A program made the translations under genes and the position numbers. A stretch of 64,000 nucleotides of DNA, taken from NCBI RefSeq assembly GCF_015775515.1, contig NZ_CP065383.1, forward strand, positions 1,054,001 to 1,118,000, read 5' to 3'. Source of the stretch: Atribacter laminatus (GTDB lineage: Bacteria > Atribacterota > Atribacteria > Atribacterales > Atribacteraceae). A model generated the notes under the pieces. That model was not told where the DNA came from. It saw only the letters and a program-made list of their open reading frames with translations, and made no database searches. Each line of letters starts with the position of its first letter. Positions within the stretch are counted from its first letter, which is position 1. Below are positions 1 through 64,000 of this stretch, in pieces.

Positions 1-1
1 T

Positions 2-538
2 GTCCCTGCGGTTTTTTCCGGTGAAGGTGGGGATGAATTGTTTGCCGGTTATGATTATTTAAAATCAATTCCCACTGAAAAGTTGCCCGATGAATTAAGG
101 GATATCATGCTTCGTCTTCACAATACAGCTTTGCAGAGGGTAGATCGTTGTGCTTCTGCCTTTGGTATTGTAGCCTATGTACCCTTTCTTCACCCCGATG
201 TTGTCAGTTTCGCTTTAAGCATCCCTCCTCAGTATAAAATAAAGAATCAAGAAGAGAAGTGGATTTTGCGATGCGCATTGGAAAATGAACTCCCAAATCG
301 AGTTCTTCATAGAAAGAAAGCCAAATTTTGGGAGGGAGCTGGAGTCAATGAAATTTTAGCTTCCTATGCGGAAGAGAAAATTGCAGCATCAGAATATGAA
401 AAAGAGCGTATTCTCCCGAATGGATGGAAACTGCATTCTCGGGAAGAATATCTTTATTATAAAATTTTTAAAGATTGTTTTGGCAAAGTAAATCGTCTTG
501 ACTGGATGGGCCGGACGAAAACCTATTCAGAAAATTAA
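2..538 (+). CDS. asnB: asparagine synthase (glutamine-hydrolysing), C-terminal part; 5' end outside window
   Basis: The open frame enters from the left edge and encodes the C-terminal end of an AsnB-type synthetase, which uses ATP and glutamine-derived ammonia to amidate aspartate (or a related acid) in the cytoplasm. The first visible residues read FSGEGGDELFAGY, the family's ATP/pyrophosphate-binding signature, so the codon at 38 is internal and not a start. Downstream, RVDRCASAFGIVAYVPFLHP matches the second conserved block of the synthetase domain. The glutaminase domain lies outside the window. The gene could equally be an exopolysaccharide- or peptide-modifying AsnB paralogue; substrate cannot be decided from this fragment. 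Confidence 0.85.
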   Translation, partial: VPAVFSGEGGDELFAGYDYLKSIPTEKLPDELRDIMLRLHNTALQRVDRCASAFGIVAYVPFLHPDVVSFALSIPPQYKIKNQEEKWILRCALENELPNRVLHRKKAKFWEGAGVNEILASYAEEKIAASEYEKERILPNGWKLHSREEYLYYKIFKDCFGKVNRLDWMGRTKTYSEN

Positions 539-599
539 CTGTTTTTAAGAATAATGTTTTCCCAATTAAGATGTAGTAAATTTCTTCAAGGAGAACAAT

Positions 600-1235
600 T
601 AAAGCTACCATTCTATCCTGAAAATACCGTGAACCGTGAAGCGTGAATTGTGAGCAGTTTAAAAATCCACCCTCATCCTCACCTTCTCCCATCAAGGGAG
701 AAGGAATGATATAATTTTTTTCCCTCGCCCCTTCGTGGGAGAGGGTCAGGGTGAGGGGGATACCTATTTTCATCCTTACCTAGTTCTTCTAGACATCATG
801 AGGGTCTATCCAGAAAATACCATCTTATAAATTCCCCCATTGAGGGGGGATAAAGGGGGGTGTGCCTTTAATCGGTCATCCTGAGCCCTCGCTTTTCGAG
901 GGCGTGAGGATCTCATCTTTTAAGTTTTTTCTTCATAAATACTTTAAATGATGAGATTCTTACGTCGTCCGGCAAAAACACCGGACTCCTCAGAATGACT
1001 AAGTGGATGGTAGAGATTGCCACGTCGCACAAGACGCTCCTCGCAATGACCGAGCAGGAAAAAAACTCAAATCCCCCTTACCCCCTTTGCTAAAGGGGGA
1101 AACGATTCCTGGGAAGGCATTTTCATCCTCATGTGGTGCTGCATAAGCAGCATGAGGGTCTATCCTGAAAATATCGTGAATCGTGAAGCGTGAACTGTGA
1201 GCAGTTTAAAAATCCACCCTCATCCTCACCTTCTC
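600..1235. repeat. mosaic island of dispersed palindromic repeats (first of two tandem units)
   Basis: No gene is visible. The stretch is a patchwork of short palindromic modules that recur throughout the window: a module around CACCTTCTCCCATCAAGGG, one around GAGGGTCAGGGTGAGGGGG, a CTCATC...GATGAG hairpin module, a GTCATCCTGAG...GAGGATCTCATC module, a CCGGCAAAAACACCGG hairpin and an ATTGCCACGTCGC...GCAATGAC module. The segment near 620-690 is repeated near 1169-1235, and the block after it is repeated after the IS element (2542-2960), so this looks like a tandem duplication of a unit of about 550 bp. Confidence 0.8.
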
Positions 1236-2541
1236 TGTACGAACGGGGACATAGGTTACACTTTAGTCTAAGGACATAGGTAACACTTTTTAATCATCTT
1301 GAATCTCCGTTGATTCAAAAGTAAGGGTCTTTTTATCAATTATACCAATATCATAGGTAGAGAAACTAACTAACCAGGAATGAGTATAGTCTTTGAATCC
1401 GAGAAGTTCACCAGCAAAGACTTTACTGATTCTGATCAGACGGTTGCCATAAAGAGAAATCCGTCCTGAGGAATCGACTTTACGAGTGAGCGTATGATGA
1501 GGATATTCACAATCACTTAAGGTTTTTGGATAGGGCCGGTCACTTTTGTGGTACCAGGAAGCTGGGGTTTCTTGGTTGATTGCTTCATGGGGTCGTACGG
1601 TGTTATAGATGGTTTTAAAGGTTTCAAAGCGGTCTTGTTGGGTGAAAAGATTGGTGGCTGGTTTTTGACAGGCCTCTTCTTTTAAGGTGCGGTGCATCCG
1701 TTCATGACGGCTATTTTGTTCTGGATGTCCCGGATCAATGCGCTCTAAGATGATGCCGAGTTTCACTAACCACACCGAGAGTTGAGTGAGTCCAAAGGGA
1801 GAGTGAAGAGAAGCAAAGGGACTCCCGTTATCACTGCGGATCACCTGGGGAAGACCATATGTGGAAAAGCACTCTTTGAAGACCGGAAGGGATTCTTGAA
1901 TGCTGGGAGAGGAAAGAGCTTCACAGGCAAGGAGATACCGGCTATAGTGATCGGTGATGGTTAAAGGATAACAGTATTTCCGATCTTGGGTTCGAAATTG
2001 TCCTTTAAAGTCGACACACCAGATCTCATTGGGTTCATGGCTGGTTCGAAGTTGACTGGTTGGCACACTTCTTCTCAATCGACGAGGGTGTGATCTCACC
2101 AGTCCATGGCGAGATAAGATGGCACTGATGGTACTGATTGCTGGAAAGACAATATCGGGATACTGTCTTTCCAAGGCGGGCTTGAGCTTTTTAGCTCCCC
2201 AACTGGGATGCTTGAATTTGGTATCCAGAATCATTTGCTCGGTCAGGGCATCAGTTTGACCCGCCAGGTGATGAGGACGTCGGGATTGATCTTTAAGTCC
2301 ATCCAAACCAAAGGCTTGAAAACGATGAATAAACTTATAGGCGGTTTTTCGAGAGATTCCATATTCTCGACACAAATCTGTCACCTTTTCCTTGTTGAGA
2401 TAACGATAAATCAATTCTTGTCTGAGATCCACTTTGTGTACCTCCGTCCATGGCATAAGGCATTCCTCCTTATGCCAGTAGTATACAAAGTGTTACCTAT
2501 GTGTCAGGAACTTTCTGTTACCTATGTGTCCGGATCATACC
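1236..2541 (-). mobile_element. IS481-family insertion sequence, apparently complete
   Basis: One DDE transposase gene lies between imperfect terminal inverted repeats. The left end begins TGTACGAACGGGGACATAGG; the right end, read on the other strand, begins GGTATGATCCGG followed by ACACATAGG. A second GACATAGGTAACA-type copy lies just inside each end. The element interrupts the dispersed-repeat sequence CACCTTCTCCCATCAAGGG; joining the flanks restores it if the trinucleotide CTC (1233-1235 and 2542-2544) is a target duplication. The short duplication is a best guess because one end is imperfect. Confidence 0.8.
1290..2456 (-). CDS. IS481-family transposase (DDE integrase core)
   Basis: A 388-residue transposase that cuts and joins the ends of the surrounding IS. 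The N-terminus carries a helix-turn-helix region (VTDLCREYGISRKTAYKFIH), followed by the rve-type integrase core with the expected acidic residues: aspartate in IWCVDFKGQF, aspartate in VIRSDNGSPF and glutamate within HERMHRTLKEEA. The frame is uninterrupted and both element ends are present, so it may be functional. The start is the ATG at 2456, preceded on that strand by AGGAGG-like sequence just inside the inverted repeat. IS3-family proteins share the core, but the single ORF favours IS481. Confidence 0.9.
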   Translation of the reverse strand: MPWTEVHKVDLRQELIYRYLNKEKVTDLCREYGISRKTAYKFIHRFQAFGLDGLKDQSRRPHHLAGQTDALTEQMILDTKFKHPSWGAKKLKPALERQYPDIVFPAISTISAILSRHGLVRSHPRRLRRSVPTSQLRTSHEPNEIWCVDFKGQFRTQDRKYCYPLTITDHYSRYLLACEALSSPSIQESLPVFKECFSTYGLPQVIRSDNGSPFASLHSPFGLTQLSVWLVKLGIILERIDPGHPEQNSRHERMHRTLKEEACQKPATNLFTQQDRFETFKTIYNTVRPHEAINQETPASWYHKSDRPYPKTLSDCEYPHHTLTRKVDSSGRISLYGNRLIRISKVFAGELLGFKDYTHSWLVSFSTYDIGIIDKKTLTFESTEIQDD

Positions 2542-3160
2542 CTCCCATCAAGGGAGAAGGAATGATATAATTTTTTTCCCTCGCCCCTTCGTGGGAGAGG
2601 GTCAGGGTGAGGGGGATACCTATTTTCATCCTCATATGGTGCTGCTAGACATCATGAGGGTCTATCCAGAAAATACCATCTTATAAATTCCCCCATTGAG
2701 GAGGGTTAGGGGGTGTGTGTCTTTCATCAGTCATACTGAGCCCTCGTTTTTCGAGGGCGTGAGGATCTCATCTTTTAAGTTTTTTCTTCATAAATACTTT
2801 AAATGATGAGATTCTTACGTCGTCCGGCAAAAACACCGGACTCCTCAGAATGACTAAGTGGATGGTAGAGATTGCCACGTCGCACAAGACGCTCCTCGCA
2901 ATGACGGATTTAGATAGGTATTTTCATCCTCATCTGGTGCTGCCAAGAGCGACATGAGGGTCTATCCTGAAAACCCACAGGCATGGTAAATCAAGCCCCT
3001 ACCAAAGAATATAAAATGTAGGGGCGCAATTTATTACGCCCTTTCTTTTAATGTAGCGACATGCCATGGCATGTCGAATTCTTGATTTTTCATATTCATC
3101 TGGTGCTTTAAAGGAGCATGAGGGCTTAGACTGAATGCAATTTAACTTATGGAGGGGCAT
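2542..3160. repeat. mosaic repeat island, second tandem unit
   Basis: Continues the repeat block interrupted by the IS. 2542-2930 closely repeats 690-1060. From about 2975 a different module appears, with a hairpin around AAGCCCCTACC...GTAGGGGCGC and then the perfect 20-bp palindrome CGACATGCCATGGCATGTCG at 3057-3076. The same module recurs near 8020-8140 and, degenerate, near 30700-30800. From 3161 to the corA start I see no gene or recognisable site. Confidence 0.75.
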
Positions 3161-3375
3161 ATAAGAGCAAATAAAAATTTTTTATTGCTATTAAAAATAA
3201 CGAAAAGATATAATGATTTATGCTTCTAAAAATAAGAATTTTATTTGTTGAAACCTTCGCTCGCTATGAATTCCTTCTCAAAAAGACTTATGACCAATAA
3301 AAAATCAAATAGATAATATTTAAGAAAGTGGTAATATGATTCATAAAATTTCATTAATATTACGGAGAAATATCT

Positions 3376-4443
3376 ATGACCAATACCGATAGCAAGAAGA
3401 ATGAGTTCGGTAATTTTCTACAAGATGATGAAGATCATGTTGATTCAAATGATAAAGAAAGAAAGTTATTTCATATATTTAAATATAACGATAATCAATA
3501 TCAAGAGATACAAACTGAGTTTATCGATGATGTAATCAATTTGAGAGACAGTCAGTCGATAACCTGGATTAATGTTGATGGTATCTGTCAGGAAAATATA
3601 TTATCCAAAATAGGATCGATATTTGGCATTCACCATCTCGTTTTAGAAGATATTCTCGATACTACCCAACGCCCAAAAGTCGAAGATTATGAAAATTATC
3701 TCTATATTGTTGTAAAAATGGTATATAGCCAGAGTCAGTTAAATGAAATCATCTCAGAACAGGTCAGTCTTATATTAGGAGACAAATTTGTTATCTCTTT
3801 TCAGGAAGAAAAAAAAGGAGATGTTTTCGAAGAAATAAGGAATCGCATTCGTCTCGGTAAAGGTCGGTTGAGAAAAGCAGGAGCCGATTATTTGATTTAT
3901 GCTCTGCTGGATGCGATCGTCGATAATTATTTTCTTATGGTGGAACAAATTGGGGATCAATTAGAAGAATTAGAAGATGAACTGGTTGATCATTCTTCTT
4001 CAAAAATTTTACCGAGGATTCATTTTCTAAAAAGGAATATGATATATTTTCGAACCTCTATTTGGCCCATGCGGGAAGTGATTGGTTCTTTAGAAAGACG
4101 CGAGTTTCCTTTTATTGAAAAAGCCACCGTTGTGTATTTACGGGACATCTATGACCATATTACTCAACTTATCGATACCATTGAAACTGATCGAGAATTA
4201 ATTTCCAGCATGATCGATATTTACCTCTCGAGTATCAATAATCGTTTAAATGAGGTGATGAAAGTTCTAACCATGATTGCTACCATTTTTATGCCCCTTT
4301 CTTTTATTGCAGGAATCTATGGTATGAATTTTCGTTTTATGCCTGAATTGTATTGGAAATGGGGATATCCAATCACCTTGTTCGCCATGGGAGGAATAGC
4401 GTTGATTATGATATTTTTCTTTAAAAAAAAGAAATGGTTATGA
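3376..4443 (+). CDS. corA: CorA-family magnesium/cobalt transport protein
   Basis: A 355-residue inner-membrane divalent cation channel of the CorA (2-TM-GxN) family. Residues 1 to about 285 form the cytoplasmic funnel with long charged helices. The first membrane helix ends in the diagnostic YGMNF motif (GMN at 316-318), the loop carries MPE, and a second hydrophobic helix is followed by the basic tail KKKKW. Length and architecture are normal. The ATG at 3376 follows ACGGAG. It is separated from the fusion gene downstream by about 90 bp. I see no magnesium riboswitch in the leader. Transport of Mg2+ versus Co2+ or Zn2+ cannot be told from sequence. Confidence 0.92.
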   Translation: MTNTDSKKNEFGNFLQDDEDHVDSNDKERKLFHIFKYNDNQYQEIQTEFIDDVINLRDSQSITWINVDGICQENILSKIGSIFGIHHLVLEDILDTTQRPKVEDYENYLYIVVKMVYSQSQLNEIISEQVSLILGDKFVISFQEEKKGDVFEEIRNRIRLGKGRLRKAGADYLIYALLDAIVDNYFLMVEQIGDQLEELEDELVDHSSSKILPRIHFLKRNMIYFRTSIWPMREVIGSLERREFPFIEKATVVYLRDIYDHITQLIDTIETDRELISSMIDIYLSSINNRLNEVMKVLTMIATIFMPLSFIAGIYGMNFRFMPELYWKWGYPITLFAMGGIALIMIFFFKKKKWL

Positions 4444-4536
4444 GCGATTTATTCTTTTTTCTTTTGGATCATAAGAAATGGTTTTTAATAAAATTTTAAA
4501 TAAAAATTTATGATTTGTGAGGAGGGTCTATTATTT

Positions 4537-6537
4537 ATGAATGAAGAGTCATCAAAAGGGACTCCCCCTTTAATCCGGAAAAAAGGTGGGAGTAAAATGA
4601 AAAAATCTTTAGGACCGGTTGTGAATTTAGAGGAGCACGTTTACCCTGATTGGTGGCGAAGAATATTTAATTCAATTTATTTAAAAACCGATGCCGATAT
4701 TGTCGAAGACAAGGAAATAACCCGCAAAGAGGTTGATTTATTTACCGAAGCTGTTTCACTATCTCCCGATGACAAAATATTAGATCTTTGTTGTGGTCAG
4801 GGAAGGCACTCTATAGAGCTGGCACGACGAAACGTGAGAAATATCTATGCGTTAGACCGTTCTCATTACTTAATACAGAAAGCTAAAATTCAGACAAAAA
4901 AAGAAGGTTTATGTATCCAGTTTCGAGAAGGAGATGCGAGAAAACTTCCCTATTCAAGCGATTTTTTTGATGTGGTTCTTATATTAGGTAATAGTTTTGG
5001 ATATTTTGAAACTGTTCAAGATGATATGAAAATATTAAAAGAAATTTTCCGGGTTTTGAAGCCTTGGGGACGATTGTTAATTGATGTCGCCGATGGTGAG
5101 TTTTTAGCTGCCCATTATGAGCCCCGGTCATGGGAATGGATTGACAAAAAATATTTTGTTTGTCGAGAACGATCCCTTTCGGCTGATGGACATCGACTGA
5201 TATCTCGAGAAATAGTCAATCATGTGGATCGAGGAGTCATAGTTGACCAATTTTATGGAGAAAGACTCTATACAGAAGATGAACTTGGCCAACTCCTAAA
5301 AAATACTGGTTATAATAATGTTGTTTTTCATGGAAAGTTATTATCACATTCCCAAAGAAACCAAGATTTAGGCATGATGCAACAAAGAATTATCGTCAGT
5401 TCTCGAGTAAAAAAACCATGGACTACAATTAAAAAAAAGCTGCCACCAAGCATTCGACGAGTTGCTGTTGTATTCGGTGATCCAGGAAAGCCTGACATTT
5501 TAAAACCATCCTCAGTTTTTGATGATGATGATTTTTATACCATAGATCAATTAAAATCTGCTTTAAAAGAATTAAGAGAATATAGCTTTATTTATTTGGA
5601 TAATCATCAAAAATTGATAAATGATCTCATTTCCCAAAAGGGGAAAATTGACTTGGTTTTTAACTTGTGTGATGAGGGTTTTAACAATGATCCTCGAAAG
5701 GAATTGCATATCCCATCTTTCTTAGAAATGATGGGAATTCCGTATACCGGATCCGGACCTCAGTGTTTAGCCTATTGTTATGATAAATCATTGGTAAGAG
5801 GAATGGCTCGGGAAATGAACATTCCGGTTCCAAAAGCCTATTTTATTAAACCGGAAGACACCATATTTGATCTCATGATAAATTTTCCAGTCATAGTAAA
5901 GCCAAATTTTGGTGATGCCAGTTTTGGAATCACTCAAAAAAGTGTTGCTTATAAAATTGAAGAATTGATGAATGCTATATCCGATATCCGTAGCCAATTT
6001 GGTTATGATAAACCAATTTTAGTTGAAGAATTTATAACTGGTTCAGATCTTAGCCTGGGAATTATTGGAAATTCCCCCGAATCGTATATGGTACTTCCAT
6101 TGTTGGAAGAAGATTACTCAGAACTACCGGCGGAATTACCAAAAATTTGTGGATACGAAGCAAAGTGGCTTCCTGGCTCGCCCTATTGGAAAATTAAGTC
6201 AATTAAAGCTAAAATACCTGAAGAGACTAAGAAATTTATCATAGGAAGTTCGTTGAAACTTTTTGTGAGACTGGAATGTCGAGATTATGTTCGTTTTGAT
6301 TGGCGTTTGGATGATCAAGGGAATCCGCGACTATTAGAAGTGAACCCTAACCCTGGTTGGTGTTGGGACGGGCATTTAGCTAAAATGGCAAAATTGGCTG
6401 GAATATCATATGCTGAATTGTTAGAATCAATATTAAAAGCTGCTGACATTCGCTTAGGTTTTCGGACTATAAATGGGATAAAGAAAACATACAATAATGA
6501 ACATCAAACAACTGATCAAGAAATTCTTATAAAATAA
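4537..6537 (+). CDS. fusion protein: SAM-dependent methyltransferase + D-Ala-D-Ala-ligase-like ATP-grasp
   Basis: A 666-residue two-domain enzyme. The N-terminal part (about 1-290) is a class I methyltransferase with motif I LDLCCGQGRH at 82-91 and a methyltransferase-11-like core. The C-terminal part (about 306-666) is an ATP-grasp ligase resembling D-alanine-D-alanine ligase: N-lobe start RRVAVVFGDPG, substrate/ATP segment GIPYTGSGP, nucleotide-binding VIVKPNFGDASFGI near 451 and metal-binding EVNPNPGW near 598. The ATG at 4537 is preferred over an upstream in-frame ATG (4510) because GGAGGG lies between them, correctly spaced. An aldo/keto reductase follows 24 bp later, probably in the same operon. 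The domain pairing suggests ligation of an amino or carboxylic acid coupled to methylation; the substrate is unknown. Confidence 0.8.
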   Translation: MNEESSKGTPPLIRKKGGSKMKKSLGPVVNLEEHVYPDWWRRIFNSIYLKTDADIVEDKEITRKEVDLFTEAVSLSPDDKILDLCCGQGRHSIELARRNVRNIYALDRSHYLIQKAKIQTKKEGLCIQFREGDARKLPYSSDFFDVVLILGNSFGYFETVQDDMKILKEIFRVLKPWGRLLIDVADGEFLAAHYEPRSWEWIDKKYFVCRERSLSADGHRLISREIVNHVDRGVIVDQFYGERLYTEDELGQLLKNTGYNNVVFHGKLLSHSQRNQDLGMMQQRIIVSSRVKKPWTTIKKKLPPSIRRVAVVFGDPGKPDILKPSSVFDDDDFYTIDQLKSALKELREYSFIYLDNHQKLINDLISQKGKIDLVFNLCDEGFNNDPRKELHIPSFLEMMGIPYTGSGPQCLAYCYDKSLVRGMAREMNIPVPKAYFIKPEDTIFDLMINFPVIVKPNFGDASFGITQKSVAYKIEELMNAISDIRSQFGYDKPILVEEFITGSDLSLGIIGNSPESYMVLPLLEEDYSELPAELPKICGYEAKWLPGSPYWKIKSIKAKIPEETKKFIIGSSLKLFVRLECRDYVRFDWRLDDQGNPRLLEVNPNPGWCWDGHLAKMAKLAGISYAELLESILKAADIRLGFRTINGIKKTYNNEHQTTDQEILIK

Positions 6538-6561
6538 ATTAATATCAGGAGGTAGGTCATT

Positions 6562-7536
6562 ATGAGGACTCGTCGATTAGGGAAAACCGATCTCGAACTA
6601 ACGGTGATTGGATTTGGATCTTGGGCAATTGGTGGTGGAGGATGGAGACACGCCTGGGGCCCTCAAGATGACTCTGAGTCTATTAAAGCCATAAAGAATG
6701 CTTTGGATCTCGGGATAAATTGGATTGATACCGCTGCAATTTATGGTCTTGGTCATTCAGAAGAGATTGTTGGGAAAGCTATCAAGGATTTTCCCAAAAA
6801 ACCAATCATAGCAACAAAATGTGGTTTAGTATGGGATGAAATGAAAAATATTTCTAACCGACTTAAAAGAGAAAGCATTAAAGCTGAGGTTGAAGCAAGT
6901 TTGAGGAGATTAGAAATCGATACCATTGATCTCTATCAAATTCACTGGCCGATCCCCGATGAAGATATCGAGGAAGGTTGGGAAACAATGGCTCAATTGG
7001 TAAAGGAAGGGAAAGTGAGATATATTGGGGTATCGAATTTTAATATATCCCAAATGAAACGAGCCCAATCAATTTATCCAGTTGCTTCGCTGCAACCTCC
7101 TTACAGTATGCTGAAAAGAGATGTAGAAGAAAACACCCTCCCCTACTGTAGCCAAAATTCTATTGGCGTTGTTGTTTATAGTCCAATGCAAAAAGGATTA
7201 CTGACCGGCAAAATGACTCGGGAACGGATATCACGTTTTCCGACTGACGATCACCGAAGAAACGATCTCGAGTTTAATGAGCCATTGGTTAGCTATAATC
7301 TCGAATTCGTTAATCAACTGATTCCAATAGCTAAAAAACATAATAAAACTCTTGCGCAATTGGCAATTGCTTGGGTTTTGAGGCGTCCTGAAGTAACCTC
7401 AGCAATTGTGGGAGCTCGACGTCCGGATCAAATAGCTGAAACAGCTTTAGCGGGAGATTGGACACTTCCTCACGAGGATATCGATACTATTGAGGATTTA
7501 CTTTATCAGCGAAAACAAAAAGCAATGAACAAATAA
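6562..7536 (+). CDS. aldo/keto reductase
   Basis: A 324-residue NAD(P)H-dependent oxidoreductase with a TIM-barrel fold. The catalytic tetrad is visible: D56 and Y61 in WIDTAAIYG, K86 in IATKCG and H128 in YQIHWP. The cofactor end IVGARRPDQI near the C-terminus is typical. AGGAGG precedes the ATG by a normal distance, and the gene follows the methyltransferase/ATP-grasp fusion closely, so both are probably co-transcribed. AKRs of this type act on sugars or other aldehydes and ketones; the substrate is not evident. Immediately downstream, 7546-7557 and 7586-7597 form a 12-bp inverted repeat (ATAGAGGGTGAA and its complement) that may end the transcript, although no T-run follows. Confidence 0.9.
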   Translation: MRTRRLGKTDLELTVIGFGSWAIGGGGWRHAWGPQDDSESIKAIKNALDLGINWIDTAAIYGLGHSEEIVGKAIKDFPKKPIIATKCGLVWDEMKNISNRLKRESIKAEVEASLRRLEIDTIDLYQIHWPIPDEDIEEGWETMAQLVKEGKVRYIGVSNFNISQMKRAQSIYPVASLQPPYSMLKRDVEENTLPYCSQNSIGVVVYSPMQKGLLTGKMTRERISRFPTDDHRRNDLEFNEPLVSYNLEFVNQLIPIAKKHNKTLAQLAIAWVLRRPEVTSAIVGARRPDQIAETALAGDWTLPHEDIDTIEDLLYQRKQKAMNK

Positions 7537-7639
7537 TTACTCACCATAGAGGGTGAAAGCTTAACAATTTATTTAATAATTCTGCTTCACCCTCTATCCT
7601 GAATAAACCGAATATTTTTAAAGTCATTTTTTTAGAGCA

Positions 7640-8200
7640 ATGAACCAGGATCTCATTTTGGACTTTCACCCTCACCTTCTCCCATCAAGGGAGAAGGAAC
7701 TCTGACTCGTCATTCAGGCTATGTCATGATTATTTTGTAAATATTTACCACCACTTAGGTTAATATTTTACAGTTATATTGGGAATAGATAACCAAAAAA
7801 CTGAAGATAAATAGAATGTATCCTCCACTTTCAAGCTCTTCTTGGTGTATGAAAGGGATTGTGACACAGTCTGATTGACGGAACAGTTAAAAATTCAAAT
7901 CCCCCTAACCCCCTTTGCTAAAGGGGAATTTTTCCCTCGCCCCTTGGTGGGAGAGGGTCAGGGTGAGGGGGGTAACTCATTTTCATCCTCAACTGGTGCC
8001 ACCAAAGTGGTATGTAAGTCTATCCTGAAAATCCACGGGCATGATAAATCAAGCCCCTGCCAAAGAATTAAAATTGGAGAGGCACAATGTATTATGCCCA
8101 TTCTATAATTATTGTAGCGACATGCCATGGCATGTCGAATCTTGGATTTTCATACTCATCTAATACTACGCAACCTTATTAGCATGAGGATCTATCAGTT
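7640..8200. repeat. mosaic repeat island including a copy of a ~145-bp repeat
   Basis: Gene-free. It contains the CACCTTCTCCCATCAAGGG module (7672-7700), one copy of a longer repeat of about 145 bp (7737-7880) starting TTTACCACCACTTAGG that recurs twice at 37498-37856, the CCCCCTTTGCTAAAGGGG hairpin, the GAGGGTCAGGGTGAGGGGG module, and the palindrome CGACATGCCATGGCATGTCG at 8118-8137. Confidence 0.75.
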
Positions 8201-8201
8201 T

Positions 8202-9245
8202 TTATAATTTTTCCAGTAATGGGATATCACTCCCATTGGTTTTTTTCATTTCATGAAAGAAAGCGATTAAATTATTCATTGGGCAATCCGATCCAATTTC
8301 GTGAGAAGCTGAAATTACATAATTATTTTTTGACCCTAAAACTTCAATACATTTTCTTACTTCCGATTGAACGTCGGTAGGGGTACCAAAAGGTAAGGTT
8401 TTTTGGGTACTTATCCCTCCCATAAAAGTGAGATGATCGCCAAAACGGTTCTGAAGAAGTTGAATATCCATGGCTTGTGGCTGGACTGGTATAAGAACGT
8501 TGAGTCCAATTTCAACCATATCATCCAAAATATCCAAGACATTTCCACAGGAGTGATGGAAAACCGGTATCCCCTCTTTTTTGGCGACATCCCAAATTCT
8601 TCTCAACCTTGGTTTAAGAAGGTCTTGCCAGGTTTTTCGGGCAATCAATAAACCCCGTTGAGTTCCATAATCATCCCCAGTATAGATTCCATCTACGCCC
8701 AGTTGGATCAAATGACGAAGAACCTCAATTTGGTAATCAGTGATGAGATCCAAAAGTCTTTCTAATTCGGTTCGATTATCAATAAGGTCAATCATGAAAT
8801 TCTCAAAACCTCTCAATAGCCAGGCTCTTTCCATAAGAACCCAACCCTGAGTTGAGAGAATAAAGTATTCTTTTTTCTGCCCATCCTGAAGGGGAAAGAA
8901 ATCCTGATATAGAATTGGATTCTGGGGATCGGGGAATTGAAAGGAATGAAAGTTATTCCAATCAGTTAACGGATGAAAACAAGGGAGATACCCTTCCGAT
9001 TTAACAAGATCCCACCCAACTCCAAAAACATCATAATCAGTCCCCTTTTCTTCGTCTAATTTTACTTTTTTATGGGTATCAATATAGAGAAAATGGTTTC
9101 CTAAAAGCTCTGGTAGCTCTTTCTCCTGGATTTGAAAATGGCTGAGAAATTCTTTTTTCATTCTCCAGGTAAAATCGATTTGGTGAGGAAGACGATCGCT
9201 TCTTCGGTGATGGATAGCATGATTGACTCTTTCTTTTTTGGTCAA
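8202..9245 (-). CDS. uroporphyrinogen-decarboxylase-like (URO-D superfamily) protein
   Basis: A 347-residue TIM-barrel protein of the URO-D/cobalamin-methyltransferase superfamily. The N-terminus TKKERVNHAIHHRRSDRLP is the superfamily's opening, and FHHSCGN is the H-x-C-G-N metal-site-like motif. The last third has SHEIGSDCP where corrinoid methyltransferases such as MtaA carry a cysteine ligand. It is not the haem-pathway HemE, which would begin differently and is found in other contexts. Its start overlaps the stop of the ROK kinase by 4 bp (ATGA), so the two are translationally coupled; this places it in carbohydrate metabolism. Precise reaction unknown. Two paralogues lie at 40059 and 44568. 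Confidence 0.85.
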   Translation of the reverse strand: MTKKERVNHAIHHRRSDRLPHQIDFTWRMKKEFLSHFQIQEKELPELLGNHFLYIDTHKKVKLDEEKGTDYDVFGVGWDLVKSEGYLPCFHPLTDWNNFHSFQFPDPQNPILYQDFFPLQDGQKKEYFILSTQGWVLMERAWLLRGFENFMIDLIDNRTELERLLDLITDYQIEVLRHLIQLGVDGIYTGDDYGTQRGLLIARKTWQDLLKPRLRRIWDVAKKEGIPVFHHSCGNVLDILDDMVEIGLNVLIPVQPQAMDIQLLQNRFGDHLTFMGGISTQKTLPFGTPTDVQSEVRKCIEVLGSKNNYVISASHEIGSDCPMNNLIAFFHEMKKTNGSDIPLLEKL

Positions 9246-10159
9246 AGTAAGCCCTCCTTTTTCAGAAATGGGAGCCCAGCTGCTCCCATAACACTCGCTT
9301 TTCCTTTGAAAGCCCCAAGTTTCAAATCAGGAAGAGAAAACGACCAAAATTGATGTTTAACATAATAAGATTCAACAAGCTTGAGCCAGAAATCACCAGA
9401 CTCGGAAACCCCACCTCCTAAAATGATGGCTTCTGGGTCAAAGATTTGAGCAATATTTGCCAAACCAATTCCAAAATAATAAGCAGCTTGATGAACGATA
9501 TTGGTAAAAGGGGAAATATTTTCCTGAGCTTTTTGCATAATGGTAGCACCGCTCACCGGTTTTTTAGTCAAATGATAAGCTTCTCTTTCCATGGCACTTC
9601 CCGAAGAGAGAGCCTCGAGACAGCCGGCATTGCCGCATCGACAAAGAGGCCCACCAGGTTCAACAATAATGTGGCCTAATTCGGCTGAAATGCCTCTTGC
9701 GCCACGAATGAATTGCCTTTCCCAGATTAATGTTCCAGAAATTCCAGTACCAACACTTACATAGACCAAATTCTGGTATTCTTTCCCGGCTCCGAAAAAT
9801 ACTTCAGCGATGGCACCGCTCCGGACATCATGTTCTAAGTAAAACGGGTGATTGAGTTTCTCAGAAAGGATCTGAACTACCGGAACGTTTCGCCAGTTGA
9901 GATTTTCTGAATAAACCATAATGCCATGGTCTATATCAACCAATCCTGGACAAGCAATTCCCATTCCAACTAACTCATTCTGGTTTTTCAATTTTTTCTG
10001 AAGTAATTGTGTTAAAGAAACAATATCGTTTAAGACTTTTTCTACCCGTCTCTTTGGTTCTACTGGTATTTTTTCGTAGGCAAGAATATCCAGTTGTTCA
10101 TTTACTAATACTCCAGCTATTTTAGTTCCTCCTAAATCTATTCCAATTGAGTACGCCAA
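9242..10159 (-). CDS. ROK-family sugar kinase (glucokinase-like)
   Basis: A 305-residue cytoplasmic ROK kinase that phosphorylates a hexose such as glucose, N-acetylglucosamine or N-acetylmannosamine. It opens with the phosphate-binding YSIGIDLGGTKIAG, and carries the ROK signature with the zinc site: GHIIVEPGG followed by CRCGNAGCLEALSS. The start is a TTG at 10159 with GGGAGGAAG upstream; a TATAAT box at 10191-10196 (minus strand) would give a short leader. It is the first gene of a two-gene operon with the URO-D-like gene. A divergent nagA gene makes an amino-sugar role attractive, but this is inference. Confidence 0.9.
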   Translation of the reverse strand: MAYSIGIDLGGTKIAGVLVNEQLDILAYEKIPVEPKRRVEKVLNDIVSLTQLLQKKLKNQNELVGMGIACPGLVDIDHGIMVYSENLNWRNVPVVQILSEKLNHPFYLEHDVRSGAIAEVFFGAGKEYQNLVYVSVGTGISGTLIWERQFIRGARGISAELGHIIVEPGGPLCRCGNAGCLEALSSGSAMEREAYHLTKKPVSGATIMQKAQENISPFTNIVHQAAYYFGIGLANIAQIFDPEAIILGGGVSESGDFWLKLVESYYVKHQFWSFSLPDLKLGAFKGKASVMGAAGLPFLKKEGLL

Positions 10160-10662
10160 AACTTATCTTCCTCCCTGGTTATCATTTTTGATTATAATTA
10201 AGAAAGAAATGGATTGGATTACACTTCATCATACAGACCCATTATATTTTTAATGGTGTATCCGGTTGAATATTATGAGTAACTCCTAAAAGTATAATAC
10301 CAGTAAGAGTAATAGGTATAATTATATAGTAACAATTTAAATGATAACGATTATTCAATACCTTTATGGCTGTTTTTCCTTTATTTAGTTGGAAATACCT
10401 TGATAAAATTTGGCAAAAACTCAGTAATAAAAGAAGATAAAAACCCTATAAACGAGGACTAAGCTGTACTATTGCTAGTTAAGATCCAAAAAAATGAAAA
10501 TTAGAAAAAATTTAGTGATGATTAGCATTAATATATCATATTATATAAGAAAGTTTTGATATCCCAATCAGGCTTTAAAATAAGGTATTTTCAATTTTGA
10601 CAATATTTTCTCTTGAAAACTTTGGAATTGAATTTTAAGAAAGAAAAAAGGATGATTTGAAA
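10160..10662. other. divergent intergenic region between ROK operon and nagA
   Basis: About 500 bp without a plausible gene and without the dispersed repeats. It must hold the promoters of both divergent units. On the minus strand a TATAAT (10191-10196) lies just before the ROK leader. A TTGACA at 10597-10602 points towards nagA but lacks a convincing -10. A weakly palindromic TGATAACGATTATTC lies near 10340, far from both starts. No riboswitch fold was recognised. Confidence 0.4.
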
Positions 10663-11820
10663 ATGAGTCGAATTAGTATTTTTGGGAATATTGTTACCCC
10701 TCAACTGGTAATTGAAAATTCAACCCTCCTCATTGAAGATAATCGAATCGCAAGGATAATTGAATTAAAAGAACCAGAGCCAGAAGTTGATACCAAATAT
10801 GATTTTTCAGGTAAATATATTTATCCTGGTTTGATTGACCTTCATCTCCATGGTGCCTTAGGCCAAGATGCTACCGATGGCGATTCCAATGGCTTAGAAG
10901 AAATTGCCAAACATTTTGCAACCTGTGGTGTGACAGGTTTTTTAGCTACAACAGTCTCTGAAAGCTACTCCCGTCTAAAAAAAGCCATTAAAACAGTCTC
11001 AATATTTAAAAAAGATCATATCACTGCTGCTCAAATTTTGGGTATCCATTTAGAGGGACCATATTTGTCTGAAGGACGAAGAGGTGCACATAATCTAAAA
11101 AACCTAAGAATGCCAGATCCTTTAGAGATGGAAGAATTTTTAAATATCGATCCTGGTTTGATTAAAAGAGTTACCTTGGCCCCAGAACTTCCAGGGAGTT
11201 TAGAGCTCATAGAATTTTTAAGTAAACAAGGTGTTTGTGTATCTTTAGGGCACAGTCAAGCCGATCAGGAAACCTGTAATTTGGCTTATCGGAAAGGAGC
11301 ACGCTTAGTAACTCATTTATTTAACGGTATGGATCCACTGAATCACCGAAAGCCTAATTTACTTTCTTTTGCCCTTGGTTTTGATGATATTACTGTTGAA
11401 CTCATTGCTGATATGATTCACGTTCATCCGGATATCATTAAAATCGCCTTCAAATGTAAAGACGAAGATCACTTTATAGCGGTAAGCGATGCGGTTAGAC
11501 CAACTGGCTTTAAGGATGGTGAATATGAATTTGGTGGGGAATTGATGATAGTTGAGAATGGAATAGCTCGAATGAAATCAACCATGAGTTTAGCCGGCAG
11601 TACCTCTCCCCTCAACCATTGCCTTGCCAATTTACGAGCACATTTTCAAATTTCTCATCCACGATTAGCTAAAATTGGGAGCTTTATTCCAGCTCAACTT
11701 ATTGGGATGGATCACCAAATAGGAAGCCTTGAAATCAATAAAAATGCCGATATTGCAATTTTTGATGACGAATTGAATTGCCATGCTACCTTTATTAATG
11801 GCGAGCAGATTTTTAATTAA
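10663..11820 (+). CDS. nagA: N-acetylglucosamine-6-phosphate deacetylase
   Basis: A 385-residue amidohydrolase that removes acetate from GlcNAc-6-phosphate, giving glucosamine-6-phosphate for glycolysis or wall recycling. Family motifs appear in order: GLIDLHLHGALG (metal-binding HxH), GIHLEGPYL, SLGHSQAD, THLFNGMDPLNHRKP and the catalytic-aspartate segment AVSDAVRPTG. Length is normal. ATG 10663 is chosen over the in-frame TTG 10657 because AAAAAAGGA then sits at a better distance. It ends 20 bp from the convergent FGGY kinase. No nagB deaminase is seen next to it, although a SIS-domain protein lies at 26884. Confidence 0.92.
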   Translation: MSRISIFGNIVTPQLVIENSTLLIEDNRIARIIELKEPEPEVDTKYDFSGKYIYPGLIDLHLHGALGQDATDGDSNGLEEIAKHFATCGVTGFLATTVSESYSRLKKAIKTVSIFKKDHITAAQILGIHLEGPYLSEGRRGAHNLKNLRMPDPLEMEEFLNIDPGLIKRVTLAPELPGSLELIEFLSKQGVCVSLGHSQADQETCNLAYRKGARLVTHLFNGMDPLNHRKPNLLSFALGFDDITVELIADMIHVHPDIIKIAFKCKDEDHFIAVSDAVRPTGFKDGEYEFGGELMIVENGIARMKSTMSLAGSTSPLNHCLANLRAHFQISHPRLAKIGSFIPAQLIGMDHQIGSLEINKNADIAIFDDELNCHATFINGEQIFN

Positions 11821-11840
11821 ATAAGAGCCTGGTCATAATA

Positions 11841-13301
11841 TTAATGGACATATCCTCTTTTTTGGCATTCATCAAGAAATTGATGGTATTTTTCTTGGTA
11901 TTGAGAAGATATTGATTTTATAGGCTCATAAATCTTATTTATTTTCACCATTTTTTCACAAGCAAGAGATAACCCTCCAAATAAATGAGAGGCAGCTATA
12001 ATGCAGGCACCCATCGCGGATTCAGTTGTTTTCGGCAGAAATATTGGTTTTGATAAGATGTTGGACCGAATTTGGCACCAAATAGGGCTGTTTGAACCGC
12101 TTCCTGAAGAATAAATTCTTTGGATCGATGAAGACCCTAACTTTTCTAATACCTGATAACTAAATTTTTCTATATATCCTACTCCTTCAAGACAAGCAGT
12201 ATAAAACTCGAGCCGACTCGATTCTTTCCGGTTTTGGAAAAACTCAGCCTCGGGTGATGCAAAAGGAAGCCGCTCCCCTTTTCTTGTCAATGGATACAGA
12301 ATTAATGAGGTGGGGACAGCCATTTTTAATACCTGGTTGTCCCACTCTTTCAAATTTTCATTGGGGAAAAATTTTTGTAAGCACTCACCACCAGTATTAC
12401 TGGCACCACCGGGTAACCAGTAGCCAGCTGGATGAAGATGACAATAAATTCTTCCTTTGATATCTTTGATCAAATTCTCGGAGATGCCTCGAATTACTAA
12501 AGTTGTACCAATTGTACTTGAAATATCGCCCGGTAGCCTTGCTCCTGATGCAAAAAAAGAGGCTGTTCCATCAGTTGCACCTGCTATAACATTTAAAGAA
12601 GTTGAAAGATGGAATTTTTTGGCAATTGATTTGGAAATAACTCCAGATTTTTCTCCGGTTTTTATTACTGAAGGAAGTTTTTGGATGTCGATTCCCAATT
12701 GATCCTGGATAAAGCATGGCCATTTCATTTCCAAAAGATCAAAACCCATTTTAAGTGAATTGGAAATATCCGATAAGATGAGGTCGGTTAATTTCATCTG
12801 CAAAAAATCACCAGCATGTAAAAACACTTTTGTTTTATCATATATTTGAGGGAGATGATTTTTAAGCCAAAACACTTTACACAGAGCGAAAGAAGGACCA
12901 AATTGATAACCTATTTTTTCTGTAAAATCTTTAGCAACATGGTTGATATAAATGGAATCCTCTTTTGCCCGGCTGTCATTATACATAATAGCGGGACCAA
13001 GAGGATGATTATTTTCACCAATGGGTATGATGGTTCCAGAGGTTGAATCAATAGACAAACAATGTATATCAGATGGAGAGTATCCATTTTTTTCTAAATC
13101 GAAAAGGGTTTTTTGAATACAAATTTGGGTTTTTGACCACCATTCATTGGGATCTTGTTCAAACCGATCGCCGAACTTATTTGAAGAAAGAATTTTTTCT
13201 TGAGCATCAGCAATAATATTTCCCTCAAGGTCTGAAACTAAACATCGTATACCTTGAGTACCACAGTCGATACCTAGAACCAAAGCGTTATCTTTACTCA
13301 T
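11841..13301 (-). CDS. FGGY-family carbohydrate kinase
   Basis: A kinase of about 486 residues of the xylulokinase/gluconokinase/glycerol-kinase superfamily, phosphorylating a sugar or polyol with ATP. The N-terminal actin-like domain begins LVLGIDCGTQGIRCLVSD; STSGTIIPIGE follows, and the second domain contains GATDGTASFFASGA and SSTIGTTLVIRG, corresponding to the substrate and ATP motifs. The C-terminal ATPase segment SSGSGSNSPIWCQIRSN is typical. I place the start at the ATG at 13301, preceded by AAAGGTGG, rather than at 13325, which has no clear ribosome site. The gene stands alone and convergent to nagA. The sugar cannot be assigned. Confidence 0.87.
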   Translation of the reverse strand: MSKDNALVLGIDCGTQGIRCLVSDLEGNIIADAQEKILSSNKFGDRFEQDPNEWWSKTQICIQKTLFDLEKNGYSPSDIHCLSIDSTSGTIIPIGENNHPLGPAIMYNDSRAKEDSIYINHVAKDFTEKIGYQFGPSFALCKVFWLKNHLPQIYDKTKVFLHAGDFLQMKLTDLILSDISNSLKMGFDLLEMKWPCFIQDQLGIDIQKLPSVIKTGEKSGVISKSIAKKFHLSTSLNVIAGATDGTASFFASGARLPGDISSTIGTTLVIRGISENLIKDIKGRIYCHLHPAGYWLPGGASNTGGECLQKFFPNENLKEWDNQVLKMAVPTSLILYPLTRKGERLPFASPEAEFFQNRKESSRLEFYTACLEGVGYIEKFSYQVLEKLGSSSIQRIYSSGSGSNSPIWCQIRSNILSKPIFLPKTTESAMGACIIAASHLFGGLSLACEKMVKINKIYEPIKSISSQYQEKYHQFLDECQKRGYVH

Positions 13302-13394
13302 CTTTAATGCCACCTTTAATACCACATTTTATCTTTTCTCGGATTTTATTAAGGTAAAATGCCTTCTTTTAAACTAGGTCACTTTAATAGATAA

Positions 13395-14005
13395 CCATAT
13401 TCTATCCTGAAAATAACAACAAATAAATTCTTTAGTCCGTCATCCTGAGGCTTCGTATTTAGAAGCCGTGAGGATCTCATCTTTTCATCATTATAAAAAA
13501 AATACTAAATGAGATTGCCACGTCGCCTAGGACGCTCCTCGCAATGACCGAGCAGGAAAAAACTCAAATCCGCCTAGCTCCCTTTGATAAAGGGGGAAGC
13601 GATTCATGGGTAAGTATTTTCATCATCAACTGGTGCCACAATGTGGCATGAAGGTCTATCCTGAAAATACCGGAATGATTTTTAAAGGTAACTCATATTA
13701 AATAACTCACCAGAATCTCATCCAGGGCTTTCACCCTCATCCTCACCTTCTCCCATAAAGGAGAAGGAACTTTTAATCGTCATTGCGAGGAACGAAGTGA
13801 CGTGGCAATCTCTCATGTTCAATCTTTATTATTTTCTCTCTTTTTATAAAGGGAGATTAAGAGGGATTCAATTAGTTACTAAAAAAATCAAATCCCCCTC
13901 ACCCCCTTTGCTAAAGGGGGAAATTGATTTCCGAATCGTTATTTTTCATTATCATCTGATGCCACAATGTGCCATAAACCTCTATCAATATAATACCGAA
14001 TAATA
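13395..14005. repeat. mosaic repeat island upstream of rpmH
   Basis: Gene-free. Modules present include GTCATCCTGAG...GAGGATCTCATC, the ATTGCCACGTCGC...GCAATGAC palindrome, the CTCATC hairpin module, CACCTTCTCCCATAAAGG, CGTCATTGCGAGGAACGAAG and CCCCCTTTGCTAAAGGGGG. The arrangement differs in order from other islands, showing that the modules shuffle independently. Confidence 0.75.
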
Positions 14006-14021
14006 CAGAATTTTTCTTTAG

Positions 14022-14050
14022 TTGACCTTCTTGGATAGACTAGATATAAT
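14022..14050 (+). promoter_or_regulatory. strong sigma70-type promoter of the rpmH-rnpA operon
   Basis: TTGACC (14022-14027) and TATAAT (14045-14050) are separated by 17 bp, almost consensus. Transcription would begin near 14057, leaving about 50 nt before the rpmH ATG and including the AAAGGAG ribosome site at 14091-14097. Confidence 0.75.
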
Positions 14051-14108
14051 GTAAACCGCAAACTTGATAAATTTTTAAATCGAAGCAAAGAAAGGAGAAA
14101 ACTCAAGC

Positions 14109-14243
14109 ATGAAAATGACTTACCAGCCTCACAATTTAAGAAAAAAACGTACTCATGGTTTTTTAAAAAGAATGAGTACCCAAGGGGGAAGAGATGTTAT
14201 AAAAAGAAGGAGAGCAAAAGGCAGAAAACGTTTGTGTGTTTAA
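14109..14243 (+). CDS. rpmH: 50S ribosomal protein L34
   Basis: A 44-residue, extremely basic ribosomal protein of the large subunit. The sequence starts [18 protein letters not shown] and continues with [19 protein letters not shown], the universal L34 pattern. The ATG at 14109 is preferred over the one two codons later because of AAAGGAG upstream and because L34 normally has two residues before the T-Y-Q-P motif. It heads the rpmH-rnpA-yidD-yidC-jag-mnmE cluster that commonly lies next to the chromosomal origin. Confidence 0.97.
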
Positions 14244-14253
14244 AAGTAATTAA

Positions 14254-14604
14254 ATGGAAACCATTTCATCCTCAAAAGACTTCAAGCTGATTTTTAAAAG
14301 CGGAAAAAAAGTTGACAGCGGTCCTATACGCTTATGGTACCTCGAAAAAAAAGTTGCAAATATGAGGATATGTTTTATTGGGAGAAGCAAGAAAGCGATT
14401 TATAGAAATCGAATTCGGAGAAGGCTCAAGGAAGGTTTTAGGGTATATTTTTACCCTTTTCTATGTGACTCAAATTATGATTTAATTTTTATGAGTGATG
14501 AAAGACTCATAAGTGCTGATTTCCGTGAAATTATTCGATGGATGAGAGAGTTGCTCGAGAAGTCAGGCGTAGCGAATGGAGCTGTTTTTGGTAGTGAAAA
14601 TTAG
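14254..14604 (+). CDS. rnpA: ribonuclease P protein component
   Basis: A 116-residue basic protein that binds the RNase P RNA and helps it recognise precursor tRNA leaders. The family signature is present as [16 protein letters not shown] (the RNR motif), and the N-terminus [14 protein letters not shown] is typical. It lies 10 bp after rpmH and overlaps yidD by 29 bp, the common order in bacteria. The ribosome site is weak, which suggests coupling to rpmH translation. Confidence 0.95.
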
Positions 14605-14821
14605 GGATTTTTTAGTTAATGCCATTGATAGGATTCTCAATTTTTACCAAATTTATATATCTCCATCATTACCTTCAAGTTGCCGCTTTGAGCCAACCTG
14701 TTCTCAGTATGCACGTGACGCTATTCGGAAATATGGAATTTTAAAAGGCGGGATAATGGCGCTATGGAGAATATTACGGTGTCATCCTTATTCCCGTGGT
14801 GGTTATGACCCAGTTCGATAA
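14576..14821 (+). CDS. yidD: membrane protein insertion efficiency factor YidD
   Basis: An 81-residue inner-membrane-associated protein that assists YidC-dependent insertion. The family core is unmistakable: [16 protein letters not shown], then [16 protein letters not shown] and [14 protein letters not shown], including the three conserved cysteines. The gene overlaps rnpA by 29 bp and precedes yidC by 17 bp. The ATG at 14576 has little ribosome-binding sequence, so a GTG slightly downstream is a possible alternative start. Confidence 0.94.
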
Positions 14822-14838
14822 AAATAGGTGATAAAACT

Positions 14839-15624
14839 ATGTGGACTCAAATTTGGAATGGATTAGCAGCTGCTATGGAATGGATCCTTCGGTTATTTTA
14901 TGGATGGACCCATAATTATGGAATTTCAATAATTCTTTTAACTGCTGTTATTCGTATAGCTCTTTATCCAGTGATTCATAAACAAAACTTGTCAACAAAG
15001 GCCATGCAGGAGTTACAACCAGAAATAAAGAAACTGCAGGAGAAACATAAGAGTGATCCTCAAAAACTCAATCAAGAAATTATGAGCCTTTATAAAGAAA
15101 AAGGAGTTAGCCCCTTGGGAGGATGCCTTCCTTTATTGATTCAGCTCCCATTTCTGTTCGTTCTTTATAGAGTCTTAGTGAATTATGATTATGGTCAAGC
15201 AGGATTTCTCTGGTTGCCCAGCCTTTCGGCTGCTGATCCCTATTTTATTTTACCGTTATCAATGGGATTTACGACCTTTTTGCAACAGAGAATGACTGTG
15301 CCAGCTGCCGGGGCTGAAGGTTCACAGCAAAATATGATCATGATGATCGTTATGCCAATTTTTTTGGTATTTATTAGCTGGAGCCTTCCTTCAGGAGTGC
15401 TCCTGTATTGGTTTGTTTCAAATTTATTCTATATTTTCCAGCAATATATAGTAAATATAAAAACCCAAAAACCAACAGTCTCAACAACCTCAGATCCCAT
15501 AATTGAAGCCAACCCAAAAGAAACCCTTGCCGTTGTAGAAGAAGAGGAAAAGAAGGTTGCTTCACGAGTTTCTTCTCCAAAGACAAAGAAAAAAGGGGGT
15601 AAGAAACATGCGAAGAAGCGTTGA
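14839..15624 (+). CDS. yidC: membrane protein insertase YidC/Oxa1
   Basis: A 261-residue insertase with the short, Gram-positive/Oxa1-like architecture lacking the large periplasmic domain of proteobacterial YidC. Membrane segments are visible at about 22-42 (ISIILLTAVIRIALYP), 95-115 (CLPLLIQLPFLFVLYRVLV), and 155-200. The amphipathic coiled segment LQPEIKKLQEKHKSDPQKL and GVSPLGGCLPLLIQLP are hallmarks. The tail is rich in lysine, as expected for ribosome contact. Its end overlaps jag by 17 bp. The short form is worth noting in an organism that otherwise encodes lipoproteins and binding proteins. Confidence 0.94.
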   Translation: MWTQIWNGLAAAMEWILRLFYGWTHNYGISIILLTAVIRIALYPVIHKQNLSTKAMQELQPEIKKLQEKHKSDPQKLNQEIMSLYKEKGVSPLGGCLPLLIQLPFLFVLYRVLVNYDYGQAGFLWLPSLSAADPYFILPLSMGFTTFLQQRMTVPAAGAEGSQQNMIMMIVMPIFLVFISWSLPSGVLLYWFVSNLFYIFQQYIVNIKTQKPTVSTTSDPIIEANPKETLAVVEEEEKKVASRVSSPKTKKKGGKKHAKKR

Positions 15625-16420
15625 AGTTTCTGGGAAGACTGTTGAAGAAATACTCGAAAGAGCTTCGCGATATTTTGATGTGCCAAAAGAAAACCTTTCT
15701 TATGAAGTACTGTCTGAAAGCCGGGGATTTCTCGGATTACTGGTCCCTCGGACGGTAAGAGTTCGAGTATGGGTTGAAAGTAGCGATAAACAAGCTGAAA
15801 AATCAGAACCAATTGGAGAAATTAAAAAAGAACAAGGAACAGAATTAGAAAGTAAGAATTCTGACCAAAAGTCAGAAATTTCGGATGATGAGGATTTTCA
15901 AGACTTGGAAAAAGCACGAGAAGAAATCCGAAAATTTTTTGAAAATCTTATCGAAAAAATGAACATTAATATTGAATACCATGTTCGAGAAAATGGAAGA
16001 AAAGTATTCCTTGACATTGATGGTGTAGACGCTGGGTTACTTATTGGAAAACACGGAGAAACCTTAGAAGCCTTAGAATCATTCTTAAAGATTCTTCTGG
16101 TAAAAAATGGATATGCGCATATAGGTTTAGATGTTGATGTATCAGGTTATAAAAAGCGTCGGGAAGAAACCCTCACTAAATTAGCATGTAAAATGGCTAC
16201 AAAAGTGATACAAGGTCGGCGCCGGTTCAAATTTGAACCAATGAATGCAAGAGAAAGAAGAATTATTCATACTACACTGAAAGATCACCCGAGAATTATA
16301 ACCTATAGCATTGGTGAAGAACCAGAAAGAAGAGTTGTAGTCGACTTAAAAAATGAAAAACGAAAAGAATCAAACCCAAGAAAACATCCAACGACAAGAA
16401 AGAATCCAAAAAGTAAGTAA
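15608..16420 (+). CDS. khpB: RNA-binding protein Jag/KhpB (Jag_N, KH, R3H)
   Basis: A 270-residue RNA-binding protein of the Jag/SpoIIIJ-associated family. Jag_N (about 1-50) begins RRSVEVSGKTVEEILERA; a charged linker follows; the KH domain holds the GxxG-type loop in GLLIGKHGETLEALE; the C-terminal R3H domain contains MNARERRIIHTTLKDH. The start at 15608 is chosen over an upstream in-frame ATG (15557) because GGGGGTAAG precedes it and the Jag_N motif begins there. It overlaps yidC by 17 bp and mnmE by 68 bp, implying tight coupling in the cluster. Confidence 0.93.
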   Translation: MRRSVEVSGKTVEEILERASRYFDVPKENLSYEVLSESRGFLGLLVPRTVRVRVWVESSDKQAEKSEPIGEIKKEQGTELESKNSDQKSEISDDEDFQDLEKAREEIRKFFENLIEKMNINIEYHVRENGRKVFLDIDGVDAGLLIGKHGETLEALESFLKILLVKNGYAHIGLDVDVSGYKKRREETLTKLACKMATKVIQGRRRFKFEPMNARERRIIHTTLKDHPRIITYSIGEEPERRVVVDLKNEKRKESNPRKHPTTRKNPKSK

Positions 16421-17789
16421 AACAATCGTTGCAGCCTCTACTCCACTGGGAGTGGGCGCCGTTGGTATTGTAAAACTCAGTGGAAATGATTCAATTGAAA
16501 TAGCATCAAAAGTATGTCGTTTAAGATCAGGAAAGGAAATAAAAAAGCTTCCTAGTTTTAAATTAGCACTCTGTGATGTGATTGATAATAACAATAAGGC
16601 TCTTGATGAGGGTTTAGTTGTCCTCATGCGAGAGCCTTTTTCTTATACTCGAGAAAATGTTGTAGAAATTCAAGTTCATAGTAGCCCTTTAATAATACAA
16701 AAAATAATTCAAATTTGCATTAATAAGGGTGCCCGATTGGCAGAACCCGGAGAATTCACTAAAAGAGCTTTTTTAAATGGAAGAATATCTCTCAATCAAG
16801 CGGAATCAGTAGCTGAGATAGTTAAAGTGCAATCAGAAAAGGCTCTATATAGCTTATATAAAAATTTACGAGGGATGTTTGGAGAAAAAATTTCCGAATG
16901 GCAGAAAGGCTTAGCTTTCATTCAAGCAAAAATTCAAGTGGAGTGTGACTTTTCTGATCGGATTGGGACCACAGATTTGCAAGCTACCTTTGCCAAAGAG
17001 ATAAATACCATTAGGCAAAATATAAGAAAACAATATGACAGAAGTAAAAAATTTCAAAATTTGCAAAATGGTCTTTTAGTTGTAATTTGTGGGAAACCAA
17101 ATGTTGGGAAATCGAGCTTGTTAAATGCGATTATTGGAAAGGAAAGATCGATCGTCACACCGATTCCTGGAACTACCCGTGATGCTATTGAAGAATTATT
17201 TCTCATTGAAGGTTTCCCCTTTCGCTTTGTTGACACAGCTGGCATAAGAGAAAGTCAGAGCTATATTGAGAAAATTGGAATTGATAAAACCAAAAAATAT
17301 TTAGAAGAAGCGCACTTAGTCATTGTAATCTTTGATCAAAGCCAAGAAATAAATAAAGAAGATTATACATTAGTTGATTTGGTTAGAAAAAAGCCCCATA
17401 TAATAGTATTAAATAAGAGTGACCTACCTTCAAAGATAGAAATAAAAGATGTCAATGAGCTTTATCCGCAAGAGAAAATAATTAAAATTTCAGCACTTTC
17501 AGGAAAAGGTATTGATAGACTATTGGATCAAATTGTTGAGAAGGTTCAGCTAATTAAAGATAACTATGACGAAGACTATTTAGCATTTAACTTTAGACAA
17601 CAAAACGAACTCTTTAAGGCTTCTACATTTTTAGAACAAGCACAAAAATCATTAGAGGAAGGATTCCCAATTGATGTTGTTAGTATTGATATAGACGAAG
17701 CTCTTCGATGTTTAAAGAGAATAAACGGTGAAGACATAGATGAAAAAGTTGTTGATAGCATATTCAATAATTTTTGTGTTGGTAAATAA
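16353..17789 (+). CDS. mnmE: tRNA uridine-5-carboxymethylaminomethyl modification GTPase MnmE
   Basis: A 478-residue GTPase which, with MnmG, modifies the wobble uridine of certain tRNAs. The N-terminal folate-binding domain begins after a roughly 25-residue leader with TIVAASTPLGVGAVGIVKLSG. The G domain has GKPNVGKSSL (G1), a GTTRD switch, DTAGIRES (G3) and NKSD (G4), and the chain ends in the essential FCVGK motif. The only ATG available is at 16353, inside jag, giving a 68-bp overlap and a lysine/glutamine-rich extension unusual for the family; a non-standard internal start is conceivable. The partner gene mnmG, usually next, is absent here. Confidence 0.93.
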   Translation: MKNEKNQTQENIQRQERIQKVSKTIVAASTPLGVGAVGIVKLSGNDSIEIASKVCRLRSGKEIKKLPSFKLALCDVIDNNNKALDEGLVVLMREPFSYTRENVVEIQVHSSPLIIQKIIQICINKGARLAEPGEFTKRAFLNGRISLNQAESVAEIVKVQSEKALYSLYKNLRGMFGEKISEWQKGLAFIQAKIQVECDFSDRIGTTDLQATFAKEINTIRQNIRKQYDRSKKFQNLQNGLLVVICGKPNVGKSSLLNAIIGKERSIVTPIPGTTRDAIEELFLIEGFPFRFVDTAGIRESQSYIEKIGIDKTKKYLEEAHLVIVIFDQSQEINKEDYTLVDLVRKKPHIIVLNKSDLPSKIEIKDVNELYPQEKIIKISALSGKGIDRLLDQIVEKVQLIKDNYDEDYLAFNFRQQNELFKASTFLEQAQKSLEEGFPIDVVSIDIDEALRCLKRINGEDIDEKVVDSIFNNFCVGK

Positions 17790-17940
17790 AAGATATTCGA
17801 GTGTTTAACCACCATCATTCCACAGAAAATCAGCAAAGGAAAAAGAAACTGACTCAGTGATTTTTAATTCGATAAAGCAAAAATGCAATCTTATTATTTA
17901 ATTTTCTCAAGAGAAAAGAAATAATGACCACTCGTCGATT

Positions 17941-18666
17941 TTATAAAGGTTTTTTTTGAGGAATGCCAATTCGTCTTGGATAAATTGCTGGTGTTGAGGC
18001 TGATTTCGAGATAAATAAAAAATGATTGGTTCGGTTTGATAAGGGAATTGGAATAGGTATAATCGAATCTAACTGACAATTCAGTAGGGAAAGTGAGTTG
18101 GAAGCAAGAGAAATTTCTTTTTGATAGGAAATCCCTTTAAAAAAGACTGCCCTACCCTTCACTTTAATAAACGGAGTAACTAATTCTATATTGGTTGCTA
18201 AAGTACTCAAAGCACGAGTCATAGCAAAATCAAATTTTTCTCGGTATAAAGAGCTATGACCTAAAGATTCAGCTCTATCGCATAAAAAAAAGGATTGGTC
18301 GAGATTAAGATGGTTTGAAACAATTTTTAAAAAATCGATCTTTTTATGATTTGAATCAAGATAATAAAAGTGGATGTTAGGGAATAAAATATTCAGTGGC
18401 ATACCAGGAATACCAGCTCCGGTACCAACATCAATAGCCGTATTGATTTCATTAAAAGGAAAATTGGTTTTTAATAAAGAGAAACTATCAAAAATAAGTT
18501 CAACTAATATAGATTCATGCGTTTTAAAACCGGTTAAATTAAAAAGACGATTATTCATTTCTATCATATTTAAAAAATAAATTATTTGATCTTTCTGAGA
18601 TGAATTAATTGAAATATTCAGTTCTTTAAGTCCTTTTTCGAGGAGAAAATGAATGCGATTATCCAC
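17941..18666 (-). CDS. rsmG: 16S rRNA (guanine527-N7)-methyltransferase RsmG
   Basis: A 241-residue SAM-dependent methyltransferase acting on 16S rRNA. Diagnostic segments are NNRLFNLTGFKTHESILVE, the SAM-binding AIDVGTGAGIPGMPLNILFP and FALTRALS-like FAMTRALSTLATN. It is inverted relative to mnmE (convergent, with about 150 bp between them) whereas in most genomes it follows mnmG in the same direction. Its 5' end abuts a TTATCCACA DnaA box (18659-18667), so the gene reads away from the putative origin. Confidence 0.93.
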   Translation of the reverse strand: MDNRIHFLLEKGLKELNISINSSQKDQIIYFLNMIEMNNRLFNLTGFKTHESILVELIFDSFSLLKTNFPFNEINTAIDVGTGAGIPGMPLNILFPNIHFYYLDSNHKKIDFLKIVSNHLNLDQSFFLCDRAESLGHSSLYREKFDFAMTRALSTLATNIELVTPFIKVKGRAVFFKGISYQKEISLASNSLSLLNCQLDSIIPIPIPLSNRTNHFLFISKSASTPAIYPRRIGIPQKKPL

Positions 18667-18892
18667 AAGTTATCAACAATCCCTTTTTATTAACGAAAAA
18701 CTTAGATTTTTAAAATTGAAAGAAAAAAATTTAAAGAAAACCGAAAAATGCCTTATATATCGACAAAAATTTGATATATTGTTAATATAATGAAGTTTTA
18801 AAAACAAAATGGAAAAAATATGAGAAAGATATTAGAAAGTTATCCACAAGTTAAATAGGTAAAAATAAAAATGTTCCACGTGGAACATTTTT
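18659..18892. other. putative replication origin / segregation region (DnaA boxes and parS)
   Basis: DnaA-box sequences TTATCCACA occur at 18659-18667 and 18840-18848, with a one-mismatch TTATCAACA at 18670-18678. Between them lies a very AT-rich stretch that could unwind, and a perfect parS palindrome follows. The neighbourhood (rpmH, rnpA, yidC, jag, mnmE, rsmG, parA, parB) is that of many bacterial origins. dnaA itself is not in the window, so the assignment is inference. Confidence 0.5.
18872..18887. promoter_or_regulatory. parS: parS centromere site
   Basis: TGTTCCACGTGGAACA is a perfect 16-bp palindrome and differs by one base from the widely used bacterial consensus TGTTTCACGTGAAACA family (TGTTCCACGTGAAACA). 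Flanking runs of five A and five T extend the symmetry to 26 bp (18867-18892). ParB, encoded about 4 kb away, would load here as a CTP-dependent clamp. No second copy was noticed in the window. Confidence 0.88.
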
Positions 18893-19662
18893 AAAAAGAA
18901 CAATAAGATTATTTCACCAACGATGAATATATTAAAAGATAAAATGAAAATGGTAAAGAGTTAATTTTGACGATGGATAATATGAATGGATATTATGAAA
19001 TAATTCAATACTCATAAAGTATAAAATTTACCTGAAGAAAATTGATTTCAAGAAATCTCCATTTCGATACCACAAATTATTCTATATTTAACTGAATAGC
19101 CTATCGTGACGTATAATAGCGCCAAAAAAGGATGAAAAACCCCATTGGCATACAAGAGTAATCTACAATAAGAAATTGGGGCAATGAGTTTTAACAGGTA
19201 GGATATTGAACTATATTGTAGTGACTGAGAAAGGCAGATATATCAGTTCAGAATTAAAAATTCGCCCTTCAACAAGAGGAAAAAAGAGCTATGGATTATT
19301 TGGTAACAAATCGCATCACTCATCATTTCCCTTTATCCCAAAGGAGAGGACGATATTAAAGAAATATGCATGCAGCAGTATTATCAGAAAAATCCACATG
19401 CTCATAACCAAAACTCAATGGAGATGAAAATAGTTTATCAATCGTCTTTGCTCTCTCCGATGAAGGAGTGAGGGAAGCAATAAAAAAAGATAAAATAGCC
19501 ACTTCTCCTCAATGGGAGTAGTTGAAAATGAGGGGAATAGGCAAGTTTGAGAACCAGGGTAATTGCTCTGATCAAGTTCCCTTTTATCATTCCAATAGCT
19601 ACAAGATACTTTGAGGATCTGAAAATGAACGAATTATCATAGATTAAGGAGAATAATAATTT
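18893..19662. other. long AT-rich gap between parS and trmI
   Basis: About 770 bp with no credible gene; two short open frames (19206-19427 plus strand and 19438-19776 minus strand) lack ribosome sites and family resemblance. It carries none of the dispersed palindromic modules except a vague remnant near 19500. It may belong to the origin region or hold the trmI promoter. Confidence 0.4.
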
Positions 19663-20433
19663 ATGCCGATCCATTACGGAGATAGGATTTATATCTATAT
19701 AGATGATGGTAGAGATTATATTTTGACTGTTCAAGAGGGAAAACAATTTAGTACCCATCGGGGAAATATAATGCACGATGAAATAGCGGGGAAAAATTAT
19801 GGAGAGAATGTATTGACGACGAAAGGCAATAAGGTATATTTATTGCCAGTTGGTATAATAGAAAATATTTACCACATGAGAAGATGCTCTCAAATTGTAT
19901 ATCCCAAAGATCTTGGATTTATTTTGCTTATGTTAGATATAAGGGAGGGAAACCGTGTAATAGATGTGGGATTAGGAAGTGGATCGATGTCAGCTGCCAT
20001 GGCACGGTTGGTTGGAAATACAGGAATGGTATATGCTTACGAAAGAAGAGAAGACATGATATCATTGGCGACTCAGAATCTTATTGTTTGGAAATTAATT
20101 GATAGAGTTACAATTCAGCAAAGAGATATAGAAGTTGGTTTTGATGAAAAAGAGATAGATGCTATATTTCTTGATGTGCCTCAACCATGGGATTATCTGA
20201 AGCAATGTTGGGATGCCCTGGCCGGTGGTGGAAGGTTGGGAATTGTCTCACCTACAGCAGGACAGGTTATGGAGGTCTTACGTTCTTTAAACAAGTTACC
20301 ATTTATTATAATAGAAGTCTGGGAGAATATGTTTCGTCAATATAAACCAGACCCCTATACCTTTCGACCTTATGATCGGATGGTTGCTCATACTACCTAT
20401 ATGATTTTTGCTAGAAAAGTTAACGATATTTAG
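19663..20433 (+). CDS. trmI: tRNA (adenine58-N1)-methyltransferase, TrmI family
   Basis: A 256-residue SAM methyltransferase that modifies A58 in the T-loop of tRNAs. The N-terminal TrmI domain includes GRDYILTVQEGKQFSTHRG; the catalytic fold has GLGSGSMSAAMARLVG as motif I, YAYERREDM as motif II and FLDVPQPWDYL as motif IV; the tail RPYDRMVAHTTYMIFARK is also typical. The ATG is preceded by AAGGAG. It stands alone between the putative origin gap and a large repeat island. Confidence 0.9.
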   Translation: MPIHYGDRIYIYIDDGRDYILTVQEGKQFSTHRGNIMHDEIAGKNYGENVLTTKGNKVYLLPVGIIENIYHMRRCSQIVYPKDLGFILLMLDIREGNRVIDVGLGSGSMSAAMARLVGNTGMVYAYERREDMISLATQNLIVWKLIDRVTIQQRDIEVGFDEKEIDAIFLDVPQPWDYLKQCWDALAGGGRLGIVSPTAGQVMEVLRSLNKLPFIIIEVWENMFRQYKPDPYTFRPYDRMVAHTTYMIFARKVNDI

Positions 20434-21545
20434 AATTGACCACCATGCTGCTTTTGCAACACCAGATGAGGATGAAAATAGGTATCCAGGAATCGATTCC
20501 CCCTTTAGCAAAGGGGTTAGGGGATTTGAATTTTTTACTGCTCCGTCATTGCGAGAAGCCCAACCGTTCTTTGGTTGGGCGACGTGGCAATCTCATTGAG
20601 CCATTCTTTCATTCTGAGCAGGGTGGCGTTTTTACCAGACATGATAAGCATCTCATTTATTCCAATTCCACAATTCCACACAAAATAAAAGACGACTCAA
20701 GAGATTGCTACCACCTCAAAAAACCAGGTCTCGCAATGACGATTCAAAGTTCCTTCTCCCTTGATGGGAGAAGGTGAGGATGAGGGTGAAAGTCCAAAAT
20801 GAAATTATGGTTGGTTGCTATCAATACATTACTTACAAAAATCATTCATATATTTTCAAGATAGACCTTCATGCTACATTCGCAGCACCAGATGAATATG
20901 AAAATAAGTTGCCCCCTCACCCTGGCCCTCTCCCACGAAGGGGCGAGGGAAAAAAGAACAAAAGAATTCAGAGTTCCTTCTCCCTTGATGGGAGAAGGTG
21001 AGGATGAGGGTGAAAGCCCAGAAAGAGACCATGGTTGGTTGCTCAATATGAGTTACCTATAAAAAATCATTCCTGGATTTTCAGGATAGACCGTCATGCT
21101 GCTTTGCAGCACCACATGAGGATGAAAATGCCTTCCCAGGAATCGTTTCCCCCTTTAGCAAAGGGGTTAGGGGATTTGAATTTTTTACTGCTCCGTCATT
21201 GCGAGGAGCGTCTTGTGCGACGTGGCAATCTCTACCATCCACTTAGTCATTCTGAGGAGTCCGGTGTTTTTGCCGGACGACGTAAGAATCTCATCATTTA
21301 AAGTATTTATGAAGAAAAAACTTAAAAGATAAGATCCTCACGCCCTCAAAAAGCGAGGGCTCAGGATGACCGATTAAAGGCACACCCCCCCTTTATCCCC
21401 CCTCAATGGGGGAATTTATAAGATGGTATTTCCAGGATAGACCATCAAACTGGGAAGCACCACTCAGGATGACGCCTGCGTTATAAAATGAGATCTTCAA
21501 CCCTCACTTGGTAAGGGCTGAAGATGAGGTTATTTTTTTATTCAT
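20434..21545. repeat. large mosaic repeat island
   Basis: About 1.1 kb of dispersed modules. It contains two near-identical copies of a segment with CTTCTCCCTTGATGGGAGAA and a GACCTTCATGCTGC...GCAGCACCAGATGA hairpin, then a composite (about 21060-21440) running through the AAAGGGGTTAGGGG, CATTGCGAGGAGCGTC, GAGTCCGGTGTTTTTGCCGG and CTCACGCCCTCAAAAAGCG modules to CCCCTCAATGGGGG. The same composite order recurs at 25480-25790 and 38340-38640 and, inverted, at 690-1130 and 2560-2960. Short ORFs here are repeat artefacts. Confidence 0.8.
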
Positions 21546-22051
21546 TCTATTTACTGGATAGATTTTGAAAAAAAGACTTCCCGTTCCTTTTTGGGTGCAG
21601 TTATCGTGATAAAATTATAAATAATAACTGAGAAATAAAACGTAATAATATAAAATCCATTAAAAAACTAATATAGAGGTTTTAACCAGCTTTTTCGAGT
21701 AGAATTGACTAAAAGTAAAAGAAAATTTTTTATCAATAAATGATTTTTGCTAATCCTATGGAGGTAAAGCTGGATTATACTGAAACTTAAATAAGAGTAT
21801 TTATTTTCAATGATTGTTTTTCTAGTAAATATTTAATACAATAAAATAAGTTAAGAAAAGAAAATAGGAGGGGCAGAAAAACTCCTTGTTGCCTCATGAT
21901 TATTAACTCACAGTTTATCAATTAAATCTTAATCTTCAGATTGTTTAGTTTTAAAGAGATTTTTTTTGGCAATGGTTTTGAAAGAATAAGTTTAAATTAA
22001 TCTATTAAAGTGTATTTAAAGCTAATATATATGTTAAAATGATTTTTGTTT
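21546..22051. other. AT-rich leader region of parA
   Basis: About 500 bp without a gene. Immediately before parA there is TATATATGTTAAAAT (22026-22040) about 11 bp from the ATG and no Shine-Dalgarno sequence, so a promoter producing a leaderless or nearly leaderless parA message is possible. No convincing -35 was found. Confidence 0.35.
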
Positions 22052-22840
22052 ATGGGAAAAGTGATTGCTATAGCTAACCAAAAAGGGGGAGTTGGGAAAA
22101 CCACTACCTCGATTAATCTAGGCTCATGTTTAGCTCAAATGGGTCTAAAAATATTGTTGGTTGATTCTGACCCCCAGGGGAATACTACCAGTGGTTTGGG
22201 GATTGATCGTTCGGTTCTCAAAAGATGTTTATATGATTTATTAATACCGACTGAATCTGGGTATTCCTTGAATGATGTAATACAAGCGTCATCGGTTTCA
22301 AATTTATGGTTGGTACCCACAACCATAAGGCTTGCCGGAGCAGAAGTAGAATTAGTCACGGTAATAGGGAGGGAGTATCGTTTAAAAGAAACACTAAAAG
22401 ATGTTATTAATGAGTATGATTATATTTTTGTTGATTGTCCACCTTCTCTTGGTTTGTTAACAATTAATGCCTTAAGTTGTGCGAACGCAATGCTCATACC
22501 AATTCAGTGCGAATATTATGCCTTGGAAGGCTTAGGGCAACTTTTAAATACTCTTAAAGCAGTGAAAAATTTACTTAATTCTCAACTTGAAATATTTGGA
22601 GTTTTATTAACCATGTATGATGTGAGAACCAACTTGTCTCAGCAAGTAGCTCAAGAGATACAAAGAGTTTTTGGAGATAAAGTCTTTAAAACTATAATTC
22701 CAAGAAATGTTCGATTAAGTGAAGCTCCAAGTTTTGGGCAGCCGGTAATTACCTATGATCGTTACTCAACTGGTGCCGAAGCATATCTTAATTTAGCCAA
22801 GGAAGTGTTAGCAAGAGATGGCAAGAAAAAGTCTTGGTAA
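22052..22840 (+). CDS. parA: chromosome partitioning ATPase ParA/Soj
   Basis: A 262-residue Walker-type ATPase that with ParB and parS segregates newly replicated origins. The deviant Walker A motif KGGVGKTTT is at the N-terminus (KVIAIANQKGGVGKTTTS), Walker B-like VDCPPSLG in the middle and VDSDPQGNTT as the A' motif. The ATG at 22052 is preferred over an in-frame TTG at 22046. parB begins 23 bp before its end, so they form one unit. No ribosome site precedes it. Confidence 0.95.
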   Translation: MGKVIAIANQKGGVGKTTTSINLGSCLAQMGLKILLVDSDPQGNTTSGLGIDRSVLKRCLYDLLIPTESGYSLNDVIQASSVSNLWLVPTTIRLAGAEVELVTVIGREYRLKETLKDVINEYDYIFVDCPPSLGLLTINALSCANAMLIPIQCEYYALEGLGQLLNTLKAVKNLLNSQLEIFGVLLTMYDVRTNLSQQVAQEIQRVFGDKVFKTIIPRNVRLSEAPSFGQPVITYDRYSTGAEAYLNLAKEVLARDGKKKSW

Positions 22841-23687
22841 AGGGCTTGATGCTCTAATCCCTGGGGTTGGAAATCTTGGCGCCCGGTCAATTCAGGAAGT
22901 TGATATTCAAGTTATTCATAGTAATCCTTTCCAACCCCGGCTTCAAATGAACGATGAGGGTTTAGAAGAGCTTGCCGAGTCGATTCGTATTCATGGTGTA
23001 TTACAGCCGATTATCTTAAGAAGCGACGGGACAGGGTATGAAATAGTTGCAGGGGAGAGAAGATGGAGAGCAGCACAAAAAGCGGGCTTGTCAACTATTC
23101 CTGCCATAGTTGAAGAAGTTAATGAACAAAAAAGATTAGAAATTGCTTTAATTGAAAACTTACAGAGGGAAGATTTAAACCCCTTAGACTTAGCTAAGGG
23201 AATTCACCGATTGATGCTTAATTTTGAACTTACCCAAGAGGATATTTCAAAAAGATTGGGGAAAAAGAGACCTACCATTGCTAATTTACTCCGCCTTCTT
23301 GACTTACCCCAAGAAATACAGAAATTGATTGAAAATAACAACATTTCATTTGGCCATGCTCGAGCATTGCTTGGCGTTGAAAGTCAAGATTTAAAGATTC
23401 AATTATCAGAAAAAATTATCCGAGAAAATTTGTCGGTTCGTGACATCGAAAAAATAATACGCAACATGAAAGCCAAAGGACCCACTCTTTCAGTAAATCG
23501 TCAAGAAAAAAAAGAAGTTACAAATGAGTATCAAGAATCCGAAGTTTCTTTTGTTGAAGAGAATTTGATGAGATATTTAGCTACAAAAGTAAAAATAGTG
23601 AAAAAAAGAATAACTATTGAATATTATGGGGATGAAGACCTTCATCGCATTTATAATTTAATAACAGGTAAAGAAGAACCGTTTTAG
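22818..23687 (+). CDS. parB: chromosome partitioning protein ParB
   Basis: A 289-residue DNA-binding CTPase that loads at parS. N-terminal RKSLGKGLDALIP is the usual ParA-stimulating segment; the CTPase domain carries YEIVAGERRWRAAQKAG; the central helix-turn-helix is LTQEDISKRLGKKRPTIANLLR; the C-terminal dimerisation region is IVKKRITIEYYGDEDL. It overlaps parA by 23 bp. The likely target is the palindrome at 18872-18887. Confidence 0.95.
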   Translation: MARKSLGKGLDALIPGVGNLGARSIQEVDIQVIHSNPFQPRLQMNDEGLEELAESIRIHGVLQPIILRSDGTGYEIVAGERRWRAAQKAGLSTIPAIVEEVNEQKRLEIALIENLQREDLNPLDLAKGIHRLMLNFELTQEDISKRLGKKRPTIANLLRLLDLPQEIQKLIENNNISFGHARALLGVESQDLKIQLSEKIIRENLSVRDIEKIIRNMKAKGPTLSVNRQEKKEVTNEYQESEVSFVEENLMRYLATKVKIVKKRITIEYYGDEDLHRIYNLITGKEEPF

Positions 23688-23697
23688 GGGTGGAAAT

Positions 23698-24759
23698 ATG
23701 CCTTCAAGAGAACCAAAAGACTTAACGGTATTTTGGATTAATCCCTTAAAGGGACAGATGAAAAAAATGAACCTCCGATGGAAAACGATTCTATTTGGCT
23801 TATTGTTGGTAATTTTAGGAATTGGATTCGGTGTTGGCGGAATTCTTTGGTATAACAATAAGATTAAGTGCGAATTGGGATGTATGGTTACCCATCTACA
23901 AGAGACGAAAAGTGAATTGGCTTCCCTGGAGGTCAAGAAAAAAGAGCAAGAACAAAAATTGGAAGAATTAGCCAAAAAGGCCGATCAAGTTGTTCAAGAA
24001 ATGAATCAACTACGGGAATTAGACCAAAAGGTCAGGAGTTTGTTAGAAAAGGATTTACAATCACAATTAAAAAAGTATGGGATTGACCTCGGTTTTTCTG
24101 CAGCCGCGAACGAATTATACATACCGGTACAAATGTTTATTAATCCTAATTTGGATGCCTTCCCCTTTGGAATGGGTGGACCAAACTATATGTCGTTATC
24201 AGGTGTTCCAGTTTCTTCGCAGCCGCTTCGACCAGCTGTTGATCCAGAATTTTATAATAAGGCAAAAAACATAGAAGATAATCTTTCGTGGCTTCGTGCA
24301 GAAATGATGGTCAGAGAAAAATCTTTTAATGAAATAATTCAAGTAATTGAAAAAAAAGACAAATTGATTACTATGGTTCCGATGCGTTGGCCGACTTGGG
24401 GAAGGGTTTCCTCGAGTTATGGTTGGAGAAAGGATCCTTTTACCGGTCGTAAAGCATGGCACACTGGTGTGGATATTGCTGCACCAGCTGGTAGAAACAT
24501 AGTCGCGACTGCGGCAGGGAAGGTGATCTTTTCGGGTTGGAATGGAAATTATGGAAGATGTGTAATCATTAGGCATCAATTTGGATATGAAACCGTTTAC
24601 GGCCATTTATCAAAAATACTTGTTGAAAACGGTGAAGAAGTTAAAAAAGAAACCATAATTGGGAAGGTTGGTTCTTCTGGACGAAGCACCGGTCCTCACT
24701 TACATTATGAAGTACGAAAGTACGGTAATGTCATAAATCCATGGCCTTATTTGCCATAA
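23698..24759 (+). CDS. membrane-anchored M23-family peptidase (LytM/NlpD-like)
   Basis: A 353-residue cell-envelope protein located 10 bp after parB. A membrane segment (ILFGLLLVILGIGFGVGGIL, about 29-48) is followed by a coiled coil (about 60-125) and a C-terminal LytM/M23 domain: GRKAWHTGVDIAAPAGRNI, GYETVYGHL and STGPHLHYEV supply the expected zinc and catalytic histidines and aspartate. Such proteins cleave or regulate cleavage of peptidoglycan cross-links during growth and division. The motifs look complete (HxxxD and HxH), so an active hydrolase is plausible. GGGGTGG precedes the ATG. Confidence 0.88.
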   Translation: MPSREPKDLTVFWINPLKGQMKKMNLRWKTILFGLLLVILGIGFGVGGILWYNNKIKCELGCMVTHLQETKSELASLEVKKKEQEQKLEELAKKADQVVQEMNQLRELDQKVRSLLEKDLQSQLKKYGIDLGFSAAANELYIPVQMFINPNLDAFPFGMGGPNYMSLSGVPVSSQPLRPAVDPEFYNKAKNIEDNLSWLRAEMMVREKSFNEIIQVIEKKDKLITMVPMRWPTWGRVSSSYGWRKDPFTGRKAWHTGVDIAAPAGRNIVATAAGKVIFSGWNGNYGRCVIIRHQFGYETVYGHLSKILVENGEEVKKETIIGKVGSSGRSTGPHLHYEVRKYGNVINPWPYLP

Positions 24760-25009
24760 ATCGTGATAGTTTAAGAAATATTCAGTTAGTAAAAAGTTTA
24801 TTAATAACTTAGTTTTATTTTACAAGCCAGTAAGTGTATTTAACACAATTTTAAACTCTGCTAAGTAACTTCTTGATAATACAGTTTTTTTAAGCTTCTA
24901 AAAAGTTAGGTAAATTGAAATTTTAACGACTAAGCCTTCTTTGATATAAAGACAATTTTAATAAAGTGGTTAGAAAACAATTATAGATAGAATAGACGTC
25001 CATTCCATT

Positions 25010-25790
25010 TGGTTGCACGAGATAAGGAAGAAAATATCGATTCAGGAATCAATTTCCCATCGTAGCCAAGGGGAGAGGAAAAAAAAGATTAAACTCATGA
25101 GATAGCCAAGACCTGAAAAAACGAGGTCTCGCAATGACGATCCAGAGTTCCTTCTCCCTTGATGGGAGAAGGTGAGGATGAGGGTGAAAGCCCAGAAAGA
25201 GACCATGGTTGGTTGCTCAATATGAGTTACCTATAAAAAATCATTCCTGGATTTTCAGGATCGACCTTCATGCTGCTTTCGCAGCACCAGATGAATATGA
25301 AAATAAGTTGCCCCCTCACCCTGGCCCTCTCCCACGAAGGGGCGAGGGAAAAAAGAACAAAAGAATTCAGAGTTCCTTCTCCCTTGATGGGAGAAGGTGA
25401 GGATGAGGGTGAAAGTTCAGAATGAGACCATGGTTGGTTGCTCAATATGAGTTACCTATAAAAAATCATTCCTGGATTTTCAGGATAGACCCTCATGCTG
25501 CTTTCGCAGCACCAGATGAGGATGAAAATACCTATCTAAATCCGTCATTGCGAGGAGCGTCTTATGCGACGTGGCAATCTCTACCATCCACTTAGTCATT
25601 CTGAGGAGTCCGGTGTTTTTGCCGGACGACGTAAGAATCTCATCATTTAAAGTATTTATGAAGAAAAAACTTAAAAGATGAGATCCTCACGCCCTCAAAA
25701 AGCGAGGGCTCAGGATGACCGATTAAAGACACACCCCCCTTTATCCCCCCTCAATGGGGGAATTTATAAGATGGTATTTTCAGGATAGAA
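25010..25790. repeat. mosaic repeat island downstream of M23 peptidase
   Basis: Gene-free. 25140-25450 contains a near-duplicate of 20750-21060, followed by the long composite also seen at 21060-21440 and 38340-38640. The palindromic modules are the same as elsewhere. 24760-25009 is AT-rich and featureless. Confidence 0.8.
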
Positions 25791-25865
25791 AAAATTATTA
25801 TAATGGGAACAAATAGATCCAAAATGAAAATATGATAAATAAAACTTTAATAAGGAGTGAAAAAG

Positions 25866-26348
25866 ATGAAGTATGGTGTAAGCTGGGCTTTTATTCTTCT
25901 ACTTATTTTTTCTTTGGTTATGCCAGTCTGGGCAGATATTCAAAAAGCGGAAATTACAACTGTTAAATACGAAGGAGTTGGAGAAAATGCCTCTATTACT
26001 ATCGAGGGACTAATCAACTCAGACCAGACCGGTATTGGATACTTAGAAGCTTTTATCACCTTTGAAGGCAAGGATTATAAAACTCAAGCTGTCGAAATTG
26101 AATCGAGAATTCCAGAACAAAACTATCGATATTCATTCCGTTTGGATGATTTTCGCTACATTGATCACCAAAAAAATCAAGTTGAAATCCTCTCCATTTT
26201 TCAGCCTGGACAAACTATTATAGTTTATCTCTATGAAGAAAAAATAACTGACGGGGAAAATCTTACTGTTGATGCTCAAAATGAACTTAATCAAAGAGGC
26301 TATGCTTTGAGAGGAATATTGGCTAAAAAGACCTTTAAACTACCTTAA
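25866..26348 (+). CDS. secreted protein of unknown function
   Basis: A 160-residue protein with a clear Sec signal peptide (hydrophobic VSWAFILLLIFSLVMP, cleavage likely after PVWA). The ATG at 25866 is chosen over an in-frame GTG (25857) since AAGGAG overlaps that GTG. The mature part reads ITTVKYEGVGENASITIEGL and looks all-beta, with no catalytic motif I recognise. It stands alone between two repeat islands. Likely periplasmic or surface; function unknown. Confidence 0.75.
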   Translation: MKYGVSWAFILLLIFSLVMPVWADIQKAEITTVKYEGVGENASITIEGLINSDQTGIGYLEAFITFEGKDYKTQAVEIESRIPEQNYRYSFRLDDFRYIDHQKNQVEILSIFQPGQTIIVYLYEEKITDGENLTVDAQNELNQRGYALRGILAKKTFKLP

Positions 26349-26369
26349 AAGAATTAATTGAAAAGTGAT

Positions 26370-26820
26370 TTGTTAGAAGACTTTCATGCTGCATAGCAGC
26401 ATCAAATGAGGGTGAAAATCCAGAACGAGACCCCTGTTTAGTTGCTATAAATGAATTACATATAAAAAAATCGTTCATGTATTTTCAGAATAGACCTTCA
26501 TGCCACTTTGGTGGCGCCAGATGATGATGAAAATTACTCATTCAGAAATGAATCTCCCCCTTTAGAAAAGGGGGTTAGGGGGATTTGAATTTTTGGAAAC
26601 CAATCGAATCCCAAACCCTCTCCCTTTATCCAAAGAGAGAAGAATAAAAAAGATTAAGCTCAAGAGATTGCCACGCCACTCCGTTCGCAATGACGAATCA
26701 GAGTTCCTTCTCCCTTGATGGGAGAAGGTGAGGATGAGGGTGAAAGCCCAGGATGAGATCCTGGTTGGTTGTTTAATATGAGTTACCTATTAAAATCGTT
26801 CCAGTATTTTCAGAATAGAA
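26370..26820. repeat. mosaic repeat island
   Basis: Gene-free. Contains the GCTGC...GCAGC and GCCACTTTGGTGGC hairpin modules, CCCCCTTTAGAAAAGGGGG, the CATTGCGA-type module in degenerate form and CTTCTCCCTTGATGGGAGAA. It ends about 60 bp before the SIS-domain gene. Confidence 0.75.
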
Positions 26821-26883
26821 AATAAAAATAGGTCATTCAATCATCCGATTCAAATCTTGGAAGGATGATGAGGAGGCATTCCT

Positions 26884-27939
26884 TTGAACAGGATGCTAAA
26901 AGAAATTAAGGAACAACCTGAAATTTTAAAAAAAATATCACAAGAATACGTTATTGATGGTAAATTATTCAGCTGGAATGCACCGAAAAAAGGAAAAATC
27001 ATTATAACTGGCATGGGAAGTTCTTTGTTTGCTGCTTATCCAGCCTATTTGAGACTTATGGACTATGGTTATCCCGTTGTCTGGATTGATGCATCTGAAT
27101 TGTTGCACTATGGGTTAAATAGTATTAAAAAAGAAGATACGCTTATCAGCATATCTCAATCAGGTGAATCATTTGAAGTTGTTGAAGTTATTAAAAGATA
27201 TCCAAATTTTAATCGTATTATTGGTTTTACAGCGCAAACGAGGAGTACTATGGGTGGATTGTGTTCGGAAACCATTGATATCCTTTCAGGCACAGAAGAA
27301 TCAATAACCTCTACTAAAGCATACACTGCAACCTTAGCGCTTTTGAATCTCATGTCTTTATCTTGGATCTATGCACAAAATGAAATAAGCGGATTACGTT
27401 CTTTATTGGATCAACTAGCTGATGAAATCGAAGAAGTTATTGAAAATTCGGAGAGCTGGTGTAATGACCTCCTTGATGAATTGAATATCATCCAACCATC
27501 GCATCATAAGGTAATCATTGCCCGCGGGCCAGCTCTGAGTTCGGCATGGCATGGGAATCTATGTTTTTCGGAATGCACCAAGGAGCTTTTTGCCGTTTTT
27601 TCCGCAGGTCAATTTCGTCATGGACCTTATGAACTTGCTGTCAATCCTTTGCTGGCTATAATTCTTTCTCTTCATGGTAAAACGCAAAAACTTACCTCCT
27701 CTCTTGCTCAAGAGCTTATCCAAAAGGAAGCGCAAGTTCTTTTGATTGGAGAAAAAGAATTTTCACCTCCAGGAAAAAAACAACGATTTAAATTTCTTCC
27801 AATTCAATGTAGTGATGAGTATTTTGCTCCAATGGTAGCCATTGTTTATCTTCAAATTATTGCCTACTATACAGCAATACGAAAAGGTATTGAACCGGGT
27901 ACTGCACAAATTGTAAGCAAAATGACGCTTAAGGAGTAA
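26884..27939 (+). CDS. SIS-domain sugar isomerase/deaminase (AgaS/FrlB/GlmS-isomerase-like)
   Basis: A 351-residue protein with two SIS (phosphosugar isomerase) domains. The first has KIIITGMGSSLFAAYP and the phosphate-binding SISQSGESFEVVEVI; the second has IIARGPALSSAWHG and AGQFRHGPYELA. This arrangement occurs in the isomerase half of GlmS and in deaminases such as AgaS and FrlB. No glutaminase domain is present, so it probably processes an amino-sugar phosphate or glycosylamine phosphate. A TTG start at 26884 fits AGGAGG at 26871-26876. The PfkB kinase starts 3 bp after its stop, so substrate phosphorylation and isomerisation are probably linked. Confidence 0.86.
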   Translation: MNRMLKEIKEQPEILKKISQEYVIDGKLFSWNAPKKGKIIITGMGSSLFAAYPAYLRLMDYGYPVVWIDASELLHYGLNSIKKEDTLISISQSGESFEVVEVIKRYPNFNRIIGFTAQTRSTMGGLCSETIDILSGTEESITSTKAYTATLALLNLMSLSWIYAQNEISGLRSLLDQLADEIEEVIENSESWCNDLLDELNIIQPSHHKVIIARGPALSSAWHGNLCFSECTKELFAVFSAGQFRHGPYELAVNPLLAIILSLHGKTQKLTSSLAQELIQKEAQVLLIGEKEFSPPGKKQRFKFLPIQCSDEYFAPMVAIVYLQIIAYYTAIRKGIEPGTAQIVSKMTLKE

Positions 27940-27942
27940 ATC

Positions 27943-28884
27943 ATGAAGAAAGTTTTTGTAGGAGGTAATATTAGCCTCGATCTTGTTTTAGGTGAAATTG
28001 ATACTTTTCCTGGCTGGGGTGTAGAGTTGCTCATCCCTGGATATACCATGCGACCTGGTGGTCAAGCTAGCAATGCCGTGTTGGCTTTGGGTAGTTTGAA
28101 AGTTCCAGTTTATGTAATAGGAACGATAGGCATAGACAATGTTGGACAAGACATTCGGAATTCCTATCAAAAGTGGGGAGTCAATAGTGACTTTTTGTTT
28201 GCGCTTCCCAATATACCAACTGGTTTATCGGTTGCAGTAACCAATAGAGCAACCCACGAAAGAACCTTTTTGACTGAACTTGGTGCTCAAAAAGAATTTT
28301 CATATATCCATTTAGAAAAAGTATATTCTCATATTCAAGATGGCGATTATTTTTTAATATGTGGATATTTTCTCAGTAATTCCCTCAGAAATGATAATTT
28401 TGTTCATTTCTTACACAAGGTAAAAAAAGAAAAACCTAAAACAATTTTTTTACTGGATACCGGTTGGCCACCAGAGGGTTGGACAAATCAGATTAAAGAT
28501 GAAGTATTAAATCTTCTCCCTTACTTTGACTACTTTTTTCCCAATGAAATTGAAGTTGCCCATTTAACCAATGACCAACCGACTAAGATTTTCAATAAAT
28601 GGTCTGGTACTCTGGTGGTAAAAACCGGTAAAGATGGAAGTAGGATAATGACTCGTGAAAATGCATATCTTATCCCCACCATTCCAGTTGAGGTAAAAGA
28701 TACTATTGGCGCCGGAGATTATTTTAATGCCGGGTTCATTTGGGGACTATGGAAAGGATATGATCTTCTGCAATCCGCTCGGGTTGCTAATATTATTGCC
28801 TCCCTGAACATTTCCTTAGATGCTCAACGGTTAAAATTATCCAATCCCACAGATGTTGATAAAGTTTTAGAAAAGTTCGATTGA
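27943..28884 (+). CDS. PfkB-family carbohydrate kinase
   Basis: A 313-residue ribokinase-like enzyme that phosphorylates a sugar or sugar derivative. N-terminal GGNISLDLVLG and GGQASNAVLALGSL form the substrate lid; the C-terminal signature is DTIGAGDYFNAGFIWGL with the catalytic aspartate of GAGD. It lies immediately after the SIS-domain gene with AAGGAG in the overlap. The pairing is reminiscent of fructoselysine or galactosamine catabolism, but the substrate cannot be assigned. Confidence 0.88.
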   Translation: MKKVFVGGNISLDLVLGEIDTFPGWGVELLIPGYTMRPGGQASNAVLALGSLKVPVYVIGTIGIDNVGQDIRNSYQKWGVNSDFLFALPNIPTGLSVAVTNRATHERTFLTELGAQKEFSYIHLEKVYSHIQDGDYFLICGYFLSNSLRNDNFVHFLHKVKKEKPKTIFLLDTGWPPEGWTNQIKDEVLNLLPYFDYFFPNEIEVAHLTNDQPTKIFNKWSGTLVVKTGKDGSRIMTRENAYLIPTIPVEVKDTIGAGDYFNAGFIWGLWKGYDLLQSARVANIIASLNISLDAQRLKLSNPTDVDKVLEKFD

Positions 28885-29019
28885 GGAATTTAAAACTCTG
28901 ATAAGTTATTGACTCAAAAATCCAACTTATATCATCATTTCTAGTCCTTCATTTAATAATGTATAATAAAAAGATGTTAGGTTACTCTCCAATAAAAGGG
29001 GAAGCGAGGAGAAAAGAGA

Positions 29020-30669
29020 TTGTTGATCTTTCAGCACCCGATGTACCGCAACTTCAAGCGCTTTCGAGAAATAATACGAGTATTCAATAAATATGGTTTT
29101 GCTCTTCATCGTTTGGTTTTTTTTGAACGCTGGACTTTCCCCCCGATTTCCAAACAAATCTTAACTAATCCTCCTCAGCTCAACCTCAGAATGGCTTTAG
29201 AAGAACTCGGAACAACCTTTATTAAAATTGGTCAAATCCTAAGCACTCGGATTGACCTTTTATCCGAAGATTATTGTCGCGAGCTTAAAAAACTTCAGGA
29301 TGACACCACGCCGGTTCCTTTTGAAGAAATACGTGAGGTTGTCGAGTTAGAATTAAAAGCAAAAATAGAAGAGCTCTTTTTAGAGTTCGATCCAATTCCT
29401 ATTGCTTCAGCGTCAATAGCTCAAGTCCATCGAGCAGTATTAAAAAGCGGTGAAAAAGTGGCTGTTAAGGTGCAAAAACCAAATATTGAAAAGAAGGTAA
29501 ATGCTGATTTAGAGATTTTATCCTATATTGCAGGATTTTCAGATCGTTTAAAGATTTTTTCTGAGAACATTTCTTTTAGTGAATTGGTCGCAGAATTTAG
29601 AAAGAATTTGACCCGAGAAATTGATTTTTTGTATGAGTCGGTTAATGCCATGAAATTTAGGGAAAATTTTAAAGCACAGGAAGGCATATATATACCACAA
29701 GTTTTCCCCAGGTATTCAACTCGGAAAGTTTTAATCATGGAACTCATAGAAGGTGTTCGACTTACTCGTATTCATGATTGCCATATCCAAGGGCTTGATT
29801 GCCAATTATTAGCCGAAAGAGGAGCTTTGGCAGTATTAAAGATGATATTTGAGGATGGATTCTTTCATGCTGATCCTCATCCAGGAAATATTATGGTAAA
29901 AGAACCCAATGGGGAGCTGGTATTTCTTGATTTTGGAATGGTGGGTGCAATTGATAGTGAAACCCGGGTCAGTATTGTTAAAATTTTGTTGGCAGCTTTG
30001 GAGAAAGACGCTTCACGGGTCGTATCTTATATTGAGGAAGATATACTAACTGTCCCAATAAAATCACCAGTTGGGTTAAGGCTCGATCTCAATGAAGTTT
30101 TAGAAAGATATATAACGGCTGATTTAAAAGAGATGAATTTGAACAATTTAGTTACCGATTTTTTCTATATTCTTCGTAAACACAACCTTCGGTTTCCTGC
30201 TCATTTTGCCTCAATTTTAAGAGCCTTGGTGGTTGCAGAGGGGACAGGTATGATGCTGAATCCCCATTTTACCATAACTCCCTACTTGGAAAAAACCTTA
30301 AGAAAGTTATTTGCTCGTGCTATGGATTATGAGAATGTTAGTAAGAAAGCCTTTCATTATTTGTTTGATTGGAAAAAATTGATCGAGGAATTTCCGGGTA
30401 AAGGCCATGAAATCCTGACGAAGCTATCATCCGGTCGGTTTAATATTAAATTTGAAAATAAAGAGTTGGAAGAAATTGGGAAAAAAATTGATTCAATAAG
30501 TAATCGAGTTTCTCTGAGTATCATTTTAGCCGCTTTTTTAATTGGTTCTTCGCTCATATATACTAATTATCAGTATCTTAAATCATTAAGTATACTCGGT
30601 ATTCTGGGTTATATTATTGCTGCCTTTTTGGGTATTATGCTGATATTTGAAATGCTTCGTCATCGATAA
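29020..30669 (+). CDS. ABC1/UbiB/AarF-family atypical protein kinase
   Basis: A 549-residue UbiB-family protein. It contains the family KxGQ motif (TTFIKIGQILSTR), the alanine-rich nucleotide loop ASASIAQVHRA, the invariant lysine in VAVKVQKP, and the catalytic-loop-like FFHADPHPGNIMV with FLDFGMVG. Two hydrophobic helices close the protein (IILAAFLIGSSLIY and ILGILGYIIAAFLGIMLIF). UbiB proteins support ubiquinone synthesis in aerobes, but they are also common in anaerobes without quinones, where the role is probably lipid-related. The start is TTG 29020 after GAGGAG. Monocistronic. Confidence 0.88.
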   Translation: MLIFQHPMYRNFKRFREIIRVFNKYGFALHRLVFFERWTFPPISKQILTNPPQLNLRMALEELGTTFIKIGQILSTRIDLLSEDYCRELKKLQDDTTPVPFEEIREVVELELKAKIEELFLEFDPIPIASASIAQVHRAVLKSGEKVAVKVQKPNIEKKVNADLEILSYIAGFSDRLKIFSENISFSELVAEFRKNLTREIDFLYESVNAMKFRENFKAQEGIYIPQVFPRYSTRKVLIMELIEGVRLTRIHDCHIQGLDCQLLAERGALAVLKMIFEDGFFHADPHPGNIMVKEPNGELVFLDFGMVGAIDSETRVSIVKILLAALEKDASRVVSYIEEDILTVPIKSPVGLRLDLNEVLERYITADLKEMNLNNLVTDFFYILRKHNLRFPAHFASILRALVVAEGTGMMLNPHFTITPYLEKTLRKLFARAMDYENVSKKAFHYLFDWKKLIEEFPGKGHEILTKLSSGRFNIKFENKELEEIGKKIDSISNRVSLSIILAAFLIGSSLIYTNYQYLKSLSILGILGYIIAAFLGIMLIFEMLRHR

Positions 30670-30689
30670 ACAGGTTGTTTCTATAATGA

Positions 30690-31470
30690 AAACCCATGGG
30701 CATGATAAATCAAGCCCCTACCAGAGAATATAAAATTGTAGGGGCACAATGTATTGTGCCCATTCTTTAATTAATGTAGCGACATGCCATGGTATATCGA
30801 ATCTTGGATTTTCATCCATAGCTGGTGCCACGAAAGTGGCATGAAAGTCTATCCTGAAAATGCAGTGAGAAGTGTGTGGTGAGTAGTGAGTTGTAAAAAA
30901 AATTACAACCCGATTTCCTGTCTTTTTCTCATCAAGAGAGAAGGAACTCTGAATTCTTTTGTTCTTTTTTCCCTCGCCCCTTGGTGGGAGAGGGTCAGGG
31001 TGAGGGGGCAACTCATTTTCATCCTCATCTGGTGCTGCTAGGTAGCATACGGGTCCAACCTGAAAATACCTGAACACGTGAAAAGGAATCATAAAAAGTG
31101 GAAAAAAGGCACACCCCACCTGAATCCCCCCTCAATGGGGGAATAAATTAAATAATTCTCCTCCTTGGAGGGATGCCGCTTTACGGCGGGGAGGGTGTCT
31201 TTCGCTTTTCCCTCGTTATCCTGAGAAAAGGCTAAAGAAATACGAATAAAAGATGAGATCCTCACGGCTTCTAAATACGAAGCCTCAAGATGACGCCGAT
31301 AGCATGAGATGAGATTCTCACGTCGCGCAATACGCTCCTTAGAATGACGGAGAGGATGGATGAGATTGCCACGTCGTCCAACCTAAATACGGTTGAACTC
31401 CTCACAATGGCAGATTTAATTGGTATTTTTCATTTTTACCTGTTGCAGAAAAGCAACATAAAGACTTAAA
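30690..31470. repeat. mosaic repeat island
   Basis: Gene-free. Starts with the AAGCCCCTACC...GTAGGGGCAC hairpin and a degenerate copy of the CGACATGCCATGG palindrome (about 30780), then the CCACGAAAGTGGC hairpin, GAGGGTCAGGGTGAGGGGG, CCCCTCAATGGGGG, GCCGCTTTACGGCGG and the GAGGATCTCATC-type modules. Confidence 0.75.
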
Positions 31471-31488
31471 TAAGGAGGGGAGTAGTTG

Positions 31489-32049
31489 ATGAGTATAAGT
31501 ATGTTTTTTGTGATTCTTATTCTATTAATTTTGGTATTTACATTTTTTAATTTTGTCGAGAGAGCTTTTGCAATAAATACAGACCAATTTATATTAAAAA
31601 GTCCATCCTTTAGCCAAGGAAGCATAATTCCAAAAAAGTTTACTTGTGAAGGAGAGAACATTTCTCCAGAATTAATCTGGGAGAACCTTCCAGAGAGCAC
31701 GGTTAGTCTAGTCCTTATCTGTGAAGACCCTGATGCTCCGGTTGGGATATGGACTCACTGGGTTCTATACAATATTCCTACGGGGTTGCATTCGATTCCG
31801 GAAAACCTAAATAGTCATGAAGATTTGATTACTCAAGAGAAAATTTTAGTTGGAATGAATGATTTTAAAAAATTGGGATATGGGGGTCCTTGCCCACCTC
31901 CGGGTAAACCACATCGCTATTTTTTCCGCCTGTTGGCTTTAAATGCAAAACTTGACCAGAAAAGTGGATTAAATCGAGATCAAGTGTTGGCAGCTATCAA
32001 AGGACAGGTTATAAAAGAAGCACAACTTGTTGGATTATACGGTCGTTGA
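31489..32049 (+). CDS. YbhB/YbcL-type phosphatidylethanolamine-binding-like protein, exported
   Basis: A 186-residue PEBP-family protein. A hydrophobic N-terminal segment (MFFVILILLILVFTFFNF) ending near AFA suggests a signal peptide or anchor. The family's ligand-pocket motifs follow: LICEDPDAPVGIWTHWVLY and GYGGPCPPPGKPHRYFF. The ATG at 31489 follows AAGGAGG. Bacterial members are small periplasmic or cytosolic proteins of uncertain role. It precedes the TIM-barrel/dehydrogenase pair by 50 bp and may or may not be co-transcribed. Confidence 0.88.
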   Translation: MSISMFFVILILLILVFTFFNFVERAFAINTDQFILKSPSFSQGSIIPKKFTCEGENISPELIWENLPESTVSLVLICEDPDAPVGIWTHWVLYNIPTGLHSIPENLNSHEDLITQEKILVGMNDFKKLGYGGPCPPPGKPHRYFFRLLALNAKLDQKSGLNRDQVLAAIKGQVIKEAQLVGLYGR

Positions 32050-32098
32050 AAAATAAAAAAACATAATCAATAAAAATCAAAACTGGAGGATAGATAAT

Positions 32099-33061
32099 AT
32101 GTATCCGTGGCACGCAACTTTTCACATGGGTATTGTCCATTTTATGGCTTACCCTCAGGTTAAAACCGAGAACGAAATCTTAGAATCGGTCCATAAAATT
32201 TTAAATGATGACTTTTTCCAAGCAATTGAAGTGAATGTGTCGTATGAAGACATCATTTTAGAAAAAATTTCAGCTCTATGTGAAACAGCTGATGTTGAAT
32301 TTTTACTCGGAGCACAACCATTTCTTTTATCAAAAAAGATCAATCTCAATGCAGGAGATGATGAAGAAAGACAACAAGCTCTTGAATTGTGCAAGCTGCA
32401 AATTGAGCGTTCATATCGGTGCCGGGCTCGCGCTTTAACCTTTTTATCGGGCCAGTATGATTTTATAGAAAAAAAAGAGGAATTAAAACAAAATTTGATT
32501 CATTCTTTAAAAGAATTGTGTCATTATTCCCAAGAAATAGGCAATACAGCAGGATATCAATTGGGGATCGACCTCGAAATATTTGATCATACTATTGATA
32601 AGAAAGTATTAATCGGTCCGGCTCCCGATGCCTTTGATATAGCAAAGAATGTAAAAGCTGATTATCCAGCCTTTTCTTTAACTGTTGACCTTTCTCATAT
32701 ACCTTTAACCTTTGAGGATCCATACTACGTATTGAAACTATTGGCTCCCTTTATTGGCCATGTCCATATAGGAAATGGTATCCTGGATAAGAAAAATCCT
32801 TTTTATGGAGATCATCATCCACGTTTTGGGATTGCCGGCGGCTGTAATGATTATCAAGAGGTAGCCAACTTTTTAATTGCGCTGGAAAAAATTGATTATT
32901 TTCACCAAAGGGTTATGACCAAAAAACCAGTCATTTCTTTTGAAGTGAAACCATTGCCTCATGAGGATTCGGATTTAGTCGTGGCTAATTCAAAAAGAAA
33001 ATTTTTAGCGGCTTTAGATAAAGTTCACATCGATCATAAAGAATTGGAAAATAAGATATGA
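32099..33061 (+). CDS. sugar phosphate isomerase/epimerase-like TIM-barrel protein
   Basis: A 320-residue xylose-isomerase-like (AP endonuclease 2 fold) protein. Conserved-looking metal-site segments include GIDLEIFDH, LTVDLSHIPL and GHVHIGNG, with a C-terminal ISFEVKPL glutamate. This is the pattern of a metal-dependent isomerase or epimerase. It overlaps the hydroxyacid dehydrogenase gene by 4 bp, so the two enzymes probably act in one pathway, for example converting a keto or hydroxy sugar acid. Start ATG 32099 after GGAGG. Substrate unknown. Confidence 0.78.
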   Translation: MYPWHATFHMGIVHFMAYPQVKTENEILESVHKILNDDFFQAIEVNVSYEDIILEKISALCETADVEFLLGAQPFLLSKKINLNAGDDEERQQALELCKLQIERSYRCRARALTFLSGQYDFIEKKEELKQNLIHSLKELCHYSQEIGNTAGYQLGIDLEIFDHTIDKKVLIGPAPDAFDIAKNVKADYPAFSLTVDLSHIPLTFEDPYYVLKLLAPFIGHVHIGNGILDKKNPFYGDHHPRFGIAGGCNDYQEVANFLIALEKIDYFHQRVMTKKPVISFEVKPLPHEDSDLVVANSKRKFLAALDKVHIDHKELENKI

Positions 33062-34044
33062 CAAAACCTCGAATATTTGTAACTCGACTGATTCCCCAAG
33101 AGGGTTTGGAGATCTTAAAAGAATGTTGTCATATAGAAGTGAGTGATCATGATGGAGTAATTCCCCGTTCTCTTCTCCCGGAAAAAGTAAAAGATTCCGA
33201 TGGTTTATTAGTTCTTCTTACTGATATGATCGATAAAGAAGTAATGATTGCGGCAGGAAAGAAACTGCGAGTTATTTCTAATTATGCAGTTGGATATAAC
33301 AATATTGATGTAGTTGAAGCAACCAAAAGAGGGATAATGGTTACCAACACCCCTGGGGTTCTTACCGAAACAACAGCGGATTTAGCTTGGGCACTTCTGA
33401 TGAGTATTGCTCGTCGAATTGTTGAAGGAGACAAGTTGGTTCGAGCTGGAAAATTCCGAGGATGGGAACCAATGTTGTTGTTAGGGACTGATATCTATGA
33501 AGCAACTTTAGGTCTCATTGGGTTTGGTAGGATAGGCCAAGCCGTAGCTCGGCGAGCCACGGGATTTAATCTCAAAGTAATCTATTACGATAAGGAACCG
33601 GTTTCTCCTAATATAGAAAAGGAATTGAAAGTAAGTTGTGTAAATTTGGATGAGCTCCTTCGAAAGAGCGATTTTATTTCAGTACATGTTCCGCTGACTG
33701 AGGAAACTTTTCATCTCATTGGTCAGGAAGAATTAAATATGATGAAAAAAGAAAGTTATTTAATCAATACTGCCCGAGGACCAATAATTGACGAAAAGGC
33801 TTTGGTTAAAGCGCTAAAAGATGGTGTCATTCGTGGGGCAGCACTGGATGTTTTTGAAAACGAACCAGCGATTGAGCAGGAATTAATGGCTTTGGACAAT
33901 GTCGTCATAGTTCCCCATATTGGTTCGGCTTCCTATCGGACGAGAACAAAAATGGCAATCATGGCTGCGAAAAATTTAATCAGTGCTTTAAAGGGAGAAA
34001 GGCCAGAATTTTTAGTCAATCCAGAGGTCTTAGATAAAAATTGA
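33058..34044 (+). CDS. D-isomer-specific 2-hydroxyacid dehydrogenase (glyoxylate/hydroxypyruvate reductase-like)
   Basis: A 328-residue NAD(P)-dependent dehydrogenase. The Rossmann motif is LGLIGFGRIGQAVARR; catalytic arginine lies in INTARGPIIDE, glutamate in DVFENEPAIE and histidine in VPHIGSASYRTR, the complete R-E-H triad. The sequence resembles glyoxylate/hydroxypyruvate reductases. It overlaps the TIM-barrel gene by 4 bp. The combination suggests metabolism of a hydroxypyruvate-like or tartronate-like compound, but this is inference. Confidence 0.88.
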   Translation: MTKPRIFVTRLIPQEGLEILKECCHIEVSDHDGVIPRSLLPEKVKDSDGLLVLLTDMIDKEVMIAAGKKLRVISNYAVGYNNIDVVEATKRGIMVTNTPGVLTETTADLAWALLMSIARRIVEGDKLVRAGKFRGWEPMLLLGTDIYEATLGLIGFGRIGQAVARRATGFNLKVIYYDKEPVSPNIEKELKVSCVNLDELLRKSDFISVHVPLTEETFHLIGQEELNMMKKESYLINTARGPIIDEKALVKALKDGVIRGAALDVFENEPAIEQELMALDNVVIVPHIGSASYRTRTKMAIMAAKNLISALKGERPEFLVNPEVLDKN

Positions 34045-34069
34045 TATAAACTAAAAAACTTCCTATTCT

Positions 34070-34615
34070 GAAAATACACTAATGCTTAAAAATGCCGTCA
34101 TCCTGAGCCTTCGCCTTTCGAGGGCGTGGGGATCTCATCTGACGCTGAGGCGTCATCCTGAGCGGTGCTTTCCCGCGTGAGGATCTCATCTTATCAGCTT
34201 TTTTTATTTCCTCTCCACTGGTGGGAGAGGATGAAGGTGAGGGGGAACCCTAATTATCTCTAACTGGTTTAGCCTAAAAACACCAAACCTGGATCTCAAC
34301 CCAGTATTTTCACCCTCAGCCTCACCTTCTCCCATCAAGGGAGAAGGAACTCTGACTCGTCATTGCGAGGAACGAAGTGACGTGGCAATCTCATGAGTTC
34401 AATCTTTTTTATTCCTCTTTTTAGAGAAATGAAGTTTAAGAAGGATTCGTTTCTTCCGGTTCTTTCAAATCCCCCTTACCTCCTTTTATAAAGATGGAAG
34501 CTTTTTTTCATGGGTTTCTCGCCACCAAAGCTCATCAAAACTTAGTATTTTATTCGACTCACGATTCACGATTTTGAGAATGAGATTGCCAAACAGTCCA
34601 ACCAAAGAACGGTTG
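34070..34615. repeat. mosaic repeat island
   Basis: Gene-free. It contains two adjacent GTCATCCTGAG modules, one with GCCTTCGCCTTTCGAGGGCG and one with GCGGTGCTTTCCCGCG, then CACCTTCTCCCATCAAGGG, CGTCATTGCGAGGAACGAAG, and a degenerate CCCCCTTACC module, ending at the CDF transporter stop. Confidence 0.75.
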
Positions 34616-34619
34616 TTAA

Positions 34620-35498
34620 TCAAATATTGGTAATTTTGCATTTTTCACCCTCAAATTGGATAGTGGTATGATTAATTTGAAATTCATTCCTTAATACCCT
34701 ATTAATTTGATCGCGGAGTTGATCCATTTCGTTTAGTGTTTGACAGTTAATCAAAGCATGAAGTTCGGAGTAGCGTTCATTTTCATTCAAAGACCAGACA
34801 TGAATATGATGGATGTTTTCAACTCCTGGTATTGATTCAAGCCGAGATTTAATCTGAGAAAGATCAATATCGGCTGGTGTCCCTTGCATTAAAATGTGAA
34901 CAACCTCTCGGAAAATTGTATATCCTTCTTTTAATACATAGGTAATTACAATCAAGCTAAGAACTGGGTCAATGTAAAACCAACCAGTATAATGAATAAT
35001 AAGTCCTCCAACAATGACAATTACAGATGAAATCGTATCAATAACGATGTGCAAAAAAGTACTTTTAAGGTTCATGCTTTTTTGAGATTCTTTAAATAGC
35101 AGAACTGCTGAGAAAAAGTTTCCGAGAAGACCAATAAAAGCAACTGGAAGCATGATTATTGAACTCACTTCTTGAGGGTGAATTAATCTTTGTATGGATT
35201 CATAAAAAATGTAGACTAAGGTAATAAAAAGAAGTATAGAATTGATTAAAGCTGCAATAATCTCTGCCCGCTTAAATCCATAAGTATTTTTTGAAGACTT
35301 TTCTCTATTGGCAACTCGAAGAGAAAAAAGACTAATGAACATCGAGGCGGAGTCGCTCAGGTTATGGAGGGCGTCAGAAATTAAAGATAAACTTCCCGAC
35401 AATATACCACCTATAATTTCGAAGATGGAGATGGTGAGGTTCAAAATTATAGTTATAATCAGTTTATTTTCACTTTTTGATCGTTTAAGGTCGTTCAT
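34620..35498 (-). CDS. cation diffusion facilitator (CDF) family metal exporter
   Basis: A 292-residue inner-membrane exporter of Zn2+, Co2+ or similar ions driven by proton exchange. Six hydrophobic helices fill about residues 10-205. The paired metal-site motifs are visible: LISDALHNLSDSASMF (helix 2, H/D) and LHIVIDTISSVIVI (helix 5, HxxxD). The C-terminal cytoplasmic ferredoxin-like domain includes GVENIHHIHVWSLNENERYSELH. It is closest in style to CzcD/ZitB. It lies downstream of the superoxide reductase gene but is separated by a strong hairpin. Confidence 0.9.
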   Translation of the reverse strand: MNDLKRSKSENKLIITIILNLTISIFEIIGGILSGSLSLISDALHNLSDSASMFISLFSLRVANREKSSKNTYGFKRAEIIAALINSILLFITLVYIFYESIQRLIHPQEVSSIIMLPVAFIGLLGNFFSAVLLFKESQKSMNLKSTFLHIVIDTISSVIVIVGGLIIHYTGWFYIDPVLSLIVITYVLKEGYTIFREVVHILMQGTPADIDLSQIKSRLESIPGVENIHHIHVWSLNENERYSELHALINCQTLNEMDQLRDQINRVLRNEFQINHTTIQFEGEKCKITNI

Positions 35499-35510
35499 AA
35501 ATAATGAGGA

Positions 35511-35536
35511 ATGATGCGGCTTTTAAGCCGCATCAT
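35511..35536 (-). terminator. perfect hairpin between superoxide reductase and CDF genes
   Basis: ATGATGCGGCTT pairs with AAGCCGCATCAT around a 2-base centre. It begins 2 bp after the superoxide reductase stop (minus strand). It most likely ends or attenuates the rubrerythrin-superoxide reductase transcript ahead of the CDF gene; the following T-run is short, so efficiency is uncertain. Confidence 0.6.
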
Positions 35537-35537
35537 T

Positions 35538-35936
35538 TTAATCGTGCAAAGAAATTGCTTTTTCGCTTTTCCAAAGTCCATGAATATTACAATAAGATGT
35601 AGCGTAAAAAACACCTGGTTTTTCCAGTTTCACTGTGAAACAAGAATAGGGTGAAGTGTAAACTGGTCCTTGGTTGGCACCTTCAGTTGATTCACCGTGA
35701 GCGGTATAATCAAAACGAGCTACCTGAAAAGGAAACTTTGCACCTTCTGGAAGAAAATAAATCTCAATCCAACGAATATGGTGTTCAGTGGTATTAGGAT
35801 GTGGTATTTCTTTTCCTACTGATACTGAATAATTGGCAAAATCTCCTTTTTTTACCGAATCGGGACCGTCAATAACCGGGGAATGTTTCTCTTGTTTCCA
35901 ATCGGCCGACTGAAATAACTCTCCAAATTCTTTCAT
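35538..35936 (-). CDS. sorA: superoxide reductase (neelaredoxin type, class II)
   Basis: A 132-residue non-haem iron protein that reduces superoxide to peroxide in the cytoplasm of anaerobes. The N-terminal desulforedoxin domain is lacking, as in class II enzymes. Likely iron ligands are H18 (EKHSP, with catalytic K17), H46 (IPHP), H52, C116 and H119 (CNIHG). It is 11 bp after rubrerythrin, which would remove the peroxide formed, so the two make an oxygen-defence operon. Confidence 0.93.
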   Translation of the reverse strand: MKEFGELFQSADWKQEKHSPVIDGPDSVKKGDFANYSVSVGKEIPHPNTTEHHIRWIEIYFLPEGAKFPFQVARFDYTAHGESTEGANQGPVYTSPYSCFTVKLEKPGVFYATSYCNIHGLWKSEKAISLHD

Positions 35937-35947
35937 GTGATTACCTC

Positions 35948-36451
35948 CTAAAAAGTCTTAAAGAGCTCTTTTTTTGTGTTACAAACCGGACAATAATTGG
36001 GAAGCTCTCCTTCAATCGTATACCCACACACTGGACAAATGAATATTTTTTCAACGTCAATATCTTTTCCTTTTTTGGCAGCTTCTTTGGCTTCTTTATA
36101 CATTTTTTCGTGGACTTTTTCCGTTTCCCAGGCATAATGAGTTGATCGAACCGCACCTTTTTCGTTTTGAAATGAGGCGGTATTGTTGTAAACTGGATAC
36201 ATTTCTTCAACTTCAAAGTTTTCTCCAGCAATTGCCATGTCTAAATTTTTGACACTTTCATTAATATTACCCAACTCCCGAAAATGATTAGTGGCATGGA
36301 CTTGTTCAGCATAGGCAATTGCTTTAAAAAGTCTTGCTAAATTGTGTTTTCCTTCTTTTTCTGCAACTTCAGCAAAGATGAGATATCTCATATGAGCCTG
36401 AGATTCACCCGCAAAAGCATCTTCAAGATTGTGTTGTGTCATTTTACGCAT
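35948..36451 (-). CDS. rbr: rubrerythrin
   Basis: A 167-residue peroxidase with a diiron four-helix bundle (EDAFAGESQAHMRY, ARLFKAIAYAEQVHATNH, and later YAWETEKVHEKMY supply glutamates and histidines) followed by a rubredoxin-like FeS4 domain (CPVCGY ... CPVCNTKK). It reduces hydrogen peroxide with electrons from rubredoxin or a similar carrier. The ATG at 36451 has AGGAGG 8 bp upstream. It heads the operon with superoxide reductase. Confidence 0.95.
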   Translation of the reverse strand: MRKMTQHNLEDAFAGESQAHMRYLIFAEVAEKEGKHNLARLFKAIAYAEQVHATNHFRELGNINESVKNLDMAIAGENFEVEEMYPVYNNTASFQNEKGAVRSTHYAWETEKVHEKMYKEAKEAAKKGKDIDVEKIFICPVCGYTIEGELPNYCPVCNTKKELFKTF

Positions 36452-36750
36452 AAAGAAATCCTCCTATTAATTTAATTCTATTAAACATCCAATTAAGCAT
36501 AAGTATTCCTGATTTCTGGTTATTTTTCAATATTCTCTCATCTACATATAGCTTAAATGGATATATTTGATATAAAAATTACTTTTTTTTGTAATGCTCA
36601 GAATCCTTTTTTAATTAAATTTCCGAGCAAGTTATTGGATTTGGTCAATGAAATAATTGACAATAAATTATTGGAAATATGAACCAAGATCGATTAAATG
36701 TTAAAATTATTTTAAAGAAAAGCTCACCATAAAGAGAAAGGACCAAGAGA

Positions 36751-37419
36751 ATGAAAACTATAAAAGCTCTTTTCCCAGTATATTGGCAGTTAGTATCCAG
36801 TCGAGAAGGTATCATTTTGATCACCGGTATTCTGGCAGTGGTGTTTTACGATACATTTTATCTTCAATTGGTTCGAATTTTTCCTAATTATTCAATGCAG
36901 CTTTTTCTTTTAACTGGCATTCTTTGGCTTTTTGTTTTTCCTTCCTTGGTTAATCGTTTTTTTATGAAAATTCCATATCATGAATTGGGAGGAAGTATTG
37001 GTTCCATTCGAAACTGGGGGAAATGGTTGCTCTTTTTGCTTGCTCTGGGCATCGGGTGGGCATATATTGTTTCAAGAAATCCATCCTATCGTTCTTTTTA
37101 CCCCATGTTTCCAGCTGCACGCACTTCAATCGTACAATTTGTATATTACCAATGCATGGTTGCTCTATATATGTATTCTTGGGAATATTTTTGTAGAGGT
37201 TTTCTTCTTTTTGGATTAAAAAACAAATGGGGGCGTTATGCTATTCTCATTCAACTGATAATTTTTACCCTTCTTCACCAAGGGAAACCTGAATATTTGG
37301 TTTCTATCATTGGTGGTTTGGGAATGGGTATATTTGCTTACGAAGCTGGGACTTTTTTACCGGTATTTCTCCTTCATTTTATTACTGCTTTATTTTTAGA
37401 TATTTTTTGCGTTATCTAA
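36751..37419 (+). CDS. CPBP-family intramembrane metalloprotease
   Basis: A 222-residue polytopic membrane protein with about six hydrophobic helices. The C-terminal half has the CPBP/CAAX protease pattern: YSWEYFCRGFLLFGL corresponds to motif 1 (usually EExxxR, here W-E-x-x-x-R), FTLLHQG is motif 2 (FxxxH), and FLLHFITALFLD is motif 3. The substitution of the first glutamate by tryptophan is a variation; the second glutamate and both histidines remain. Members process peptides or modulate membrane proteins. It stands alone; about 300 bp upstream show no other gene. Confidence 0.78.
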   Translation: MKTIKALFPVYWQLVSSREGIILITGILAVVFYDTFYLQLVRIFPNYSMQLFLLTGILWLFVFPSLVNRFFMKIPYHELGGSIGSIRNWGKWLLFLLALGIGWAYIVSRNPSYRSFYPMFPAARTSIVQFVYYQCMVALYMYSWEYFCRGFLLFGLKNKWGRYAILIQLIIFTLLHQGKPEYLVSIIGGLGMGIFAYEAGTFLPVFLLHFITALFLDIFCVI

Positions 37420-37439
37420 ATTCAAAGTTAAAAGGATAA

Positions 37440-38645
37440 CCAGCAGTATTTTGATATCTCTATTCCAAGTATGATAATTCAATTTGTTCTTGCTCCCTGT
37501 AAATTTTTTACCACCACTTAGGTTAATATTTTACAGGAATATTGGGAATAGATAACCAAAAAACTGAAGATAAATATAATGTATCCTCTACTTCTAAGCT
37601 CTTCTTGGTGTATGAAGGGGATTGTAACACAGTCTGATTGCGAGGAACGCAGTGTGACGTGGCAATCTCAGCCAACCCCTCTGTCATTCAGGCTGTGTCA
37701 TAATTATTCTGTAAATTTTTTACCACCTCTTATGTTAATATTTTACAGTAATATTGGGAATAGATAACCAAAAAACTGAAGATAAATAGTATGTATCCTC
37801 CACTTTCAAGCTCTTCTTGGTGTATGAAAGGGATTGTGACACAGTCTGATTGCGAGGAACGCAGTGACGTGGCAATCTCATCCAACCCCTCCGTCATTGC
37901 GAGGAACGCAGTGACGTGGCAATCTCATCCAACCCCTCCGTCATTGCGAGGAACGCAGTGACGTGGCAATCTCATCTTTTTAAATATTTATAAAGAAAGA
38001 ACCTAAAAGACGAGATCCTCACGGCCTCTGAATACGAAGCCCCAGGATGACACCTCAGCGTCAGATGGAGATCCTCACGCGGGAAAACACCGCTCAGGAT
38101 GACCGATTAGAATTCATTCAATGATATTCTCGGGATAGACCCTCATGCTGCTTTCGCAGCACCAAGTGAGGATGAAAATGAGTTACCCCCTCACCCTGAC
38201 CCTCTTGTACAAAGGGGCGAGGAAAAAAAGAACAAAAGAATTCAGAGTTCCTTCTCCTTTGATGGGAGAAGGTAAGGATGAGGGTTGATTTTTAAACTGT
38301 TCACGGTTTACACTTCACAGTTCACGGTATTTTCAGGATAGACCTTCATGCTGCTTTCGCAGCACCAGATGAGGATGAAAATACCTATCTAAATCCGTCA
38401 TTGCGAGGAGCGTCTTGTGCGACGTGGCAATCTCTACCATCCACTTAGTCATTCTGAGGAGTCCGGTGTTTTTGCCGGACGACGTAAGAATCTCATCATT
38501 TAAAGTATTTATGAAGAAAAAACTTAAAAGATGAGATCCTCACGCCCTCAAAAAGCGAGGGCTCAGGATGACCGATTAAAGGCACACCCCCCTTTATCCC
38601 CCCTCAATGGGGGAATTTATAAGATGGTATTTTCAGGATAGAACA
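37440..38645. repeat. large mosaic repeat island with two tandem types of repeat
   Basis: About 1.2 kb. First come two tandem copies (37498-37640 and 37714-37856) of the 145-bp repeat also present at 7737-7880. Then a roughly 46-bp unit built on CATTGCGAGGAACGCAGTG plus CATCCAACCCCTC is repeated three times in tandem (37849-37975). From 38130 the standard modules follow, ending with the long composite (38340-38640) shared with 21060-21440 and 25480-25790. Confidence 0.8.
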
Positions 38646-38742
38646 GCGTTAACTTTACCAGAATTCAAAGTTGAAAAGATTGCTGCATTTTGTATAAGGA
38701 ATGAATAAAGGGAATTATTGCTATTGGAAAATGTATTAATAT

Positions 38743-39900
38743 TTAATACCTAAATACCGATGCAATGATTGACTTACCTGGAATATTGTCGGCTTTCAAA
38801 GCAAAAACTGATCCACTATGTCTTAAAACTTGATTGGCACAAAAATCAAGTAAATCGGTATCACCAGGTTCATTTTTTTCATGAATAATGATTTGGTTGT
38901 TATCTGGATTAAAACGCCCCCATTTTTCAATTCCTATGGCAACAAAAAGAGTATCAATTCGTCCGTGATAAGCAGCTGGAATAATATCTTCAAGTTTAAT
39001 TGACGCGGTTCTTTCGCCTTTTTGAAGGAGGGCTTCACATTTTTCGAGAGCTTCTCTCTGAGCTTGGTAAAAAATTGGTTCGACAATTTTCCAAACTTTT
39101 TCATGGAGTTTGTCTTTAGTGAGGTTTTCTGGATTTCCTTCAATTCCTTCTTCCAACAAATACGGGTAGGTATTTACTTCCCGATAAATTGGGAGCAGAT
39201 AATCTACACCAGCAAGAACCAGAGGGATTTTTTCGTTCCGTAGGTATTCATGAAGGGATTTATTAACCACTTGAAAATATCGTTGAATTATCTCTTTGGT
39301 ATTGTAACCAGCCCCATGACCAAAAAATATCGCTGAACGATCTCCTCTGGTAGTTGGGGTACCAGTATGAAACTGTAAAAGTTTTTCCATTCCCTCTTGA
39401 CGAATGACACTGGCTAACCCTTCGGGAACTCCTTCAAGATCAATCTCATTTACTGTATATCGAGTACCTTGCATAAGTTTAATAGAATTTTGACTAATCG
39501 CTAAAATGAAAAAACGGCCATCACCCACTAAAAGGGGGAGAAGTGGTTTAATATGAAAGTGATCGGCAACAAAAACCAGCTCTTTAAAGCGATAGGGTTG
39601 ACGGTAGGAATGGAAAAAATTTTTTGAAAGAAATACAGCTAAACCATCACTTTGATGTTCCCAGAAAAGACTATCTTGCTGAAATTTTTTTACTGGCGAA
39701 AGATAATCTTTTAACTCATTTTCCCGAAAACCTCGATCAATAAGATGTTTCTCGGCAATAGATAAGAGGTTTTTAAATCGAATCGGGTTTTGTTGAGTAT
39801 CACCGCTTTTTTCCATAGGAGAATAAAGGGAAACACATACGCCTTCTTGTTTCTTAAGAAGGTTTTGAATATCCTCCCTGGTAATTATGTTCATAACCAT
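38743..39900 (-). CDS. baeRF-family (bacterial archaeo-eukaryotic release-factor-like) protein
   Basis: A 385-residue protein whose layout matches the baeRF families: an N-terminal domain (CVSLYSPMEK, then SDGLAVFLSKNFFHSYRQP), a central section with LVGDGRFFILAISQNSIKLMQGT, and a C-terminal L7Ae-like part ending IPGKSIIASVFRY. These proteins are thought to relate to release-factor/pelota folds and ribosome or stress functions; no experimental function can be assigned here. The start may be 39900 or the ATG two codons later. It is divergent from the URO-D/ABC transporter cluster. Confidence 0.75.
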   Translation of the reverse strand: MVMNIITREDIQNLLKKQEGVCVSLYSPMEKSGDTQQNPIRFKNLLSIAEKHLIDRGFRENELKDYLSPVKKFQQDSLFWEHQSDGLAVFLSKNFFHSYRQPYRFKELVFVADHFHIKPLLPLLVGDGRFFILAISQNSIKLMQGTRYTVNEIDLEGVPEGLASVIRQEGMEKLLQFHTGTPTTRGDRSAIFFGHGAGYNTKEIIQRYFQVVNKSLHEYLRNEKIPLVLAGVDYLLPIYREVNTYPYLLEEGIEGNPENLTKDKLHEKVWKIVEPIFYQAQREALEKCEALLQKGERTASIKLEDIIPAAYHGRIDTLFVAIGIEKWGRFNPDNNQIIIHEKNEPGDTDLLDFCANQVLRHSGSVFALKADNIPGKSIIASVFRY

Positions 39901-40058
39901 TCCCTCCTATTTAAAAAATTGGGGAAAAAATCTAAAAAACCATTTACATTGATGGATAATATAGGATATTTTAGTTGATGTGAATTTATACTTTTTGCGC
40001 TTTTCATTATTTTAACATGAGTTATGAAAATGGGAATTTAATGATGGAGGGAATATAA

Positions 40059-41153
40059 ATGACAGGCTATGAAAGAATTGTTGCAGCTTTGGAAGGGAAA
40101 AAAACTGATATTCTTCCTTATATTGATGGATTTGACTGTCTTGAAGCTCGCTTAGCATTTTTTGGTCCACAAGTTATGTCTGGAACGTGGGATGAAATCG
40201 CCTTATTGGAAGCTGAGCTTTTTCATTCCGATTGGGTAATTGTACCCGCACCTCTCAATATTCCAGGAGGAGCTGGTATATTCTGCGACGTCTTAACTGA
40301 GGACGAAACACATTTATTAATAAAAACCTTTTTTGGAGGAATTTGGTATTGGCGTAAAAAGCCCTATTATGCAAAGGCATTTTATAATCCAGTAAAAGAT
40401 ATTGAAGATTTGGAAAAGATACCTGAACCCAATTGGGAGGAGCTAAGGAAGCGTGTAAAATCGATTAAAGAGCCGATAAAAAGGTTAAAAGATCGAGGGT
40501 ATTTTGTAACCATGGAAGGAAAGGGTTCTTTTGAAGCAACTTGGATGCTCTTTCGAGGTTTAGAGAATACCTGGATGGACATCGCTTCGGAACCAGATCT
40601 GGTTAAGAAAATGTCGAGACGAGCGGTAGATGCAGTTATTAAACTGGCATTAATGGTAGTTGATGAGTGTGAGGTTGATGGACTTTGGATAACCAACGAT
40701 ATGGGAACCCAGACAGCAGCATATTTTAGTCCAAAAAGCTATCAAGAATTGTTTAAAGAAAACGATAGGAGAATTGTCCAGGCATTACATTCGCGAGGGA
40801 AAAAGGTTATGTTTCACTCTCATGGAAATGTTATGTCACTTTTTGAAGACTTTGTTGAAGCTGGTTTTGATTCCATCGATCCACTTGATGCTTATGATGG
40901 AATGGATTTTCAATTTATTAAAGAAAAGTTTGGTAAAAAGGTTGCCCTCAAGGGGGGTATTAGTTGTACAATTGGACAGATGAAGAAAGAGGATTTATTG
41001 AAGCACATTCAAGACATAGTTACCATTGGTGGCGAGGAAAGGTTTATTCTTTCTGGTGCTGGGGGAGTTCCTCCAGAAATGAGTTTGGAAAATTTTAATG
41101 CTTATCGTGATTATATTCATCGAGCAAGAAGAGGTGATTATAAAAAATCCTAA
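40059..41153 (+). CDS. URO-D superfamily protein beside a sugar ABC transporter
   Basis: A 364-residue TIM-barrel protein. It opens TGYERIVAALEGKKTDILP, typical for the superfamily. At the place where corrinoid methyltransferases and the paralogue at 8202 have H-x-C-G-N it has HSHGN, and the C-terminal region has LSGAGGVPPEMS, so the classical zinc cysteine is missing. GGAGGG precedes the ATG. It precedes the solute-binding protein by about 165 bp, and a third paralogue closes the cluster at 44568. Function is probably linked to the imported compound; reaction unknown. Confidence 0.82.
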   Translation: MTGYERIVAALEGKKTDILPYIDGFDCLEARLAFFGPQVMSGTWDEIALLEAELFHSDWVIVPAPLNIPGGAGIFCDVLTEDETHLLIKTFFGGIWYWRKKPYYAKAFYNPVKDIEDLEKIPEPNWEELRKRVKSIKEPIKRLKDRGYFVTMEGKGSFEATWMLFRGLENTWMDIASEPDLVKKMSRRAVDAVIKLALMVVDECEVDGLWITNDMGTQTAAYFSPKSYQELFKENDRRIVQALHSRGKKVMFHSHGNVMSLFEDFVEAGFDSIDPLDAYDGMDFQFIKEKFGKKVALKGGISCTIGQMKKEDLLKHIQDIVTIGGEERFILSGAGGVPPEMSLENFNAYRDYIHRARRGDYKKS

Positions 41154-41194
41154 TTAATATAAAAATAAATAAGTTAATTATCTAATTTCTTTGT

Positions 41195-41200
41195 TATAAT
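41195..41200 (+). promoter_or_regulatory. candidate -10 box for the ABC transporter operon
   Basis: TATAAT at 41195-41200 lies about 120 bp before the binding-protein start. A TTAATT 15 bp upstream is a poor -35, so this is tentative. The remaining leader contains GGAGG near 41220 that is not followed by a gene. Confidence 0.35.
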
Positions 41201-41318
41201 GAATTCCATACTATTGAAAGGAGGTTTGCTGGTAAGTATTCTGTAATGATTAAAACCCTTAGATTCGCTCAATGAGGGTGAAGAATGATAAGAGGATTTT
41301 TTAAGGAGGAAAGCAGGA

Positions 41319-42632
41319 ATGAAAAGAATCATAGTTCTAAGTTTAATCGTCATTAGTGTTTTGTTAATTGCTATTGTACCGGCTTTTGCAGCAGAAAAGC
41401 GATTTGATGGTGTAACCTTAAAAGTCTTTGCCAACTCCCACGATCCCATGCTAAAGGCAGTAAAATGGTCAATCCCAGTAGTGAAGGAGAAATTCGGGAT
41501 TGACATTTTAATGGACGAAGCCCCTTATGGAACTCAATTTGATAAAGCCATGTCGGCATTTGTAGCCCATACCGGTCAATATGATGTCATTGTTGGTGCT
41601 CATCAGTGGACGGGAGCCTGGGCAGATGGTGGTTATGTAATTCCACTGGATGATTACATAAAGAATGATCCAGAATTTGATCCATCAATTTATGTAGAAA
41701 AAGCATACCAAATAAATTCAGAGTGGAAAGGAATACAATATGCCCTTCCTTTCAACATGGAAGGCCGTTTAATGTTCTACCGGAAAGACATCTTTGAGAA
41801 AGAAGGATTTAAAGTACCGACGAATCTCGAAGAATGGCTGAACATCGTTCAGTCAATTAATAATAACCCAGAATACAAGGAAAAAGGAATCTGGGGAGCC
41901 GTTTACATGTATGCAACTGAACAGGGCATATCCTATCCTTTTGAAACTTATTTCCAAATGTTTGATTGGGATAGCGTAAAAACTGAAAATGGTTTTTGGG
42001 ATGATAATTTCCAAGTCTGCATTGATAAACCAAAAATGGTTGAAGCCTTCCAATACTGGCAAGATCGTTTAAACGATATGCCTCCTGGAGTTGAAAGTTA
42101 CAATCTCCCCGAAGCCTATCAATTTTATCTCGATGGAAAAGCAGCAATGACCGAGGTATGGCCGCTTACCCTTTATGGTATGCTTCTTGATCCGGCTAAT
42201 GCAGATTTAAGAGCAAAAACCGGTACTGCTGATATTGCCATTGGTTATCCAATGTCAGGTGGATGGGGAATATTTATATGCGCAGACTCTAAAGTCCAGG
42301 ATGCTGCTTGGGAATATATTAAATTCATGACCAATGCCGAAAATGACCTCTTTTTCTTCAAAGAATTTGGTAAAGGACCAAGCGCAAAAGCAACTTATAC
42401 CGACGATTCTTTAAAGGAAACCTACGGTGATTGGCTCGAAGGACAGTCGGAAGCTATATCAAAAGCGGTTTGCTTTGGAAAAATTGCTACTATGTCAGAA
42501 TTCTATGGTGGAAATTATGCAGTAATTACCAACCAGATAATGACCGGTAAGTTACCAGCTGAAGAAGGTGTCGATAAACTGATTGAAGAACTGAAAGGAA
42601 TTCTTGAAAGAGCTGGTTATCCTCAGCAATAA
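41319..42632 (+). CDS. ABC transporter substrate-binding protein, family 1 (sugar type)
   Basis: A 437-residue periplasmic binding protein. A Sec signal peptide (KRIIVLSLIVISVLLIAIVPAFA) precedes the mature chain beginning AEKRFDGVTLKVF. The body matches the extracellular solute-binding protein family 1 for sugars and polyols, with the hinge-region pattern LPFNMEGRLMFYRKDIFEKEG and KAAMTEVWPLTLYGML. AAGGAGG precedes the ATG. It is followed by a strong hairpin and two permease genes. No ATPase subunit is encoded nearby, so a shared MsmK/UgpC-like ATPase elsewhere is likely. Confidence 0.92.
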   Translation: MKRIIVLSLIVISVLLIAIVPAFAAEKRFDGVTLKVFANSHDPMLKAVKWSIPVVKEKFGIDILMDEAPYGTQFDKAMSAFVAHTGQYDVIVGAHQWTGAWADGGYVIPLDDYIKNDPEFDPSIYVEKAYQINSEWKGIQYALPFNMEGRLMFYRKDIFEKEGFKVPTNLEEWLNIVQSINNNPEYKEKGIWGAVYMYATEQGISYPFETYFQMFDWDSVKTENGFWDDNFQVCIDKPKMVEAFQYWQDRLNDMPPGVESYNLPEAYQFYLDGKAAMTEVWPLTLYGMLLDPANADLRAKTGTADIAIGYPMSGGWGIFICADSKVQDAAWEYIKFMTNAENDLFFFKEFGKGPSAKATYTDDSLKETYGDWLEGQSEAISKAVCFGKIATMSEFYGGNYAVITNQIMTGKLPAEEGVDKLIEELKGILERAGYPQQ

Positions 42633-42656
42633 ACCCAATTCTCCAATTTAAAAAAA

Positions 42657-42699
42657 ATAACTACGGGGAGAGAATTTTAGTTATTCTCCCCGTAGTTAT
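42657..42699 (+). terminator. intra-operon hairpin between binding protein and permeases
   Basis: ATAACTACGGGGAGA and its complement TCTCCCCGTAGTTAT flank a short loop, 25 bp after the binding-protein stop and 18 bp before the permease start. Such hairpins commonly stabilise the binding-protein mRNA or reduce read-through so that it is made in excess over the membrane subunits. Confidence 0.65.
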
Positions 42700-42716
42700 T
42701 GATTAGAGGACTGCTT

Positions 42717-43571
42717 ATGATTGAAAAAAGATTAAAATACTATTTAATATTGCCCGCTTTAATAATATTCCTGGGTTTAGCTATTTATCCGTTATTTTTT
42801 GCTTTGAGGGGAAGTTTTTTTATTTGGCGCTATGGGATGCCTGCTCAATTCGTGGGTTTAAAAAATTATATTGATCTTTTTAAATCCAGTTTTGCCTGGA
42901 ATGCCTTACAAAATACCATTATATATGTTGTCCTTGCAGTCTTTTTAGAGTTGATAATTGGTTTGGTATTGGCCGTTCTTATGAATCGAGAGCTTGGTTT
43001 TTTCCGTCCGGTTGTTCGAACTGCTCTTACTATACCAATGTTTGTATCACCAATCGTGGTAGGCATTATCTGGAGGATGATTTACAATCCCCATTATGGT
43101 TTATTCAACTGGCTTTTGGGGACTCAGGGATTTGCCCCGACCGGAAATGAGTATGCTCTCTTTTTTGTTGTATTAGCTGATGTCTGGCAATGGACGCCCT
43201 TTATGTATGTTATTATTTTAGCTGCACTCCAAAGCATACCGCCTGAAATCTTAGAAGCAGGTGAAATCGATGGAACAACCGGTTGGCAAAAGTTTATTCA
43301 TATTACTCTTCCCTCCATTTCTTATGCTATTGTTATTGCCCTGACACTGCGTTTTATGGATGCCACCAAAGCATTAGACCTCATTTACACCTTAACTTAT
43401 GGAGGTCCAGGTGGTGGAACCGAAACCATTGGATTTCTCATCTTCCGCACGGCTTTCAACGATTTAAATATTGGATCTGCAACATCTTTTGCAATAATTT
43501 TTACCGTCGTTATGGGAATTCTTATTACCAGGTTCCTAGGATGGTTGAATAGGAGGTTCGAAATTGTTTAG
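42717..43571 (+). CDS. sugar ABC transporter permease (UgpA/MalF-like)
   Basis: A 284-residue inner-membrane subunit with six hydrophobic helices, beginning EKRLKYYLILPALIIFLGLAIYP. The cytoplasmic EAA loop that contacts the ATPase is EILEAGEIDGTTGWQKFIHITLP. The ATG at 42717 follows AGAGGA; an in-frame TTG at 42699 lies inside the hairpin and is less likely. Its end overlaps the second permease by 8 bp. Confidence 0.92.
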   Translation: MIEKRLKYYLILPALIIFLGLAIYPLFFALRGSFFIWRYGMPAQFVGLKNYIDLFKSSFAWNALQNTIIYVVLAVFLELIIGLVLAVLMNRELGFFRPVVRTALTIPMFVSPIVVGIIWRMIYNPHYGLFNWLLGTQGFAPTGNEYALFFVVLADVWQWTPFMYVIILAALQSIPPEILEAGEIDGTTGWQKFIHITLPSISYAIVIALTLRFMDATKALDLIYTLTYGGPGGGTETIGFLIFRTAFNDLNIGSATSFAIIFTVVMGILITRFLGWLNRRFEIV

Positions 43572-44412
43572 ACCTCGTAAAAAATCAAAAAAACAAATGG
43601 TTAATACTGCAATTATCTTAGTTATTGCCGTTTTTACCATTTTATACCTCCTACCTATTTATTGGATGGGCATCACCTCTTTTCGGCCGGAAGCAAAATC
43701 AATGTCATGGCCCCCCAACTTTTCGCCAACAGGATTAGTCTTGGATAATTATCGAGTTGTTTTTGAGCAAAAGTCGATTTTTTGGTATATCAGAAACAGT
43801 TTGATCGCATCAATAATTTCGGTTATTTTTTCGCTGGTTATTGGGTGCATAGCAGCGTTTTCTTTTGCCTTCATGCGTTGGAAGGCAAAAACCAAAACCT
43901 CTTTGCTGATATGGATCATCAGCCTGCGAATTATGCCTCCAATAGCTGCTGCCATACCTCTCTTTTTAATATTTGCCAGGCTTCGAATGATCGATACCTT
44001 TCCAGCGCTCATTCTCGCCTACACTTTTTTTAATCTCTCCTTTGTGATTTGGTTGGTTTATGGATTCTTTAAGGAGCTTCCACGGGAGATAGTCGAGGCT
44101 GGATTGATTGATGGATGTAGTTATGCCAAGCTGTTCACTCGAGTTGTTATTCCACTCACAACTCCAGGGATAATGACGGTTACTTTGTTGACTTTTATTG
44201 CGTCCTGGAACGAGTTTTTGTTCGCTGTTAAGCTCACTGCTTTTAATACTCGAACAATCCCGGTTCTTATATCTGGTTTTATGATTGACCGGGGTTTGCT
44301 CTGGGGACAGGTTAGCGCGGTTGGTTTGATTTCGATCATTCCGGTTATCATAGTCGCTCTCTTTATCCAGAGATATATTGTTTCCGGATTGACCTTCGGG
44401 GCAATTAAGTAA
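43564..44412 (+). CDS. sugar ABC transporter permease (UgpE/MalG-like)
   Basis: A 282-residue partner permease with six membrane helices, starting at a TTG after AGGAGGTTCGAAA. The EAA loop is EIVEAGLIDGCSYAKLFTRVVIPLTTPG and the chain ends GLTFGAIK, typical for this CUT1-type subunit. With the preceding permease and the binding protein it forms the importer; its ATPase must be supplied from elsewhere. Confidence 0.92.
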   Translation: MFRPRKKSKKQMVNTAIILVIAVFTILYLLPIYWMGITSFRPEAKSMSWPPNFSPTGLVLDNYRVVFEQKSIFWYIRNSLIASIISVIFSLVIGCIAAFSFAFMRWKAKTKTSLLIWIISLRIMPPIAAAIPLFLIFARLRMIDTFPALILAYTFFNLSFVIWLVYGFFKELPREIVEAGLIDGCSYAKLFTRVVIPLTTPGIMTVTLLTFIASWNEFLFAVKLTAFNTRTIPVLISGFMIDRGLLWGQVSAVGLISIIPVIIVALFIQRYIVSGLTFGAIK

Positions 44413-44567
44413 CTTTTAAGAAGATTCTTATTTTAAAATTCCAAATACGGAGTATGATTTTCTTTTTTTATATTTATAATACTTTAAATTAATCAAGGTG
44501 GTGAAAGGACTAATTTAAAATAATTGGAATAAATGGTTATAAATATTAGGATTTGAGGAGATATTGA

Positions 44568-45569
44568 ATGAACTCAAAAGAAAGAATTTATGCACTTTTA
44601 AATGGACAAACCATCGACAGAATTCCGGTAACACCAATATTAATGGCTTTTGCCGCTCGATTCATTGGGAAGACTTATCGTGATTATTATCTCGATTATC
44701 AAGTTTTAGTTGATAGTTACCTTGCCTGTCAAAAAGAATTTCATTTCGACATGGTGATGGCTATTTCTGATCCTTTTCGTGAAACCGAAGGGTATGGAGC
44801 GGTTTTTAGCTACCCCGATAACGGTATCCCGGTAATGAAAGAACCCCTCTTAAAAACCTTGGAGGATAGAGAAGTCAATTCTCTTCCGGTTTTGGATCCT
44901 CATCAAGCTTCAAGAATGAAAGATCGATTATTAGCCGTTAATGCTTTTCATCAAAGAGTTTCAGAGGATATTCCGATTCTTGGCTGGGTGGAGGGTCCGT
45001 TTGCCGAAGCGGCTGATTTGCGAGGAGTCCAAAATTTAATGATGGATATTATCGACCAACCGGAACAAGTGGAATCCTTGTTAAAAATAGTACTAGAAAC
45101 AGAAAAAAAATTTGCTGAGGAGCAGATTAAAGCTGGAGCGGATATTATTGGGGTTGGTGATGCAGCTGCTTCGTTGCTTTCACCGAGTCTCTATAAAAAA
45201 TACGTTTTACCTTTTGAACAGGAACTTTTTAGCTCTATTCATCAGTTAGGTGCCAAGGTGAAACTCCATATATGCGGAAATACTTCAGGACTTTTGCCTT
45301 ACATGGCACATACCGGAGCGGATATTATTGATTTGGATTTTATGGTTAATTTGAAAGAAGCCAGGCAATATTTTGGTTCTCAAGTTTGTATATGTGGTAA
45401 TGTCGATCCAGTAAGTGTCATGTTAGAAGGAACACCTGAAGATGTCCGAGAAGCGAGCCTTCGCTGTATTGAAGATGCTGGTATGCCTTTTATACTAAGT
45501 GCTGGATGTGAAATTCCGGTTGCAACTCCACCGGAAAACCTGCTGGCCCTATGTCAAGCAGTATTGTAA
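44568..45569 (+). CDS. URO-D superfamily, MtaA/CmuA-like methyltransferase
   Basis: A 333-residue TIM-barrel protein closest to corrinoid:coenzyme-type methyltransferases (MtaA, MtbA, CmuA C-terminal domain). It retains the zinc-site pattern: KLHICGNTSG (H-x-C), CICGNVDPVS and the C-terminal SAGCEIPVATPPEN with the third ligand cysteine. This makes it the only one of the three URO-D paralogues here with the full H-x-C ... C set. ATG after GAGGAG. It lies 155 bp after the second permease. It may transfer a methyl group from a corrinoid protein or methylated substrate, but no corrinoid protein is encoded nearby. Confidence 0.85.
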   Translation: MNSKERIYALLNGQTIDRIPVTPILMAFAARFIGKTYRDYYLDYQVLVDSYLACQKEFHFDMVMAISDPFRETEGYGAVFSYPDNGIPVMKEPLLKTLEDREVNSLPVLDPHQASRMKDRLLAVNAFHQRVSEDIPILGWVEGPFAEAADLRGVQNLMMDIIDQPEQVESLLKIVLETEKKFAEEQIKAGADIIGVGDAAASLLSPSLYKKYVLPFEQELFSSIHQLGAKVKLHICGNTSGLLPYMAHTGADIIDLDFMVNLKEARQYFGSQVCICGNVDPVSVMLEGTPEDVREASLRCIEDAGMPFILSAGCEIPVATPPENLLALCQAVL

Positions 45570-45700
45570 AACAAAAAAAATTAATCTTTATTATATCTAT
45601 CGATTTATTTAAGTCATGTGAAAAAAACGCTGGAGCATCTACCTCAGGAAGATATATCGGGCATAGAAGACGCTCCAGCCACTTTATACCAATTATTAAA

Positions 45701-46240
45701 TTAATAAATGAGCCACTGGCCGTTCACTTTTTTTAGAAGAAGCGATTCGTCATCGACCAGAAAAGTATTTTCAAAACAAACCCATTGGTTAAAAGGAGAG
45801 ACACCTGACCCTCCCTGAGCTGGTGCATTAACAGCATAATCAACGAGAGGTATGGGAGGATAAGGAATCCAATAGGTGTTTTCGCAGAATCCGCAAACCT
45901 GACGACTCTCTAAAGTCACATTCGCCCATTCACCGTCAACCTTAATCTGTCCGGTATTCACTCCATATATGGGTATACTACAATTTTGACCGGTATATTC
46001 TGGTTGAGTAGTGAGAATGTCTAAGATAATTTGGTATTTGAGTTCAAAATTTTGATCGCTTGGACCGCCAGGAACCAAACAGGATTTAGCTAGGTCATGA
46101 TTTTGAATTAAAAGGGCATTCCCATATCTTTCAATGAGGGCTTCAATTTCTACTCGTTCATAATCGGGAACAGTAGGAACGCAGCCAGTGGCAACAAAGA
46201 TGAAACCTAAAATAGTAAGAATTATTAGAGCTCTTTTCAT
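45701..46240 (-). CDS. lipoprotein of unknown function
   Basis: A 179-residue protein with a type II signal peptide: KRALIILTILGFIFVATGC, lipobox V-A-T-G-C. The mature part begins VPTVPDYERVEIEALIERYG and resembles an NTF2-like or small all-purpose secreted domain (helical start, later DDESLLLKKVNGQWLIY ending). Four cysteines occur in the mature chain, including CGFCENTYW. GGAGGAG lies just before the ATG. Possibly envelope-located; no function assigned. Confidence 0.78.
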   Translation of the reverse strand: MKRALIILTILGFIFVATGCVPTVPDYERVEIEALIERYGNALLIQNHDLAKSCLVPGGPSDQNFELKYQIILDILTTQPEYTGQNCSIPIYGVNTGQIKVDGEWANVTLESRQVCGFCENTYWIPYPPIPLVDYAVNAPAQGGSGVSPFNQWVCFENTFLVDDESLLLKKVNGQWLIY

Positions 46241-46533
46241 TTTTCTCCTCCTGAAAAATCATTCTTCTTTTTATTAATACGATTAATTATGGTTTTCGTT
46301 ATCAACTTCCCTAAATAACTTCAAAGATTAGATGTTTATACATTTTTAATGCATCCATGATGGTAAAATTGATATCCTTCGAACTTTCGCCACCTACCAG
46401 AAGCGAGGAAAAGATTTAAAAATTTTAGTTGTTCCTTCTTACTTGATAGGAAAAGGTTAGGATGAGAATGAAAGTGGGACGAAGGAAAAACCTTTTTTTA
46501 AAGAAGGATAAAAAAAATCTATTCTCAGTTTTT
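46241..46533. other. gap between the two lipoprotein genes
   Basis: Nearly 300 bp without a gene. A degenerate copy of the dispersed CTTCTCCC-type module is visible near 46427-46480 (TTCCTTCTTACTTGATAGG). Nothing else recognised. Confidence 0.4.
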
Positions 46534-46572
46534 CCAATAACCAGGGCTAACATTATTAGCCCTGGTTATTGG
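46534..46572 (-). terminator. long hairpin overlapping the end of the small lipoprotein gene
   Basis: CCAATAACCAGGGCTAA pairs perfectly with TTAGCCCTGGTTATTGG around a 5-base centre, and the lipoprotein stop codon lies within the stem. No T-run follows on the minus strand, so this may be a 3'-end stabilising structure or a factor-assisted terminator. Confidence 0.55.
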
Positions 46573-46894
46573 TATTTATCGCTTCGATTTGTAAAATCTC
46601 GATAATTCTTCCCCACATATGGAAACCAGCTAAATCATCTCGATATTGAGCTGTAAAAGCGACTTGAAGTCCATCTTGTTGAAATTCATCGGGAAGATTG
46701 ATTGGATCATAATCCTCCTGATTATCACCGATAATTCCATAAAACCCACCTTCAAGGTCAATATAAGTAACCGTTCCGGTGCCGGAAAATTGATTTGGTG
46801 AACTTCCCGGCACACATCCAGTAAAAAGAAATGAAACAACCAGAATACCTATTAATACAAAAAACGAAATACTTCTTTTACCCAACAACGACAA
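46556..46894 (-). CDS. small lipoprotein of unknown function
   Basis: A 112-residue protein with lipobox LFTGC after RSISFFVLIGILVVSFLF. The mature chain contains GTVTYIDLEGGFYGIIGDNQ and PINLPDEFQQDGLQVAFTA, ending AGFHMWGRIIEILQI. This reads as a compact beta-barrel domain seen in many small secreted bacterial and archaeal proteins with no known role. The gene's 3' end lies in a perfect hairpin. Transcribed on the same strand as the larger lipoprotein but separated by more than 300 bp. Confidence 0.75.
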   Translation of the reverse strand: MSLLGKRSISFFVLIGILVVSFLFTGCVPGSSPNQFSGTGTVTYIDLEGGFYGIIGDNQEDYDPINLPDEFQQDGLQVAFTAQYRDDLAGFHMWGRIIEILQIEAINTNNQG

Positions 46895-46989
46895 CCTCCT
46901 TTACCATATTGTCTCTTATATATACTTTGTTGAAAAAGTAAAGTTTCAAAAAGGCCTGCCGAATTGGCAGTCCAATTTTAAAACGACAG

Positions 46990-47017
46990 TTGATTTGCCA
47001 GGGTAATATGATAAAAT
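46990..47017 (+). promoter_or_regulatory. promoter of tRNA-His
   Basis: TTGATT (46990-46995) and TAAAAT (47012-47017) separated by 16 bp lie about 30 bp upstream of the tRNA. Transcription would start near 47025. Confidence 0.5.
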
Positions 47018-47048
47018 AGTCTGCGCAGAGTTTAAGAAAACCATTTAT

Positions 47049-47126
47049 GGTGAGTGTAGCTCAATTGGTCAGAGCACTGGACTGTGGCTCCAGGGGTTGG
47101 GGGTTCAAGTCCCCTCACTCACCCCA
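47049..47126 (+). tRNA. tRNA-His (anticodon GTG), CCA encoded
   Basis: The cloverleaf folds as acceptor GTGAGTG/CACTCAC, a D-arm, anticodon stem CTGGA/TCCAG with loop CTGTGGC giving anticodon GTG, and a T-arm with TTCAAGT. The extra 5' guanine (position -1) diagnostic for tRNA-His is present at 47049. CCA is encoded at 47124-47126. All bases from 47057 to the end are duplicated at 55490, marking integration of the element that follows. Confidence 0.95.
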
Positions 47127-47153
47127 AAAGTTTTTTTAGAGCCTAAATATTAA
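47057..47153 (+). repeat. attachment-site repeat, left (attL)
   Basis: Perfectly identical to 55490-55586 over 97 bp. It starts at tRNA-His position 8, includes the rest of the tRNA with CCA, and extends 27 bp beyond, through a run of T and AGAGCCTAAATATTAA. The left copy completes the functional tRNA. Confidence 0.93.
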
Positions 47154-47188
47154 CTTCCTCTCTTTGAATTTTTCCCATAAAAACCTCT

Positions 47189-47198
47189 GAGTCCGTTG
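47189..47198 (+). promoter_or_regulatory. candidate integrase arm-binding site (left)
   Basis: GAGTCCGTTG, followed by CTCTTAGAAAGG, lies between attL and the integrase start. The same 10-mer occurs twice near attR (55371-55380 and 55401-55410) and in the same orientation. Position close to both ends of the element suggests arm-type sites for the integrase. Confidence 0.5.
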
Positions 47199-47219
47199 CT
47201 CTTAGAAAGGGGTTTTAAA

Positions 47220-48152
47220 ATGGGAAAAACATTAAAATTACTCACCATCTTAACCTGGGAAGAGTACCTATCAGAGTTTTTTATTGAAAAGAGGGTACAA
47301 GGGTGTAGGGAAAGAACTATTCAAGACTATAAACTTCATCTTGACCTCTTTTTTCGAACTTATCAAGGTGATATCGATAATTATCATTTGTTGTGTAATA
47401 AGGTGAAGGAATATTTCTCAACTTCTACTATCGCTCCGGCAACTTTCAACATTCGAAGAGCTTACCTCAAGTCCTTTTTTTCTTATCTGGTAAATGTTGG
47501 AGTTCTTCCTAAAAACCCCATTGACTTTTCCAAGAGAAAGGATGAGGGAAGGGCCCGGAATGTTTCCCAGGATGTTTTAATTGAGCTTTTAAAACTCCCC
47601 GATAAGAAAACCTTTGCCGGTCTTCGGGACTATTGCCTTATCCTCTTAACTTTGGATACTGGAATACGCCCCCAAGAGGCTTTATCACTCCTTCCCAAGG
47701 ATATAAACCTTTCCGGCCTGGAAGTTACCATTAGAAAAGAAATAGCCAAGACTAAAACCACTCGAACCGTTCCCATTTCACCACTTACCGCAACTCATAT
47801 TCAAAAATTATTGAAAGTACGCCTTTCTACTTGGCATGATAATATACCGGTTTTTTGTTCCTATGAGGGAAAACCCTTTCTTGAGTCTTCCTGGGCTCAC
47901 CGGTTGAAAAAGTACAGTTATCAACTTGGCCATTCCATAACTCCGTATTCCTTGCGCCATTCTTTTGCTCTTTTGTATCTCCGGAATGGTGGGAATGTGT
48001 TTACACTTCAAAGAACCATGGGGCACGCTGACTTGAACATGACCAAAAGGTATTTAGCATTAACTGGAGAAGACTTGAAGAGAGAGCATAAAACTGCTTC
48101 ACCAATAAATTTATTTAATAAAAAAAGGGTTAAGAATATAAACCCGAAATAA
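47220..48152 (+). CDS. int: tyrosine-type site-specific integrase
   Basis: A 310-residue tyrosine recombinase that would join attP to the tRNA-His attB. It has an N-terminal SAM-like core-binding domain (about 10-95) and a C-terminal catalytic domain with box I arginine in LDTGIRPQEAL, the H-x-x-R-like SLRHSFALLYL, the histidine of TMGHADLNMT and the nucleophile tyrosine in KRYLAL. ATG 47220 is preferred over the upstream TTG at 47196, because AAAGGGG precedes it and the TTG lies in the repeat at 47189. Adjacent to attL, as is usual. Confidence 0.93.
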   Translation: MGKTLKLLTILTWEEYLSEFFIEKRVQGCRERTIQDYKLHLDLFFRTYQGDIDNYHLLCNKVKEYFSTSTIAPATFNIRRAYLKSFFSYLVNVGVLPKNPIDFSKRKDEGRARNVSQDVLIELLKLPDKKTFAGLRDYCLILLTLDTGIRPQEALSLLPKDINLSGLEVTIRKEIAKTKTTRTVPISPLTATHIQKLLKVRLSTWHDNIPVFCSYEGKPFLESSWAHRLKKYSYQLGHSITPYSLRHSFALLYLRNGGNVFTLQRTMGHADLNMTKRYLALTGEDLKREHKTASPINLFNKKRVKNINPK

Positions 48153-48169
48153 AAAGGGAGGTAAAGAAA

Positions 48170-48478
48170 ATGAAAAGAGTTGTTAATGGGAAGGTTTTTG
48201 ATACTGGAACCGCTAAGTTATTGAGTTCTTTTTACTTTGGTTCTCCAGGTGATATTAATTTTATTGACGAAAGCCTCTACCGGACTAAAAGAGGGGCTTA
48301 CTTTCTTGCTGGTGAAGGTGGGGCCAATACGAAATATTCACGCCAGGTTGATAATAACTCCTGGTCGGGTGGAAAGGCTATCTTTCCATTAACCATTGAG
48401 GACGCCTTAGAATGGGCTGAAACCCATGACACAGAAAGTGAAGTTATAGAAAGATATTTTAAATTAGAGAAAGCATGA
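48170..48478 (+). CDS. small protein of unknown function following the integrase
   Basis: A 102-residue acidic protein starting KRVVNGKVFDTGTAKLLSSF with an internal WSGGKAIFPLTIEDALEWAE. There is a good AGGGAGG ribosome site 18 bp after the integrase stop. No transmembrane helix or known catalytic motif is visible; the TIEDALEWAE segment recurs in small proteins of integrated elements by my recollection. Probably co-transcribed with the integrase and the next small gene. Confidence 0.7.
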   Translation: MKRVVNGKVFDTGTAKLLSSFYFGSPGDINFIDESLYRTKRGAYFLAGEGGANTKYSRQVDNNSWSGGKAIFPLTIEDALEWAETHDTESEVIERYFKLEKA

Positions 48479-48491
48479 GGAGGGAAATATT

Positions 48492-48653
48492 ATGGATATA
48501 TTAGCCATTACCAAGTTTAGTAACCACCTTCATTTATTTCTTGAGGATAAAGAGCTTATAGAACAATATGATAAGCTTAACCCTCAAGAATTAATGAACC
48601 AGGTAAAAGCCAGGATACAAAAAATTGATGTTTCGCAGTTTATAAAGGGTTAA
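48492..48653 (+). CDS. 53-residue hypothetical protein
   Basis: A short gene 14 bp after the previous one with GAGGAGGG 8-9 bp before its ATG. The product, beginning MDILAITKFSNHLHLFLED, is predicted mostly helical and has no cysteine or membrane segment. Size, spacing and strong ribosome site support coding. Third gene of the integrase operon; function unknown. Confidence 0.6.
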   Translation: MDILAITKFSNHLHLFLEDKELIEQYDKLNPQELMNQVKARIQKIDVSQFIKG

Positions 48654-48684
48654 AATACTGGGAGGGATAACGTGCTGCCCTCCC

Positions 48685-48891
48685 TCACTTCTTCCTTTTA
48701 TTCTTTGGCTCTGTTTTCATTTTTAAAAACTGCTCTATATCCTCCTGGGTGGAATACCAAGCATTCCCAAGTTTAACCCCTCTCATCCGGCCAGTTGAAA
48801 AATAGGTTCTAATGGTTACATCAGTAATACCTAACATTTCTGATATTTCTTTAATATTGTAATATTCCTTCTTAAAAACAACTTTAGGCAT
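48685..48891 (-). CDS. excisionase-like helix-turn-helix DNA-binding protein
   Basis: A 68-residue MerR/excisionase-like (HTH_17) protein. The recognition region is YYNIKEISEMLGITDVTIRTYFSTGRMRGVKLGNAWYS, and the tail is strongly basic (KNKRKK). I choose the ATG at 48891 because GGGGTGAGGG precedes it; an in-frame ATG at 48909 is possible. Convergent to the integrase operon. It is the obvious candidate for directing excision of the element, though a regulatory role is equally possible. Confidence 0.75.
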   Translation of the reverse strand: MPKVVFKKEYYNIKEISEMLGITDVTIRTYFSTGRMRGVKLGNAWYSTQEDIEQFLKMKTEPKNKRKK

Positions 48892-48909
48892 ACCCTCACC
48901 CCATATCAT

Positions 48910-49407
48910 TTAAAATATGTTATAATTATTTTATCATACTATTCTAAAACTTATAAATATTCTTCTTTTTCCCCTCCACCACCTTCTTTTTTTTTACATA
49001 ATACAGCTTATGGGAACCAGTGTAAAATAATTACCATCCACTTTATAGTGTTTTATAAATGAATAATTGCCAATAACATTGATGTATAGCTCTTATTTAG
49101 GTGGTGAATATTTATACTTTTTAACCATAATGAGGGTTGGTGTAATTATAGAATTATACCATTTTACCCTATTTTTGAAAAGTATTTTCATAGTTTTATA
49201 ATTTTCATAATTTGTGGAGGAAAAAAAATGGAGGGTTATTATCTAAAATTGAAAGCCTTCATTCTTTATAGTTTATCGTATAGCCAGGTATTAACCCTCC
49301 ACTACAATTCATTTAAAGGCCGTTTGAGCTCTTTTATTTTCCCCAAAGGTATAAACACCTTACCCGAAAAAGAAAGAGGGCTCCTGTGGCGTCTCATAGC
49401 GTGTAAA
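48910..49407. other. non-coding gap inside the element
   Basis: About 500 bp between the excisionase-like gene and the small-protein cluster. AT-rich, with pyrimidine-rich runs near 48965-49005. An ORF at 49228-49497 begins after GGAGG but overlaps the reliable gene at 49408-49656 antisense and resembles nothing, so it is not called. Nothing else recognised. Confidence 0.35.
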
Positions 49408-49656
49408 TTACAATACAATGGCTATTTTTTGCCCGGGTTTCAACTTAACATCATTAAAGTGTGGCCCGGGTGGCTCCGGTTCTTCTTCTTTTCTTAAAAG
49501 CCTTACTCTTATAATTACCGTTTCTCCGGCTGCTTCTTGTCGTGCCAATTCCTCGAATTCCTCGGGTATGCTGCTCCAGTCATATATTTTGACCTTGCTC
49601 CAGTCAAGGGGGGTGCTTTGGTTTTCCAGCTTTTTTATTCGTTCATTAATTCTCAT
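49408..49656 (-). CDS. RIKxLE small protein 4
   Basis: An 82-residue protein beginning MRINERIKKLENQ and continuing into an acidic middle (SIPEEFEELARQEAAGETVI) and a proline-rich end (KEEEPEPPGPHFNDVKLK). It overlaps the preceding small gene by 11 bp, as do other members of the group. The opening helix is shared with three neighbours. No known domain; function unknown. Confidence 0.65.
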   Translation of the reverse strand: MRINERIKKLENQSTPLDWSKVKIYDWSSIPEEFEELARQEAAGETVIIRVRLLRKEEEPEPPGPHFNDVKLKPGQKIAIVL

Positions 49657-49807
49657 GGCTTTCTATCCTTTCCTTTAAGGTATCTAATTGTTCCAATAGC
49701 TCTATAATTTCTTTTCCTCTTTGGGTAATTTCAAACTCGGCCAGGGTATTTTTTTCACCTATTTTGGTTTTTTTCTCCATTTGTTTTATTCTTTGTTTCA
49801 ATGTCAT
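49646..49807 (-). CDS. RIKxLE small protein 3
   Basis: A 53-residue, almost entirely helical, charged protein starting MTLKQRIKQMEKKTKIGEKN, then EFEITQRGKEIIELLEQLD. The KKTKIG stretch matches the following segment of small protein 2 (NKTKIG). Its stop overlaps the next start by 11 bp. Below normal gene-finder length, but overlap architecture and shared motif support it. Confidence 0.62.
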   Translation of the reverse strand: MTLKQRIKQMEKKTKIGEKNTLAEFEITQRGKEIIELLEQLDTLKERIESHEN

Positions 49808-49854
49808 TATTCTCACTCCGTTTAAAAGGCCAGGGGTTAACCCGGCCAGGGATA

Positions 49855-50034
49855 TTAGACTTTATCTACAAATGATACCCGGTAAACCTTAAACCCTTGA
49901 GCGCTCATTTCTTCGCTTTTGCTTTGGAGTTCTTCCCGAGTGGGAAAGTCACTTTCAAATAGAACTACCGGTTTAAATTCCCTTCCTATTTTGGTTTTAT
50001 TTTCCAGGCTCTTTATTCTATGCTTATAGTTCAT
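49855..50034 (-). CDS. RIKxLE small protein 2
   Basis: A 59-residue protein starting MNYKHRIKSLENKTKIG, then EFKPVVLFESDFPTREEL and ending RVSFVDKV. The C-terminal half looks like a small alpha/beta segment. Its start overlaps the previous gene's end by 11 bp. Function unknown. Confidence 0.62.
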   Translation of the reverse strand: MNYKHRIKSLENKTKIGREFKPVVLFESDFPTREELQSKSEEMSAQGFKVYRVSFVDKV

Positions 50035-50251
50035 GGTTCACCTTTGATATTTCTTCATTCCAAGTGTTTATAAGTTCCTGGGGTAGGTCTTCCCCCGGGT
50101 GCTTTGTTAAAAATTCTCGGGCTTTAAAGGCCATGGAAACCAAAACCGGAGAAGTAAAAATAAATGAGGGGAATACATCATTCTCTTTAGAGGGTGAAGG
50201 GGTTAGGAATACCTCCAGGCGTTTTATTCTTTGTTCAATGGCGCTCATCAT
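50024..50251 (-). CDS. RIKxLE small protein 1
   Basis: A 75-residue protein starting MMSAIEQRIKRLEVFLTPS. The remainder includes MAFKAREFLTKHPGEDLPQELINTW, predicted helical. It overlaps the terminase-small-like gene upstream by 17 bp and small protein 2 downstream by 11 bp. Function unknown; membership rests on the shared N-terminal motif. Confidence 0.66.
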   Translation of the reverse strand: MMSAIEQRIKRLEVFLTPSPSKENDVFPSFIFTSPVLVSMAFKAREFLTKHPGEDLPQELINTWNEEISKVNHEL

Positions 50252-50621
50252 CCATCATCCTCTTTTCCAGGGCTTCTAAGCGTTCCTCCAGGTCTTCAAT
50301 TTCAACCGCTCTTATGGCTAATTCTAAAATAGTCTTGGCTGCCGATACCTTGGCACTTTCCACCACCCCATTACCCATGACATCAAGCAAGGTTTCAACC
50401 GCTTTGGTTACTGACTTTTGAACCTGGGTAAGAGCATGACCAACTATTTCTTTTTTAGCTTTCCGGAAGACTGCTTGAAATTCTGAGTCATTCAACCATC
50501 GAAACATGGTACTTTGAGATATCCCAGCTTCTTGAGCGGCCAGGGTAATAGTTGGTTGGGTGATAAGACAAGCGATAGCCTTTTCCTTTTTTCGTAACAT
50601 TTTTTTACTGGTTTCTACCAT
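50235..50621 (-). CDS. HTH protein resembling phage terminase small subunits (phBC6A51-like)
   Basis: A 128-residue protein with an N-terminal helix-turn-helix (EKAIACLITQPTITLAAQEA, GISQSTMFRWLNDSEF) of the type found in terminase small subunits and related phage HTH proteins, followed by a long helical region and C-terminal RLEALEKRMM coil. No large subunit or portal gene lies nearby, so it may bind DNA for regulation or helper-phage packaging. Part of the leftward operon. Confidence 0.72.
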   Translation of the reverse strand: MVETSKKMLRKKEKAIACLITQPTITLAAQEAGISQSTMFRWLNDSEFQAVFRKAKKEIVGHALTQVQKSVTKAVETLLDVMGNGVVESAKVSAAKTILELAIRAVEIEDLEERLEALEKRMMDDERH

Positions 50622-50627
50622 TTCGGT

Positions 50628-50939
50628 TTACTCACTTTCAATTTTTATAGTCTTTAAAACGTCCTGGGCATATTTCATTCTTTTAATATTTTCTTGTCGT
50701 TCCGCTTCGTCAAAAACCCCTTCCCAAAACCAACGGGCATATTTACGCCATTCTTTCATGTCGTTATCCATTGCTCTTTCAGTAAGGAAGGTTATTAATT
50801 CCTGTTTATACTCCTTCACCAGGTTAATTAAGTCGGGGGTGAGTTTTTCTTCCTCACCCCTCAGCTTTATATCACCATCTTTGAGGTAAATTTCAATGTT
50901 GCGCTTTTCGAGTTCCTCGAGAAGTTCAAAGGTATTCAT
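50628..50939 (-). CDS. protein with TubC N-terminal docking-like domain
   Basis: A 103-residue protein. ELLEELEKRNIEIYLKDGDIK followed by LTPDLINLVKEYKQELITFL matches the TubC_N docking-domain pattern often found next to replication proteins of mobile elements. The C-terminal half is charged with WRKYARWFWEGVFDEAERQ. Its ATG (50939-50937) shares bases with the replicase stop (TAATG), so it is translationally coupled; the longer ORF from 50978 would be inside the replicase gene. Confidence 0.72.
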   Translation of the reverse strand: MNTFELLEELEKRNIEIYLKDGDIKLRGEEEKLTPDLINLVKEYKQELITFLTERAMDNDMKEWRKYARWFWEGVFDEAERQENIKRMKYAQDVLKTIKIESE

Positions 50940-53272
50940 TAAATTGTAAACTCCTTTCTCGTTATACCATCGCAACATTTAACATACTCACTTTTTAAAG
51001 GGCGTTCAGGAACTTTGGGTTCTTCCTCTTGCTCAAAATTAAAAGGCTCGATATCATCCAGGACTAATTCATTCTCGTTATGTTTAAAATTGAAGGGTTC
51101 AATGTCTGGTTTTTCTTCTTGCTCAAAATTAGGGGGTAGGTCTTCATCCTCGGGGTTGTTGTCCAAAATTAGATGTTGTTTTTTATCGGTCCTTTCCCTA
51201 TGATGGGGAGATATATGGTCCGATAAGTCGGAAACGGGCATGGTTGAGCGAATTATATCGGACCTGGTATGGTCCGATAAATTAGGACTATGGTCCGATA
51301 TATTTATTTTATCGGACCTAAAACCAGGATATCGGACCATGGTACTACCCGATATATTTTGCTCTACTAAGCTATTTATATTGGTATCGGGTAGTAAATT
51401 GCCCCCCACCATAGAAGGGTCCGATATATTTCTATTCCAAACTGAATAAATGGTACTTTTATTTTTACCCCTAACTTTGAGCTTCTTTTCCTTTTTCAGG
51501 CTTGACAACATTCTTCTTAGATATCGTTCATTGGTTGAAAAGGGTAATAAATTTTCAATATCTGCCCGGGTAAACTCAACACCTTGAAAATTATTTAAGA
51601 TGGTTTGCCAAAGTGCTTCTTTGTAGTTCTTTCCATCGGGGTTCTTATCAATGGTCATGGTTGTAAACTCTTGGTCGTAGTCATCATATTCATCCTCGAG
51701 GGTGAATGAGAATTGAGGGAATTCTTTCACCCATCCGGCCAGGTAATGAACCAAGTGTTTTTTCTCCCCGGTCTTCTCATTTACTTTGAGTTCAACCCCT
51801 ATTGAAGAACCGGCAAACCTCATTAATACCCCACTTCCTGAAATATCATGTTGGCTCATGGTCAAACCCTCTTGCTCTTTTCTGGGTTTCCTGGAATGGT
51901 AGAGAGTTACTAAAGCTATTTGGTACTTTTCGGCTAATTGGTTCAAATACAAGGCGATAGGCTTGGCGTTCTCTTCCTTGATAAGGTCGCTCAAGGTTAG
52001 GGAACTTAAAGAGTCCAGGAATACCAATTGAGCTTTAGAACTTTGGATGAACTTTTCAAGACGGGCTCTTCCTTTTTCGGTTGCTAAGTCAACATCAAGG
52101 CCGTCTTTGGCTAATTCGTTTTGGTAGAGGAAAAGAATGTTATCAGGGTTGTAATTCCATCTGGTTTTCCGCAACCGGCTCATGGGTTGGGTTTTGCTGG
52201 TATCGGCTAACACGTAGAGAATTCTTAAAGGGTGTTCCAGGTCGCTCACCCCATCAAGAACCGGACCACCCAAGGATACATCGCAGGCTATTTTCAAACT
52301 CAACCATGACTTACCGGTTTTAGGATACCCTACCAACCAAGTTAAATACCCTCTTGGGATAAGTCCGGGTATAGTCCAGGTAATTTCATCTTTCTCATTG
52401 GGGCTTGGTTTCCTGAAAAACTCAAGAGGGTTAAAGGTGAAAGTCTCTTTCTCTTTCCCAATGCCTAACCACTCCAAGGCTTTGTCTATTGCTTCTGGGT
52501 TCATGAGTTCTTTTAGCTTGGGAATTCCGGTAATGGGTTCTTTATCGCTTTTCTGGGAGGTATTCTTCACCTGGGCAAGCCTCATTCCTACTTCTTCATC
52601 TTGGGCTGCTGTGCATACCGCCTCAAGAAAAGTTCTGGTTTCCTCAATGGTGAACCCATGCTTTAGAAGAGTTCCGGCTAATGCCATAGAGGCCTCTTGT
52701 CTTGTACCTTGAGAAGGCCAATGCCAGGAGAAGAGAACCGCAGCGGCTAACATTGAAACCCGTCTTTTGAGGTCATCAGGGGCAAGAGTTACCGGTTCAA
52801 GGTTATTTACCCACTTATACTCTTCACCGTTAGGATGAATTGATGGTGGGAAAACTGTCTGTCTTCCTGTGCTTCGAAGTTCTACTATCATAACGCTTTC
52901 TTTGTCGTCTTCTCTTTCATCAATAGGAACCAATTCTTTTCTTATCGGGAACTGTTTAGTTTCAACTCCTGGGCAAGTATAGAGCTTGTGGCTTACTTTT
53001 TTTATGCCTTCACCATGACCAAAGGCCAGGGTATCGGGTAAAAAGAATTTTGCTATTTTAACCGCTGCTTTGGTATCAAGGTCAACGTCTACCAGGCCTT
53101 GAGAAGGAGAACCCAGGAGAACTCCAACGTTTGAGTTATTGTGGAAATGCTCCGGAATGTCACTTTCGCTAATACGTAAATTTTGCCAGTTATCCAATAT
53201 CGCTTTTTTGCTTCGAGGGGGGATGGGAATTATCTCCCACCCCCGGGAAATGTAATTAATTAGATGGTTCAT
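50939..53272 (-). CDS. replication protein: primase-polymerase (prim-pol) plus RecA-like helicase
   Basis: A 777-residue protein. Residues 1-165 form a bifunctional primase/polymerase domain with catalytic VDVDLD (62-66), SHKLY (H95) and ELRSTGRQ ... PPSIHP (131-147). A linker (about 190-240) resembles primase C-terminal helices. Residues 300-500 are a RecA/RepA-like ATPase with Walker A GYPKTGKS (315-322) and Walker B LVFLDSLSSL (D420). A winged-helix-like region (about 555-612) precedes a disordered tail (616-777) with duplicated DIEPFNF and NFEQEE motifs. The gene part encoding 616-696 carries the iteron array. This is the element's probable replication initiator. Confidence 0.88.
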   Translation of the reverse strand: MNHLINYISRGWEIIPIPPRSKKAILDNWQNLRISESDIPEHFHNNSNVGVLLGSPSQGLVDVDLDTKAAVKIAKFFLPDTLAFGHGEGIKKVSHKLYTCPGVETKQFPIRKELVPIDEREDDKESVMIVELRSTGRQTVFPPSIHPNGEEYKWVNNLEPVTLAPDDLKRRVSMLAAAVLFSWHWPSQGTRQEASMALAGTLLKHGFTIEETRTFLEAVCTAAQDEEVGMRLAQVKNTSQKSDKEPITGIPKLKELMNPEAIDKALEWLGIGKEKETFTFNPLEFFRKPSPNEKDEITWTIPGLIPRGYLTWLVGYPKTGKSWLSLKIACDVSLGGPVLDGVSDLEHPLRILYVLADTSKTQPMSRLRKTRWNYNPDNILFLYQNELAKDGLDVDLATEKGRARLEKFIQSSKAQLVFLDSLSSLTLSDLIKEENAKPIALYLNQLAEKYQIALVTLYHSRKPRKEQEGLTMSQHDISGSGVLMRFAGSSIGVELKVNEKTGEKKHLVHYLAGWVKEFPQFSFTLEDEYDDYDQEFTTMTIDKNPDGKNYKEALWQTILNNFQGVEFTRADIENLLPFSTNERYLRRMLSSLKKEKKLKVRGKNKSTIYSVWNRNISDPSMVGGNLLPDTNINSLVEQNISGSTMVRYPGFRSDKINISDHSPNLSDHTRSDIIRSTMPVSDLSDHISPHHRERTDKKQHLILDNNPEDEDLPPNFEQEEKPDIEPFNFKHNENELVLDDIEPFNFEQEEEPKVPERPLKSEYVKCCDGITRKEFTI
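51184..51426. repeat. iteron-like array of GGTCCGATA within the replicase gene
   Basis: The 9-mer GGTCCGATA occurs exactly at 51217-51225, 51271-51279, 51292-51300 and 51418-51426, and its complement TATCGGACC at 51256-51264, 51310-51318 and 51330-51338; near-copies are at 51184, 51347 and 51385. Central copies are spaced 15-21 bp. Two pairs form inverted repeats (51256-51279 and 51292-51318). Because copies occur in both orientations, the conservation is at DNA level. This looks like a binding array or origin for the encoded initiator. Confidence 0.7.
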
Positions 53273-53280
53273 TTCTCCTC

Positions 53281-53685
53281 CTAAAACAAACTTAATTGCT
53301 GTTTGTTCTCGACTTTAGGTTTATTTTTAATTGTGAATAATAGGGGTAAAGGCTGCTTTTCTACGGTTAATTCTCGAGGAATTTCCTTACTCTTGGAGGT
53401 TATCCAATAATTTAGAGGGAGGGCCAATTGCCGGCCATGCCCTCGGTCTGTGAAAATGTTTTTCTTCTTGAATTGCTCCACTGTGGTTGAATAGTACATT
53501 TTTTCTTCACGCTCAAATATTTGCAGGTATTTAATGCCTTCTTCAACCGCTTCATTAAAAATATCCTCATCAATGGCAATACCTGGGGGGGTTGTCAAGA
53601 AATGCTTACTTTTTGAACACCGCTTGAATAAAATATCGCCATCGTGTATAATACGGTATCCATATAGTTTAGAATTTACATTCAT
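53281..53685 (-). CDS. small protein with C-terminal sliding-clamp-binding motif
   Basis: A 134-residue protein ending in KQQLSLF, which fits the beta-clamp (DnaN)-binding consensus QLxLF at the extreme C-terminus. The rest (YGYRIIHDGDILFKRCSKSKHF; FNEAVEEGIKYLQIFEREE) has no recognised domain. It lies 8 bp upstream of the replicase and after the Cro-like gene, so a role in coupling element replication to the host replisome is plausible. Confidence 0.72.
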   Translation of the reverse strand: MNVNSKLYGYRIIHDGDILFKRCSKSKHFLTTPPGIAIDEDIFNEAVEEGIKYLQIFEREEKMYYSTTVEQFKKKNIFTDRGHGRQLALPLNYWITSKSKEIPRELTVEKQPLPLLFTIKNKPKVENKQQLSLF

Positions 53686-53731
53686 TATTATTCTCCTTTA
53701 GCCTTCGGCTCTGCTAAGTCGTAGGCTTTTT

Positions 53732-53908
53732 TTATTCGCTCCATTCGTTAATGGCCTTCTTGAGTAACATTTCAATTTCATCACTCATTTCAACTCTTCC
53801 GGTTTCCATAGCCGATAAATAAGCAGGGGTTATTCCAACTCTTTGCGCTAATTTCCATTGTGGAATGTTCCTGGTTATTCGGAGTATCTTAATTGCTCTT
53901 CCAGTCAC
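53732..53908 (-). CDS. Cro/CI-type (XRE) helix-turn-helix regulator, GTG start
   Basis: A 58-residue XRE-family protein: RAIKILRITRNIPQWKLAQR then VGITPAYLSAMETGRVEM forms the helix-turn-helix. The GTG at 53908 has AGGAGG 7 bp upstream. It is the first gene of the leftward operon and follows a strong terminator hairpin and repeats that may be its operators. Too short for a dimerisation domain, so more Cro-like than CI-like. Confidence 0.75.
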   Translation of the reverse strand: MTGRAIKILRITRNIPQWKLAQRVGITPAYLSAMETGRVEMSDEIEMLLKKAINEWSE

Positions 53909-53960
53909 CTCTTAACCTCCTTTCTCTTTATTTGATGAATATTTGTTTATTTTTTAGGGC

Positions 53961-53995
53961 AAATAAAAAAGCCAGCACTCAACTTGAGCGCCGGC
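53961..53995 (-). terminator. rho-independent terminator / attenuator before the replication operon
   Basis: On the minus strand GCCGGCGCTCAA pairs with TTGAGTGCTGGC (10 of 12 pairs, adjacent) and is followed by TTTTTTATTT. It lies about 50 bp upstream of the XRE start and downstream of the 311-residue gene, so it either ends that transcript or attenuates read-through into the replication operon. Confidence 0.75.
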
Positions 53996-54027
53996 TCTGT
54001 CAGAGGATGGTATGAACCACCCGGGCT

Positions 54028-54368
54028 AAATTTACCCTTCACTATATAGGGAAAAATGTGACGAAAAATGTGACATTTTCATTCATAGAGAAAAATTTAC
54101 CTTCTACTATATAGGGAAAAATACGCCTAAAAAAACGCCTAAAATGGTTAAATATTTACCTCCTCACTAAATACATGGCTTTTAAGTGGGGGTTTTGATA
54201 ACCTCACCATTTAAATACTTCTCCTCATATATATGTGTCATTTCCTTGGGGTTTTGGTCACCTCGCCTAATTGTTATTTTGGCATAGTGATATTATTATT
54301 CAAAAAAAAGGTTAAAGATGAAGTCTTAATGAGGTGTTAATAATTTATCCCTATATAATAGAAGTAAC
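54028..54368. repeat. repeat-bearing control region of the element
   Basis: A 30-bp sequence containing ACTATATAGGGAAAAAT occurs at 54028-54057 and 54093-54122 (direct) and, inverted and imperfect, at about 54343-54368. A 20-bp pair GGGGTTTTGATAACCTCACC (54189-54208) and GGGGTTTTGGTCACCTCGCC (54248-54267) is spaced 59 bp. Short direct repeats GTGAC...GTGAC and ACGCCTAAA...ACGCCTAAA lie between. No gene. Operator or second origin sites for the element's proteins are likely. Confidence 0.6.
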
Positions 54369-54373
54369 CATTT

Positions 54374-55309
54374 TTAACTTCTACTTCCATCATCTTTAAA
54401 AAAATTTAAATTTTTTATTCTTCTCTTCAATTTTTTATAAGTACTCCATTCCAAATTATTTATTTTTCGCGCTTCGTTCCAAGCGTTAGGGTACAAGTGA
54501 ATATTTAGAAAGGTATTAAATAGCTTTTTCTCATCATCCGTACCATCTTTGTACACCACGTTAAATATTTCACTCAAGGCCCCTTTTTGAAGAATTATAT
54601 TAAGAGGGTCTTTTTTAGCGCATTTAGTATACTCTGAAAGGGTACCCCTGAGCTGGTGGGGTTCTATTCCATCCTTATATTCCATGAAGTCCTCATTGAA
54701 TTTGTAATTATGACTTTTCGTTTTAAAAAGTTCCTCATCATTGACAATATTTTCAAGGGTTTTTTTGGTTGCTTTATGAATATAAGCTAATAAGGTATGA
54801 AAGTTATATTCTTTTATGGTTCTCCAGGTTTTTCTTTTTCTTTCTCTGAATTTTTTTATAACTTCTGAGGGGTCACCGGAACATTCCTCAAAGAGAAAAA
54901 GGAAAAGAGCTATTCTTAAAAGGTGTAAAGCGTCTTTTTGGTTGGTAATGTTTCCTTTAAAGCCATATCTATATAAGGGGAATTTTTTAATTAAACCCAA
55001 TGGTTTATAAAACTTGAGCTCATGGGTAATGAAATAGTCAATGTTCTTCACTAAATTATTTTTATAAGACAACACAATATAGTCAATTATTCTATATATA
55101 CCTTCCCCACGGCCTATATAATAATTGAGAATATCTGTGGTGCTATAGTCGTTAGTATCTAATAAATAGGTGGTAGTCTTATTATTGGAAATATGCGTTA
55201 GAAGTATTTCTCCAGGTCGTAGAACTTTCAATTCTACTGTATTTTCTACTTTTCTTTTATTTCTTTTTTTCTTTTCCTCATCATTATTTTTTTCGTTTAA
55301 TTCTTCCAT
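54374..55309 (-). CDS. hypothetical protein next to the right attachment site (possible cargo)
   Basis: A 311-residue, lysine-rich protein starting MEELNEKNNDEEKKKRNKRK. A mid region LLRIALFLFLFEECSGDP is hydrophobic but short. RERKRKTWRTIKEYNFHTLLAYIHKA and the C-terminal WSTYKKLKRRIKNLNFF suggest a nucleic-acid-binding surface. I recognise no family. There is no ribosome site, but TATACT lies just upstream of the ATG on that strand, so the message may be leaderless. Cargo genes often sit at this position. Function unknown; defence or regulatory role cannot be inferred. Confidence 0.68.
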   Translation of the reverse strand: MEELNEKNNDEEKKKRNKRKVENTVELKVLRPGEILLTHISNNKTTTYLLDTNDYSTTDILNYYIGRGEGIYRIIDYIVLSYKNNLVKNIDYFITHELKFYKPLGLIKKFPLYRYGFKGNITNQKDALHLLRIALFLFLFEECSGDPSEVIKKFRERKRKTWRTIKEYNFHTLLAYIHKATKKTLENIVNDEELFKTKSHNYKFNEDFMEYKDGIEPHQLRGTLSEYTKCAKKDPLNIILQKGALSEIFNVVYKDGTDDEKKLFNTFLNIHLYPNAWNEARKINNLEWSTYKKLKRRIKNLNFFKDDGSRS

Positions 55310-55370
55310 AAAATAAGTATAACATTTATAAAAATTCTATGGTATAATTTTGAAGAATAGGAATACCCAA

Positions 55371-55410
55371 GAGTCCGTTGCTCTCAACTCAAAATTTCAT
55401 GAGTCCGTTG
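55371..55410 (+). promoter_or_regulatory. candidate integrase arm-binding sites (right pair)
   Basis: GAGTCCGTTG occurs at 55371-55380 and 55401-55410, 30 bp apart, in the same orientation as the single copy at 47189. Similarity extends past the 10-mer (CTCT... and TCCTTGGAAGG). Confidence 0.5.
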
Positions 55411-55489
55411 TCCTTGGAAGGGTAAAAAAGAGGTTGGGAAAAATAAGAGAGGAAACCTTGGCTTAACAAAGGGTTTTTTTTAAACCCCA

Positions 55490-55586
55490 TAGCTCAATTG
55501 GTCAGAGCACTGGACTGTGGCTCCAGGGGTTGGGGGTTCAAGTCCCCTCACTCACCCCAAAAGTTTTTTTAGAGCCTAAATATTAA
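55490..55586 (+). repeat. attachment-site repeat, right (attR) with truncated tRNA-His
   Basis: Exact copy of 47057-47153. The 5' acceptor strand preceding it is AAACCCCA, which cannot pair with CACTCAC, so this is not a functional tRNA. It marks the junction to the chromosome; the flank beyond is the original 3' neighbour of the tRNA gene. Confidence 0.93.
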
Positions 55587-55892
55587 TCCTTTCCCCCTTG
55601 ATGACCTCTCTAATTCAAGAATCAAGACCTGGCCCCCCAGATTACACGCTGCAAGTGTCGTCATCCTGAGGCTTCGCATTTTGAAGCCGTGAGGATCTCA
55701 TCTTTTATTTATTCCCAATATCCCAATTTCCAACTTCCCCAGTCTTTTATCATTTCCTGAATCAAGCCTTAACCCCAAGAATTTCGCAGATTCTCATTCT
55801 TTTTTATATTTTATCTGTGAAAAAGAACCATGAATGAATATAATAAAAAAGAACATTGCTCTTAGACGAAGGGATTACCGAGGAGGGCTACT
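55587..55892. other. chromosomal gap after the element
   Basis: About 300 bp, no gene. It contains a single CATCCTGAGGCTTCGCAT...GAGGATCTCATC module (55658-55705), so the dispersed repeats resume immediately outside the element. Confidence 0.55.
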
Positions 55893-56444
55893 GTGATAAA
55901 ACCATGTTTCAAAATGTTATTTTTCGGGTTTTGTATCCTCTTTCTTCTTTTTACCTTTTCTTCATGCCTGGTAACCCAGGAGCTAACCACGGTTTCGTTC
56001 TTCTCTCAAGGTGATTATATTCATGGGTGGTATTGGTTAAGAGATCCAAACTTTAATAACCATGCTGAGTGGGTTTTTACATCTCTTCCCCAAGGGAACA
56101 AAGATTTTATATGCAAATTCGAGGTTTTAGCAACCAACACTTTCGATGGTCAACCGGGAGTTGATGCTGAGTTTTTTCTATCCTACGGAATTCCACCAAT
56201 GGGAAATATGGGAGGTCTTTTTCTGGGACGATTAAAAGTAAAGCTGAAAAATACCCATGATCCGAATGACGCTACTGGATATTCATGCCGAGGAACGGTT
56301 GTTATTCCAAGAAAAGGATTAGAGAATAGCAAAGGCTTATGGTTGATGGCAAAGAGAAGTGATGATTTAAATGAGTTTTCACCATTTCCCAATCATATTG
56401 CCTTTCGAAGCGAGAGCGTTCAATTGTTCAGCATTAAGCAATGA
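55893..56444 (+). CDS. lipoprotein of unknown function
   Basis: A 183-residue protein from a GTG start with AGGAGG upstream. The signal peptide MLFFGFCILFLLFTFSSC has a lipobox F-S-S-C. The mature chain is rich in aromatic and glycine residues (SQGDYIHGWYWLRDPNFNNHAEWVF; GIPPMGNMGGLFLGRLKVK; TGYSCRGTVVIPR), suggesting a beta-sandwich. No enzyme motif. Possibly carbohydrate-binding or envelope-associated, but no assignment is made. Confidence 0.75.
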   Translation: MIKPCFKMLFFGFCILFLLFTFSSCLVTQELTTVSFFSQGDYIHGWYWLRDPNFNNHAEWVFTSLPQGNKDFICKFEVLATNTFDGQPGVDAEFFLSYGIPPMGNMGGLFLGRLKVKLKNTHDPNDATGYSCRGTVVIPRKGLENSKGLWLMAKRSDDLNEFSPFPNHIAFRSESVQLFSIKQ

Positions 56445-56529
56445 AATGAAGTTGGATGGGAATTCTCAAGAGTTAGTATAGCCTTTAAAGCCTTGTTAGG
56501 ATAATTTTTGACGACAACCTCAAAATCTT

Positions 56530-56742
56530 CTATAAGTCTTTCAATCGGAGTGAGTTCACCAAATACTTGGCGAGCTTCAATATGAGTTGAATAGCGTCTT
56601 TAAGACTCTGTAAAGCTTCTTCGACAGTATCACCTTGGGAATAACATCCTTTTAGAGCAGGGCAGGAAGCAATATATATACCGTTTTCATCTTTTTCAAT
56701 GAGAATTCGATATTTATAATTCAATTTCTTCAACTCACACAA
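56530..56742 (-). CDS. HicB-like (UPF0150) antitoxin-type protein with apparent frameshift
   Basis: The 70-residue ORF has the HicB-type fold start YKYRILIEKDENGIYIASCPALKGCYSQGDTVEEALQSLKDAI, normally a partner of an mRNA-cleaving HicA toxin. After DAIQL the present frame reads LILKLAKYLV, but the adjacent frame continues plausibly as IEARQVFGELTPIERLIEDFEVV and runs on to about 56417, so a 1-base deletion near 56585 is likely. No hicA gene is adjacent. The start is TTG at 56742 or a little downstream. Probably a decayed or orphan antitoxin. Confidence 0.6.
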   Translation of the reverse strand: MCELKKLNYKYRILIEKDENGIYIASCPALKGCYSQGDTVEEALQSLKDAIQLILKLAKYLVNSLRLKDL

Positions 56743-56910
56743 TACCTATTACCAGATTCACAACAGTACCAATAAATATCTTAAGAAGGCTTACAAAGGC
56801 TCCATATACCAAAATCAAGAATAAATGAATGAGATTGAATTGAGTAAAATTCAAGAATCAAGACCCAGCCCCCACAACACATCATATGATCAGTACTGTA
56901 TAATAAAACT

Positions 56911-57303
56911 ATGTTCAAAAAAGATACTCGTAAAATACTTAAAAAATTGAACATTTCCCTTATTTATCTTTTTGGCTCATCGATCATTGGTATCCAAAGA
57001 GCAGAAAGTGATATTGATATTGGTGTGGTTTTTGAAAAACCAGAAGGCATAAAAAATACTATGATTCTCTTTGAAGAATTATATCAATCCTTAAGTCAAG
57101 ATTTCCCTGATCGAGATCTTGATATCGTGTTTTTAGATTTTGCTCCTCTTACTCTCCAATTTGAAGTGGTTACCACAGGTAAAGTAATCTACCGAGTTTC
57201 TCGTGAGTTTGAATACGATTATAAGGAAAAGATTATCAAAGAATATATCGATTTTAAACCATTATTGGATGTTCAAGATCAAATTTTATTGGAAAGAATA
57301 TGA
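56911..57303 (+). CDS. mntA: MntA-type nucleotidyltransferase antitoxin
   Basis: A 130-residue minimal nucleotidyltransferase. The catalytic pattern GSSIIGIQRAESDIDIGVV supplies GS and the D-x-D metal ligands, with DLDIVFLD as the third acidic site. In type VII toxin-antitoxin systems MntA adds AMP residues to HepT to inactivate it. It overlaps hepT by 4 bp (ATGA), the usual arrangement. ATG 56911 lacks a strong ribosome site. Confidence 0.85.
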   Translation: MFKKDTRKILKKLNISLIYLFGSSIIGIQRAESDIDIGVVFEKPEGIKNTMILFEELYQSLSQDFPDRDLDIVFLDFAPLTLQFEVVTTGKVIYRVSREFEYDYKEKIIKEYIDFKPLLDVQDQILLERI

Positions 57304-57746
57304 AGAAAATACCAATTAATCAAGAAGTCATTTTCTCGAGAATGAGAGAAATTGAGAAGAATATTGATAAACTAACGATATTTAAGGGTATTTCCTTAGA
57401 GAATTTTAAAAAAGGTGAAAATTATGCTATTGGCGAACACTATTTGAGAAGGGCTTTGGAAGCTGTCTTTGATATTGGAACACATATCGGTTCGAGGTTT
57501 CCCGGAGAAAGACTTTCAACTTATAAAGATGTTGCTCTTTTTTTGGGAAAAGAGGGAATTGTTCCTCAAAATTTTGCTAAGGAAAAATTACTCAAAATGG
57601 CTGGATACCGGAACCGATTGGTTCATTTTTATGCTGAAGTTTCAGTCAATGAGTTATATGAGATCATCCAAAATCGTCTCGAAGACTTTACCGAATTTCT
57701 TCAGTATTTAAAGCTATTTTTAACTGATAAGGATGTTGGGTATTAA
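57300..57746 (+). CDS. hepT: HepT-like HEPN toxin ribonuclease
   Basis: A 148-residue HEPN-domain (DUF86) protein. The RNase motif R-x4-6-H appears as GYRNRLVHFYAEV, followed by the tyrosine that is modified in characterised systems. The helix ENYAIGEHYLRRALEAVFDIGTHI is also typical. Overlap with mntA supports a two-gene toxin-antitoxin unit. The pair sits just downstream of the element's right end, in a repeat-rich chromosomal stretch. Confidence 0.86.
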   Translation: MKKIPINQEVIFSRMREIEKNIDKLTIFKGISLENFKKGENYAIGEHYLRRALEAVFDIGTHIGSRFPGERLSTYKDVALFLGKEGIVPQNFAKEKLLKMAGYRNRLVHFYAEVSVNELYEIIQNRLEDFTEFLQYLKLFLTDKDVGY

Positions 57747-57779
57747 AAAGATATAAACCCTGATGCCAAATAGCGGTAT

Positions 57780-58105
57780 ATAAAAAAAGGGATAGACCCT
57801 CATGCTGCTTAGCAGCACCAGATGAGGATGAGAATATATGGTCAAGAATCAATTTCCCCCTTTAGAAAAAGAGGTTAGGAGGGTTTGAGTTTTTTACCTG
57901 CTCCGTCATTGCGAGGAACGAAGTGACGTGGCAATCTCATCCACCCAATCAGTCATTCTGAGGAGTCCGGAGTTTTTGCCGGACGACGTGAGAACTCATC
58001 CTTTATAATATTTATGAAGAATAAAAAACCTTAAAAGACGAGATCCTCACGCCCTCAAAAACCAGAGCTCAGGATGACGTCTTTATTAATCGTTCAGGTC
58101 TTTTC
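57780..58105. repeat. mosaic repeat island
   Basis: Gene-free. Contains GCTGCTTAGCAGC, CCCCCTTTAGAAAAAG, CGTCATTGCGAGGAACGAAG, GAGTCCGGAGTTTTTGCCGG and CTCACGCCCTC modules in the usual order. 58106-58359 has only a weak overlapping ORF, not called. Confidence 0.75.
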
Positions 58106-58359
58106 AGAATAAGCTCCTTTTAATAATCTTTTATCCTCATCACCAAATAAAGACCAGATTGATCTTCTCCTGATTTTGTGGAGAGTAAGGAAAGAAAATA
58201 TATTAAATCGGTTGAAAATCAGCTTGCTCCTGAGTGTAATAAACAGGGATGGGAATCCAGCGTTTTTTAGTCTAAGATGATTCACGGCTAAATTCCTGAC
58301 ACAAAAATACTGAATACCAAATTGACCCAAATAGTATGTGCCCGAGTAGTTGAATATTT

Positions 58360-59175
58360 TTAGAGTTGCCAATCTTTACCCCATTTTTGCGAATGAAGAG
58401 AAACGAGATTTTCTATGGTTTGATCTTCTATCAACTTTTCAAGTATGGCATCGATTTGAGGCATTAATGAGACAAAGGGAGACTTAAGAGAAATTGCTAT
58501 ATGCCATTGAACGACTGAAACATAGGGAGATAGGGGGAGAATTTGGTCGCTTACATTATAGAGAGACGCCGCGTAGAGACCTGGATAAAGAGCAAAAACG
58601 AAGTATTCAGCCTTTTTATCAATCAGTTTTTGGAAACACTCTTCGACTGTTTTGAGCCTCTTAATGGTGAGTTTTTCTTCAGCGAAGGTGTCAAACTCTT
58701 CTCCGTAAATGTCTCCCAGGGTCGATACTCCTTTTTTACCGATGAGTGTTTCCCAGTTTACAAAAGGGAACTCATGCCCGGAGAGCACGAAGATAGCTAC
58801 CGGATCCTCAGCGAAAGGGATTGAATACTGGTAATATTGTGCCCGTTCTTCACTATAATATAGTGCTACCAGGCCGTCTATTTCACCCAAACGGGCTTTA
58901 TTCTGAACCTCTTCCCAATTTCCCAGATACGGTGTTTCAATCTGTATTCCAAGCTCCTGGCTTAACAATTGAAATATGTCGGGACCCACTCCTTCAATGA
59001 CGTGACCCTCTCGCCACATAAAGGGAGGGTACTCGGGATGTCCTGACACAACCATGGTTTTCTCGGCTGCCGATACTTGGGGAGTAAAAACTCCAAAAAA
59101 CGCTACCAGCATGACAAATACAAGAGTAATGAATGAATTTGTAGAAAACGGCTTCTCTTTTTTCATAGCTTTCAA
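58360..59175 (-). CDS. periplasmic substrate-binding protein, family 3 (amino-acid type)
   Basis: A 271-residue exported protein with a Sec signal peptide (SFITLVFVMLVAFFGVF, cleavage near VSAAE). The mature part follows the family 3 pattern: VVSGHPEYPPFMW, GVGPDIFQLLSQELG and GEIDGLVALYYSEERA. It would bind an amino acid or similar small polar ligand. There is no permease or ATPase alongside, and no membrane signalling domain, so it is an orphan receptor. AAGGAGG precedes the start region at 59175. Confidence 0.85.
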   Translation of the reverse strand: MKAMKKEKPFSTNSFITLVFVMLVAFFGVFTPQVSAAEKTMVVSGHPEYPPFMWREGHVIEGVGPDIFQLLSQELGIQIETPYLGNWEEVQNKARLGEIDGLVALYYSEERAQYYQYSIPFAEDPVAIFVLSGHEFPFVNWETLIGKKGVSTLGDIYGEEFDTFAEEKLTIKRLKTVEECFQKLIDKKAEYFVFALYPGLYAASLYNVSDQILPLSPYVSVVQWHIAISLKSPFVSLMPQIDAILEKLIEDQTIENLVSLHSQKWGKDWQL

Positions 59176-59916
59176 AAACCTCCTTATTTTTTATACTAAA
59201 ACCCTGCCCCCCTGTAAAAAAGTATAGCCTTCAAACCTACTTTACTGCAACATCTCGAATTGAATCATCTAAAATCTTGATAAACTCCTATCGTTGCCTC
59301 ATCTAAAAATCTTGATATGGATTAGTCTGCATCGAGGTGATAAAGCCATACCGGCAGAACTTAAAATTCAAGCGGTTCAGAATAGGATAAAAAAATGGGT
59401 CTTTGAAGTTTTATGACAGATCCGAGATAGGTTTCCCTTCCCACTTTTAGGGATTGATTCCGATAAAGCTGGAGAATTAAGCAATCATTAGCCCTTGTAG
59501 TATTGTCAAACCGAAAAATCACCTTTACACGATTTCGAGCTTCCAAAAAAGATAACTGCTTTATTAAACAAAAGAACTAGACCATAGTAAGAAAAGCGGT
59601 TGTTTACCCTTCCGAAACTGAAGAAGACTTCTCCTTCTTAACCAACTCTATGCTGTTCTTCGTCTGTCTACCAATTTCTTCCAACCAACAACCATTGATA
59701 TTAGATGTCGAATCCGTTTTATCATGATTTTTAGGTGAGGCATCAGGGTCTAACCACCAAGACTTGGGAATGCCTCGTTATCCACTTTAAATTGTATGAT
59801 AGACTTCGCAGAATTTATGAAAGAGTTATTCCAATATTTTATAAATAGTATTCCACTATTGTTAAAAAGAATAGTGGAATTATCGAACTGCGAATGTAGA
59901 GATAGCGTATACTAAA
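59176..59916. other. gap with degenerate coding remnants
   Basis: About 740 bp. On the minus strand 59361-59546 encodes a short piece (NRVKVIFRF ... RANDCLILQLYRN) that faintly resembles the C-terminal domain of ISNCY/IS481-type transposases. A second remnant upstream (about 59609-59785, reading GIPKSWWLDPDASP) has no start. CATCTAAAA-CTTGATA is repeated near 59265-59320. Likely decayed mobile-element debris. Confidence 0.35.
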
Positions 59917-60006
59917 GTTCGCAATTTCGCACCTTGAAAAAAGCCACCGGAGACTCCAAAATGAAGGTTGCATATAATACAAAACTTCATCGAGGAGGAA
60001 TATCCG

Positions 60007-61205
60007 ATGGCTCAAAATAATCATACACCATATCTTTTAAAAAATGCTCATTGGTTTCATGACTGAACCTGATCCACTCTATGCCATGTTAGAATGGCTG
60101 ACCAATGAACTCATGAAACTGGAAGCTGAAAACAAAGTTGGAGCTCACAAGGGAGAACATTGTCCCACCCGAACCACTCATTTCTCTGGAACCCGAGTCA
60201 GACGATTTGATACGAGGTTAGGAACCATCTACCTTCTAGTTCCAAAACTCCGTAAAGGAGGCTATATTCCTTTTTTTGTGACCGAAAGGAAACGCTCGGA
60301 GCAAGCCCTCCTCCAGGTGGTTCAAGAAGCCTTCATCAATGGTGTCTCCACCCGAAAGATGGAGCGCCTTGCTCAAAGCTTAGGGATTGAGTCCCTCTCT
60401 GCTGGTCAAGTATCAGAAATCACCAAAGACCTCAATGAACAAGTGGAATGGTTCCGTACCCGTCCTTTAGAAAAAGAATATCCAGTCATTTGGGTTGATG
60501 CCCTCTACGAAAAGGTTCGCTGTGAAAGACACATCATCAGCATGGCCATTGCTGTCGTTCAGGGTCTGACAAGTGAGGGAAACCGAGAGATCCTGGCGGT
60601 CGAACCCATGTATGCCGAATCAGAAGACACCTACACTCATCTCTTTGAACAGCTTAAAAGACGAGGAGTGGAAACAGTCTGGCTGTGCATCTCCGATGCT
60701 CATACTGGACTGAAAAATGCCATTCAGAAATGTTTCCTAGGATCAAGTTGGCAACGGTGTAAAGTACACTTTATGCGAAATATATTAGTCCATATCCCTC
60801 ATAAAGAAAAAGAATCTTTTGCCGCGAAACTGAAACAAATATGGTACCAGCCTGACCAAGAGTGTGCCAAGCAATATGCCCATTTAATCATCCAGGAATA
60901 CCGAGATCGCTTTCCTCAAGCCATTGCTCTTTTAGAGGAAGGACTGGAAGACTCGTTACAATTCCTGGCTTTCCCTCACCTTGACCAACGAAAGATCTCC
61001 TCGACCAATTCGCTCGAGCGAGTTCATAAAGAGATTCGTCGCCGCACCCGAGTGGTAGAGGGATCTTTCCTACCACTGATTCCTATCTCCGGTTGGTCAC
61101 CAGTTATCTCATTGAGTATACGAAAAGATTTGGATGAAGAGTAAAAAATATATCAACTCTGAGGCGATTACCAAGCAACAAGTAGAGCTTCTAAAGATAG
61201 CCTAA
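60007..61205 (+). pseudogene. IS256-family (mutator-type) transposase, frameshifted
   Basis: The main frame (60044-61144) encodes the transposase core with aspartates in VIWVDALYEK and CISDAHTGLKNAI and glutamate in NSLERVHKEIRRRT, so the DDE triad is intact. However, the likely N-terminus (ATG 60007, AQNNHTPYLLKNAHWFHD) ends at a stop and resumes in another frame at TEPDPLYAMLEWL. Near 61060 the frame is lost; SYLRLVTSYLIEYT and then WMKSKKYINSEAI follow in other frames to 61205. At least three frame changes make it a pseudogene. Confidence 0.8.
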
Positions 61206-61235
61206 GGAAAAAAAGAAAGTCAAAAGAAAAAAAGA

Positions 61236-61283
61236 GGCTGTGGATAGATGGACAACCCTGTGGGTTGACCACGGATCCACAGC
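61236..61283 (+). terminator. long nested hairpin at the 3' end of the IS256-type element
   Basis: GGCTGTGGAT (61236-61245) pairs with ATCCACAGCC (61274-61283) and, nested inside, CAACCC with GGGTTG, with TGG/CCA between. The structure follows the transposase remnant by 30 bp. It probably ends the transposase transcript or blocks external read-through; no T-run follows. Confidence 0.5.
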
Positions 61284-61642
61284 CCGACGACTCATGAATA
61301 GTTATTCACTAAAATACCAGAAAGAATTGACCAAATAGAAAGATTGTATTCTTCTCTTTGTTTATTTTCCATATTCATAAAAAGGAGGTGAATAAATCGA
61401 GTCATTTTTCAAAGAGAGATGGCTTTTCATTCAAGTAAGGTCATCTCTGTGTTTAAAAAGAGTCTCCGGTGTTTGCTAAGAGTAAATTGCGAACATTATT
61501 TGACACATACAATGTAGAGACATTAATTATTTTATCTTCTAAATTCCTTCACTATTTTAGGATATTAGTTCAAACAAAATTTTTAATATAATCAAAAAAA
61601 CGATTTATTTGAAAAAAAACCAAAAATATTTATGTTTAACTA

Positions 61643-61685
61643 TTGACATTTATAAAATATATATACTATTATGAAAACGTATTCA
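61643..61685 (+). promoter_or_regulatory. promoter with LacI-family operator, upstream of the LacI gene
   Basis: TTGACA (61643-61648) and TATTAT (61667-61672) are 18 bp apart. At 61672-61685 TGAAAACGTATTCA is a near-palindrome that fits the cre-type consensus TGWAANCGNTNWCA with one mismatch. It overlaps the expected start of transcription (about 61679), so binding by the encoded regulator would give autorepression. Confidence 0.6.
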
Positions 61686-61720
61686 TTATAAAATTAATTG
61701 AAAGACAAATTTCAAACAAA

Positions 61721-62749
61721 ATGAGAGAAAAACAAGATTATACATTACCGAAAAAAGGTCCAACAATGAAAGATGTGGCAAAGAAGGCTGGAGTATCTTT
61801 GTCAACTGTATCAAGATCGATTAATAGTCCTCATGAATTAAAGCAGGAAACGCTAATGGTAGTTAGAAAAGCAATGAAAGAATTAAATTTCTCCGCTAAT
61901 GAAATAGCAAGAAGCTTAAAAAATAGAAAAAGTCAAACAATTGGAATAATAATACCTAATATATTAAATCCTTTTTTTGCGAGGATTGTTAGAAGTGCAG
62001 AGCATTATTTGTTTGAAAATAAATACACACCGATAATCTACGATTCAGAAGAAGATGCAGTTAAAGAAGAAAAATACTTACAAAGTTTACTCGAAAGAAG
62101 AGTAGATGGTGTCTTATTTGTTCCTTCCAAAGAGAATAAAAGAATTCCTGAATTTATAAAACAAAAATCTATTCCAACAGTTTTTATTGACCGATATTTT
62201 AGTAAAGATTTTGATTTTGTTAAAGGCAATAATTATAGTGGGATAGCCCTGATTATATCGTTTCTTGTTAGTAGGGGTTACGAGAAAATTGGTATGATTG
62301 CAGGATCACAAGAGACAGTATCAGGGAAGGAAAGATACCTAGCTTTTTTAAAGGCCATTACTATGCATAACTTAAAGGTTGAAAAAAAATATGTAAAATT
62401 TGGAAGTTACTCTATTGAAAGCGGATACTTTAGAATGAATGAGCTATTAAATACCGGTGAATACCCTGAAGTGATAATATCGGCAAATAATTTTATAGGA
62501 ATTGGTGCTTTTCAAGCTATCAAGGAGAGAGGTTATAAAATTCCGGATGATATTGGAATTGTAATATATGATGAAGTATATCTTGCCGATTTTGTTGATC
62601 CTCCTTTAACTGTGGTAGTTCAACCGGCTGAGGAATTGGGGAGAAGCGCAGCTGAACTATTGTTGGAAAGAATTGATAGTCAAGGTATTTTGCCTCCAAG
62701 AGAATTAGTTATTGAACCGAAGTTAATAGTTAGAAATTCAACAAAATAG
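61721..62749 (+). CDS. LacI-family transcriptional regulator
   Basis: A 342-residue regulator. The N-terminal headpiece TMKDVAKKAGVSLSTVSRSIN is the LacI helix-turn-helix with hinge helix NEIARSLKNRKSQTIG; the ligand domain (about 60-342) resembles periplasmic sugar-binding folds (IIIPNILNPFFARIVRSAEHY). The promoter at 61643-61672 excludes upstream ATGs; I choose ATG 61721 because KKGPTMKDVA fits the family, while 61766 with AAAAAGG upstream is an alternative. It precedes and probably controls the isomerase and oxidoreductase genes. Confidence 0.9.
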   Translation: MREKQDYTLPKKGPTMKDVAKKAGVSLSTVSRSINSPHELKQETLMVVRKAMKELNFSANEIARSLKNRKSQTIGIIIPNILNPFFARIVRSAEHYLFENKYTPIIYDSEEDAVKEEKYLQSLLERRVDGVLFVPSKENKRIPEFIKQKSIPTVFIDRYFSKDFDFVKGNNYSGIALIISFLVSRGYEKIGMIAGSQETVSGKERYLAFLKAITMHNLKVEKKYVKFGSYSIESGYFRMNELLNTGEYPEVIISANNFIGIGAFQAIKERGYKIPDDIGIVIYDEVYLADFVDPPLTVVVQPAEELGRSAAELLLERIDSQGILPPRELVIEPKLIVRNSTK

Positions 62750-62803
62750 TCATTAACCAATACATATTGAAGTTAAATTATAAAAAAATAGGGAGGAATA
62801 TTG

Positions 62804-63637
62804 ATGAAATTTAGTGTATGTAGTGGAAATTATGGCAGGGAACCATTAGAAAAAATTATTAATAGAGCTGCGGAATTGGAATTTGATGGTGTCGAATTAA
62901 CTGTAGCATTTCATACTCACCCTAGTATTTCTTTTAAGGAAAGGCAGAAAATAAATGGTTATTTTGCAAATGCAGGTATCAAATGTAGTTCGTTACATTT
63001 TATTTTTGATAAGACTGTTAAACTTTCAAGCCAAAACTTTGAAGACATAAAACAAAATATTCTTTATTTTAAGGCAGTTATCGATCTTGCATCAGATTTT
63101 AATACATCAACTATAGTTGTTGGTGGGGGTGGTTCAAGGTCTATAAAAGCTGATCAGACGAGGAGCGAAGTTGAAGATAATTTTGAAAAAATGTTAAGTG
63201 AAGTTGCTGATTATGCTTCTGAAAAAAAGGTAACTCTTTGTTTAGAAGCGCTAAACAGATATGAAACTAATTTCTTAAAAACATTGAAAGAATGTAGTGA
63301 TATTTCATCAAGAATAAAATCACCATATGTAAAAATTATGGGTGATACATATCATATGAATATAGAAGAAGTATCAATAGAAAAAGCAATAATTGAATCA
63401 AAAAATGATCTGGTTCATTTACATTTTGCTGATTCCAATAGAATGTCTCCAGGCGAAGGGCATATTAACTTTTTGGAGGTACTTAAAGCTTTAAAAACAA
63501 TAAAATTTGATGGCTATTGTGCTTTTGAAATATTTGCATTAACACCTGAAAAATTATGTTTTGATTCATTTGAAGAAGCTGATAAACATATGGTTCTAGG
63601 AAAGAAATATATAGATAATTTAGTTACATCAATATAA
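62804..63637 (+). CDS. sugar phosphate isomerase/epimerase (xylose-isomerase-like TIM barrel)
   Basis: A 277-residue TIM-barrel protein. Metal-site candidates follow the family pattern: glutamate in TLCLEALNRYE, aspartate/histidine in IMGDTYHMNIEE, HLHFADSNRMSPGEG and glutamate in YCAFEIF. Members interconvert keto sugars or hydroxypyruvate-like compounds and include inositol-catabolic and D-allulose epimerases. ATG 62804 after GGGAGG. It lies 55 bp after the LacI gene and 17 bp before a Gfo/Idh/MocA gene, a frequent combination in sugar or inositol catabolism. Confidence 0.87.
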   Translation: MKFSVCSGNYGREPLEKIINRAAELEFDGVELTVAFHTHPSISFKERQKINGYFANAGIKCSSLHFIFDKTVKLSSQNFEDIKQNILYFKAVIDLASDFNTSTIVVGGGGSRSIKADQTRSEVEDNFEKMLSEVADYASEKKVTLCLEALNRYETNFLKTLKECSDISSRIKSPYVKIMGDTYHMNIEEVSIEKAIIESKNDLVHLHFADSNRMSPGEGHINFLEVLKALKTIKFDGYCAFEIFALTPEKLCFDSFEEADKHMVLGKKYIDNLVTSI

Positions 63638-63653
63638 AAAGGATTATGCAGAG

Positions 63654-64000
63654 ATGAATAACAAAAAGTTTAAAGTTGGTATCGTAGGTTGTGGGACGAT
63701 TGCACCTTACCATGTTGAAGCTTTTCAAACATTAGAAAATGTTGAGGTTGTTGGTGTTTCTGATGTTAATGAGATGAAGGCTAAAGAACTCTGTAGTAAA
63801 TATAATATTAATTTTTGGACCACTGATTACAGAAAATTACATGATTTAAACTTAGATGTAATTAGCATATGTGTACCCTCTGGTCTACATTATGAAGTTT
63901 CAATTGATGCTATGAAAAAGAAGAAGCATGTCATTGTAGAAAAGCCTTTAGCAATTAATCTTAAACAAGCAGATGAAATGATATTAACATCTGGAAAAGA
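63654..64000 (+). CDS. Gfo/Idh/MocA-family oxidoreductase, N-terminal part; runs off window
   Basis: The visible 115 residues form an NAD(P)-binding Rossmann domain: FKVGIVGCGTIAPYHVEAF, then VVGVSDVNEMKA, SICVPSGLHYEVSIDAM and the family signature VIVEKPLAIN. It would oxidise or reduce a sugar or cyclitol hydroxyl with NAD(P). The ATG at 63654 is followed by an open frame to the right edge. The position after the TIM-barrel isomerase suggests sequential reactions on one substrate. Confidence 0.9.
   Translation, partial: MNNKKFKVGIVGCGTIAPYHVEAFQTLENVEVVGVSDVNEMKAKELCSKYNINFWTTDYRKLHDLNLDVISICVPSGLHYEVSIDAMKKKKHVIVEKPLAINLKQADEMILTSGK

Follow-up and report, generated by a model that had tools for sequence, protein, structure and literature searches.

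PICI-like phage satellites are integrated elements of about 7 to 20 kb (PMC13376191), and small satellite proteins that act on the small terminase (TerS) have been described, among them Ppi of the SaPIs (PMC5052747) and Rpp of the E. coli PICIs, which joins TerS and redirects packaging (PMC6739421). TerS in turn recruits the large terminase (TerL) through its C-terminus in lambda, P22, and RcGTA (PMC6739421, PMC7672466, PMC6854486), and in RcGTA this C-terminus binds the ATPase domain of TerL (PMC6854486). In PaP3, TerS and TerL form no stable association, and no such role was seen for the TerS tail (PMC7672466). The Javan satellites of Streptococcus have an integrase at one end, small regulators, a primase/helicase, a member of the TerS family considered here, and adjacent short genes that begin with a common helical motif (the tag). 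We found the same arrangement in Atribacter laminatus, within the window (the whole 64,000-nucleotide stretch of DNA analyzed). The element differs from the Javan satellites in the phylum of its host, in its 134-aa and TubC_N proteins, and in having four consecutive tag genes, compared to one or two in the Javan elements inspected. The proposed tag proteins resemble Ppi and Rpp as small satellite proteins that would act on TerS. However, Ppi blocks the TerS of the helper, whereas the tag genes are paired with the TerS of the element itself; and Rpp is a protein of about 144 to 153 aa with a MerR-like DNA-binding domain that binds the N-terminal domain of TerS, whereas the tag proteins have 53 to 82 aa, have no HTH match reaching the cutoff, and would bind the C-terminal tail through a short helix.

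An exact direct repeat of 97 bp (47057-47153 on the left and 55490-55586 on the right) encloses the 8.4-kb element, whose features are as follows.

47050..47126, plus strand: tRNA-His, the integration target (ARAGORN; left end repeat 47057-47153)
47196..48152, plus strand: tyrosine-type integrase adjoining the tRNA (318-aa open reading frame, integrase-like C-terminal core read from the sequence)
48685..48909, minus strand: excisionase-like MerR/HTH_17 protein (Pfam HTH_17, 7e-9; phrog_66 excisionase, 5.6e-7)
49408..49656, minus strand: tag protein 4 (gene 4), 82 aa, MRINERIKKLEN; tag plus tail VKIYDWSSIPEEFEEL..ETVIIRVRLL
49646..49807, minus strand: tag protein 3 (gene 3), 53 aa from the ATG, MTLKQRIKQMEKKTKIG; RIKQME, KKTKIG, and a helical-looking tail
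49855..50034, minus strand: tag protein 2 (gene 2), 59 aa, MNYKHRIKSLENKTKIG; tag helix at residues 3-14, then strand-helix-strand
50024..50251, minus strand: tag protein 1 (gene 1), 75 aa, MMSAIEQRIKRLE; overlaps the TerS stop codon
50235..50621, minus strand: predicted TerS with HTH, oligomerization helices, and acidic C-terminal coil IEDLEERLEALEKRMM (phrog_2538 terminase small subunit, 4.1e-12)
50628..50978, minus strand: TubC_N-like docking-domain protein (Pfam TubC_N, 5.4e-10)
50939..53272, minus strand: Prim-Pol plus AAA_25 replication protein (Pfam, 2.4e-18 and 1.9e-22)
53281..53685, minus strand: 134-aa conserved protein with no assigned function (best family match in Pfam/PHROG, E 0.03)
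53732..53908, minus strand: Cro/CI-like small repressor (MTGRAIKILRITRNIPQWKLAQRVGITPAYLSAMETGRVEM, by eye)
55490..55586, plus strand: right end, 97-bp copy of the 3' part of tRNA-His (exact repeat)

The element also encodes a 311-aa protein. Several of its genes recur elsewhere: the integrase has close homologs in loci L046 and L049, both of which also carry the same TerS family; the excisionase-like protein has a near-identical copy in the sister element L045; the Prim-Pol/AAA_25 protein has relatives in genomes G008 and G009; and homologs of the 134-aa protein lie upstream of replication genes in L006 and L045. The TubC_N-like protein was kept directly behind the satellite replication gene in the window, in L003/L006 (L006:2377-2745), and in L046 (7171-7467). 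The 8.4 kb between att-type repeats thus include an integrase as well as the element's own replication and regulation genes, and no structural gene or TerL was present among the ten element proteins searched: their Pfam and PHROG matches included no capsid, portal, tail, or TerL protein (the integrase, two small plus-strand open reading frames, and the Cro-like gene lay outside these searches). Because an integrase, an Xis-like protein, a primase-helicase, and a TerS are present, with no structural or TerL protein among those searched, we consider the element to be, very probably, a phage satellite with a TerS of its own. A helper prophage in the same genome was considered and was not supported, as no Terminase_3 or Terminase_6N match was found genome-wide. 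Genome G005 carries a TerL of a different phage type, and its TerS has no coil.

The HTH gene upstream of the four tag genes, which the initial annotation had described as phBC6A51-like, is best read from family and model matches as a TerS. It combines an N-terminal HTH, a helical oligomerization region, and the terminase family match. In a phage collection it matched 48 records, 46 of them from Streptococcus, and every match listed was a satellite phage; the best Streptococcus satellite homologs reached 3e-18. The best matches of its AlphaFold2 model (single chain, pLDDT 85) include phBC6A51 (PDB 2ao9), the SF6 DNA-binding domain, and PaP3 TerS, at modest Z scores of 7.1 to 7.5, and NV1 TerS is also among the structural matches at modest Z. 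Like 2ao9 and other ring-forming TerS proteins, the predicted protein consists of an HTH followed by helices; superposition on 2ao9 gave a Z of 7.5 over 87 residues (rmsd 5.8), and the aligned residues are about 17% identical. The literature examined describes no tag partner for phBC6A51 TerS. TerS homologs in L010 and L093 directly precede TerL; the satellite's own TerS does not. The protein ends in RLEALEKRMM, as annotated, and the tag of the downstream proteins resembles this C-terminal coil. It had been suggested that the small proteins were anti-host or packaging peptides. The probable identity of the HTH protein as a TerS gives good support to the packaging context; no evidence was found either for or against an anti-host role.

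The four adjacent leftward open reading frames starting with R-I-K-x-(L/M)-E were located as first annotated. TerS overlaps gene 1 by 17 bp, gene 1 overlaps gene 2 by 11 bp, and gene 3 overlaps gene 4 by 11 bp; genes 2 and 3 are separated by 47 bp. In this gap (49820-49855) lies a palindromic sequence, GGGTTAACCC, flanked by two CCTGGCC-type arms, a possible hairpin or regulatory site. Gene 3 has 56 aa if read from an upstream GTG. The whole genome (3,101,225 bases) contains 17 copies of the DNA pattern encoding [RS]IKx(L/F)E, and 3 of these 17 fall inside 607 bp here (Poisson P ~8e-10 for three patterns in one 607-bp stretch, before correction for the number of stretches); the gene 3 copy is only a near match to the motif, since it reads RIKQME. 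Genes 1, 2, and 4 have homologs under purifying selection, with dN/dS of ~0.25, ~0.28, and ~0.24, respectively (gene 4, dN 0.10 and dS 0.43). These ratios are low and similar to that of the neighboring terminase gene (0.27), and therefore the three genes encode real proteins. For gene 3, a search for a full-length homolog found none, and its match to the gene 2 profile is limited to its first 18 residues. Genes 1 and 3 have near-identical DNA around the tag (AACAAAGAATAAAAC).

To determine how broadly the pairing of TerS with a tag gene is conserved, we examined the genes behind TerS in related loci. A frame with a tag start directly follows TerS in 7/7 loci of the phylum whose TerS bears a coil (the window and L045 to L050). 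Two of these are further copies of the TerS gene in the same genome, namely, L045 in the sister element and L046 with other neighboring genes. In L045 the gene after TerS (MNTIERRLKNLES) is 46% identical to gene 1 and holds the same position. The gene after TerS in L047 (MNFKHRIKSLER) shares 64% identity with gene 2, and farther along, behind the same type of TerS, lies MKLEPRIKKLED, 83% identical to gene 4. Tag starts in L049 and L050 read MKLKERLDKLEG and MGIKARLKRLEQ, and those of L046 (QTRLEKLENWK) and L048 (MGKDLKKRVDEVSKVV) were added by reading all frames behind TerS. The Streptococcus satellites show the same layout, with tags LKKRVDKL, IKNRLNKL, IKKRLAKL, and others; the tag gene adjoins TerS in most of those inspected and in some gut contigs, and some Streptococcus satellites have further tag genes upstream of TerS. 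Across 30 loci, not all of them independent, a strict form of the motif was present in 8/30 next genes and in 0/241 other genes of the same loci, and a broad form in 15/30 next genes compared to 11/241 control genes. Distant TerS relatives without the coil (L071 and L073) have no tag neighbor, and in two loci (L056 and L062) the TerS tail is coil-like yet is not followed by a clear tag gene downstream. No TerS was detected when genomes in two other phyla were scanned. Weak matches to genes 1 and 2 in six genomes (G013, G019, G022, G027, G032, and G045; E 0.005 to 0.06) were treated as chance. A common helical tag beside homologs of the HTH gene is thus conserved in the phylum, in Streptococcus satellites, and in some gut contigs. 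The initial annotation had named a lack of conservation of the motif or the reading frames in related elements as the result that would speak against it; the comparison was run, and conservation was found.

The composition of these neighborhoods varies. L045 has a decayed copy of gene 2 behind gene 1 (9270-9460, NYKLRVKQLEKRIK...), which is interrupted by an in-frame stop and lacks a clear start codon, and carries a type II methyltransferase (1e-122) and a restriction enzyme (3e-147) behind the TerS and tag genes (L045:10041-12208, ~C1:1529040-1531207). L047 encodes a 103-aa protein (1275-1586) between its gene 2 and gene 4 homologs, in the slot held by gene 3 in the window. Comparison of L047 with the window shows turnover within the tag-gene cluster. 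Long coiled-coil-looking proteins of ~190 to 280 aa adjoin the TerS and tag genes in L052 (3552-4217), L053 (2667-3500), L034 (2221-2823), and L058 (3343-3951); they occur in gut contigs and Streptococcus satellites, none was seen in the window element, and they are candidate capsid-remodeling or scaffold-like factors. In locus L072 of the distant genome G171 (5340-6387), a TerS-like gene is followed by a gene whose 227-aa product has SALKKRLEGLEQRL close to the N-terminus, which reads as a tag on a larger protein.

The four proteins had been described as sharing the tag and then diverging into different tails. The shared tag was borne out, but divergence does not hold as a rule, as the tails of genes 2 and 4 look related. 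These two genes are probably paralogs, since they align over 53 columns at 30% identity. The AlphaFold2 model of gene 2 (single chain, pLDDT 75) places a helix at residues 3-14, a strand at 21-26, a helix at 33-45, and a strand at 48-53, and the tails of the Streptococcus tag proteins are likewise mostly strand-helix-strand-like. The tails of genes 1 and 3 lie outside this class: that of gene 1 belongs to another class, common to the sister element L045, and that of gene 3 looks mostly helical. Genes 2 and 3 have (K/N)KTKIG in common. Searches of the tag proteins against Pfam, PHROG, NCBIfam, and PADLOC returned only weak, chance-like matches; a winged-HTH match of gene 3 was below threshold (E 0.0018) and located on its coil. 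No solved structure matched a profile built from the Streptococcus tag proteins, and no viral contig scanned matched gene 1.

We also compared the charge of the tag with that of the TerS coil. Over 20 loci, the mean charge was −2.9 for the coils and +2.7 for the tags, and in nearly every pair the coil was acidic and the tag basic. The most acidic coils (−6) lie beside the most basic tags (+5 and +6) (Spearman −0.48, P 0.03, with coil and tag windows chosen by hand and related loci not independent). Control N-termini were mildly basic too (mean +1.1). Because of these control values and the hand-chosen windows, we regard the charge evidence as supportive rather than conclusive. It is plausible, on this pattern, that all tags bind one surface.

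Links to TerL came from phage loci. In L010 the gene after TerS is TerL itself, with an N-terminal tag (DKLEQRIAALE); related TerL proteins that are paired with other types of TerS start without a tag. In one phage, present in two contigs (L095 and L098), the order is an HTH-less TerS-like protein with the same coil, a 46-aa tag protein ending in KIIIINDIPRG, and an untagged TerL. The TerS of RcGTA (gp1) likewise has no HTH and has a coiled coil; unlike the L095 protein, it is a single protein without a separate tag partner. The other-type TerS partners of that TerL family have a strand-plus-acid C-terminus like that of the 46-aa tag protein in 7/8 cases, as judged by eye (VTIIDDIPDTETE, VQFNDDIT, VQLVDDIN, VIIVDDS, and others), and this motif was present in 0/20 aligned members of the window's TerS family. 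We infer that the motif is a TerL-docking motif. The C-termini of gene 2 (VYRVSFVDKV) and gene 4 (VIIRVRLLRKEEE) resemble it only loosely; if these two genes encode adaptors, C-termini differing from the Firmicutes phage motif might be expected and would fit other helpers.

We tentatively propose, at a little short of an even chance, that small partner proteins dock on the TerS tail by means of the tag and probably act as adaptors to a helper TerL. The four genes would encode partners of the satellite's TerS. The tag would be a short basic amphipathic helix at the start of each protein and would pair with the TerS tail, an acidic coiled coil, so that small tails would be displayed around the TerS ring. 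The strand-helix-strand tails of genes 2 and 4 would most likely supply the contact to the helper TerL, a contact absent from the sequence of this TerS family and provided here in trans, and the packaging motor of the helper would thereby be directed onto the DNA of the satellite. With several adaptors, several helpers could be served. Binding of the tag to the tail, contact with TerL, and the benefit of several copies are all inferred from the comparisons above.

Other functions could account for parts of this pattern. The tag proteins might bind the TerS of a helper phage through its coil and block helper packaging, much as phage packaging is prevented by SaPI Ppi, which binds phage TerS (PMC5052747). 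Their genes follow terS in a satellite, a position often occupied by accessory genes (PMC13376191), and multiple copies would suit several helpers here as well. We nevertheless judge such interference unlikely: the tag partner adjoins and often overlaps the satellite's own TerS gene, the one phage TerS detected within the same genus (L108) shows no RLExLE coil on inspection by eye, and a blocker makes little sense inside the TerS-TerL operon of a phage, where the L095 tag protein lies. The tagged TerL of L010 also argues against pure interference, and it also counts against a model in which the tag helices become part of the TerS ring or tail bundle and alter its assembly or choice of DNA site, with no contact to TerL. 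Rpp sets a precedent for the latter, as its heterocomplex with TerS redirects packaging (PMC6739421); in addition, the tag and the TerS tail are similar enough in pattern to co-assemble, and gene 3 encodes scarcely more than a helix. The tags have no DNA-binding domain, however, and Rpp acts through the N-terminal domain of TerS, and tail domains conserved under selection would be needless for a pure coil, so that mixing of this kind appears improbable.

Many phage proteins have a short coil at the N-terminus, and the tag could be one such self-associating coiled coil, duplicated locally at the head of unrelated accessory (moron) genes. Near-identical tag DNA in genes 1 and 3 fits local duplication. 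Against this explanation, which we also hold to be quite unlikely, stand the absence of the strict motif from all 241 other genes of the same loci, the recurrence of the tag next to one TerS family in both Streptococcus and this phylum, and the opposite charges of the tag and the TerS tail.

The proposal that tag proteins serve as adaptors between the satellite's TerS and a helper TerL extends to a broader one, which we consider possible but rather doubtful: a three-part terminase, in which the TerL-contact motif of TerS has moved to separate adaptors, several of which are interchangeable, such that one ring could recruit the motors of different helpers, with some phages tagging TerL directly. 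To our knowledge, there is no general explanation of how satellites connect their own TerS to an unrelated helper TerL, and no such tag or adaptor is described in the openly accessible literature that we searched. If the proposal is correct, the modular tag would provide (i) a simple rule for helper range, (ii) a function for tiny genes left unnamed by the family libraries searched, and (iii) a portable pair of TerS and partner. The element also extends the range of probable phage satellites carrying such a packaging module to a phylum distant from Streptococcus.

Follow-up and report, generated by a model that had tools for sequence, protein, structure and literature searches.

A putative iteron array within the coding sequence of a PrimPol-helicase initiator gene of Atribacter laminatus and its counterparts in RepA-like helicase genes

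The replication gene of an integrated element of Atribacter laminatus carries, inside its own coding sequence, an array of the 9-mer GGTCCGATA. These repeats are probably iterons bound by the replication protein encoded around them, and together they would form the replication origin of the element. Selection acting on the array as DNA, within a gene segment whose encoded protein can vary freely, is strongly supported by synonymous shuffles of the gene, by the mixed orientations and frames of 40 out of 43 homologous arrays and by repeat motifs that outlast the surrounding tail in the closest related pairs. Binding of the repeats by the protein, their recognition by its winged-helix domain (wHTH) and the origin activity itself are what we infer from the sequence.

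Seven exact copies of GGTCCGATA, four on the forward and three on the reverse strand, lie within positions 51217-51426 of the analysed stretch (64,000 nt, hereafter the window), and an exact 9-mer count over the whole window found none elsewhere. Dinucleotide shuffling (100 shuffles) gave a mean of 0.22 copies and a maximum of 2 for the entire window; as is characteristic of iteron origins, short repeats are thus clustered far above chance at an initiator gene. An earlier note on this DNA had reported the seven copies in both orientations correctly, and had proposed a genome search for the 9-mer outside the window as a check. The A. laminatus genome (one contig, 3.1 Mb) contains 28 copies, the 21 outside the array being single and scattered, that is, background. 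The elements of the array are as follows:

51217-51225, forward strand: repeat GGTCCGATA, exact match
51256-51264, reverse strand: repeat GGTCCGATA, exact match
51271-51279, forward strand: repeat GGTCCGATA, exact match
51292-51300, forward strand: repeat GGTCCGATA, exact match
51310-51318, reverse strand: repeat GGTCCGATA, exact match
51330-51338, reverse strand: repeat GGTCCGATA, exact match
51418-51426, forward strand: repeat GGTCCGATA, exact match
51184-51192, reverse strand: GGACCGATA, copy with one mismatch, from a mismatch search
51419-51498, no strand: AT-rich stretch adjoining the array, 72% AT in 60-bp windows versus a gene mean of 58%, a modest difference

The count of at least three additional near-copies was too generous, because 51184 is the single further site in the array region at up to two mismatches (0.44 expected by chance); the CCCGATA look-alikes near 51347 and 51385 have only the core CCGATA in common with GGTCCGATA. 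Start-to-start spacings are 39, 15, 21, 18, 20 and 88 bp, so that the described distance of about two helical turns applies to the three central spacings and not to the remainder. Both inverted pairs were found as described (51256/51271 with a gap of 6 bp and 51292/51310 with a gap of 9 bp), and an imperfect 29-bp inverted repeat spans 51283-51347. The AT-rich stretch could possibly act as an unwinding element, for which it is a weak candidate.

The gene surrounding the array encodes a protein uniting a PrimPol domain, a P-loop helicase and a C-terminal winged helix, the last of these by structure prediction only:

50939-53272, reverse strand: replication protein gene, 777 aa, PrimPol, RepA-like helicase, wHTH and disordered tail (Pfam Prim-Pol 2e-18, AAA_25 2e-22)
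52775-53257, reverse strand: PrimPol domain, aa 6-166 (Pfam Prim-Pol)
51881-52405, reverse strand: RepA/KaiC-type helicase core, aa 290-464 (AAA_25; Foldseek matches to KaiC, RecA, DnaB and RSF1010 RepA)
51437-51625, reverse strand: aa 550-612, predicted to fold as a winged helix, the candidate domain for reading the repeats (AlphaFold2, H-H-H-E-E, pLDDT 72-85 in most blocks)
50942-51430, reverse strand: C-terminal tail, aa 615-777, predicted to be disordered, contains the array (pLDDT 22-32)

In the AlphaFold2 model, which is of moderate quality and was built from an alignment of two Atribacteria homologues, residues 550-612 form three helices and two strands in winged-helix order, and nearly no structure is predicted from residue 615 to the C-terminus. 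The array begins directly behind the predicted winged helix, and its location in a disordered linker of the prim-pol/helicase gene, pointed out in the earlier note, agrees with the model. The wHTH region of the window protein has no Pfam match above the cut-off; the corresponding region of the Caldicellulosiruptor bescii homologue matches HTH_24/HTH_IclR above it. Pfam detects PrimPol and AAA_25 only and no O-type domain, indicating that the protein is not homologous to phage replication protein O.

The gene resides in an integrated element of about 8.4 kb, delimited by 97-bp direct repeats at a tRNA-His gene and equipped with a tyrosine integrase:

47057-47153, forward strand: attL, 97-bp perfect direct repeat that takes in the greater part of tRNA-His (47050-47126) plus 27 bp past it (exact repeat)
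55490-55586, forward strand: attR, right copy of the 97-bp repeat (exact repeat)
47196-48152, forward strand: tyrosine integrase (Pfam Phage_integrase, E 8e-28; phrog_1, E 2e-46)
48685-48909, reverse strand: small HTH_17/MerR-like, excisionase-like protein (Pfam HTH_17, 7e-9; phrog_66/1840 excisionase)
50235-50621, reverse strand: HTH protein resembling terminase small subunits (phrog_2538, E 4e-12)
50628-50978, reverse strand: TubC_N-like protein, kept beside the rep gene in related elements (Pfam TubC_N, 5e-10; homologues in L010 and L189 by inspection)

The att repeat occurs in exactly two perfect copies in the whole genome. With its integrase, Rep and terminase-small-like genes the element might be a phage satellite, a class that combines integrase, replication and packaging-related genes, lacks a complete virion set and is induced by a helper. 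The rep gene is flanked by the TubC_N-like gene and by an orphan ORF of 134 aa (53281-53685), an arrangement found likewise in L010 and L189, and in G024, too, a homologue of the orphan ORF lies ahead of the rep gene. Among named relatives, Candidatus Atribacteria MAGs are the nearest; searches with the whole protein and with a three-row alignment found no viral relatives, and the same search in genome contigs yielded two Atribacteria loci only.

A second element of the same genome, at about 2.31 Mb (L189 2490-5467, about 2.3125-2.3155 Mb), has the same gene order, with a homologue of 53281-53685, a PrimPol-helicase gene broken into two ORFs, a TubC_N-like gene and a terminase-small-like gene. 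At the linker position of the window array it carries six exact and four one-mismatch copies of another 9-mer, ACTTGGTAA, and no copy of GGTCCGATA. Different repeat words in two elements of one genome are what plasmid incompatibility would favour, an anecdotal observation given that it concerns one pair. A third relative (L196 6167-8271, about 1.5262-1.5283 Mb of the A. laminatus genome) shares the small ORF and the terminase-small-like gene and lacks a 9-mer array; since a different gene occupies the PrimPol-helicase position, replication modules seem to be exchangeable in this family of elements.

The three homologues examined first all have arrays; they are on a Lake Pavin Atribacteria contig (six copies of ATTAGCTAC), on a second Atribacteria contig with a helicase fused to a PolA-type polymerase (five copies of AACCGAATC) and on C. 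bescii plasmid pATHE01 (seven copies of ATTCACTCT). The CSSed11 Atribacteria contig (L044, 2-2719) encodes a RepA-like helicase, wHTH and array linker fused in frame to an apparent PolA-type exonuclease-polymerase. For a broader survey, about 780 further genomes were searched with a profile built from five diverse helicases, and the hits, combined with the earlier loci and regions, gave 143 distinct genes; a gene was scored as having an array if one 9-mer occurred four or more times, without overlap, within 300 bp. Of the 143 RepA-like helicase genes, which come from many bacterial families, 43 have such an array. The proportion is not a census, because a single genome group, the relatives of G240, weighs heavily in the sample; homologues of this group lie on plasmids of Nostoc and Anabaena. 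All 43 arrays begin past the matched helicase/wHTH domain, in most cases no more than 60 aa away, while tails make up 21% of residues; at the larger offsets the profile match probably ended early. The arrays comprise 41 different 9-mers and 36 of them are in mixed orientation. Genes with tails longer than 200 aa have an array in 30 of 38 cases, the other eight having none at threshold, and genes with tails of at most 40 aa in none of 32. Four copies were reached by only one of 715 synonymous shuffles and by two of 81 neighbouring ORFs.

Plasmids bearing such arrays include pATHE01, plasmid3 of Nostoc sp. HK-01 and pANACY.03 of Anabaena. Homologous genes on plasmids of Gloeothece (Cy782202), Aulosira and Synechocystis B12 have no internal array at threshold, and none was found in Gordonia ObLaDi, Mycobacterium Tydolla, Vibrio 1.123.O, ctLpZ231, ctVRi840 or an E. 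faecalis plasmid. Flanking DNA contains an array in 13 of 93 genes without an internal one (L117, L093, L056, L155 and nine others, with 4-8 copies of a 9-mer), against none of 247 shuffled flanks, and also in 7 of 39 genes with one; the flanking arrays are perhaps origins located outside the gene. At one locus (L042, G215), copies of TTGGCCCAAAAT are found in the tail of the helicase gene as well as towards the end of an upstream ORF, so that two arrays flank one initiator. Similarity of the motifs tracks similarity of the initiators (Mantel r of 0.34 for the helicase and 0.21 for the wHTH, matched by none of 2000 permutations), and a partial Mantel test did not single out the wHTH as the reader (p 0.24).

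Constraint on DNA had originally been argued from copies lying in different frames, which is true of one copy out of seven. The other six share one codon phase and encode x-S-D-x peptides, both orientations fitting that phase because TCC GAT and TCG GAC both specify Ser-Asp. Such a pattern is what one would see if the repeats were a protein feature, for example a Ser-Asp peptide repeated in the tail for docking of a host replication protein, with codons made alike by drift or local duplication. Since the frame argument is weak for the window gene, it was replaced by three other tests. Synonymous codon shuffling, which preserves protein and codon usage, destroys the array: no 9-mer exceeded three copies per 300 bp and none of 300 trials reached seven. 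Homologous arrays occupy the same place with other sequences and unrelated peptides (QLAT, VANY, DSVI, IHSI, SDPL), and in 40 of the 43 the copies of one 9-mer fall into two or more orientation/frame classes, so what repeats is not a peptide. The third test compared the motifs with the rest of the tail in related genes. Among seven related pairs, nucleotide identity in the best-conserved one (L123-L129) is 0.98 for the motif, 0.48 for the non-motif tail and 0.72 for the domain; the corresponding values for L055-L058 are 0.93, 0.67 and 0.79, and the excess is also clear for L140-L129 (0.66 vs 0.43). As the four remaining pairs have little or no excess, the pair test backs DNA-level constraint in the closest relatives only. 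Constraint on DNA is therefore upheld on evidence other than the frames, and it is extremely unlikely that the array exists for the sake of a peptide. Local tandem or inverted duplications, or a short mobile palindrome, might also have left such copies behind as functionless remnants in a non-essential tail: disordered tails tolerate repeats, and some copies recur at a distance of 54 bp (51217/51271 and 51256/51310). Yet beyond short flanks the copies have just the 9-mer in common, the same placement is found in 43 genes with 41 sequences, and in two related pairs the motifs are 93-98% identical despite the diverging tail, which makes this origin of the array very improbable. Shuffles, related pairs and orientation/frame classes led us to reject both explanations.

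An alternative that accepts selection on DNA is that Rep or another regulator of the element binds the array as an operator or roadblock within the gene and so limits Rep transcription or copy number, the origin being elsewhere. Binding sites of initiators often serve in copy control, the DNA-level constraint fits an operator as well, given that the data do not specify the process using the array, and some homologues have their repeat arrays in flanking DNA and not inside the gene. On the other hand, about 1.85 kb of coding sequence precedes the array, no promoter- or terminator-like site was found near it, and mixed-orientation arrays of 4-10 units beside a wHTH in unrelated elements resemble docking sites of an initiator more than operators. 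We consider regulation without origin function unlikely.

Intragenic iterons have precedents. In phage lambda, the iterons bound by the initiator lie within gene O, beside an AT-rich stretch (PMC5043065, PMC4488673). The window gene likewise holds putative iterons, with a modestly AT-rich stretch alongside. Lambda O, however, has no helicase or primase and binds via its N-terminal half, whereas in the window protein the candidate DNA-binding domain follows the PrimPol-helicase and the array follows that domain. The window repeats are exact and 9 bp long, while lambda O reaches only three copies by the 9-mer test; the threshold is thus conservative, since lambda O would be missed. In the lactococcal phages TP901-1 and Tuc2009, proteins bind direct repeats inside their own rep genes, which act as ori (PMC8965321). 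The window case likewise has intragenic repeats in the gene of a replication protein; the TP901-1 and Tuc2009 proteins are described as replisome organizers and not as primase-helicase fusions. The initiator helicases Rep of SaPI and Cch2 of SCCmec recognise short iterons through a C-terminal domain (PMC7581432) and resemble the window protein as initiator helicases of mobile elements, the latter with a candidate C-terminal reader of iterons; their iterons, in contrast, are located downstream of the helicase gene and not inside it, and the SCCmec primase is a separate protein (PMC7581432).

A comparable domain architecture is known from the PrimPol-PV1 supergroup, PrimQH family. Its members join a primase to a P-loop ATPase, of the RepA type or another, with a WH domain at the C-terminus; they too are carried by integrated elements, often in tRNA genes, and the WH has been proposed to recognise the origin (PMC5862659). 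A text search of that article found no mention of iterons. The AAA ATPase of C. bescii pATHE01 is 31% identical to the window protein over most of the PrimPol and helicase and likewise has a wHTH followed by a tail array, seven exact copies of ATTCACTCT in both orientations. Unlike the window element, pATHE01 is a free 8.3-kb plasmid, and its repeats are largely tandem; no mapped origin was found in the article consulted. Cyanobacterial CyRepA/CyRepX Reps were set aside, as they are DEXDc-type helicases and the text searched does not mention iterons, and a literature search on N15 repA as a parallel returned nothing usable. In a search largely outside the subscription literature, we found no published report of an intragenic array behind a PrimPol-RepA winged helix. 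The window case joins known parts, namely an intragenic iteron-like array, a PrimPol-RepA helicase and a position behind the winged helix, in a combination that recurs widely with changing sequence. On the best reading, the array would be an iteron origin contained in the gene of its initiator, like that of lambda O, in an initiator class unrelated to O.

An origin embedded in its own initiator gene best accounts for the array, because the place beside the winged helix is conserved in these initiator helicases and the genome has two elements whose arrays differ. Of the earlier proposal, that the array is the origin of the element or autoregulates its gene, DNA-level selection stands and the origin is the preferred part, while the accompanying claims about frames and near-copies were overstated. 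Under the proposed mechanism, the replication protein would bind its own repeats, most likely via the winged-helix domain preceding the tail, and assemble a helicase ring at the array; the nearby AT-rich DNA (51419-51498) would be melted and the PrimPol domain would prime synthesis. Since the tail is disordered, the gene can carry a DNA signal without damage to the protein. Initiator and origin would travel as one unit, and the specificity of both would change together. GC skew was examined in four complete plasmids carrying such genes; its minima failed to mark the arrays or were weak and uninformative.

We further consider it reasonably likely that origins of this kind, iteron arrays placed in the disordered tail just behind a C-terminal wHTH, are common among RepA-like helicase initiators of several bacterial phyla, each lineage with its own repeat word, and that different words may allow co-resident elements to avoid incompatibility. 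If this is true, the origins of plasmids, phages and integrated elements of a large class that is still mostly unstudied, including those of uncultured bacteria, could be read directly from the initiator gene, and dozens of natural initiator/repeat pairs would be available for studying origin specificity and the evolution of incompatibility. The gene itself would be the replicon, and a single gene fragment would be a portable one, useful for vectors. The persistence of disordered tails in replication proteins might then reflect the DNA message that is held there.
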